A stretch of 35,884 bases of DNA, from positions 1 to 35,884 of the forward strand of contig JAPUJT010000091.1 in assembly GCA_027296055.1 (NCBI GenBank). Direction: 5' to 3'. Below are positions 1-35,884 of this stretch, one piece after another; the first letter of the stretch is position 1, and every line of letters begins with the position of its first letter. A program made the position numbers and the translations under genes. The notes below the pieces were generated by a model. It had not been told where the DNA came from. It searched no databases and was given only the letters and a program-made list of their open reading frames with translations. Source of the DNA: Planctomycetota bacterium (GTDB lineage: Bacteria; Planctomycetota; JAPUJT01).

Positions 1-74
1 CCCTTGGCCAGTTCAATCTCCGCCTCACGCAGCTTCCGGATAACCTGCTCCGAGGTATGTCGCTTCTTGGCCAT
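1..74 (-). mobile_element. IS3-family transposase OrfA, N-terminal fragment cut by window edge
   Basis: Reading leftwards from the ATG at 74, the first 24 codons begin MAKKRHTSEQVIRKLREAE. This is the usual opening of the helix-turn-helix OrfA subunit of IS3-family transposases, which binds the element's ends. An AGGAGG ribosome binding site lies just upstream (plus-strand 81-86). The rest of the gene is outside the window. The plus-strand sequence up to about 107 reads as the element's terminal segment: on the minus strand it begins TGTTAGGATTCTGG, a TG-type end. Family assignment rests on the short N-terminus only, so the IS subgroup cannot be given. Confidence 0.72.
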
Positions 75-107
75 CTTCGCCTCCTTCCAGGGTCCAGAAT
101 CCTAACA
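75..107 (-). repeat. Probable terminal end of the IS3-type element
   Basis: The 33 bases between the transposase start and position 107 hold its ribosome binding site and end, on the minus strand, with TGTTAGG. The neighbouring phosphatase homology starts at about 108, which places the junction at 107/108. The opposite terminus is not in the window, so the inverted repeat and target duplication cannot be checked. Confidence 0.45.
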
Positions 108-620
108 TTCCTCCTGGACCGGTTTCAGGGGGCTGGGTCAGCCCACGTTCTCGGACGCATCAATCAATTCCTGCACGACGACCTTCACGCCGGCCGCTTC
201 GTGACGTTCGTCGTGGGCCTGCTCGACGGTGCGCGACACGAGATCGATCTGCTGTCCGCGGGGCACGGACCGCTGCTGGTCTACCGCGCGGCGGCAGGAA
301 CGGTGGATTCGCTACACGCGCATGGAGCGCCTCTCGCGGTGATGGAAGACGTCGTGTTCGATGGCGGAGATCGGGTGAGACTCGAGCCCGGTGATTTCAT
401 CATGCTCGTGACCGACGGCTTCTACGAGTGGCGGAACCCGACGGGCGAGCAATTCGGCATGGACCGAATCAACCGCTCCCTGGTGAAGCATGCGGAGGCC
501 TCCGCTGCGGCGATCATCGCTCAGCTCTATCGAGAAGTGCGTGAGTTCACCGCCGGCACGGCTCAGGCTGACGACGTGACGGCGCTGGTCGTGAAGCGTG
601 AGGCAAGCGGCGGTACCTGA
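108..620 (+). pseudogene. SpoIIE/RsbU-type PP2C phosphatase, 5'-truncated by an IS element
   Basis: About 170 residues match the C-terminal half of a SpoIIE/RsbU-type (PPM-fold) Ser/Thr phosphatase, which usually dephosphorylates anti-sigma-antagonist proteins. Visible motifs are GHGP (in LLSAGHGPLLVY), LEPGD, the TDGFYEWRN motif with a metal-binding Asp, and a C-terminal QADDVTALVV that carries further acidic ligands. The N-terminal part of the catalytic domain, with its first metal-binding Asp, is missing, along with any sensor or receiver domain. Homology begins at about the IS terminus (107/108). The open frame could start inside the IS at 57, but that would not restore the catalytic core. 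It is therefore most likely a dead remnant. Confidence 0.75.
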
Positions 621-1155
621 GGGGATCGGACTCCGCTGTGGATCGACGCCACGTGTGGAGGAATGGTTCAAGGGAGGCAACCGTTGGGCCCGGCCTACAT
701 CGAATCAAGAACCGGCAATATGCCCGGGTAGGATCGATTTCTCCCGCTGCCGGCAACGGTGGTCGGCATCAACATCCCATTCTGGCTATCTTCGACGCCG
801 ACTGCGGGTGGCAACGCTCCGCGATGGCTAGGCTACTCGGCCATGAGAGCGGTTGAAACCAAAACCGGGCGACGCGAATCGCCGGCTCGAACGCAATCGA
901 AGGCTGCCGAAACGGGAAGGCTCCCGTTCGGCCGCCCGGCTCGCATCTCGCTTGGCTTTCAGTGCCGCGGCACGCTCGGCGGCAATCAGTTTCGCCGCGT
1001 CGGCGCGGGACTTCAGCTCCGCATTGCCGCGGCTCCTACCTCGGCCTCGGCTTCGCCTCGGCCGAGGGACCTGGCGGGGGCTTCGTAGAATGGAAAAACT
1101 CGCCTTCGGGTTGGTACAGAAAAGGGGTAAGCGTCACCATTCTTCAAACTAACAT
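621..1155. other. 535 bp without a convincing gene
   Basis: No frame here gives a recognisable protein. On the minus strand, about 1045 down to the stop at 828, there is an Ala/Lys/Glu-rich run (for example ELKSRADAAKLIAAERAAA). It looks like the coiled-coil tail of a lost gene but has no start and no upstream domain. Together with the broken genes on both sides, this reads as decayed DNA. No RNA gene or clear promoter was seen. Confidence 0.5.
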
Positions 1156-1702
1156 TTGTTTGGCACAAGGATCGGGGTAAGGTCATACAGCTTTGTCGAA
1201 GGCAACCTGCGGTCCCATGACCCCGACACGGGAGTCGTTCAATGGACCGTTTCCGTCACATGGAACTGGGCCGGCTGGAGCATGGGGACGGCCGCCGTCT
1301 TCGGCGGAGGGAAGGCGTATGTGATCGCCCCCCCGGCGCTGCACGCGATCGATCCCGCCACGCAGACGGATCTCATGGAGCACGTCCGGCTACAACTACC
1401 GGGGCACCCCCGCGTACTCGAACGGCGTGGTCTACGCCCTCAGCGCCGGTACGCTGCAGGCCGTGGATGCGGCGACGGGTACCTGGCAGTGGAGCTTCGT
1501 CGGCGACACCATGCTGTGGTATCCGCCGGTCATCGCGAACGGCCACCTGTACGTGAGCAGCAGCGACAACGTCTACGCTGTCGACCTCGCGTCGCAGACA
1601 GAGGCATGGACGGCGGCCGCCCGGGGATGGATCGCGGTCGCGGACGGCCGACTGTACCTCTCCGGCCAGGACGGCGTGCTTCGAGCGTACCTCTTGCAGT
1701 AG
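1156..1702 (+). pseudogene. PQQ-like beta-propeller protein, frameshifted and 5'-truncated
   Basis: Two overlapping frames together encode PQQ-type propeller blades. The first frame (about 1200-1372) has SHDPDTGVVQWTV and LHAIDPATQTDL. The second frame (about 1376-1702) continues with SGYNYRGTPAYSNGVVYAL, LQAVDAATGTWQW, VYAVDLASQTEAW and a C-terminal GVLRAYLL. The repeated 'A-D-x-x-T/S-G-x-x-x-W' pattern is typical of PQQ/YncE-like outer-membrane-associated propellers. The frames join if one base near 1371-1376 is removed, so a single-base insertion is likely. There is no signal peptide or ribosome binding site at the 5' end, so the N-terminal blades are also gone. A base-call error could explain the frameshift but not the missing start. 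Confidence 0.68.
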
Positions 1703-1768
1703 TAGATGATCGGAGATCGGGGGACACACACCTATCTATCCCGATCAAGTGAGTGTGCCCTGAATTAC

Positions 1769-2614
1769 CTAGAACTTCCCTGGCTCCTCCGGCTCCTCAT
1801 GCCGCTCGAAGAATTCAGGATCTTCCTGGCGGATCCGTTCGAGCATTGCCGCATCGAGGACCTTGCGCCACTTCTGGTTTCCGGCTTCCCGCTTGGGTGG
1901 GATTGACGCCTCGAAGGATTCGCTCCACGCCAGGTCACAGAACGCGGCGATTCCTCGCACGGTCTCGACCGGGTCGCGACAGAGGTCACCGTACCATACC
2001 TGCAGGTACCGATTGCTGAAGGCCGGCCCCTTCTGCTCGAGCCACTGCGTCGTGATGCGGTATTGCCTCCCCGCAGCGATTTCATGCGGCAGCTCGCGCA
2101 ATTGCCTCCAGTCCGGAATCCTCATTCCGAACCAGCCTCCGTAATTGGGATTTTTTCGGTCCTCCCGACGATTCCTTCGCACGACGGTCGAGCTGACGAC
2201 GGCTCGCCAATCCCGGACGATATGAACGAAGAGGCAGCCTGGAAACACCGCGTCAAGCCAGCCCAGGCGAAGGGAAAACCTGGGGTACTTGGCCAGAAAG
2301 CGACTCGTACCGCGAACCTTCAGTACCCGTTCCACTTTGCGACCGTACCAGTCGAGTGCATCTGCGGTCGCGTCGTCCGCCTCCATGATGTCGTCCTCTT
2401 GTCGCCAGAGGAGGTCCCAGATCGCCTTCGCCTCCACGGGGCGGTCGCGCATGCCGCATCGGGTCGCCAGGTGAGCGAGCCGCGGGAAGGCACGCAGCCA
2501 GCGGTTGGCCTGGTTGAAGTATCCCACATCGGGATGCCGGGACAGGATCGTGTACAGAAGCGTGGTGCCACTCCGGTGCGGCGCGACTATGAACACTGGG
2601 CGATCTATTTTCAT
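1769..2614 (-). CDS. Sulfotransferase family protein
   Basis: The 281-residue product is a PAPS-dependent sulfotransferase, which transfers sulfate from 3'-phosphoadenosine-5'-phosphosulfate to an unidentified hydroxyl or amine acceptor. The 5'-phosphosulfate loop is APHRSGTTLL at residues 11-20. The 3'-phosphate-binding segment is HIVRDWRAVVSS at about 131-142, with Arg134 and a following Ser pair. Length is normal for the bacterial Sulfotransfer_1/3 group. The frame is open for another 56 codons upstream. The start MKIDRPVFIV is chosen because family homology begins there, though only a weak GGAAG lies upstream; a start at 2662 is possible. It is divergent from the kinase gene. The acceptor cannot be inferred; planctomycete genomes often carry several such genes. 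Confidence 0.85.
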   Translation of the reverse strand: MKIDRPVFIVAPHRSGTTLLYTILSRHPDVGYFNQANRWLRAFPRLAHLATRCGMRDRPVEAKAIWDLLWRQEDDIMEADDATADALDWYGRKVERVLKVRGTSRFLAKYPRFSLRLGWLDAVFPGCLFVHIVRDWRAVVSSTVVRRNRREDRKNPNYGGWFGMRIPDWRQLRELPHEIAAGRQYRITTQWLEQKGPAFSNRYLQVWYGDLCRDPVETVRGIAAFCDLAWSESFEASIPPKREAGNQKWRKVLDAAMLERIRQEDPEFFERHEEPEEPGKF

Positions 2615-2780
2615 GGCTGTCGCATTCTTCCGCTTGCACACCCCGGGATCAATACTTCCCATGACCCCGCCTGAGACCTTGCCAAGCTCGAGCGCGCTGC
2701 GGTAGATTGGTAGTTCCTCGGGGTACTTGCCACCCTGGGAACCACGGTCCATATCGACTCTCGATCTGGTAGGGAACCTC

Positions 2781-5700
2781 ATGGGTGAGCCGATTCCTCC
2801 CTCCGACAGTACCGAACGAGTCGAGGAGATAGCGGCGCGCTACCTCGACCTTCGAAGGGCGGGGGTGCCTGTCACTCCCCAGGCCCTCGCAGCGGCCTAC
2901 CCAGATCTCGCCCCCGACCTCGAGAAGCGCTTGGGGGAGGTGGAAGAAGCTCAAACGATTACTCTCCGTGAAGCCGAGTCCGGAACGGACGGTGGCGGCG
3001 GCCTCGTGCAGATCCCCATGTCCACGACGGCGCCGGTGCCTCCAGCGTCGACGCACGAACAAGTGGGTCCCTACCGTATCCTCGAGACCCTCGGGGAAGG
3101 GGGAATGGGAAGCGTCTATCTTGCCGAGCAGACCGAGCCCGTTCGTCGTCGTGTCGCCCTGAAGCTCATCAAATCGGGCCTGGACACCAAGGGAGTCATC
3201 GCTCGCTTCGAGGCGGAGCGGCAGGCCCTGGCGTTGATGGATCATCCCAATATAGCGCGGGTATTCGACGCGGGGACTACGGACGCGGGGCTTCCCTTCT
3301 TTGTCATGGAGCTCGTCAGCGGCGAGTCCATCACGGACTACTGCGACCGGCAACGGCTCGACACACCGGATCGGCTCCGGCTGTTCCAGCAGGTGTGCTA
3401 CGCCGCGCAGCACGCCCACCAGAAGGGGATCATCCACCGAGACCTCAAGCCCTCGAATATCCTCGTCTCGGTCCCAGGTGAAGAGCCGGTGGTCAAAATC
3501 ATCGATTTCGGAATCGCCAAGGCGACGAGCCAGAAGCTGAGCGATCGGACGATTTTCACCGAGCAGGGCCACTTCGTGGGGACACCGGAGTTCATGTCAC
3601 CCGAGCAAGCCGAAGGGTCGGTCGTGGACATCGATACGAGAACAGACATCTACTCCCTGGGCGTGATCCTGTATCGCCTCCTCGTGGGGACGCTTCCCTT
3701 CGAGTCGAGGGAGCTAAGGGCAAAGGGACACAGCGAGCTACTGCGGTTCATCCGCGAGGAGGAGCCGAGCCGGCCGAGCACACGGCTGAGCACCCTCGGG
3801 AAGGAATCGGACCGCGTCGCCAAGGCGCGCAAGACGAATCCTTCCACGCTTGGGCGGATCCTTCGAGGTGACCTGGACTGGATCACGATGAAGGCGCTGG
3901 AGAAGGACCGGACCCGCCGGTATGGGACAGCCTCGGAGCTGGCGGCGGATATCCAGAGGCATCTCTCGCACGAGCCCGTCCTGGCGGGGCCTCCGGGCGC
4001 GGCGTACCGCATCGGGAAGCTGATACGACGCCATCGGGGCCCGGTGGCGGCGGCGGCGATCATCCTCTTCGTCTTGGTAGCGGGTCTGGCCACGAGCCTG
4101 GCCCTCTACTTTCGCGCCGAACGGGCCCGGGAGGCGGAAGAGGAGCACAAGATTGCAGCGGTGGCGGCACGCGACGATGCGCGACGGCAAACAACAGTCG
4201 CCGATGAGGCGCGGCAGGCCGAGAAGATCCAGCGCGAAGAGGCCGAGCAGCAAAAGGCTGCCGCCGAAAACGCTCACGAAGAGGCGGAGGATGAGCGCAC
4301 GCGGGCGCAGAGCGAGGCCGACAAGGCAAAGGCGATCACTCGGTTTCTTCAAGACATGCTCTCGTCAGTCGACCCCGGCAAGGATGGGAGAGAGATCAAG
4401 GTCTCCGAAGTTCTGAGCCGGGCGGCGAAGCAGATCGACGATTCGTTCGAGGAGGAACCTCTGGTGGCCGCGGTCCTGAGGTTGACCATGGGAAAGACCT
4501 ATCATGCTCTCGGCATCCACGACGAGGCGGAAGCACTGGTGCGAGAGGCGCTGGAGACGCACCGATCCCATCTCGGAGAGATGCACCCATTGACCCTCAC
4601 CTCCATGAATAACCTGGCCGTTGAATGGATGACTCTGGGAAAGCTGGAGGAGGCGGAGGCCCTTCTAAGGCAAAGTCTAGCGGGCCGCCGCGAAGTCCTC
4701 GGCCACGAGCACCCCGAGACCCTGGCGACGACGAGCAACCTCGCCACCCTCCTTCAGCACCGGGGCGAGATGAAAGAAGCGGAGGACATGTACCGGCAGG
4801 TGCTTGCACTAGAGCGTCGCCTTCTTGGCGACGAGGACCCCGGCACTCTCTCGTCTATGGGGAACCTTGCCTTCGTGCTGACGGCACGGGGAAAGCTGGA
4901 TGAGGCGGAGAAGCTCCACCGACAGGTGCTGAAGGTTCGCCGTGCGCGCCTGGGCGGCGAGCATCCCCACACCCTCATCTCCATGGGAAGCCTGGCCTCG
5001 CTGCTCAAGGACCAGGGCGAGCTGGATGAGGCAGAATCCCTGTTCCGGGCGACCCTCGATGGCCACCGGCGTGTTCTCGGCGAGGAGCACCCCCATACCC
5101 TCGCAACGGCGGACAATTTCGCGCTGCTACTTCAAGAGATGGGTAATCTCGACGAGGCGGAACCTCTGCTGCGGCGAACGCTGGAGACCTGCCGCCGCAC
5201 GCTCGGGGACGATAACGAGGGGACAATCGCATCGATGGGGAATCTGTCGTTGCTCCTGCAACGTCGAGGACAGCTGGAGGAGGCGGAGGTCCTTCGCCGC
5301 AAGTCCCTGTCTGCCCATCGCCGAGTGTTTGGCGCGGAGCATCCCGGGACGCTATCGGGGATGACCAATCTCGCTTCCCTGTTGCAGGACCAGGGCAAGC
5401 TGGAAGAAGCGGAGCCCTTGGTGCGGCGAGCCTTGGCGATCCAGCGCCGCGTCCTCGGAGAGGAGCACGAGAGTACCCTCAACTCGATGACCGGCCTCGG
5501 TTCCCTGCTGTTTGCACAGGGCAAGCTGGAAGAGGCGGAGCCCTTGCTCCGGAAGACCCTCGAGGTCCGCCGCCGAAAATTTGGCGACGAGCATCCGGCG
5601 ACCCTCAACTCGACGCACAACCTCGCTAGCTTGCTGGCGATGCAGGGCAAGCTCGAAGAGGCCGAGCCCCTGTTGCGACAGGCATTGAAGATCCGTCGCC

Positions 5701-6380
5701 GCATCCTTGGCGAGGATCACCCAGCAACCCTCACTACGATGCACAACCTCGGCACGATGCTCGGGGCGTTGGGAAAGTCAGATGAGGAGGAATCTCTTTA
5801 CCGAAGAGCCCTGGCGGCCCGCCGCCGCGTCCTGGGCGAGGAGCACCCCGATACCCTCATGTCAGTGAGCGACCTGGCGGCACTTCTGAAGGACCGCGGC
5901 GATCTGGAAGAGGCAGAATCGCTCTGCCGCCAGGCTCTCGAGGCGCGGCGCCGCACGCTCGGAGACAGGCACCCCGATACCCTGCAGTCGATGAGCAATC
6001 TGGGGACCTTGCTCCGGGCCCAGGGGCAGCTAGCCGAGGCGGAGCGGCTCGGGAAACGGATCTTCGACCTGGCCCGAAGCACATTGGCGGAGGGAGACTG
6101 GCGAAGGGGGAACTTCCAGGCTCTCTATGGCCTCATCCTGCTGGACCTCGAGCGGTACGAGGAAGCCGAGACGCATCTTCTCGGAGGGTACTGGGTGTTG
6201 AGAGATTCCCTCGGCGCCAGGAACAAGCTGACCCGCAGCGTGGTCCAGAAGCTCGTTGACCTCTACACTGCCTGGGGCAAGCCGGAGAAGGCGGAGCAGT
6301 ACCGCGCCTTGCTCCCTTCCGAAGAAGAACACGTCGACAGGGAACAGAGCGAGGGTTCCGGAGTCCCCCCGGCGAGGTAG
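2781..6380 (+). CDS. Membrane-anchored Ser/Thr protein kinase with 12 TPR repeats
   Basis: The 1199-residue Hanks-type (PknB-like) kinase has its domain at residues 97-400. It shows the glycine loop GEGGMG (105-110), the ATP-binding Lys128 in VALKL, the catalytic HRDLKPSN (Asp221), DFG at 242-244 and [10 protein letters not shown] in the activation segment. All residues needed for activity are present. One membrane helix follows at about 421-444, then an Ala/Glu-rich coiled coil. Twelve 42-residue tetratricopeptide units of kinesin-light-chain type come next, each with 'G-x-x-H-P-x-T-L'. The kinase faces the cytoplasm and the TPR array lies across the membrane. The start at 2781 is chosen because AGGGAA lies just upstream; an in-frame start at 2727 has no such site. 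This architecture is common in planctomycetes. The ligand of the TPR array is unknown. Confidence 0.93.
4575..6086 (+). repeat. Twelve in-frame 126-bp tandem repeats (TPR array)
   Basis: The codons for the 'G-x-x-H-P-x-T-L' motif recur exactly every 126 bases, at 4575, 4701, 4827, 4953, 5079, 5205, 5331, 5457, 5583, 5709, 5835 and 5961. No insertion or deletion occurs over eleven periods. Sequence between copies has diverged at many third positions and at residues on the repeat surface. This indicates an old duplication under selection for register, not a recent expansion. Confidence 0.93.
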
Positions 6381-6481
6381 TCTTCCGTCTATTCCGACCT
6401 CACGCTCGTCCGGACCCCCCTCTACTTTCCGATCCCTTCCGTCCACCTTGCTCTTGTCCGGCCCCATTCCCAGATCGAACC

Positions 6482-6500
6482 CCGCGGGTACGTCCCGCGG
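6482..6500. other. GC-rich hairpin between kinase and NHL genes
   Basis: A perfect 7-bp inverted repeat, CCGCGGG and CCCGCGG, is separated by TACGT. No T-run follows, so it is not a standard intrinsic terminator. It sits just upstream of the predicted promoter of the NHL lipoprotein gene and could be an operator or a terminator relic for the kinase gene. Confidence 0.4.
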
Positions 6501-6505
6501 TCGCG

Positions 6506-6534
6506 TTGTGATTCCCACCGTGGTAATCTATACT
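6506..6534 (+). promoter_or_regulatory. Predicted sigma-70-type promoter of the NHL lipoprotein gene
   Basis: TTGTGA (6506-6511, 4 of 6 to consensus) and TATACT (6529-6534, 5 of 6) are separated by 17 bases. The predicted transcript would start near 6541, leaving a leader of about 54 bases before the GTG start at 6595. This is an inference from consensus only. Confidence 0.5.
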
Positions 6535-6594
6535 TTGGCTACTTGAGGCAGATGGGGGCGCCTCGGTATTCAACAGTCACAGGGAGGTAAGACG

Positions 6595-9500
6595 GTGCAA
6601 GAGACTGCAGTCCAAGGCTCTCTTCGGGGGAAGGTGTGGGTCGCGGGGGTGGTGGTCGCCCTCCTCCTCGGTTCGGGGTGTGGATACGTCGGAGTCGGGG
6701 TAGCCCTTGCCCTGTCATCTGGCGGAGGAAGTAAGAAGAAAGTGCCGCAGGTGGCTCCCGTGATCTTGCTCCCCGACATCGACCGCCAGGTTGGGCTAGT
6801 GACGGTGGACTACACCCTCCAGGATGCGAACGCCGACGTCATAACGATGCAGGTCGAGTACTCGCCTGACGCGGGGGTGACATTTCTCTCGGCTACCATC
6901 GATTCCTCCGACGAGGGGACGATCGTGGGGGACGAGATCCAGGGTCTCACATCATCCGCGATCGGCGTGGCCCACACATTCACCTGGGATGCCCCGGCCG
7001 ACCTCGGGGCCGGAGCGAATCCGTCGGTCCAGATCCGCCTGACCCCCTCGGACGGAAAGACGACGGCGATGCCGGTGACCTCCTCCACCTTCACCGTCGG
7101 AAACGACGCCCCTCTGGTCTCGAATCCGGTTATCCAGTTCGAAGACCCCCTGATTCTCGTGGCCTCGGGCCTCATCGGAGTGAGCTACGACCTCGAGGAT
7201 ACCACCGGCGACCTCTGCTCGATCCTCGTGGAGTACATGACGAGTCCCGACGGGTTGACCTGGAGCGCCCCGGCGGCGGCGACGGTATCCGTGGGTAGCC
7301 TGACGAGCCTTCCCCCGGGCCCGACGGGTTTGCCGGCGACCCACACCCTCGCCTGGAACTCCGTTGCGGATCTCGCTCTCAATAACTTTCCCTTCGTGCA
7401 GGTCCAGATCACGCCATCGGATACGTTCGATATCGGCTCCCCCGAGGCGACGGCCTCCTTCGAGGTGGAGAACAACGACAGCCCATCGGTCTTCTTCGAG
7501 CCCATCTCCCGTCAGAAGGGGGCGATCCGGATCGAGTTCGTCGTTGCGGACCCGCAGGACGACGATGTCCAGGTCGAGCTCTTCTATGCGCTGTCGGACC
7601 CGGCTACGGGGGGGACCCCCGTCCCTGCGACGGTCATCGCCTCGGACGGGACGATCACCCCTCCCAACATCGTCTCTGGCCTCTCATCCGTGGAAGGCTC
7701 GAACATCCACTGGATCGACTGGGACAGTTCCACGGACATCGGAACCGCCGCGGTCCCCGCGATCTGGTTCCAGGCCATCCCGGCGGACCTCGCGGGTATG
7801 GGGACCACGCGGACCGCGGGCCCCTTCGTCGCGGGGAACGACGCGCCATCGGTCATCCGGATCATCCGTCCCATGGTGCTTACCTCCCAGACGGGGATCG
7901 TGGAGATCGAGTTTGAGCTGGCCGATTCGACCTCCGACCCGGTGGATCTGCTGGTCGAGTGGGATGATGGGACCGGCCCCCTCCCCGCCGACATCGCCGT
8001 GGGGATCACCCAGGGCGCCCCCTCCGCGCCCGGGGGTCTCATCCAGACGATTGCGTGGAACACTCTCAACGACATCGGCGTGGACAACCGGGACGTGACG
8101 CTCACCATCACCCCTCGGGACAACGCGACGGCGCTCCCCGAGATCGGCGTGCCTTTCACGATGACAGATGTGTTCACCGTGGCGAACAGCAGCGACCCCA
8201 TCGCCTACATTGCGTCTCCCATCGGCTCACAGATCGTGGAGGGGGACGTCACCGTCTCTTACCTCCTCTTCCAGCCGAACAACGCGACATTGTCGATCAC
8301 CATGGAGTACTCCACGGACGGGACCTCCTACCTTTCCTGCGCGGAGCGGACCGGCCCTCCCAGCGAGGGAACGACGGGCCTGTCCTCCAGCGCTTTCGGC
8401 GACACCCACGTCTTCGTATGGGACAGCCCGGTGAACCTCGCCAACGATGCCCCCACGGTCTGGCTGCGGGTGGACGTCAGAGACGTGAGTGGGGCAGGGT
8501 CGCTTCACACCATGGCCACGCCTTTTCTCATCGACAACAACGACGAACCAACCCTCGCCCTCGGCACTCCCGACGGCGTGCAGGAAGGGAACGTGGCCCT
8601 GAGATACGGGATCGTGGACGTCGAGTCGAACGCGGTGGACATCACCGTCGAGTTCTCGACGTTGGGCGGGGCGCAGGGGACGTTCCAGCCCGCGACGGAT
8701 GCGGGGATCGCCTCGGGGAGTGACGGGACGACCGGACTCTCGTCCTCGGCGGACGGGATCGACCACACATTCGTCTGGAATTCCGTCGTGGACCTGGTCG
8801 GTCTGGGGGTGAAGAACGATGAAGTGGTCGTTCGCATGACGCCCCGGGACCACCCCGACCCGCGGCTCGGCGAGGGGCCCGCCGCCCAGACCGTGGCCTT
8901 TTCGGTGGACAATACGAGACCGCCCGAGGCCTCGGGCCTCGTTCCTACGGGTATCAGCGGTTCCATCAGGTTTGATCTCACCATCATCGACTTCGAGAGC
9001 AACATCGCGACCGTGGCCGTGGACTTCTCGACCGACGGCGGGACGATCTTCGAGCCGGCATCTGTTATCCCTCCCGCGTCCGCTACCACGGCCGGCAGCG
9101 AGATGACGGGCGTCTCGACCTCTCCCGGTGGCGTCGCGCACTTCTTCACGTGGGACTCCGCCGCCGACATCGGCCGGACGAACATCAACTCCATCATGGT
9201 CCGGGCCACGCCCCGCGACACGAAGATCGGTGTGGCCGCCGTTGTCACCCTGAACGTCCTGAACAACGACTCCCCCGTGGTGTTCATAAGTGACGTCACG
9301 GCGATCCAATCGGGCAACGTGAGCATCAACTATCGGCTCCAGGATACGAACAGCGACACCCTGAACGTGACCGTCCAGTTCCGCATCGGGGGAGTCCCCC
9401 TGCCCGCGACTCAGGGACCCGGCGGCGATCCCACGACAGGCCTCACCTCGGGCCCCCCGGGTCAGGAGGTGGGGCACATCTTCGTATGGGACTCGATCTC

Positions 9501-11838
9501 CCCCGTGGACTTGAGCACGACCTACCACACCAATGTCGAGATCGAGATCACTGCGTCCGACCCGTTCTCCACGGGGTCTCCCGCGACCTCCAACATCTTC
9601 ACCGTGGACAACTCCATCGATGCGGACCTGGTGCTGGGTCACCAGAGCTTCCTCCAGGGAGCGGTGGACGGGAGGGGAATCTTCGGCGCCGTGGGTATCG
9701 GCTACGGGGCGGGCAAGGTCTTCGTATGCGACGCCGAGAACAACCGCGTGCTGATCCTGAACGCGGTGCCCGCGTCGGACTTCCAGACGGCGGATCTCGT
9801 CCTGGGGCAGAAGGACTTCAGCCTCGACGTGGGCTGGGCCGGTGGTTCGACCACTGGCATGAGGAAGCCTTCTGGAGCCTGGACCGATGGGACGGCGCTA
9901 TACGTTGTGGATTCCTGGAGCAACCGCGTCCTCATCTGGAGCGTGATGCCCACGGCGGACAACGACCTGCCGGACCTGGTCCTCGGGCAGACCACCCTGG
10001 TGGGGACGCAGGTGAACGCAGGGGGGCTGAGTGCCTCCAGCCTCTACCGGCCCATAGGGATCTCGGGGACGGCGACCCAGCTCTTTGTAGCGGACACGTT
10101 GAACAACCGTGTGCTCGTCTACGACCTCCCCATCCTCTTCAATAAGCAGGCGGCGACTCTGGTCCTGGGCCAGGCAGACTTCACTTCGTACTGCCGCGAC
10201 CGCGGCATCCCCCTGGGGTGCGGGGGGGGCTCCGTCGCGGGGAACACACTCGACGGTCCCCATGGTCTCTACACCGATGGCGCATCCCTCTTCGTGGCGG
10301 ACAGGTATAACAATCGCGTCCTCGTCTGGAATCCCCTGCCATCTGTGAATGGCCAGGCGGCGAACAGGGTCCTGGGTCAGCCGAACTTTATCACGGAGTC
10401 CATCAACACCGGCGGCAAGTCCCTGAACAGCATGTATAGACCTTACGATGTGGCCGGCGACTCGGCAGGCGCGGGCCACACCTACGTGACGGATCGGGAT
10501 AACAGCCGGGTCCTCGTCTGGAATACCGATTTCCCCGCCTCGCTTGCCGCAGCGGACTTCGCCCTCGGGCAGACGAGCGGCTCGGGCGGCTTGCGCGGGG
10601 CATCCGCCACGCTCCTCTCGTCACCAGGAGGTATCTTCTCCACGGGCTCGCAACTCCTCATCGTGGATCAGAGCGGGAACCGAGTGAAGATCCACGACCC
10701 CCTTCCCTCGGCCTTCAACGAAGCCGCCAAGTTCGTCTTTGGTCAGAGGGATCTCACCGGGTCCGTGGAGAACCACACCGACGTGAATGCGGGGACGCTT
10801 CGCCGTCTGGCGAGCCTAGAGACCGACGGGGTGAGCCTCTTCGTGGTGGATCGCAAGAACAATCGCGTCCTTGGATGGGATTCTCTCCCCCAGGTGAACA
10901 ACAAGAACGCGGACTTCGTGTTTGGCCACGCGGACTTCACCGTGAGAGCGGAGCTACCGGGGCCGGCCTCCCTGAGGGACCCCGAGGGCGTCTCCTACGA
11001 CCCCTTCGGCTCCCCCCCGCGGCTTTTCGTCGCCGACACGTCGCACCACAGGGTCGTCGTCTACAATGCCCCGTTCAGCGCCGGCCAGGCTGGGTCCGCG
11101 TTCATCGGGCAGCCCGACGGCACCTCCTACTCGGGAAACCGGGGGATGCCCAACCCCGACAGTAACACCCTTTACTACCCGAACGGGCTCTCCTGGGATG
11201 GATCGTTCCTCTGGGTAGCGGATCAGTTCAATTTCCGCGTCCTGCGGTTCCCCAGCGCCGCCCTGGTGACGAATGGGAACGCCGATATGGTCGTCGGGCA
11301 GCCCGATTTTGTGTCCCGTACACTCAACCACGGGGACGGTGATGGGACCCGCGGGATGAACCAGCCCCGAGACGTGGTGTCCACGGGATTCGAGTTGCTC
11401 GTTGCCGATACCTTTAACCACCGTCTGCTGATCTGGAGCCCTCTCCCTGTACCGACCACGCCGGATCCCCAGGCGTCGTGGGTCCTCGGGCAGACGTCGT
11501 TCAGCGTGCCCGGATTCGCGGGGTTTGGCCGCTCGCGGTTCAGTTTCCCCACGGGCGTCGACTCCGATGGGTTCAGGATCGTCGTGGCCGACGCGGAAAA
11601 CGAAAGGATCATGATCTGGGACGCCTTCCCGGCGGTAAACGGTGAGCCCGCCGACCGGATGGTCGGCCAGCCGAGCTTCTTCGACAGCGCACCCAACATA
11701 GGGGGCGTGACCGCCCGGAGCCTCTACCTTCGGGCGCCCGGCGCGTACCTGGGCCTGAGCCCATCTCTCGACGGACCGGATCTGTGGGTCCCCGACTCCG
11801 GGAACAACCGTGTCCTCCGGTTCCCTATCGGCCCCTGA
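6595..11838 (+). CDS. Giant lipoprotein with eight Ig-like and twelve NHL-type repeats
   Basis: The 1747-residue product starts at GTG 6595, preceded by GGGAGGTAA. A basic N-terminus, a hydrophobic stretch and the sequence LLLGSGC suggest a lipoprotein signal, though the -3 residue is not the preferred Leu. Residues about 65-1005 hold eight repeats of about 115 residues. Each has 'V-x-x-x-Y/F-x-L-x-D-x-x-S/A-D', a 'GLSSS' turn, 'H-x-F-x-W-D/N-S' and 'T-P-x-D', and each ends in 'V-x-N-x-x-x-P'. They look like beta-sandwich (Ig/cadherin-like) units. Residues about 1010-1745 hold twelve 'D-L-V-L-G-Q-x-x-F' repeats, each with 'L-F-V-A-D-x-x-N-N-R-V-L-V-W', typical of NHL beta-propellers; twelve could make two propellers. 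It is probably cell-surface attached, binding an unknown ligand. No catalytic motif was seen. Confidence 0.85.
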   Translation: MQETAVQGSLRGKVWVAGVVVALLLGSGCGYVGVGVALALSSGGGSKKKVPQVAPVILLPDIDRQVGLVTVDYTLQDANADVITMQVEYSPDAGVTFLSATIDSSDEGTIVGDEIQGLTSSAIGVAHTFTWDAPADLGAGANPSVQIRLTPSDGKTTAMPVTSSTFTVGNDAPLVSNPVIQFEDPLILVASGLIGVSYDLEDTTGDLCSILVEYMTSPDGLTWSAPAAATVSVGSLTSLPPGPTGLPATHTLAWNSVADLALNNFPFVQVQITPSDTFDIGSPEATASFEVENNDSPSVFFEPISRQKGAIRIEFVVADPQDDDVQVELFYALSDPATGGTPVPATVIASDGTITPPNIVSGLSSVEGSNIHWIDWDSSTDIGTAAVPAIWFQAIPADLAGMGTTRTAGPFVAGNDAPSVIRIIRPMVLTSQTGIVEIEFELADSTSDPVDLLVEWDDGTGPLPADIAVGITQGAPSAPGGLIQTIAWNTLNDIGVDNRDVTLTITPRDNATALPEIGVPFTMTDVFTVANSSDPIAYIASPIGSQIVEGDVTVSYLLFQPNNATLSITMEYSTDGTSYLSCAERTGPPSEGTTGLSSSAFGDTHVFVWDSPVNLANDAPTVWLRVDVRDVSGAGSLHTMATPFLIDNNDEPTLALGTPDGVQEGNVALRYGIVDVESNAVDITVEFSTLGGAQGTFQPATDAGIASGSDGTTGLSSSADGIDHTFVWNSVVDLVGLGVKNDEVVVRMTPRDHPDPRLGEGPAAQTVAFSVDNTRPPEASGLVPTGISGSIRFDLTIIDFESNIATVAVDFSTDGGTIFEPASVIPPASATTAGSEMTGVSTSPGGVAHFFTWDSAADIGRTNINSIMVRATPRDTKIGVAAVVTLNVLNNDSPVVFISDVTAIQSGNVSINYRLQDTNSDTLNVTVQFRIGGVPLPATQGPGGDPTTGLTSGPPGQEVGHIFVWDSISPVDLSTTYHTNVEIEITASDPFSTGSPATSNIFTVDNSIDADLVLGHQSFLQGAVDGRGIFGAVGIGYGAGKVFVCDAENNRVLILNAVPASDFQTADLVLGQKDFSLDVGWAGGSTTGMRKPSGAWTDGTALYVVDSWSNRVLIWSVMPTADNDLPDLVLGQTTLVGTQVNAGGLSASSLYRPIGISGTATQLFVADTLNNRVLVYDLPILFNKQAATLVLGQADFTSYCRDRGIPLGCGGGSVAGNTLDGPHGLYTDGASLFVADRYNNRVLVWNPLPSVNGQAANRVLGQPNFITESINTGGKSLNSMYRPYDVAGDSAGAGHTYVTDRDNSRVLVWNTDFPASLAAADFALGQTSGSGGLRGASATLLSSPGGIFSTGSQLLIVDQSGNRVKIHDPLPSAFNEAAKFVFGQRDLTGSVENHTDVNAGTLRRLASLETDGVSLFVVDRKNNRVLGWDSLPQVNNKNADFVFGHADFTVRAELPGPASLRDPEGVSYDPFGSPPRLFVADTSHHRVVVYNAPFSAGQAGSAFIGQPDGTSYSGNRGMPNPDSNTLYYPNGLSWDGSFLWVADQFNFRVLRFPSAALVTNGNADMVVGQPDFVSRTLNHGDGDGTRGMNQPRDVVSTGFELLVADTFNHRLLIWSPLPVPTTPDPQASWVLGQTSFSVPGFAGFGRSRFSFPTGVDSDGFRIVVADAENERIMIWDAFPAVNGEPADRMVGQPSFFDSAPNIGGVTARSLYLRAPGAYLGLSPSLDGPDLWVPDSGNNRVLRFPIGP
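6790..9610 (+). repeat. Eight Ig-like repeats in the coding sequence
   Basis: Repeats begin near the motifs VTVDYTLQD, IGVSYDLED, IRIEFVVAD, VEIEFELAD, VTVSYLLF, VALRYGIVD, IRFDLTIID and VSINYRLQD. The fourth and fifth are the most divergent. Unit length varies by roughly 10-20 residues, so this is a protein-level rather than a DNA-level repeat. Confidence 0.75.
9622..11835 (+). repeat. Twelve NHL-type repeats in the coding sequence
   Basis: Twelve 'x-x-V-L-G-Q' units are visible: GHQSF, GQKDF, GQTTL, GQADF, GQPNF, GQTSG, GQRDL, GHADF, GQPDG, GQPDF, GQTSF and GQPSF. Most are followed by a blade with 'V-A-D-x-x-N-N-R-V-L'. Spacing is about 55-65 residues. Confidence 0.8.
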
Positions 11839-11923
11839 CCCTGTCCCGGTCGGGCGTTTCGGATTCAACTTCCCGGCAGGTACCGTCGGAACCACGGAGG
11901 TAACAACTAACGGAGGGTCTGCA

Positions 11924-13264
11924 ATGCGGACGCGTATTGGATTCCATACTCTTGCGTTCGGATTCGCGCTAGGTGTTGCGTTCCTGTCGGGTTGTGGTGG
12001 AAGCGGCGGTAGGAGGAATGCGACGCTTCCCGGCCCTCCCACGGGACTCATGGCGAACCCGAGTCACATGCAAATCGACCTCGCGTGGAACGCGGTGGCA
12101 GGGGCGACCTCGTACAGCGTCTATCGGGATACGACCACTCCGGTGGTGTCGGGGCCGGCGACCCTCGTGACCTCGGGCGTGACGGCGACCAGCTACTCGG
12201 ACACGGGCCTGACAAACGGGACGACGTATTTCTACGTCGTGACGGCAGTGAACGCGGGCGGGGAGAGCCCGGACTCCATGGAGGTTTGGGCCACTCCCGG
12301 AACTTATTGGGTCGATGGCGTCTCGGGAAGCGACTCCAACTCCGGGAGCTTTGTTGCGCCATTCCGAACCATCACCTTCGCCCTGGGCGTGGCGGTAAGC
12401 GGCCAATTCATCAAGGTGCTGCCGGCAACGTACGACGCCGCTCTCGGAGAGATCTTCCCTCTCCAGCCTGCGCTAGGTGTTCAGCTCATCGGTGACGAGG
12501 CGAACCTGGGGGCCGGGGCGAACCCGGTGGTGATCAGCGGCATTGGACTCGTCGGCGGGACGGGCGATGATGCGACCGTAGTGGGAGCGGATGGGGGTCG
12601 GATCGCGGGATTCATGATCGGGGACTCGACATCTGCCGTCTTCCATTTCGGCGTCTATATTTCCGGAGTCACGACGACAGCCGCCTCCAACACGTTCATG
12701 GGGCCTACCTACGGTGGGGTCTTGCTGGAAGGCGCAGGTAGTTCGATCGTGGAGAACAACGAATTCGACACGGTATCGTACGGCGTTTATGTACGGAGCT
12801 GTCCCGACGCGCCCTCCGTCCGGAACAACCTCTTCCGGGCCATGGCTATTCCTATCGACGTGGTGGGTACCACCACCAATGTCATCATTGAGGCCAACAC
12901 GATTACCGGGAACGGTCAGAGCGGAATCCAGGTGCAGCATGGCACACCGCGGATCGAGAACAACGTTTTCGATCTGGCCAGCGGGTACACCTACGGGGGC
13001 GTCCGGACGGCGTTCCCCAGTGCCATGCCCATTCTCCGCGGCAACGTGTTTCAGTGCACGACCGGTGTGGTGATCGACGCTGGAACGCCGGACCTCGGGA
13101 CGTCGTCCGATCCGGGGAACAACGACTTTTCACTTGTCAGTGGGGTGTCAATCACGCACAACGCCCCGACGACGGTGAGCGCGATCGGAAACACGTTTCC
13201 CAACAACCCGCCCATTCTCGGAGTCGACATCGTGATCACGGCAGGAGGAACCCTACTCTACTAG
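11924..13264 (+). CDS. Lipoprotein with fibronectin type III and right-handed beta-helix domains
   Basis: The 446-residue product has a clear lipoprotein signal (VAFLSGC, Leu at -3, lipid-bearing Cys). An FN3 domain follows, with GPPTGLMANPSHMQIDLAWN and TSYSDTGLTNGTTYFYVVTAVN. Next comes a DUF1565-like start, YWVDGVSGSDSNSGS plus FRTITFAL. A parallel beta-helix follows, with 'I-x-x-N-x-F/I' turns such as IVENNEFDTV, VRNNLFRA, IIEANTITGNGQ and IENNVFDLA. Such helices often bind or cleave polysaccharides, but no catalytic acid cluster can be assigned. The start at 11924 is chosen because CGGAGGG lies 7 bases upstream and the signal peptide begins there. It follows the NHL gene by 85 bases and is probably co-expressed with it as a surface protein. 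Confidence 0.87.
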   Translation: MRTRIGFHTLAFGFALGVAFLSGCGGSGGRRNATLPGPPTGLMANPSHMQIDLAWNAVAGATSYSVYRDTTTPVVSGPATLVTSGVTATSYSDTGLTNGTTYFYVVTAVNAGGESPDSMEVWATPGTYWVDGVSGSDSNSGSFVAPFRTITFALGVAVSGQFIKVLPATYDAALGEIFPLQPALGVQLIGDEANLGAGANPVVISGIGLVGGTGDDATVVGADGGRIAGFMIGDSTSAVFHFGVYISGVTTTAASNTFMGPTYGGVLLEGAGSSIVENNEFDTVSYGVYVRSCPDAPSVRNNLFRAMAIPIDVVGTTTNVIIEANTITGNGQSGIQVQHGTPRIENNVFDLASGYTYGGVRTAFPSAMPILRGNVFQCTTGVVIDAGTPDLGTSSDPGNNDFSLVSGVSITHNAPTTVSAIGNTFPNNPPILGVDIVITAGGTLLY

Positions 13265-13303
13265 AGGGCGCTACGAGGTCCGGGTCAGAGTCGCTCTCGC
13301 GGG

Positions 13304-13540
13304 CTACAGAGTCTTGTGCGTACCGTCGCAGTAGGGCTGGTTCCCCGTTCGCTTGCACTGGCAGAGGGCGTACGTCTTTTTCTCCTCGATCGTGAAGGGG
13401 ACGGGGCTGAACTCCGACCCCTTGTGCGAGCCGTCGCAGAAAGGCTGGTTCTTCGACCGGCCGCACCGGCACCACATGTAACTGCCGGGCTCTAGCTCGG
13501 CCACGGAGGGCTGCTTGGCGGCAATCTCGGGCTCGGCCAT
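13304..13540 (-). CDS. Small CDGSH iron-sulfur protein with two motifs
   Basis: The 78-residue protein carries two complete CDGSH (mitoNEET-type) motifs. The first has Cys24, Cys26, Cys35 and His39 (CRCGRSKNQPFCDGSH). The second has Cys60, Cys62, Cys71 and His75 (CQCKRTGNQPYCDGTH). Each 3-Cys/1-His set should bind one redox-active, labile [2Fe-2S] cluster. There is no signal peptide or membrane anchor, so it is cytoplasmic. GGGAGG lies upstream of the ATG. It is the last gene of a minus-strand group after the NmrA-like and OsmC-like genes, which points to redox or oxidative-stress work. The first 15 residues are poorly conserved in kind. Confidence 0.93.
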   Translation of the reverse strand: MAEPEIAAKQPSVAELEPGSYMWCRCGRSKNQPFCDGSHKGSEFSPVPFTIEEKKTYALCQCKRTGNQPYCDGTHKTL

Positions 13541-13575
13541 ATCCGGGACCTCCCTATAAAGAGTGGTGAGCGATT

Positions 13576-13601
13576 CACTGCTGTCCTCGAGGATCGCAGT
13601 G
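13576..13601 (-). other. Hairpin between osmC-like and CDGSH genes
   Basis: CACTGC and GCAGTG enclose a second palindrome, TCCTCGAGGA, giving an imperfect stem with a 2x2 internal loop. No T-run follows on either strand. It may stabilise or attenuate the message between the two genes. Confidence 0.4.
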
Positions 13602-13604
13602 CAA

Positions 13605-14033
13605 CTACGTCAGGAGCGTAGCGTCCAGAGTGATCTCCGCACCGGCGAGGGCGACCGATACGGGGCAGTTCTTCTTTGCTCCCTCGGCGTGCTCCCGGAA
13701 AGTCCCCGCATCGATTCCCGGAACCTTGCCCTCCGTGACGAGGTGGATCTTCGTGATCCGGAAATTGTCCTCGACCTTTTCCAGGGTCACCGTGGCGCGG
13801 GTGTGGACACGTTCGGGCGAGTGCCCCGCCTTCTCCAATCCCGCGGAAAAGGCCATCGAGAAGCAGCCCGCGTGAGCGGCCCCGATCAGCTCCTCGGGGT
13901 TCGTCCCCTCGCCGTCCTCGAACCGCGACCGGAAGGAGTACGGGCCATCGTAGGCCCCGCTTCCGAGCTTCATCGTGCCCTTGCCACTCTTGAGGTTGCC
14001 TTCCCAGATTGCCTCGGCGTTGCGTGTCGCCAT
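13605..14033 (-). CDS. OsmC-like peroxiredoxin
   Basis: The 142-residue OsmC/Ohr-family protein is expected to reduce organic hydroperoxides in the cytoplasm with a Cys pair. Cys57 lies in GAAHAGCFSMAFS and Cys123 in KKNCPVSVAL, the standard positions. EELIGAAHAGCFSMA is typical of the OsmC branch. The full length matches the family. It lies 48 bases downstream of the NmrA-like gene on the same strand and upstream of the CDGSH gene, so the three probably form an operon. An AAAGGA site lies ahead of the ATG. Both catalytic residues are Cys; there is no sign of Sec here. Confidence 0.92.
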   Translation of the reverse strand: MATRNAEAIWEGNLKSGKGTMKLGSGAYDGPYSFRSRFEDGEGTNPEELIGAAHAGCFSMAFSAGLEKAGHSPERVHTRATVTLEKVEDNFRITKIHLVTEGKVPGIDAGTFREHAEGAKKNCPVSVALAGAEITLDATLLT

Positions 14034-14081
14034 CAGATATTTCCTTTCTCCGCTCTTTCGAGCGTGGGTCCGTGATGAGAA

Positions 14082-15032
14082 CTACTCGAGCGGGATACGT
14101 TCCTTGTTCTTCGACAGCCATTCCTCGAAAGTCTGGAGGGAGGGGTTGAGGGATCGGGCCATCTCGGGATCGCGCGGTCCGCAGAACTCCTCCTGGAAGT
14201 CCCGTTTGTACTGGAACATGTTGCCGAGATCCGCTGCGCCCGGGAAACCCAGGCCCCGGTAAACGTCAGGCGGTATGGCGTTGTACTGCACGTCCCGACC
14301 CAGCGCCTTGGTGAGCGCGCTGGCCATCTGCGCACCGGTCAGTTGCTCTCCGGAGATGCCGATGGTCTTTTTGACGAGCTCATCTCCCTTCAGGAAGATT
14401 CCGTAAGCGCACTTGCCGATGTCCTCTGCGGCGATCCCGGGAAGTTTCTTGTCGTCCATCGGGAGAGTGAAGGCCAGTTTGCCATCCGGGCCAGGTTTCG
14501 GGCCCATGCCGAAGTGGATCAAGTTGTCCCAGTAGAAGCTCGTGAGCAGGAAAGTCGTGGGCACGCGCAGATCCGTGAACAAGTGGTCGACCTGGCCCTT
14601 GGAGTCGAAGTGCGGGACCTTGTATTTCTCCATCAAGGTGGGCATACGATCGTCATCGAGGGGCACCAGCTTGCGGGTGTCTTCGAACGTGGACCAGATC
14701 ACGTGTGCGAGTCCGGCTTCCTTGGCAGCCTGGGCCATGGCGTGTGCATGGACGCCCTCTTTGTCGGGGGAGAAATGCTCCCAGAAGAAAGTGACGCAGT
14801 ATGCACCGTGGGCACCGGCGAAAGCCCTGTTCAGGCTCTGAGGGTCGTGGAGGTCCGCTTCGACCACCTCGGCTCCCAGCGCGGCGAGCGTCTTGGCCTT
14901 GTCCGAGTTGACGTCCCGGGTGAGCGCCCGCGCCGTGAACGGGCCGTCCTTGTCGTTCATGATGGCGCGGACGAGTCCGCCGCCCTGGGCGCCCGTCGCT
15001 CCTACCACCGAGATGATCTTCTTGTCGGACAT
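14082..15032 (-). CDS. NmrA-like NAD(P)-binding protein
   Basis: The 316-residue protein has an N-terminal Rossmann fold with IISVVGATGAQGGGLVRAI (GxxGxxG). The segments ALTRDV and GAEVVEADLHDPQSL and the later AHVIWSTFED are typical of the NmrA/HSCARG group of atypical short-chain dehydrogenases, which sense the NAD(P)H state or reduce small substrates. The usual SDR catalytic Tyr-Lys pair is not obvious, which favours a sensor-like or non-classical role. The start at 15032 has GGAGGAAG 8 bases upstream; the frame is open further up without a better site. It is first in a group with OsmC-like and CDGSH genes and divergent from the Sec-containing thioredoxin gene. Confidence 0.88.
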   Translation of the reverse strand: MSDKKIISVVGATGAQGGGLVRAIMNDKDGPFTARALTRDVNSDKAKTLAALGAEVVEADLHDPQSLNRAFAGAHGAYCVTFFWEHFSPDKEGVHAHAMAQAAKEAGLAHVIWSTFEDTRKLVPLDDDRMPTLMEKYKVPHFDSKGQVDHLFTDLRVPTTFLLTSFYWDNLIHFGMGPKPGPDGKLAFTLPMDDKKLPGIAAEDIGKCAYGIFLKGDELVKKTIGISGEQLTGAQMASALTKALGRDVQYNAIPPDVYRGLGFPGAADLGNMFQYKRDFQEEFCGPRDPEMARSLNPSLQTFEEWLSKNKERIPLE

Positions 15033-15151
15033 CGAGGTCTTCCTCCAGGTTTGCGCAGGATTGCAATGAGTACCTGATGCGTAATGTACGGGCGGGCCTT
15101 CCCCTGCGCAAGCCATCCGGAGGCGGAGCGTCGATCTTCTGGCCGCCGCGC

Positions 15152-15179
15152 TTGACTCGCGCGGACGAGGAATTAACAT
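15152..15179 (+). promoter_or_regulatory. Predicted promoter of the Sec-thioredoxin gene
   Basis: TTGACT (15152-15157, 5 of 6 to consensus) and TAACAT (15174-15179, 4 of 6) are 16 bases apart. Transcription would start about 40 bases before the ATG at 15225. The same 192-bp intergenic region must also hold the promoter of the divergent NmrA-like gene, which I could not place. Confidence 0.42.
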
Positions 15180-15224
15180 GCAGGCACCCATGGAAGTTTT
15201 CCTGTGAAAGAGGAGGGAACTTGC

Positions 15225-16178
15225 ATGCGATCACACAGACGTTGGAGCAATCGAATCAAGCTATTCGGGGTGGCCCTCGTCGTGGGCCTTCTCTGCCCGA
15301 TGGCCGTCGCACAGGAAGAAGTCCCGAAGATCTACGACGAGCAGGCCGATGCGAAGGCAGAGATCGCCCGGGCGGTGGCAAAGGCAAAGAAGGACAACAA
15401 ACGAGTCCTCATCGTGTATGGAGGCAACTGGTGCCACTGGTGTCATAAGCTCCACGATGCGTTCAAGAAGAATCGCTCGATCGCCAGGACCTTACAGTTC
15501 GAATACGAAGTCGTGCGAGTGGACATCGGGCGGTTCGACAAGAACCTCGATATTGCCGAGGGGTACGGCGCCCAGATCAAGAGCGGGGTCCCCTATCTGA
15601 CCGTCCTGGGAGGGAATGGGAAAGTCCTGACGAATCAGGAGACCGGCTCGCTGGAGAAGGACGGTCTCCACGATCCCGACCTGGTGGGAAAATTCCTCGA
15701 TAAGTGGAAGACGAAGCCCTGGGATGCGGAGGATGTTTACCAGGAGGCGTTGGCGCGGGCAAAGAAGGAGCAAAAAAGATTGCTCCTCCACCTCGGCGCC
15801 CCATGGTGAGGGTGGTGTCATCGCCTCGAGGAGTTCCTCGAGCAAGATTCGGTGAAGGCGCTTCTACAGAAGGATTACATCGATGTGAAGATCGATACCG
15901 ACCGGATGACGAACGGGAAGGAGTTGGCCCTACGTCTCCGCCCATCCGGAAAGGGCGGCATTCCGTGGATCGTGATTCTCGACCCCGAGGGTGAAGAACT
16001 GATCACCTCCGACGGTCCCAACGGGAATATCGGTTGCCCCGTCAAGCCCGAGGAGCGATCCCATTTCGTGTCCATGATCGAGAAGACGGCGAAGGAGATG
16101 TCCGAGCAGGATCTCTCTGCCTTCAAGAGTTTGCTGGATAAGTTTGGCGAAGGGATTCTGGCCAAGCGAAAGGGCTAG
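15225..16178 (+). CDS. Exported two-domain thioredoxin-like selenoprotein (in-frame UGA = Sec195)
   Basis: Read with UGA 15807-15809 as selenocysteine, this is a 317-residue protein. The start ATG has AGGAGGG 8 bases upstream. A signal peptide follows (basic start, LFGVALVVGLLC core, cut near AVA-QEE), so it acts outside the cytoplasm. Domain 1 (about 45-165) is thioredoxin-like with GNWCHWCHKL (Cys70, Cys73) and a cis-Pro in GVPYL. Domain 2 (about 175-315) has GAPW-U-GWCHRLEEF (Sec195, Cys198) and GIPWIVILDPEG with its cis-Pro. UGA replaces exactly the first, attacking residue of CxxC. After the UGA the same frame stays open for 122 codons and completes the fold, ending at TAG. UGA is a plain stop in nearby genes. 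Role: probably a highly reactive extracytoplasmic thiol/selenol oxidoreductase. If UGA were a stop, the product would be 194 residues with an unfinished second domain. Confidence 0.88.
15819..15854 (+). promoter_or_regulatory. Candidate bacterial SECIS element in the coding sequence
   Basis: The core hairpin is 15825-15842: CTCGAGG and CCTCGAG pair perfectly (7 bp, 8 if A-U closes) around the loop AGTT, with G15833 and U15834 at the tip. It begins 15 bases after the UGA. The tip G lies 24 bases beyond the end of the UGA; in E. coli fdhF the equivalent G is 20 beyond. An outer helix, CATCG (15819-15823) with CGGTG (15850-15854), may extend it across an internal loop. A GU tip at this distance is what SelB recognises in bacterial SECIS elements. 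Unlike fdhF, no bulged U is seen in the stem. Confidence 0.72.
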
Positions 16179-16203
16179 TTCGCGAGCCGCGGGGGCGGTG
16201 CGC

Positions 16204-16425
16204 TCAGAACGCTCGGCTAATCATGTTCCAGAGAATGGCTGCCATCACGAGGATGATACCCAGGGTGACCACCCACCAGAATACGACCAGGACCTTGTCG
16301 GACCGCTCCTTGGCCTCCTTCAGGATGGCGATGTCGCGACGGAACCGACCAAAGACATCCTTGCACCACCAGACGCCGAAGATCAGAAAACACACCTGTG
16401 CAACGATGACGTATCTGTAGAACAT
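16204..16425 (-). CDS. Small two-helix membrane protein, function unknown
   Basis: The 73-residue protein has two membrane helices: about 5-22 (VIVAQVCFLIFGVWW) and about 46-68 (VLVVFWWVVTLGIILVMAAI). A charged loop, GRFRRDIAILKEAKERSDK, lies between them. A GAGG sequence lies 7-10 bases before the ATG. It converges on the selenoprotein gene with a 25-bp gap. I do not recognise the family. Small size and hydrophobic pattern, with a good ribosome binding site, support a real gene. Confidence 0.62.
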   Translation of the reverse strand: MFYRYVIVAQVCFLIFGVWWCKDVFGRFRRDIAILKEAKERSDKVLVVFWWVVTLGIILVMAAILWNMISRAF

Positions 16426-16777
16426 CTCCTACCTCGGATGATGCTGAGGCCACCACAGACGGCGGCTCCCGTATTCTAGCTGAAGCCGTCGCCGACGAGG
16501 GTCCAGCGCCTCATCAAGGACGAGGGTCCCTCTCCGCTGCATCCCTCCACTCACGACGTCGGCCCAGAAGGCCGGATTGTAAATCTATATGTGGAAACAG
16601 TTTACCCTGTTTGCTCTGGAGAAGCCAAATTTAGGTGGACGAATTCACGGTCGTGAATTAGACTGACATCGGGAGCCGAGAAGTGCGGGCTCTCTCGGGG
16701 GTGGGATTGATTTCGGCGCCCTTGGAGGCGGGGCCTGAGTTCGGGAGCAGGCCCAAGGATCAGGAGGCACGAAGCCC
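16426..16777. other. 352-bp divergent intergenic region upstream of the PilZ gene
   Basis: No gene was found. The stretch 16575-16665 is clearly richer in A/T than its surroundings (for example TTGTAAATCTATATG) and probably holds the promoter of the PilZ gene. It contains the inverted repeat described at 16642-16659. The leader from there to the start codon is about 120 bases. Confidence 0.5.
16642..16659. promoter_or_regulatory. Perfect 18-bp palindrome, possible operator
   Basis: AATTCACG and CGTGAATT are perfect inverted arms separated by GT, in an A/T-rich stretch 118 bases before the PilZ start. This form is typical of a binding site for a dimeric transcription factor. The regulator is unknown. 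Confidence 0.5.
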
Positions 16778-17365
16778 ATGGAAAGACGGCAAAACCAGAG
16801 AATTCCCTATGCCGTCCCGATACGCGTCCAGGTCGACGACCTGGACCAATTCGCCGAACAGTACTCAGCGGACCTCAGCACCGGTGGGGTCTTCATTCGA
16901 ACCTGCCGGCCCTATGCGGACGGGTCGGAGATCAAGCTCGAATTCTATTTCCCCGAACAGCGAAAGACGGTCCCCATGCTCGGGACCGTCGTCCGCTCGG
17001 TGCCCGATACCTCCACCGCCGGGGGGCCGCCCGGCATCGCTATTCAATTTCGTGACCTGAACCAGCTGGCCTTGAAGTTCCTCGAACTGGCGATCGAGCG
17101 CTACAACGTCCGTCACCCGACGGAAGTGCTAGAGCTTCCGGCCGATTTCTTCGAGTATTCGGAGCCGGTCGGCGTTTGCAACGGGAGGGACGCGATCGCT
17201 CTGGGCAGCGAGTCCTCGGTGGAATACTCAGGAACCACGACCGAGTACCTCGAGAAGCTCGACGATCGAGATCTCTCGATAATGCTGGACGAGCCTACGC
17301 GGTACCCTGCGCCCGTCCGTGCGAGGGCGCGGAGGCTTCTGAAGCTCCGCGGTCAGAGTCACTGA
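16778..17365 (+). CDS. PilZ domain protein (probable c-di-GMP receptor)
   Basis: The 195-residue protein has a PilZ domain at about 1-115. The RxxxR motif is Arg4-Arg8 (RRQNQR) and the D/NxSxxG motif is Asp32-Ser34-Gly37 (ADLSTGGVF). Both motifs that bind cyclic di-GMP are complete, so binding is expected. LEFYFPEQ and AIQFRDLN continue the barrel. The C-terminal 80 residues are acidic, without a known domain. AGGAGG lies 9 bases before the ATG. No signal peptide is present, so it is cytoplasmic. It is followed by a strong terminator, so it is transcribed alone. Confidence 0.88.
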   Translation: MERRQNQRIPYAVPIRVQVDDLDQFAEQYSADLSTGGVFIRTCRPYADGSEIKLEFYFPEQRKTVPMLGTVVRSVPDTSTAGGPPGIAIQFRDLNQLALKFLELAIERYNVRHPTEVLELPADFFEYSEPVGVCNGRDAIALGSESSVEYSGTTTEYLEKLDDRDLSIMLDEPTRYPAPVRARARRLLKLRGQSH

Positions 17366-17391
17366 GTCGCGGAGATGGTCGTTAACCCCGG

Positions 17392-17428
17392 AACCCCCTC
17401 GAGGTCACTGACTTCGGGGGGGTTTCTC
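17392..17428 (+). terminator. Rho-independent terminator after the PilZ gene
   Basis: AACCCCCTCGAGGTC pairs with GACTTCGGGGGGGTT almost perfectly (one G-T and one T-G wobble) around a 3-base ACT loop, and TTTCTC follows. It begins 26 bases after the PilZ stop. Confidence 0.85.
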
Positions 17429-17452
17429 ATTCATACCTACCGTGGTCTCACA

Positions 17453-17505
17453 TTGGCAAATCGACTCGTTTTGGTGCATTATTAGGTAGAGCCCGTTTCG
17501 GGCTC
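17453..17505 (+). promoter_or_regulatory. Predicted promoter and leader hairpin of the first CAP lipoprotein gene
   Basis: TTGGCA (17453-17458) and CATTAT (17477-17482) are 18 bases apart, a moderate sigma-70 match. Right after, GAGCCCG and CGGGCTC (17489-17505) form a perfect 7-bp hairpin with a TTT loop. It would lie at the very 5' end of the transcript, where it could protect the message or act as a binding site. Confidence 0.4.
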
Positions 17506-17550
17506 ACTGAACGATTTCTACATTTCGAGCCGTGTGGGGGAGGACTAAGG

Positions 17551-18621
17551 ATGCCCTTTGGTTCACGAAAGATCCTCAGGTGGACAGGGGCTGTCCTGTT
17601 CTCGATTTTCGCAATCGCGTCCGGTTGCGCGGGAGGTGGATCCGACGGGTCCAGCGGGCGCGCACCAGTGGGACCGGCGATCGTCGAGGTGAGCCCGGCG
17701 GTCGCTCCCCTCGCCGGAGGGATTCAGGTGGAGGTGGACACGGCTAGATTTTCGACCTCCTTTTTGATGGGCCTCCCCACCGTATTGTTCGGAGGTCAGC
17801 CGGGGACATCCCTGACGGTCCTGAGCCCGACCCGCGTCCGGTCTCTTCTTCCCGCCTCGCCGGCGGCCGGCCTGGTGGATGTGGAAGTCATCTCCCAGGA
17901 CGGGAGCGAGTCGGCAGTTCTCAGCGATGGGTTCAGCTATATAGTCGCCCCGATCGTCTCGGCGCTGAGCCCGGACATGGGGGACCCCTCCGGCGGCGAG
18001 CTGGTCACGGTCATCGGGGACAACTTCGATACGACAGGGCCGGTCACCGTCGCCTTCGGTCTGGCGAACGCGACGGGCGTGACGGTCATCGACTCCATGC
18101 GGCTGGACTGCATCACCCCGCCTGGCTCTCTCGGCCCCGTGACGGTGACGGTCACGAATCCAGACCTCCAGCAGGGCGCGCTGATGGATGCGTTCACCTA
18201 CGCGTGCGGCGGTCCCGCCGTGATCCAGCGTGAGGACTGCGTCTTCGACCTGATCAATCAGGAGCGAGGCGTGGTGGGGAAGCCAGACCTGACCCACGAT
18301 CCGGCGATCCGCCTCGTGGCTCGCGCCCACTCGGAGGACATGCGGGATCGCAACTTCTTTGATCACAGAAACCCGGACGGCGATGACCCGGACGATCGAC
18401 TTCTGGCCGCCGGGATCTCGTTCGGCGCGTGGGCGGAGATCATCCAATTCAACCTGAGCGCAGACCCCGCCCAGGCCGCGTTCGACTGGTGGATGAACTC
18501 GGCGCTGCACAGGGGGCTTATGCTGGATGAGAGCAACGTAGGCTTCACACTAACCGGGATCGGCGCATCGACCGATGGCGCCGGGACATGGTGGTTCACG
18601 GCAATGTTCGTGAGGCCGTAG
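17551..18621 (+). CDS. TIG-TIG-CAP lipoprotein, first of a tandem pair
   Basis: The 356-residue product has a lipoprotein-type signal (FAIASGC, Cys at about 28). Two IPT/TIG beta-sandwich domains follow (about 45-130 and 130-220; LSPDMGDPSGGELVTVIGDNF is typical). A C-terminal CAP (SCP/PR-1, YkwD-like) domain spans about 230-356. CAP landmarks are FDLINQER, ARAHSEDM, FFDHRNPDGD and LHRGLML. The usual AENI/GENI motif reads AEII, although the conserved Glu and the His of LHRG are kept. It is therefore probably anchored outside the cytoplasm, with TIG spacers presenting the CAP module. CAP function in bacteria is poorly known. GGAGGACTAAGG precedes the ATG. Confidence 0.88.
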   Translation: MPFGSRKILRWTGAVLFSIFAIASGCAGGGSDGSSGRAPVGPAIVEVSPAVAPLAGGIQVEVDTARFSTSFLMGLPTVLFGGQPGTSLTVLSPTRVRSLLPASPAAGLVDVEVISQDGSESAVLSDGFSYIVAPIVSALSPDMGDPSGGELVTVIGDNFDTTGPVTVAFGLANATGVTVIDSMRLDCITPPGSLGPVTVTVTNPDLQQGALMDAFTYACGGPAVIQREDCVFDLINQERGVVGKPDLTHDPAIRLVARAHSEDMRDRNFFDHRNPDGDDPDDRLLAAGISFGAWAEIIQFNLSADPAQAAFDWWMNSALHRGLMLDESNVGFTLTGIGASTDGAGTWWFTAMFVRP

Positions 18622-18721
18622 GAAAAGGGTTGCCCCGGGAGGGGTGGATCGGACAATATAGTAGGGAATATCCTCGATAGGGGCCGATCTGGGGGGACGG
18701 GGTCCACGAAGGAAGGAATCA

Positions 18722-19813
18722 ATGCTCCTCAGATTTTCGTCTCTCTCCCCGGCGGTTGCCCGCTCGATCCTCGCCCTCATCACTCTCGCCCTCCTTCCGG
18801 CAGGGTGCGGGAGTTCGGGATCTGGTTCCTCCTCCTCCACCCCATCAGGTCCGCCTCAAGTCGACAGCGTCTGGCCTACGCAGGCAGCCGAGATCGGTGG
18901 GACGCCGATCACGATCCGTACAACCAATTTCAGCTCTGACTTCCTGAGGGATCTTCCGACGGTCACGTTCGGCGCCCAGCCGGCGACCGCTGTGACGGCG
19001 AGGTCGAGGAGCACGGTGCTCGTGGACGCGCCGCCGATGGCGACCGCCACTCCGGTGGATATAACGCTCACGTCCTTCGATGGCCAGGAGTCGGACACGA
19101 TGCCGTCGGTCGTCGACTATACGACGACACCAATCTTGTCGAGAATCTTCCCTGGCTCGGGCGATCCGGCCGGCGGTCTGACGGTCACGATCGAGGGAGA
19201 CAACTTCCGACGGAGCGGCCGCACGACCGTGACCTTCGGGTCGATCGACTCGCCGAGCGTCGACGTCCAGGACCGGTACACGATGACCTGCGTGACGCCC
19301 GCTTCTCCCGCGGGCGTGGTGACCGTGATGGTGACGAACCCCAACCCGCGCAACGAGCAGGGCTGGCTGACCGACGGCTTCACCTTCGCCGGCGTCGACC
19401 CGGCGGTCCTATCGATGGAAGCTCGGGTTTTCGACCTGATCAACCAGGAGAGGGCGATCGTGGGGCGGCCCCCCCTGAACCACGACCCGGACATCCGGCT
19501 CGTGTCGAGGGCCCATTCCGAAGACATGCGGGACCGCGACTTCTTCTTGCACCAGAATCCCGACGGGGATTGGCCCTGGGACCGACTCGATGCCGCGGGG
19601 ATCTCCTGGAGAGACGTGGCAGAGAACATCGCCTGGAACCAGAATGCCGGCGATCCGGCCCAGTACGTGGTGGATCAGTGGATGGCTTCCACCCAGGGCC
19701 ACCGGGAAACGCTCCTCGACTCGAGCAACATCGGCTACAGCCTTACCGGGGTCGGCGTCTCCCGCAACGCGTCCGGCCGCTGGTGGTTCACGCAGGTCTT
19801 CGTAAGACCATAG
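18722..19813 (+). CDS. TIG-TIG-CAP lipoprotein, second of a tandem pair
   Basis: This 363-residue paralogue of the preceding gene has the same layout: a signal peptide with LLPAGC, a Ser/Gly linker, two IPT/TIG domains (FPGSGDPAGGLTVTIEGDNF is typical) and a C-terminal CAP domain. CAP motifs are complete here: FDLINQERAIVG, SRAHSEDMRDRDFF, VAENIAW and TQGHRETLL. These give the His-Glu-His cavity residues of the family. The end, WWFTQVFVRP, matches WWFTAMFVRP of the first copy. AAGGAAGGAATCA precedes the ATG. It lies 100 bases after its paralogue and probably shares its promoter. Sequence divergence shows an old duplication. Confidence 0.9.
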   Translation: MLLRFSSLSPAVARSILALITLALLPAGCGSSGSGSSSSTPSGPPQVDSVWPTQAAEIGGTPITIRTTNFSSDFLRDLPTVTFGAQPATAVTARSRSTVLVDAPPMATATPVDITLTSFDGQESDTMPSVVDYTTTPILSRIFPGSGDPAGGLTVTIEGDNFRRSGRTTVTFGSIDSPSVDVQDRYTMTCVTPASPAGVVTVMVTNPNPRNEQGWLTDGFTFAGVDPAVLSMEARVFDLINQERAIVGRPPLNHDPDIRLVSRAHSEDMRDRDFFLHQNPDGDWPWDRLDAAGISWRDVAENIAWNQNAGDPAQYVVDQWMASTQGHRETLLDSSNIGYSLTGVGVSRNASGRWWFTQVFVRP

Positions 19814-19852
19814 CCTGCATTTCTCACCTTCCAGGCTCGCCAGACACTTTTT

Positions 19853-21292
19853 CTACTTTTTCTTTGAGCGGGATTTTCGTCGAGGGGATGTGCTCTCGGC
19901 CTCACGCAGGGCGCGGATCAACTCGACCTCCTCCCCCTCCAGGATGGTTCGAAGATCGATCAGGACCCGGTCGTCCTTGAGTCGCGTGAAGACCGGCGGC
20001 GACTGCAGGCGCAGATCGCGAGCCAGTTCATGAGCGGGCCTATCTTTCGGACGCAGGGCGAGGGCGAACGTGGGAAGCTTCTCCGTCGGGAGGCTGCCCG
20101 AGCCGACCTGTGAGCGCTCCTCCACCACGGTCGGTTGCAGGTCGGGGGCCTGGGATCGGACCTCCTGGGCCAGCTTCTCCGCGCGCTTGCGGATCTCGTC
20201 CGGCTGCATCGTGATCAGTCGCAGGGCCAGATTGTTCTGGAAGACGCGATCTCCTTCCAGGAAGAGGCGCAAGGTGGCTTCGAGGGCAATCAGCGTGAGC
20301 TTGTCGACGCGGAGTGCTCGGTAGAGCGGATTGGCCATCACCGCCGAGATGACCTTCTTTTTTCCCACGATGATTCCCGCCTGGGGTCCGCCCAGGAGCT
20401 TGTCGCCGCTGAAGGTGATTACGTCGGCTCCCTCGCTCATGCTCCCCTGCACCGTCGGCTCCCCCTTCAGGCCGAACGCTTCGAGATCCACGAACGAGCC
20501 GGATCCAAGGTCGTCCATGACAGGAATGCCGTGCTTTCGTCCCAGGCGGACCAGCGACTCGACGGCGACCTCCTCCGTGAATCCCACGATCCGGTAGTTG
20601 GACGTGTGGACTCGTAGCAGAAGCCCCGTCTCGGGCCCAACGGCCTGCTCGTAGTCGGCGATCCGGGTACGGTTGGTGCTTCCGACCTCGACCAGGCGAG
20701 CGCCGCTCTGAACCATCACGTCCGGGATCCGGAACGATCCTCCGATCTCGACGAGCTGCCCTCGAGAGACGATCACCTCCTTGCCCCGGGCCAGCGTGGC
20801 GAGGACGAGCAGCGTGGCGGCCGCGTTGTTGTTGACGACCGTGGCCCCCTCCGCCTCGCAGATTTGAGAGAGGAGTTGAGATATCGGACGGACCCGATCT
20901 CCCCTCTCTCCGCTCTCCGGATCGATCTCTACGCGAGTGTAGCCCCGCGCCTCCTGCTGGAGGGCGGCGAGAGCGGCGGGCGAGAGCGGTCCCCGTCCCA
21001 GGCCGGTGTGAAGCACGATCCCGGTGCCGTTCAAGACGCGGCATACCTGGGGTCGGATTTCCTCGGTCAGGCGAGATTCGATCTGCTCGGAGAGTCGGCG
21101 GGGCGATAGGAGAGATTCGATCTTGTCGTTCCCCCCGCCCTTCGAGCGAAGCCTCTTCCGGAGATCGCCGAGGACATCCCGCACGGCCCGGACCACCCGA
21201 ACGCGGCTGTGGAATCTTATCAGGCGAGCGACTTCCGGCTCGCCGAGTGTCTGGTCCACCGACGGGATGATTCGGAGGGGAGTATTTGCCAT
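19853..21292 (-). CDS. selA: L-seryl-tRNA(Sec) selenium transferase
   Basis: The 479-residue cytoplasmic PLP enzyme converts Ser-tRNA(Sec) to Sec-tRNA(Sec) with selenophosphate from SelD. Signatures: LNGTGIVLHTGLGRGPLS near 87-104, VNNNAAATLLVL, RGQLVEIGGSFRIP, EVGSTNRT, PVMDDLGSGSFVDL and FSGDKLLGGPQAG. The PLP-binding Lys is Lys298, close to Lys295 of the E. coli enzyme. Length and N-terminal domain are normal, and no residues look damaged. The ATG lies 4 bases after the stop of the HEAT/TPR gene, so the two are co-transcribed. The usual partner selB does not follow; the next gene is convergent. Its presence supports the Sec reading of the UGA at 15807. Confidence 0.96.
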   Translation of the reverse strand: MANTPLRIIPSVDQTLGEPEVARLIRFHSRVRVVRAVRDVLGDLRKRLRSKGGGNDKIESLLSPRRLSEQIESRLTEEIRPQVCRVLNGTGIVLHTGLGRGPLSPAALAALQQEARGYTRVEIDPESGERGDRVRPISQLLSQICEAEGATVVNNNAAATLLVLATLARGKEVIVSRGQLVEIGGSFRIPDVMVQSGARLVEVGSTNRTRIADYEQAVGPETGLLLRVHTSNYRIVGFTEEVAVESLVRLGRKHGIPVMDDLGSGSFVDLEAFGLKGEPTVQGSMSEGADVITFSGDKLLGGPQAGIIVGKKKVISAVMANPLYRALRVDKLTLIALEATLRLFLEGDRVFQNNLALRLITMQPDEIRKRAEKLAQEVRSQAPDLQPTVVEERSQVGSGSLPTEKLPTFALALRPKDRPAHELARDLRLQSPPVFTRLKDDRVLIDLRTILEGEEVELIRALREAESTSPRRKSRSKKK

Positions 21293-21296
21293 GGAC

Positions 21297-22301
21297 CTAC
21301 GGCGTCCCTGTCTTCGGCGCGCGCATCTTCTCCAGGAGGGCCTTGTATCGCTCGTCCTCCCTGAGGGTGTCGAAGTCGCCGTCCATGATCAGCCATCTGT
21401 AGTCTGAATACCCCTTTTCGATGGAGCTCTTCAGGGCGTCGAGGGCTTCCTTCGGCTTCCCCATCACGGCCAATGTGCAGGCGAGATTGTAGGAGAGAAT
21501 CGGGGCCTTCGGGCTGATCTTCTCGGCCTCCTGGTACAGACGGACACACTTCTCGTACTCCTTCTGGTACCGATAGGCGGAGGCGAGCCGCATGACGGCG
21601 CGTCCGTCTCTCTTGTCCTTCGCGACCGCCGCCCTGGCCTCGCGGACCACGGCCTTGAGCGGCCTCGGCTCGCCCAGGGCGTGAAGACCCATCGCGGCGG
21701 TGTCCCGGACCGAACGGCTCTCCCACTCATCGTCATTCACTTCCTTCAGACCCGGGATCGCGGACTTGCTGCCCAACTCTCCCAGGGCGCGGGCCGCCAT
21801 CTCGCGCTTCGTGGTGTCTCGGATCGGGCTCTTGACCAAGGCGATCAGGATGTGCTCGGCGTCCGCCCCGAGCTCATCCAGGACCGGCTTGCACTGACCG
21901 TCGAACGTTCCGATTCCTCCCTTCTCGGTGTAGAGCTTCCCGAATTCCGTCTCGGCCCAGTCCAGCTCGAGCTCCTCCAGGGCCTCCAGCACGTCGGCCT
22001 TGCGTTCGAGCGAGTCGCCCTCCTTCTCGATCAGTTCCCTGAGGGGGACGATCGCCTCCCTGCCGAGCTTCTTCAGGCAGGCGCGTCCTTCGTCACGGAT
22101 CTCGTATTTCTTGTCAGTCAACATCTTCGCGCACTCGGCGACGTCCGCGGCGATGCCCTCCACCACCGGTTTGTCCTGGCCGACAAGCAGTGCTGCAAAC
22201 GGACAGGGAGGCCGACAACCTGTCGCAGGAGCCTCTTCCTCCTGCACCCAGGGGGACAGGAGAGCCACGGTGAGGACCACCAAGATTGATCGCATATTCA
22301 T
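21297..22301 (-). CDS. Exported HEAT/TPR-repeat protein co-transcribed with selA
   Basis: The 334-residue product starts with a short signal peptide (MNMRSILVVLTVALLSPW). HEAT-like helices follow (about 60-215: CLKKLGREAIVPLRELI, ALGELGSKSAIPGLKEV, AAMGLHALGEP), and TPR units at about 235-310 (ASAYRYQKEYEKCVRLYQEAEKISPKAPILSYNLACTL in two helices). A Cys-rich CRPPCPF follows the signal. It acts as a protein-binding scaffold outside the cytoplasm, partner unknown. ATG 22301 is preferred because GGAGGG lies 5 bases upstream; ATG 22295 and GTG 22304 are alternatives. It ends 4 bases before selA. A functional link to selenium is not shown by the sequence and the pairing may be chance. Confidence 0.75.
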   Translation of the reverse strand: MNMRSILVVLTVALLSPWVQEEEAPATGCRPPCPFAALLVGQDKPVVEGIAADVAECAKMLTDKKYEIRDEGRACLKKLGREAIVPLRELIEKEGDSLERKADVLEALEELELDWAETEFGKLYTEKGGIGTFDGQCKPVLDELGADAEHILIALVKSPIRDTTKREMAARALGELGSKSAIPGLKEVNDDEWESRSVRDTAAMGLHALGEPRPLKAVVREARAAVAKDKRDGRAVMRLASAYRYQKEYEKCVRLYQEAEKISPKAPILSYNLACTLAVMGKPKEALDALKSSIEKGYSDYRWLIMDGDFDTLREDERYKALLEKMRAPKTGTP

Positions 22302-22481
22302 CACATCCCTCCGCTCGAAGGCCCCGCCCGGAGAGTCGCCCCGGCGAGCCAGGCTGTCAGGTGAAATGGTCCTTGCTCAAGGATAGGCTTTCGGGCCCCC
22401 AGGGGTCAAGACGCCGAGAATCATTGTGTGACGCCCACGGCCTGAGAACGCTACACTCCGGTAGGCGGAGGGGGAGCGAGA

Positions 22482-23489
22482 ATGAGCTGGGAGATACTCA
22501 GGTCGAGGCCTACGGAGGGATCGCCACCCGCGAGAATGCGTCGCATCGCGATCGGTGAAGTGGTCCTGGGAGTCTTGCTTCTCCTCACCGCGTACGTCCT
22601 CCTGCTCCTCGACGTAGGGACCACCGCCACCTGGTTCTATGCCCTCGCATGGTGGCCGACGATCGTGGCCCTGGATGGGCTGAACTTCCTCCTGGCGGGC
22701 GAATCGCTGATCCTCTCCCGCCGCCGTACCTTTCTCCTCCTTCTCCCCCTTTCGGTGACGCTCTGGCTCATCTTCGAGGTCTGTAACTTCCGGCTGCAGA
22801 ACTGGTCGTACGTATCTGCCCCGCGAATGCTCATGCTTCGATGGACGGGGATGACGGTTTGCTTCGCCACCGTCCTCCCTGCTATCTTCGAGATAGCGGA
22901 CCTGCTGCAGGCCCTTCGCTGGCCCCTCGCCGTCCGCGTGCGGCCACTGAAGCCTGGACCCAGGCTTCGGATGGGGTTCGTCGTTGTGGGCGCCGGTTTC
23001 CTGATCTCCCCTCTCCTCTTCCCCACCATCGCCTTCCCGCTGATCTGGGGGGCCTTCTTCTTCCTCCTGGAACCATGGCTCTATCAGAGGGGGCGCAAGT
23101 CGCTCCTCCGGGAATGGGAATATGGCTCGCTACTCACCGTGACCAGACTCCTGATAGCAGGGTTGATCACAGGGGGGCTATGGGAGTTCTTTAATTTCTG
23201 GGCCGGATCGAAGTGGATCTACACGGTTCCTCACCTGGATGGCTGGAAGATCTTCGAGATGCCGATCCTGGGGTTTCTCGGCTTCCCGCCGTTTGCCCTC
23301 GAGTGCTTCGTCATGTCGGAGGCGGCACCTCTCATCGTGTCCTTCACCCGGAGAGGCTGGAAGGTCGCCCTGCTGGTTTTATTGATCCTGGCCTTCTGGC
23401 TCGCGGCCTTCGCCGGAATCGACCGATTCACCGTGACCTCATACGAGACGGTGAGATCGCGAGACACACACCTGATGATTCCGAAATAG
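22482..23489 (+). CDS. Multi-pass membrane protein, function unknown
   Basis: The 335-residue protein has about eight hydrophobic segments, for example VVLGVLLLLTAYVLLLL, FLLLLPLSVTLWLIF, FVVVGAGFLISPLLF, LIAGLITGGLWEFFNFW and ALLVLLILAFWLAAFAG. It has conserved-looking aromatic clusters between helices (GLWEFFNFWAGSKWIYTVP and LGFLGFPPFALECF). I recall similar unnamed proteins in planctomycete and related genomes but cannot assign a function. GGAGGGGGAGCGAGA precedes the ATG. It stands alone between selA's operon (divergent) and an envelope protein. Confidence 0.72.
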   Translation: MSWEILRSRPTEGSPPARMRRIAIGEVVLGVLLLLTAYVLLLLDVGTTATWFYALAWWPTIVALDGLNFLLAGESLILSRRRTFLLLLPLSVTLWLIFEVCNFRLQNWSYVSAPRMLMLRWTGMTVCFATVLPAIFEIADLLQALRWPLAVRVRPLKPGPRLRMGFVVVGAGFLISPLLFPTIAFPLIWGAFFFLLEPWLYQRGRKSLLREWEYGSLLTVTRLLIAGLITGGLWEFFNFWAGSKWIYTVPHLDGWKIFEMPILGFLGFPPFALECFVMSEAAPLIVSFTRRGWKVALLVLLILAFWLAAFAGIDRFTVTSYETVRSRDTHLMIPK

Positions 23490-23521
23490 GTGAGTTCCCC
23501 ACTGATTCCGCACTGTTTCGA

Positions 23522-23562
23522 GCGTCCCCATTATTCCCTTGCAATAGGGAACGGGGCGACGC
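23522..23562 (+). other. Long imperfect hairpin between two envelope genes
   Basis: GCGTC pairs with GACGC, the adjoining CCC with GGG, and TTCCCT (23534-23539) with AGGGAA (23546-23551), around the loop TGCAAT with an internal loop between stems. No T-run follows, so it is not a clear intrinsic terminator. It lies 33 bases after the membrane-protein stop and 79 before the next start. It could be a terminator variant or a leader structure. Confidence 0.5.
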
Positions 23563-23641
23563 TAAGATCCGCCCCACTGTCCGGAGGGGGGGAATTCACC
23601 ATCTGTCTCGCAATTCGCACATGTCCTGAAGGAGGATACGG

Positions 23642-24313
23642 ATGCTCCAGTTGCTGAGGGGTTGTCTGGCGGTCATGTTGGTCGTGATCATCGGCGCCAT
23701 TCCCGCAGAAGTGGCCGCGCAGATCGTCGAAGAGGACGCCACCGGGGGCATGGCAAGAATGGTCAAGTCCAGGGAGTTGGGGACTGATTTGCTGCCCACG
23801 GAGGGATCGTTCGCGGCAGGTTTCCGGCTCGGCTACGGCCTGATCCCCCTCGCCAATCCCGGAGGGACTCTTCCGGTCGGTATCGACGGGGAGTTCTATC
23901 TCAAGGACTACCTCTCTGTGGGTTCGGAGTTTCTGTTCCTCACGGCGAACAATACGGATCACAATCGAGGCTTCAACCAGATCTTCTACTGGGATGTATG
24001 GGTGAAGCTCCATCTGAGAATGCCAGAAACGGGGATCGCCTGTGTCGACTCGGCCGCTCCCTATTTCCGATGGGGAGCGGGACTCGCGGTCGTTGACGCG
24101 GCCAGAGACGATCCGTACATCGACTTTGCCATGCCGTTCGCCTTCGGGTTCGAATACTGGCTCCGGGAGATCGCACCGGTGAGGGTGGGCCTCCAGATGG
24201 AGTTTGCCACCTACATCACGGGTGTCGCGAAGGAAAGCGCTTTGCCCTCCAACTCTGACGTGATCCCGTGGTTATGGACGGTAGGAATCCGGGTCCAGTA
24301 CGGCGGAAAGTGA
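23642..24313 (+). CDS. Probable outer-membrane beta-barrel protein
   Basis: The 223-residue protein has a signal peptide (LLRGCLAVMLVVIIGAIPAEVAA, cut near AAQ). Alternating hydrophobic/polar strands with many aromatics follow, such as AAGFRLGYGLIPL, IDGEFYLKDYLSVGSEFLFL, YWDVWVKLHLRM, YFRWGAGLAV, FAFGFEYWL and VRVGLQMEFATYI. The C-terminal strand is TVGIRVQYGGK. This is the pattern of a small eight-stranded OmpA/OmpW-like barrel, although the final residue is not Phe. AAGGAGG lies 6 bases before the ATG. Its role, whether pore or structural, is unknown. Confidence 0.72.
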   Translation: MLQLLRGCLAVMLVVIIGAIPAEVAAQIVEEDATGGMARMVKSRELGTDLLPTEGSFAAGFRLGYGLIPLANPGGTLPVGIDGEFYLKDYLSVGSEFLFLTANNTDHNRGFNQIFYWDVWVKLHLRMPETGIACVDSAAPYFRWGAGLAVVDAARDDPYIDFAMPFAFGFEYWLREIAPVRVGLQMEFATYITGVAKESALPSNSDVIPWLWTVGIRVQYGGK

Positions 24314-24338
24314 TCGCCGTCACGAATGGCAGGATGAA

Positions 24339-24746
24339 CTAGCTCTCTTCCTCGATCTTCTTGGCCGCCTTGATCGCGGCCTTCGTGATGTCGGGGGGGG
24401 CCTTCTTCTTCTTCTTCCCCTTGGCCTTGATCGAACCACTCTCGGCGATCAGATCGTACCCCCCATCCGTCGCCACCTTCCCGAGGGCCTTGGAGAAGAC
24501 CTTGTTCGCCTTCTTCAGGAGCGTCCAGTAGCGAGCGTCTTTTCTCGTGAGCCCTTCCTTCAGGATCTGCGCGTAATACGAGATCTTGGCGAAGACCTTG
24601 TCGCGATCGATCGTGGCAGGCTTCTTGAATGAATCCGGGTTGCCGTAGTAGACCTTGTTGCGATCTACCTTATAGGAATCGCCTGTTCCGGATTCGTTCG
24701 CGAGGGGCGGGGAGAGCAGGAGGACGGCAAGCAACAGTGAGTGCAC
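24339..24746 (-). CDS. Small secreted Lys-rich protein, function unknown
   Basis: The 135-residue product starts at GTG 24746, where AGGAGG lies 8 bases upstream and a signal peptide begins (VHSLLLAVLLLSPPLA). The longer ATG frame from 24818 lacks both. The mature part is basic with a YYG, 'D-R-x-K-V' repeated twice (VDRNKVYY and IDRDKVFA), and a Lys-rich stretch KAKGKKKKKAPPD before a charged end. Spacing of residues suggests a small helical domain. I do not recognise it. It converges on the outer-membrane protein gene with 25 bases between them. Confidence 0.62.
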   Translation of the reverse strand: MHSLLLAVLLLSPPLANESGTGDSYKVDRNKVYYGNPDSFKKPATIDRDKVFAKISYYAQILKEGLTRKDARYWTLLKKANKVFSKALGKVATDGGYDLIAESGSIKAKGKKKKKAPPDITKAAIKAAKKIEEES

Positions 24747-24895
24747 CGGGTACCTCCTCCGGCCGCGGTCGGCTGAACAGCAGGAAACGCTCTCGAATGC
24801 GCGCTGGCCTCGCATCATATCCTCGAGCGGTTCTGGATCAAGGAAAGTGGAAGGGGGGAGGAATGCGATCCCCTGTCGCTGAAAGGCTTTGGGGC

Positions 24896-25753
24896 CTAAG
24901 AGTTGTCCTCGCGACCCTCAACGCCGGCGATCTCGCCCTCACGGAACTTGATCACCGTCCCTTCTCGCGCTTCCTTCGCTGGGACCAGGACGCCGCCAGA
25001 GATGGAGAATCGGATCGCCTCGTCCACCGAGATGGGGAGACGTAGGAGTTCATCCTCCGCGACGAAGATCGTATACCCGGTGATGGGGGTCGGGGAGGAT
25101 GGAATGAAGATGTTGACCATCTTTCGCCCGCTGACGGCGGCGATCGATTTGAACCCGCCGCCGGTGACGAATCCCATGGAATAGATCCCCTTCCTCGGGT
25201 ACTCGATCGCCACCACCTGCGTGTACTTCTCCTTCTTCTCCTCCTTGAAGATGAACTCGGTCAACTGCTTGGCGTAAGGGTAGATCGCCTTGATCACAGG
25301 AAGACGATAGAACTCCCGCTCGACCCATTTTCTCAGCTTCCGTCCGAGGAAGGAGGTGAAAAAGAATCCGGCGAAGAATATCAAGGTACCACCCAGAACG
25401 AGCCCCACCGACCACGGGTATTTCTTCTCCAACCACTCGCGATATTCGGTCGCCTCCGCGTAGGGGACGTCGGCTCCTTTGAACCCCACCTTTCTCACCG
25501 GCTCTTTCGTGCCGGGCGGCGCCTTCACGGACTCGAGGGAGTAGAGGGGGTAGACTATGTAGTTTCGCGCTGGCGCCGTCGTCAGCAGGGCCTTCACGCC
25601 CGCGTTGATCGGTTCGGTGACGTACTTGTTGAGCATTCCCCAGGCGAAGACGATCAGGCCGATCGTGAGGATGGTAGGGAGCAGCGTGGCGAGACCGGCG
25701 ATGAAGGCACGCTTGTATCGAGAACGAGCCCCTCTTTTCTTCTTCTTCGCCAT
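24896..25753 (-). CDS. DUF502 family membrane protein
   Basis: The 285-residue protein matches the DUF502 family: a basic start, a first membrane helix (about 17-39, FIAGLATLLPTILTIGLIVFAW in part) and a second at about 115-137 (SVGLVLGGTLIFFAGFFF). The family blocks EREFYRLPVIKAIYPYAKQ, VVAIEYPRKGIYSMGFVTG, VNIFIPSSPTPITGYTIFV and the 'S-V-D-E-A-I-R-F-S-I-S-G-G' segment follow. The segment between the helices is longer than usual in the family. Biochemical role is unknown. GGGGGAG precedes the ATG, and an extended -10 promoter is visible at 25790-25798. Confidence 0.9.
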   Translation of the reverse strand: MAKKKKRGARSRYKRAFIAGLATLLPTILTIGLIVFAWGMLNKYVTEPINAGVKALLTTAPARNYIVYPLYSLESVKAPPGTKEPVRKVGFKGADVPYAEATEYREWLEKKYPWSVGLVLGGTLIFFAGFFFTSFLGRKLRKWVEREFYRLPVIKAIYPYAKQLTEFIFKEEKKEKYTQVVAIEYPRKGIYSMGFVTGGGFKSIAAVSGRKMVNIFIPSSPTPITGYTIFVAEDELLRLPISVDEAIRFSISGGVLVPAKEAREGTVIKFREGEIAGVEGREDNS

Positions 25754-25789
25754 GAACTCTCCCCCTTCTACCCGCCGTCCTCCCGGCCC

Positions 25790-25798
25790 ATTATAGCA
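25790..25798 (-). promoter_or_regulatory. Extended -10 promoter of the DUF502 gene
   Basis: The minus strand reads TGCTATAAT: a perfect TATAAT with the extended TGn in front. It lies 37 bases before the ATG at 25753. No good -35 is visible, as is common for extended -10 promoters. It implies that the DUF502 gene can be transcribed apart from ligA, whose stop is 36 bases upstream of this element. Confidence 0.55.
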
Positions 25799-25833
25799 CG
25801 GTATCGAGACGCGGCCTGCCGCTCCGCCTCCGT

Positions 25834-27969
<2,136 letters not shown>

Positions 27970-28000
27970 CTACGGCGTTGTGCTCGGTCGGGCCCCTCAA

Positions 28001-28017
28001 CGACCCTCTTAGGGTCG
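28001..28017. other. Hairpin upstream of ligA
   Basis: CGACCCT and AGGGTCG form a perfect 7-bp inverted repeat around CTT, in the gap between the HD gene and ligA. No T-run follows on either strand. It may attenuate read-through into ligA. Confidence 0.35.
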
Positions 28018-28097
28018 CCTCCGGGTCCCTCGGTCGCACGCCTTGTATCCGCCGCCATTTTCGCCGCCTCGCGACGAAACCCCGTGAGAAAAGGAGG

Positions 28098-29660
28098 CTA
28101 ACCGGTCGCCGTCTTGCGGGGCTTGCGAGCGCGCCCCTTCCTCTTCCCCTTCACCTTTTTCTTCTCCGAGCCGTTCCGTCGGGGGCGCGACTCGCTGGTC
28201 ACCTCTTTCTCCGCCGCCTGGATCTCCTCCACCTTCGGGTACTCGGGACGGGCGTGAAAGACGCCGTTGAGGACCTTGATGAAGCTCTCCGCGATCGTGT
28301 TGAGATCGCGAAGGGTCAGATTTGACTCGTCGAGGTCCCCATCCAGCATCCTCTCACGGACGATTTCCCGCACCGTCTCCTCGACGGTGGACGGGCTCGG
28401 CTTCTCCAGGGTCCGGGAGACCGCCTCGACCGAGTCAGACAGCATCACGATCGCCGTCTCCTTCGACTGCGGCTTCGGGCCGCTGTGGCGGAACTCCCCC
28501 TTGCTCTCCGGGCCGACCTGGCGTGTGTCCAGAGCCTTTCCGTAGAAGAACCGGATCACACTCGTGCCGTGATGCTGAGGGATGAAATCGCAGATGGCGC
28601 TGGGCAGGCGATGATCTTTGGCGATCTTCAGACCTTGCGTGACGTGCGATTTGATCACCGATGCGCTGAGCGACGGCTTCAGATTCTCATGGCGGCTCCG
28701 GCGGCCGTACCCCTGGTTCTCGGCGAAGTACTCCGGTCGCTCGGCCTTCCCGATGTCGTGGAAGTACGCCCCCACCCGGCAGAGGAGCCAGTCCGCGCCG
28801 ATCGCCTCCGCCGCCGTCACTGCCAGGTTCGACACCGCCATGCTGTGCTGATAGGTCCCCGGCGCCCTGAGAAAAAGGTTTCGAAGCAGGGGGTGATCCA
28901 GATCGGCCAGCTCCTGAATCTTGAAGACTGTCGTGATGTCCAGGACACTCTCGAGGATCGGGAGCAGCCCGACGGCAAGGATCGCCGCCAGGATTCCAGA
29001 ACCGGCGCCGTAGATTATCTCGGTCCCCAGACTGGCGGAAGCGGCCGAGAGCCCGAGGAAGTGATAGGGCACGGCCAGGATGGCGTTCATCCCCGCGAGG
29101 GCGGGGCAGGCCCACATCACATGGATCCTCTTTCGAGTGCCACGAACGGCGAAGATTCCGAGCAGCTGAGCCGCCATGCAGAGGATCACCGGACCGGCTT
29201 CGAAGCCGTAGAGCGGGGCCATCAACGCCGCTGCGGCGAAGGAGAAACCGACAGCCAGATCGGTTCGGAACAGCAAGGTGAGCAGGATCGCGCCGAAGGC
29301 GAACGGCACGAGGAAATAGGTCAGGTTCGAATCCAGCTTGAAGGCCCCGGCGAGGGCCACGAGCAGGACGAGCGGAACGTGAATCGAGGCGAGGTGGCTG
29401 CGCTTCTTGACCGTGCCGAGATGGAAGTAGGTCAGGTAGAGGTAGAGGGAGACGTGGATCGCGAGGACGTAGAGAAGAGTGCCGGTCAGGCTGTCCGCCG
29501 CGTCGAGACCCCCGAAGACCGGCCCCAGCAGCGCCGAGAGGATGGCCGTGCTGACCAGGGGGATCATGATACCCCCGAGACCGGCCTCCTTCAGCCTCTC
29601 CGTACCCGTCCTGAGGGGGCCCCTCCGGCTCACGCCGGCGAGCCCGTTCGAAGTGGCCAC
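28098..29660 (-). CDS. Multi-pass membrane HD (HDIG) phosphohydrolase, PgpH-like
   Basis: The 520-residue protein has about seven or eight membrane helices (about 25-270) followed by a cytoplasmic HD domain. The HD domain shows GTYQHSMAVSNLA, YFHDIGK (His301-Asp302), HENLKPSLSASVIKSHV and IPQHHGTSVIRFFY, followed by the late Asp in VMLSDSVEA. This matches the 7TM-HD proteins (PgpH/YqfF) that hydrolyse cyclic di-AMP, so that activity is likely but unproven here. The large extracytoplasmic N-terminal 7TMR-HDED sensor of typical PgpH is absent. The GTG start at 29660 is chosen because AAGGAGG lies 8 bases upstream; the in-frame ATG at 29687 has no site. A Lys/Arg-rich tail ends the protein. Confidence 0.88.
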   Translation of the reverse strand: MATSNGLAGVSRRGPLRTGTERLKEAGLGGIMIPLVSTAILSALLGPVFGGLDAADSLTGTLLYVLAIHVSLYLYLTYFHLGTVKKRSHLASIHVPLVLLVALAGAFKLDSNLTYFLVPFAFGAILLTLLFRTDLAVGFSFAAAALMAPLYGFEAGPVILCMAAQLLGIFAVRGTRKRIHVMWACPALAGMNAILAVPYHFLGLSAASASLGTEIIYGAGSGILAAILAVGLLPILESVLDITTVFKIQELADLDHPLLRNLFLRAPGTYQHSMAVSNLAVTAAEAIGADWLLCRVGAYFHDIGKAERPEYFAENQGYGRRSRHENLKPSLSASVIKSHVTQGLKIAKDHRLPSAICDFIPQHHGTSVIRFFYGKALDTRQVGPESKGEFRHSGPKPQSKETAIVMLSDSVEAVSRTLEKPSPSTVEETVREIVRERMLDGDLDESNLTLRDLNTIAESFIKVLNGVFHARPEYPKVEEIQAAEKEVTSESRPRRNGSEKKKVKGKRKGRARKPRKTATG

Positions 29661-29923
29661 TCGACTCACCTCCTTAGCCCGAACCATTCATGATGGCACA
29701 CGGTTCTGGCCGGGTCTCGGCACCGATCTCAGCGTTGCGGCTCGTCGGGGACTCTTTCCATTGAAGCGGCGGGCTCCGCAACCGTCCGCTGGACGGTCGC
29801 TCCGGGGCCGCTCCCTTCCAGCCGCGCCACTGACCTCGCCGCCGATCCATCGCCCAGAACAGTCTGTCGAGCCGAATCACAGGTCATCCTGTGCGTATCT
29901 CATTGGCCCAATGTCAGTTCAGC

Positions 29924-29938
29924 GAATGCGGCGCATTC
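29924..29938. promoter_or_regulatory. 15-bp palindrome, possible operator
   Basis: GAATGCG and CGCATTC are perfect arms with a single G between. It is too tight for an RNA hairpin but suits a dimeric DNA-binding protein. It lies between the divergent HD and gspD genes. Confidence 0.4.
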
Positions 29939-30007
29939 CCTCATGAATTGTCCGAGCTGTGGCCCCGGGGTCGCCAGGACGCTCTTCATCCGGGCCATAC
30001 ATGAACA

Positions 30008-30032
30008 CGCCGCCGAGGTGTCCCCGGCGGCG
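30008..30032 (+). other. Strong GC hairpin followed by an A/T-rich stretch
   Basis: The 8-bp perfect stem CGCCGCCG/CGGCGGCG has the loop AGGTGTCCC. AATACATAATTATAG follows directly. It might be a boundary element, a terminator-like structure, or part of the gspD promoter region. Confidence 0.4.
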
Positions 30033-30197
30033 AATACATAATTATAGGACGCCACTCCGACTTGTCAAACGGGGGCGAATTGGCCCCGGAAAACCAATGA
30101 ACCTGGGGGGTTGGAGGGACGTCCATTGTTCCGAACCCGAGGCTCGTAACGCCGGAGCAAGCCACCCTATGCGAGTCCAGATCACGGAGAAAAGGCC

Positions 30198-32654
30198 ATG
30201 ATGGGCCTCCTACACGGCGCGGGAATCCTCATTGCACTCTGGATGTTCGCCCCCGTGGGCACGCTCCCCAGGGCCCCCCAGGAGCCGCCCCAGGAGGAGC
30301 CTCCCCCCAACGAGGATCCTCCCGCGGAAGGGGACCAGGATCTCCCTCCGCCCAAGCCCCCCTCCGGAGAGGAGCCCCCTCCCGAAGGGGAGAAGCCGCC
30401 ACCGGGACAGGAGCCTCCCCCCGAAGGGGAGAAGCCGCCACCCGGACAGGAGCCCCCCGCCCCGGGAGAGGAAGAACCACAAGAGCCTCCGGCCGATGCG
30501 AAGCCTCCGGGCGAAGAGGTGCCACCAGGACCGGGAGACGGGACCCAACCGCCTGCCGAGGAAGAGAAACCCGATGAAGATGATGAAGATGAGGATTTCG
30601 ACTTCGATACGGAGTCGATCATGTTCGTGATCAAGAAGGGGGAAAAGCCCCAGGTGATGGACATGCTCAAGGCCATCCAGAAGTTCACCGGCCGGATCGT
30701 CATCCACTCCGATCGACTCGACACCACGAAGGAGATCAACATCGTGGGGCCCGCGGACCTCACGTATCCCCTCCTGCGAATCGTGCTCAAGCTGAACGAC
30801 GTCGAGCTGGTGCATCAGAAGACCAAGGACGGTCGAGAGGTGATCAAGGCGATGGGCGGCGGTCAGGCGGGGGACTTCAGCCAGAAGGTCGGCGGTGCCA
30901 CGCCCGTCGAGCCAAGAAAACCAACCGGGCGTCGCGATGTCCCGGAAATGATCACCCGGATCTTCCGGCTGAAGTACGCGGACGGCACATCCCTGAACAA
31001 CACGCTGCGCCAGATCAAGCGAGGCTCTGCTCGCGATCCCGGCGTCTTTCAATACGATCAGGGGACGCAGGCCTTCATCATCCGCGACATCAGGGAAAAC
31101 GTGGACTACATCGTGGAGATCCTCGAGGCCCTCGACATCCCAGGTCCGGATCGCACCTTCCGGGTGATCATCCTCGAACAGGCGGCCGCCGATTCAGTGG
31201 CCCAGATCATCGATCAGTTCTTCCTCGGACAGTCAGGGGTCCCGGGTCGTGCCGTGCGGAGGCCTGCCCAGGGACAGCCCGCCCGGCGGGGGGGGGCTGC
31301 CGGACAGAATCGGCCGCAGGTGGTGGCGGACGCCAGGACGAACAAGATCATCATCTACGCGCTTCCCGACGACATGACTCGAATCGAGAACCTGATCGAC
31401 GAGCTGGACGTCCGTGTCCCCTTCCGACCTGGAAAGCTCCATCATTACCGTCTCAAGGACACGAAGGCGCAGGAGATAGCGGATGTGCTGAACCAGGTGA
31501 TCACGGGTAGCCCGCTCCAGAGTCCCGGGGGCGGGGCCCAAGGGGGTGCCGGCCAGGGGCAGCGAAGAATCCCTCAGGTCTCCCGGGGGGGAAGGCAGTT
31601 CCAGCAGCAAGGTGCCATCGGAGAGGTGGAGACCCGGATCGTGCCCGACCCCCAGACGAACACCCTGATCATCCAGGCCGAGCCCGAGATCTATAGCGAC
31701 ATCGAGGCCCTGATCGCGAAGCTGGATCGGAAGAAGAACCAGATATTCATCGAGGCCCAGATCTGGGAGGTGGGGGTCGACGACACCCTGGACCTCGGCG
31801 TCGAGCTGACGACGCTCGACCGGCCCGTTCCCGGCGAGACGCGGGGCGGTGCCTTGACGAATTTCGGGCTGACGACGATCACGGTCGACGACCCGAACGA
31901 TCCGACGACCCTCGTGCGGACGCCGAATATCTCGCAGGGCCTCACGACCTTCATCCTCGAAGGGGCGTTCGACCGTGTCCCGTTCATCCTCAATGCCCTG
32001 GCGCGCTCCACCCACGCGCGAATCCTGTCGACGCCGTTCGCTCTCACCAACGACAATTCCCAGGCGACCTTCTCGATCACCGATACGGTGCCCTTCGCGA
32101 CGAGCACCGTCGCGGGGACGGGGCTCGCTCAGGGGGGCTTCTCGTTCTCCAGCGCCACCACGACCCTGCAGATCGAGCCGACGATCTCGTCGGAAAACCG
32201 ATTGCAGCTTGATATCGTCGTCGACATCCAGACATTCACCGGGACCTCGCTCGACGGGGCCCCTCCCCCCTCCAATTCCCGGAGGTACGAGGGAACCGTC
32301 ACCGTCCCGGACCGGAAGTACGTCGTCGTCGGCGGACTCGAGCAGGAGGAAGCGGTCGAGCAGGTGAGCAAGGTACCGTTCCTGGGTGACATCCCGCTGA
32401 TCGGTCTCCTCTTCCAGACCCGGCAGACGATCAAACGACGGACACGGATCTTTTTCTTCATCAAGCCGACGATCTTCAGCGATGAGAATTTCACCAAGCT
32501 GAAGCGGCAGAGCGCCCGGCTGCAGTACGGCCTGAAGAAGTTCAGCACTTTCGACTACGACGGCGAAGTGATCAAGAGCCGAGACCTAGGGACGGCAGAG
32601 CGACTGAGTCGCATATTCGAGCCCGGACAATGGCTCCAGCTGCAACCCAAATAG
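30198..32654 (+). CDS. gspD: Type II secretion system secretin with a Pro-rich N-terminal linker
   Basis: The 818-residue protein forms the outer-membrane channel of a type II secretion system or related pilus machine. A hydrophobic start (MMGLLHGAGILIALWMFAP) serves as signal. A Pro/Glu-rich linker follows at about 25-135, with an acidic DEDDEDEDFDFD end, then N-domains (VIKKGEKPQVMDMLKAIQKF; ITRIFRLKYADGTSLNNTL; LHHYRLKDTKAQEIADVL; each with 'T-N-x-I/L-I-I'). The C-terminal secretin domain has SATTTLQIEPTIS, RKYVVVGGL, VPFLGDIPLIGLLF and RIFFFIKPTIF. The Pro-rich insertion is not a usual part of GspD. It is first of gspD-E-F-G. AAAAGG precedes the ATG; the next codon is also ATG. Confidence 0.92.
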   Translation: MMGLLHGAGILIALWMFAPVGTLPRAPQEPPQEEPPPNEDPPAEGDQDLPPPKPPSGEEPPPEGEKPPPGQEPPPEGEKPPPGQEPPAPGEEEPQEPPADAKPPGEEVPPGPGDGTQPPAEEEKPDEDDEDEDFDFDTESIMFVIKKGEKPQVMDMLKAIQKFTGRIVIHSDRLDTTKEINIVGPADLTYPLLRIVLKLNDVELVHQKTKDGREVIKAMGGGQAGDFSQKVGGATPVEPRKPTGRRDVPEMITRIFRLKYADGTSLNNTLRQIKRGSARDPGVFQYDQGTQAFIIRDIRENVDYIVEILEALDIPGPDRTFRVIILEQAAADSVAQIIDQFFLGQSGVPGRAVRRPAQGQPARRGGAAGQNRPQVVADARTNKIIIYALPDDMTRIENLIDELDVRVPFRPGKLHHYRLKDTKAQEIADVLNQVITGSPLQSPGGGAQGGAGQGQRRIPQVSRGGRQFQQQGAIGEVETRIVPDPQTNTLIIQAEPEIYSDIEALIAKLDRKKNQIFIEAQIWEVGVDDTLDLGVELTTLDRPVPGETRGGALTNFGLTTITVDDPNDPTTLVRTPNISQGLTTFILEGAFDRVPFILNALARSTHARILSTPFALTNDNSQATFSITDTVPFATSTVAGTGLAQGGFSFSSATTTLQIEPTISSENRLQLDIVVDIQTFTGTSLDGAPPPSNSRRYEGTVTVPDRKYVVVGGLEQEEAVEQVSKVPFLGDIPLIGLLFQTRQTIKRRTRIFFFIKPTIFSDENFTKLKRQSARLQYGLKKFSTFDYDGEVIKSRDLGTAERLSRIFEPGQWLQLQPK
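30375..30452 (+). repeat. Two 39-bp direct repeats in the Pro-rich linker of gspD
   Basis: Two near-identical 39-base copies encode P-P-E-G-E-K-P-P-P-G-Q-E-P twice. They differ by only a few bases (for example CCGGG against CCCGG), so this duplication is recent compared with the rest of the gene. The whole segment 30270-30570 is low-complexity Pro/Glu coding sequence. Confidence 0.8.
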
Positions 32655-32698
32655 CGTGCTGGCCTGGAGTTGCTGAGTTCAATCATGCGTGGTAAGAT

Positions 32699-34462
32699 AT
32701 GCGAGTGGAAAGCCCTACAGAGAGTGAAGTACCTGCAATTCCGGAAGAGTCCGCGCCTCCCCCCGAAACGGATCTCATCGCACATCTCGTCGAAGAGGGA
32801 CTGATCGACCGGCGGGCGGCGGAGGAATGTCGCCGCCTGGAGCTGGAGACGGGGGATCTCCCCGATCGGATCCTCAAGAGCAAGGGGTACCTCAGCGAAG
32901 ACGGCCTCCTCCGTGTCTTTCACCGCCGATTTGGCATCCCCTACCTCGCCACCCTTCATAACTGCACGGTCCCCAAGGATTTCGTCCGATTAGTCCCGGC
33001 GCAGTTCGCCCGTTTCTACAACCTGATCGGCATCGAGGAGGACAACGGGACCTATCGGGTCGCGACCTGCAGCCCGCTCGACATCCATCCGGTGGATGAT
33101 CTCGCATCCCTCCTGGATTCGGAGGTGGAGGTCGCCCTCTCACCCCGATCCGAGATCACGGCGCTGATCAACAAGGCGTATCAGAAAAGCGTCGATGGGG
33201 TGGACGAGATGCTGGAGGGCGTCGATGAGGAGGAGCTGAGCGATCTGCCCCAGGACATCACGGGGACCGAGGACATCCTGGATATCGCCAACAAGGCCCC
33301 GATCATCAAGCTGGTCAACACGATCCTCTTCGAGGCCCTCAAGCTGAGGGCTTCGGACATCCACCTCCAGCCGTTCGAGGACCGTCTGGTCGTGCGGTAC
33401 CGGATCGACGGGATCCTCTACGACATGAAGGTGATCCCGAAGCGAGTGCAGGATGCGATCATCTCTCGCGTCAAGGTGATGGGAAAGATGGATATCGCCG
33501 AGCGGAGGCTCCCGCAGGATGGGCGGGCCACGGTCAAGGTGGGGGATGGAGAGGTCGACATCCGTCTCTCCTCCGTCCCCACGTCACACGGGGAGCGTAT
33601 CGTCTTCCGTCTGCTGGACAAGTCGGCCAAAGTTTATCAGCTCACCGAGATCGGCCTCAGCGAAGCCAACCGCAACGCCCTCGCCGAGATCATCACTTAC
33701 ACGCACGGGATCATCTTCGTCACGGGACCGACCGGCTCCGGTAAGACGACCACCCTCTACGCGGTCCTGACGCAGCTGAACTCGGCGGAGAAGAACGTGA
33801 TCACGATCGAGGACCCGATCGAATATCACCTCGAGGGAGTCAGTCAGATCCAGGTATCGGAGAAGAAGGGTCTCACCTTCGCCTCGGGCCTCCGGTCCCT
33901 GCTCCGGCAGGACCCGGATGTGATGATGGTGGGCGAGGTGCGGGACGAGGAAACGGCCCGCATCGCCATCCAGGCGGCCCTGACCGGCCACCTCGTCTTC
34001 AGCACGATGCACACGAACGATTCCGCTGGCGCCGTGACCCGGATGCTGGACATCAAGGTGGAACCTTACCTCGTCGCTTCCTCCCTGATCGCCGTGATCG
34101 CGCAGCGCCTCGTTCGCAGGATCTGCGTGGAGTGCAGGAAGGAGAGCAAACCGACGGATGAGGAACTGCACTCGATCGGGCTGAAGCTGGAACAGGTCAA
34201 GGGTGGACTCCTCTGGACCGGGGAGGGTTGCGAGACCTGCCTCGATACCGGCTACCGCGAGCGAACCGCCATCTACGAGATCCTGTCGATCGGCGATCGG
34301 GTGCGTCAGCAGGTGATGGATCACAAGAGCGCGAGCGACATCAAGAGGCTGGCCGTGGAGAACGGTCTCGTGACCCTCAGGATGGATGGCGCGAGAAAAG
34401 TCCTGGAAGGACAGACCACCGTCGACGAGGTTTTGCGGGTCACCCAGATGGACATTGTCTGA
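32699..34462 (+). CDS. gspE: Type II secretion ATPase
   Basis: The 587-residue cytoplasmic hexameric ATPase drives pseudopilus assembly. The N-terminal MshEN/GspE-N domain (about 25-160) is followed by the core (LRASDIHLQPFEDRLVVRYRIDG in part). Walker A is GPTGSGKTT with Lys349. The Asp box is ITIEDPIEY, Walker B is LRQDPDVMMVGEVRDEET, and the His box is GHLVFSTMHTND. The zinc-binding four-Cys motif is complete (CVEC and CETC in the C-terminal region). The start ATG 32699 has only a weak GGTAAG, but the gap to gspD is just 44 bases, so expression may depend on the operon. It ends with UGA, used here as a normal stop. Confidence 0.95.
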   Translation: MRVESPTESEVPAIPEESAPPPETDLIAHLVEEGLIDRRAAEECRRLELETGDLPDRILKSKGYLSEDGLLRVFHRRFGIPYLATLHNCTVPKDFVRLVPAQFARFYNLIGIEEDNGTYRVATCSPLDIHPVDDLASLLDSEVEVALSPRSEITALINKAYQKSVDGVDEMLEGVDEEELSDLPQDITGTEDILDIANKAPIIKLVNTILFEALKLRASDIHLQPFEDRLVVRYRIDGILYDMKVIPKRVQDAIISRVKVMGKMDIAERRLPQDGRATVKVGDGEVDIRLSSVPTSHGERIVFRLLDKSAKVYQLTEIGLSEANRNALAEIITYTHGIIFVTGPTGSGKTTTLYAVLTQLNSAEKNVITIEDPIEYHLEGVSQIQVSEKKGLTFASGLRSLLRQDPDVMMVGEVRDEETARIAIQAALTGHLVFSTMHTNDSAGAVTRMLDIKVEPYLVASSLIAVIAQRLVRRICVECRKESKPTDEELHSIGLKLEQVKGGLLWTGEGCETCLDTGYRERTAIYEILSIGDRVRQQVMDHKSASDIKRLAVENGLVTLRMDGARKVLEGQTTVDEVLRVTQMDIV

Positions 34463-34471
34463 CGCTGTTGC

Positions 34472-35689
34472 ATGCCGATCTTCGAATACAAAGCATTGAA
34501 GGAGACGGGCGAGACGACGCAGGGGATCATCGACGCCGACACCCCGAAGGACGCGCGCGAAAAGCTCCGGGCCAGAAGGATTCACGTAACCAAGATGGCG
34601 CCGCTCCAGGAGAAGGAGCGGGGGGCCTCGGCGAGCCGTCTCCCCTTTCTGTTCGGGCGCCGCGTCGACTTCGGTGAGCTGACGATCACGACCCGGCAAT
34701 TCGCCACGCTCCTCTCCTCCGGGATCCCGATGGCCGAGGCCCTCGGCGCCATGATCCAGCAGGTCGAGAGCCGGGTCATGGAGACCACGCTCCGGGACAT
34801 CCGGGAACGGGTCACCCAGGGCTCCGGCCTCGCGGATGCGATGGCCCACCACCAGCGCGTCTTCAGCGACCTCTACATCAATATGGTCCGCGCAGGGGAG
34901 GCATCGGGGACGCTGGACGAGATCCTCCTTCGACTTGCCAATCACCTGCAGAACCAGAACCGCCTCCGGAACAAGGTGAAGGCGGCCCTCACGATACCGA
35001 TGGTCTACGTCGTCGTCGCCACCGGCGTGGTGCTGTTCCTGATGTCGGTGGTGGTGCCCAAGATCGTGACGATCTTCGAGAGTGAGAAGACCCCGATCCC
35101 GTTGGTGACCGAGATCCTGATCGCGGTCAGTGCGTTCATCCAGGGGTACTGGTGGGTGTTGGCCCTGTTCGCCGTCCTCCTCGCCGTCGCCTACAAGGTC
35201 CTGAAGAGCTCCGATCGAGGGCGTCTGATCCACGACACCTACATCCTGAAGCTCCCCGTCTTCGGGAAGCTGCTGAAGAAGGACGCGATCGCCCGCTTCG
35301 CCGTGACGTTCTCGACTCTGTTGCGGAGCGGCATTCCCGCGCTGGAGTGCCTGCGGATCGTGGAGCGGATCGTCAACAACCGGCTGATGTCGAAGGTCCT
35401 TGGCGAGGTCCACGACAAGATCCTGGAAGGGGCGGACATATCGACGCCGCTGAGGCGTAGCGGCGTCTTCCCTCCCGTCGTGGGCTACATGATCGCCGTC
35501 GGAGAGCAGACCGGCCGGCTGGAGGAATTGCTGGATAAGGTGGCCGAGTCCTACGAGGAGGAGATCGAGATCGCGACGAGCCGGATCACGGCGCTGATCG
35601 AGCCCGTGATCATCGTCGCCATGGCGGTCGTGGTCGCGTTCATCGTGATTGCAATCCTGCTGCCCCTGGTACGCGGATTTGACTTTTGA
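34472..35689 (+). CDS. gspF: Type II secretion inner-membrane platform protein
   Basis: The 405-residue polytopic protein couples the GspE ATPase to pseudopilin insertion. The start MPIFEYKALKETGE is typical. Two T2SSF repeats are visible: FATLLSSGIPMAEALGAM plus RAGEASGTLDEIL in the first, and FSTLLRSGIPALECLRI plus AVGEQTGRLEELLDKVA in the second. Three membrane helices lie at about 170-192, 226-245 and 377-400 (VIIVAMAVVVAFIVIAILL). The length is normal. It begins 9 bases after gspE and ends with UGA 10 bases before gspG, so the genes are tightly coupled. Confidence 0.95.
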   Translation: MPIFEYKALKETGETTQGIIDADTPKDAREKLRARRIHVTKMAPLQEKERGASASRLPFLFGRRVDFGELTITTRQFATLLSSGIPMAEALGAMIQQVESRVMETTLRDIRERVTQGSGLADAMAHHQRVFSDLYINMVRAGEASGTLDEILLRLANHLQNQNRLRNKVKAALTIPMVYVVVATGVVLFLMSVVVPKIVTIFESEKTPIPLVTEILIAVSAFIQGYWWVLALFAVLLAVAYKVLKSSDRGRLIHDTYILKLPVFGKLLKKDAIARFAVTFSTLLRSGIPALECLRIVERIVNNRLMSKVLGEVHDKILEGADISTPLRRSGVFPPVVGYMIAVGEQTGRLEELLDKVAESYEEEIEIATSRITALIEPVIIVAMAVVVAFIVIAILLPLVRGFDF

Positions 35690-35699
35690 AGGAGACGCC

Positions 35700-35884
35700 A
35701 TGAGTTGTGAGAGGGATTCCGGATCGAGACTGAATCGAGCGTTCACATTGGTCGAGCTTCTGGTGGTGATCGCCATCATCGGGCTCCTGGCCACGATCGT
35801 GACCGTCAACGTCTTGAAGAGCATGAAGAAGGCCCGACAGGTGAAGGCGAGGGCGGATATCAAGGGCATCTCCACCGCCTGTGA
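35700..35884 (+). CDS. gspG: Type II secretion major pseudopilin, 5' part (runs off the window)
   Basis: The first 61 codons are present. A short basic leader of 15 residues is followed by the prepilin site NRA-FTLVELLVVIAIIGLLA, with Glu at mature position 5 and a long hydrophobic helix. Position -1 of the cleavage site is Ala where most type II pseudopilins have Gly. It starts 10 bases after gspF with GGAG in between. The operon position and helix support GspG over minor pseudopilins, but the C-terminal half is outside the window. Confidence 0.85.
   Translation, partial: MSCERDSGSRLNRAFTLVELLVVIAIIGLLATIVTVNVLKSMKKARQVKARADIKGISTAC

What the first reader, a model, noticed from the sequence alone, without database searches (positions are those of the whole stretch)
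15225..16178. Double-thioredoxin selenoprotein with a U-G-W-C active site
The sequence shows an open frame broken once by UGA at 15807-15809. That UGA sits exactly where the first Cys of the second CxxC belongs (PW-UGA-GWCH, compared with NW-C-HWCH in domain 1). The next 122 codons in the same frame complete a thioredoxin fold, including its cis-Pro motif. UGA is a normal stop in the NHL, outer-membrane protein, gspE and gspF genes, so the code is not reassigned. With selA nearby, selenocysteine is the best reading. An exported tandem thioredoxin pairing a CHWC domain with a UGWC domain is an unusual layout that I cannot match to a named family, and automatic annotation would truncate it.
Basis: partly seen in the sequence, partly recalled or inferred. 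Interest (0 to 1): 0.93.

Follow-up and report, generated by a model that had tools for sequence, protein, structure and literature searches.

The report
Planctomycete double-thioredoxin selenoprotein family
A planctomycete gene broken by an in-frame UGA codon is predicted to be read straight through, placing selenocysteine in the second active site of a likely exported double thioredoxin; the same codon recurs at that site in 23 other genomes of the phylum, mostly with the same RNA hairpin behind it.

Summary
In detail: 15225-16178 (+) is one frame broken once, by TGA at 15807-15809, at the first Cys of the second CxxC (residue 195 of 317). The selenocysteine reading is strongly supported. 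The genome holds selA (in the window), selB, tRNA-Sec (anticodon UCA) and a selD with its own TGA. Of 392 genomes of the phylum searched in six frames, 24 (this one included) hold 25 family genes with TGA, and in 25 of 25 it falls at residue 195. A hairpin with loop AGUU follows 22 nt later; published bacterial SECIS criteria are met by 22 of 25 TGA genes and 5 of 98 Cys loci. All 23 other TGA genomes have selB, against 16 of 29 Cys-only ones. Codons after the TGA are under purifying selection. What is new is a selenoprotein family that reaches no NCBIfam cut-off and that I could not recognise in the 2026 catalogue of 119 families; one lineage carries two Sec codons (UGPC/UPPC plus UGWC/UGYC). 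The role, an envelope disulfide reductase fed by DsbD, is inferred only.

The parts
15210..15217 (+). Shine-Dalgarno GAGGAGGG, 7 nt before the ATG
   Evidence: sequence
15225..16178 (+). tandem-thioredoxin selenoprotein gene, 317 codons plus TAG, read through one TGA
15225..15314 (+). likely signal peptide (residues 1-30), low-confidence region of the model
   Evidence: sequence by eye; pLDDT 50-61 for residues 1-30; no signal-peptide program was run
15342..15704 (+). thioredoxin domain 1 (about residues 40-160), active site CHWC at residues 70-73, cis-Pro motif GVPY
15726..16094 (+). thioredoxin domain 2 (about residues 168-290), active site U195-G-W-C198, cis-Pro motif GIPW
15807..15809 (+). 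in-frame TGA, predicted selenocysteine codon (residue 195)
15825..15842 (+). bacterial-SECIS-type hairpin CTCGAGG-AGTT-CCTCGAG, apical loop 15832-15835, 22 nt after the TGA
19853..21292 (-). selA (L-seryl-tRNA-Sec selenium transferase), part of the decoding machinery
   Evidence: PF03841 480.6 bits

Best explanation
The UGA at 15807-15809 is predicted to be decoded as selenocysteine by this genome's own SelA/SelB/tRNA-Sec machinery, likely directed by the hairpin at 15825-15842, which would give a 317-residue, likely exported protein of two thioredoxin domains with active sites CHWC and UGWC. Shown by sequence: the position of the UGA, its recurrence at the same residue in 23 other genomes of the phylum, the conserved hairpin, the complete Sec gene set, and purifying selection after the UGA in the relatives tested. 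Inferred: Sec195 is the attacking residue that reduces disulfides (or oxidised thiols) of envelope proteins by way of a mixed selenenylsulfide, Cys198 resolves it, and electrons come from the cytoplasm through the DsbD-like transporter encoded elsewhere in the genome. Domain 2 is likely the essential working site: every one of the 25 TGA genes keeps its UxxC, while 9 of the 25 have lost the CxxC pair of domain 1 and 2 have no domain 1, so domain 1 would be an accessory or binding module.
For: (1) 25 of 25 TGA-bearing family matches, in 24 of the 392 genomes searched, have TGA at residue 195. (2) Hairpin: at the register found, 88% of the 8 pairs form over 25 TGA genes against 40% over 98 Cys loci, and 25-58% in the TGA genes at the other 20 registers tried; loop AGTT in 23 of 25 against 0 of 98. 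The four criteria of the published model (PMC13188914, section 5 read) are met by 22 of 25 against 5 of 98, p 1.4e-16, 21 of the 22 at the same 22-nt spacing. Four of 8 pairs show changes on both sides (shuffled mean 1.0, reached in 0 of 500). (3) selA in the window, selB 338.5 bits (cut-off 242.25), selD 368.4 bits (cut-off 125) with its own TGA, tRNA-Sec 65.9 bits (cut-off 47), called tRNA-SeC with anticodon tca. (4) selB over the cut-off in 23 of 23 other TGA genomes against 16 of 29 Cys-only ones, p 1.7e-4. (5) dN below dS after the TGA in the five pairs tested (dS/dN 0.33/0.02, 0.15/0.03, 2.33/0.15, 1.93/0.19, 1.78/0.18; three of the pairs share members). (6) Confident two-domain model, pLDDT 92.3, pTM 0.84; nearest solved structure 3fk8 (disulphide isomerase). 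(7) DsbD-like transporter, 674 aa, in the genome.
Against: No protein, selenium-labelling or expression data exist here. Three of 25 TGA genes fail the SECIS criteria (L046 and L076 keep the AGTT loop on a broken stem; L059 has no such hairpin). Seen alone, the window's hairpin is unremarkable. The column-shuffle control on percent paired is narrow (87.5 against 84.8). A covariance model of the region also scores Cys homologues, up to 47 bits, because it carries the codons of the protein motif, so it is no independent test; it missed the hairpins of selD and L004. selA was not found in 3 of the 23 other TGA genomes (G172, G263, G331; 77, 91 and 82% complete). 16 Cys-only genomes have selB, so the machinery does not force the Sec form. 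Reductase rather than oxidase or isomerase, and the link to DsbD, rest on family knowledge alone.
Confidence: 0.88

Rival explanations
1. The UGA is a true stop, and the functional product is the 194-residue protein with domain 1 alone.
For: 23 of 203 fetched database proteins end there; domain 1 has its own CHWC.
Against: The 194-residue product ends inside domain 2, just after its strand 185-191; the codons after the TGA are under purifying selection in the five pairs tested; 9 of the 25 TGA genes have no CxxC in domain 1, so their truncated product would have no such active site; hairpin and selB association.
Confidence: 0.03
2. A pseudogene or a sequencing error: TGC or TGT turned into TGA.
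For: The genome is a fragmented draft (206 contigs, 91.69% complete, 5.56% contamination). TGC and TGA differ by one base.
Against: The same TGA in 24 genomes, and 23 database proteins that end at this residue, one of them 96% identical and from a sequence that differs from this one; no other stop in the frame; purifying selection downstream in relatives.
Confidence: 0.01
3. UGA is read as another amino acid here (Cys or Trp by reassignment, or a leaky stop).
For: UGA can be misread by near-cognate tRNAs (general knowledge).
Against: UGA ends five other genes checked in this window; the TGA sits only where Cys is the homologous residue; SECIS-type hairpin, tRNA-Sec with anticodon UCA, full sel set.
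Confidence: 0.02
4. It is a selenoprotein, but with another role: an oxidase or isomerase of protein disulfides, or a peroxide- or metalloid-reducing enzyme, rather than a disulfide reductase fed by DsbD.
For: The nearest solved relative, 3fk8, is named a disulphide isomerase; tandem thioredoxins of the PDI kind are further structural neighbours; an OsmC-like gene, a family known for thiol peroxidases (recalled), lies 1.2 kb away on the other strand; no known electron donor was seen beside it among the 9 window proteins given to Pfam.
Against: Sec lowers the reduction potential, which fits a reductase better than an oxidant (general chemistry, recalled); a DsbD-like transporter is present in the genome.
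Confidence: 0.35

Closest known systems
Cys-form tandem thioredoxins, mostly of Planctomycetota ('thioredoxin family protein' / 'DUF255 domain-containing protein')
   Same: Similar length, two thioredoxin domains with CxxC in both, 43-60% identity over 82-98% of the query in the listed full-length hits; the direct family
   Different: Cys instead of Sec at residue 195; loop AGTT in 0 of 98 loci and LEEFL in 0 of 98 (23 and 18 of 25 in TGA genes)
'Thiol:disulfide interchange protein' selenoprotein (PF13098, UxxC), Zhang 2006 and later catalogues; 'Trx-like 2' (cd02953) of the GOS survey
   Same: Trx-like fold, UxxC; PF13098 also hits this protein (56.2 bits)
   Different: Listed from Syntrophus and Geobacter in the passages seen; a tandem layout was not mentioned there; the reference sequence itself could not be fetched and compared
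Trx7/PDZ selenoprotein (NF041199)
   Same: Thioredoxin_7 fold with Sec
   Different: Sec at the second position (CxxU), PDZ domain; 25.5 bits here against a cut-off of 300
TsoB, rhodanese/DsbD fusion-like selenoprotein (NF045694)
   Same: Best NCBIfam match of domain 2 (55.3 bits)
   Different: Cut-off 805 bits; different architecture and Sec motif UxxxxU
DsbH / DUF255 (PF03190), PDB 3ira, 7tkv, 2ju5; X. fastidiosa 3fk8
   Same: Same thioredoxin subfold; 3fk8 matches domain 1 at E 1.1e-21
   Different: Not listed as selenoproteins; DsbH equivalog NF043050 53.8 bits against a cut-off of 190

Membership tests
Bacterial selenoproteins (SECIS-dependent) | In-frame UGA at a residue that is Cys in homologues | tested here: met
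Bacterial selenoproteins (SECIS-dependent) | Hairpin after the UGA meeting the published model (loop 3-9 nt, stem 4-16 bp, G in first two loop positions, 16-37 nt from UGA, <= -7.5 kcal/mol) | tested here: met
   window: loop AGTT, 7 bp, 22 nt, -10.6 kcal/mol; 22 of 25 family members, 5 of 98 Cys loci
Bacterial selenoproteins (SECIS-dependent) | selA, selB, selC (tRNA-Sec), selD in the genome | tested here: met
Bacterial selenoproteins (SECIS-dependent) | Selenium shown in the protein | not testable with these tools
   needs 75Se labelling or mass spectrometry
Tandem thioredoxin (Cys) family of Planctomycetota | Two thioredoxin domains with near full-length alignment to homologues | tested here: met
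   model
'Thiol:disulfide interchange protein' selenoprotein (PF13098 UxxC) | PF13098 domain with UxxC | tested here: met
   PF13098 56.2 bits, cut-off 27; U195-G-W-C198
'Thiol:disulfide interchange protein' selenoprotein (PF13098 UxxC) | Orthology with the reference sequence of the catalogue | not tested
Trx7/PDZ selenoprotein NF041199 | Score over the curated cut-off of 300; Sec as CxxU | tested here: not met
   25.5 bits, UxxC
TsoB NF045694 | Score over the curated cut-off of 805 | tested here: not met
   55.3 bits
DsbH NF043050 | Score over the curated cut-off of 190 | tested here: not met
   53.8 bits

The most novel reading that the evidence does not exclude
A widespread selenoprotein family of Planctomycetota that no catalogue names and that gene finders cut in half: envelope tandem thioredoxins whose second active site is UGWC, held to a near-fixed SECIS hairpin that dictates part of the protein (LEEFL). 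Sec and Cys have been exchanged several times in the family, domain 1 may lose its cysteines, and in one lineage a TlpA-like UGPC/UPPC domain precedes the UGWC/UGYC domain, making a two-selenium, two-thioredoxin relay in one chain.
Probability: 0.75. Interest if true: 0.6.

Novelty: new variant of a known kind. Interest (0 to 1): 0.52.

Why it matters
A family of redox enzymes in a widespread phylum is partly deposited as half-proteins, so its selenium dependence and probable envelope thiol chemistry are invisible in annotation. The family offers matched Sec and Cys forms, intact and cysteine-free first domains, and two-Sec fusions: a natural series for asking what Sec buys in an extracytoplasmic thioredoxin. 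It also gives a clear training set for bacterial SECIS prediction and an obvious new annotation model.

Tried and rejected
Rfam on the window: 0 matches at gathering scores. Viral contigs: 10 stretches matched a pattern, none encodes a relative. The genome-contig scan used the single pattern [GS]APWC[GSV]WC, so its 80 kept loci (of 113 relatives) are Cys forms by construction; they serve as comparison only, never as evidence of how frequent TGA is. In one search at most 5 candidates per genome were scored and the genomes were drawn from a larger group, so its counts are a sample. A covariance model of the region (R1) was rejected as a discriminating test because it scores Cys loci too; in the own genome it found this site at E 1.1e-12 and the next at 0.0086, and it did not find the hairpins of selD or of the second thioredoxin. 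Root and direction of Sec/Cys exchange: the tree needs at least 5 changes (starred branches force 3) but it is unrooted and its deepest forks are weak, so gain and loss are not told apart. Two Cys loci (L099, L100) keep much of the hairpin with ACTT in place of AGTT, which would fit loss of Sec but also plain coding of LEDFL; left open. The geometry between the two active sites could not be measured (no coordinates given).

Caveats on the comparison set: of the 98 Cys loci 18 come; one (L068) has its domain 1 motif counted in place of domain 2, whose Cys is not covered by its match; several loci are the same gene from two collections (116 different of 123 rows in the tree; 90 distinct 48-nt stretches among the 98).

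Full report
The reading frame. 15225-16178 (+) is one frame of 317 codons broken once, by TGA at 15807-15809, and ended by TAG. The start ATG has GAGGAGGG 7 nt upstream. The N-terminus looks like a signal peptide by eye; no predictor was run. The two halves are thioredoxin domains of the Thioredoxin_7 / DUF255 kind, with CHWC at 70-73 and U-G-W-C at 195-198. A model built from 20 aligned sequences, with Cys for Sec, is confident (mean pLDDT 92.3, pTM 0.84). Its best structural match is 3fk8, a Xylella disulphide isomerase, which is also the best sequence match in the PDB, to domain 1 (E 1.1e-21).

The genome. The window is one contig of a 5.26-Mb draft of 206 contigs, 91.69% complete; that it is a planctomycete is taken from the name of the 96% identical record P0002 and from the named relatives. 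The genome has selA in the window, selB (338.5 bits, cut-off 242.25), tRNA-Sec (65.9 bits, cut-off 47; ARAGORN tRNA-SeC, anticodon tca) and selD (368.4 bits, cut-off 125), whose frame itself holds one TGA at the place of the catalytic residue (...SAG-U-AGKLG...; the place is recalled). TGA is the stop of five other genes checked in the window, so the code is not reassigned.

The family. A protein search gave 1321 homologues. Of the 120 listed, 119 have 300 residues or more and carry Cys at residue 195, and one, P0002, stops at 194. This shows that the homologous residue is Cys, but a database of called ORFs cannot show UGA forms as such. A second search with the first 194 residues brought more: 23 of the 203 proteins now in hand end exactly at ...APW. 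Their DNA was not seen; the plain reading is that automatic annotation truncates the family there.

TGA in other genomes. A six-frame search that reads through stops found the family in 53 of 392 genomes of the phylum at E <= 1e-20, in 58 places, 25 of them (24 genomes, this one included) with a TGA inside. All 25 were examined at DNA level: in 25 of 25 there is a TGA at residue 195. One of them, L077, has a second TGA at the active site of its first domain; in its two sisters L074 and L076 the same is seen on translation (FWGTW-U-GPC, FWGTW-U-PPC), and there the first domain is TlpA/AhpC-TSA-like (Pfam run on L074 and L076). Of the 25 genes, 10 keep CxxC in domain 1, one has CGWS, 9 have lost the pair, 3 have the UGPC/UPPC domain, and 2 have no first domain.

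The hairpin. The 51 nt from each of the 25 TGAs align without gaps. The loop AGTT lies 22 nt after the TGA in 23 of 25, and in 0 of 98 Cys loci. At this register 88% of the 8 pairs form, against 40% in the Cys loci, and 25-58% in the TGA genes when slid by up to 10 nt. With the published model (PMC13188914, section 5) 22 of 25 TGA genes pass and 5 of 98 Cys loci, Fisher p 1.4e-16. L051 passes with a different stem and the loop GTT at 25 nt. Failures: L046 and L076 (AGTT loop on an interrupted stem) and L059 (no such hairpin). Four of the eight pairs have a change on both sides (0 of 500 shuffles reach this), but the excess in percent paired over shuffles is small, 87.5 against 84.8, because the columns hardly vary. 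RNAalifold predicts the inner six pairs on its own. Free energy against synonymous-codon shuffles: mean z -1.41 in 25 TGA genes, -0.28 in 98 Cys loci, p 3.3e-6; for the window's own gene only -0.54. The hairpin spells LEEFL in 18 of 25 TGA genes and in 0 of 98 Cys loci, where LEDWM is commonest, so the RNA seems to dictate the protein there.

Association and selection. selB passes its cut-off in 23 of 23 other TGA genomes and in 16 of 29 genomes with only other forms (Fisher p 1.7e-4; relatedness of the genomes is not corrected for). selA passes in 20 of the 23 (not found in G172, G263, G331). In the five pairs of TGA genes tested, which share some members, the 112 codons after the TGA have dN well below dS, so the downstream half is translated protein, not trailer.

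Tree. On 123 loci (25 U, 98 C; 116 distinct) the U/C label needs at least 5 changes, and well-supported branches alone force 3, against 23 on average for shuffled labels. As drawn, 21 of the 25 TGA genes fall outside the group that holds all Cys forms; four (L049, L051, L055, L059) lie among Cys forms. The root is unknown and the deepest forks are weak, so direction is open.

How it likely works. UxxC thioredoxins use the first residue to attack a disulfide and the second to resolve (general knowledge of the fold). Here that residue is predicted Sec, in a likely exported protein. The genome encodes a 674-residue DsbD-like protein with an N-terminal DsbD domain, a membrane part and a C-terminal thioredoxin domain, a plausible electron source. 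So: an envelope (seleno)thiol reductase, fed by DsbD, with domain 2 as working site. The Sec reading rests on sequence evidence; role, partner and direction of electron flow are inference.

Known or new. NCBIfam release 20.0 has no model that reaches its cut-off (14 weak matches). The 2026 catalogue of 119 prokaryotic selenoprotein families (PMC13188914; section 5 and parts 1 and 2 of 3 of section 7 read, with the whole table; the rest by passages) does not contain the word planctomycete, and I recognise no tandem thioredoxin in its table. The closest entries are 'thiol:disulfide interchange protein' PF13098 UxxC and Trx7/PDZ CxxU. The older surveys PMC1794560 and PMC2398784 (passages only) have broad classes (Trx-like 1, 2, 3 with UxxC) into which domain 2 reads of marine planctomycetes could have fallen unnoticed. 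PMC4807772 (passages and section 17) reports Sec machinery and selenoprotein candidates in two planctomycetes; its list (S9 table) could not be opened, so it may already hold a member. PMC9312934 was seen by passages. Literature searches: of an open-access library only. I found no description of this family in these, which is not proof that none exists.

Noticed in passing
L077, L074, L076 (G127, G172, G198), family code f71: Double-Sec proteins: a TlpA/AhpC-TSA-like domain with UGPC or UPPC fused to the Trx7 domain with UGWC or UGYC, in all 3 genomes of this family code among the matches; the first UGA of L077 also has a hairpin after it (-16.1 kcal/mol for 48 nt).
   Followed up: partly
L004:1411-2211 (own genome, contig C137): A second likely exported thioredoxin with an in-frame TGA in its first active site (W-U-G-P-C), a second thioredoxin-like half without CxxC, and a hairpin at a similar distance after the TGA.
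   Followed up: partly
L023 (own genome, contig C95): selD has an in-frame TGA at the catalytic site (SAG-U-AGK) with a 6-bp hairpin after it.
   Followed up: partly
L079, L080 (G370, G073): Relatives without domain 1: the U-G-W-C / U-S-W-C domain at the N-terminus followed by a long C-terminal extension.
   Followed up: no
L099, L100: Cys-form genes that keep much of the hairpin with ACTT in place of AGTT; possible relics of a lost SECIS.
   Followed up: no
window 13605-14033 (-): An OsmC-like gene (62.6 bits) 1.2 kb from the selenoprotein gene, on the other strand.
   Followed up: no
window 17551-18621 and 18722-19813 (+): Two neighbouring genes that look alike by sequence, apparently a tandem duplication of a TIG-TIG-CAP protein (Pfam run on the first only).
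   Followed up: no
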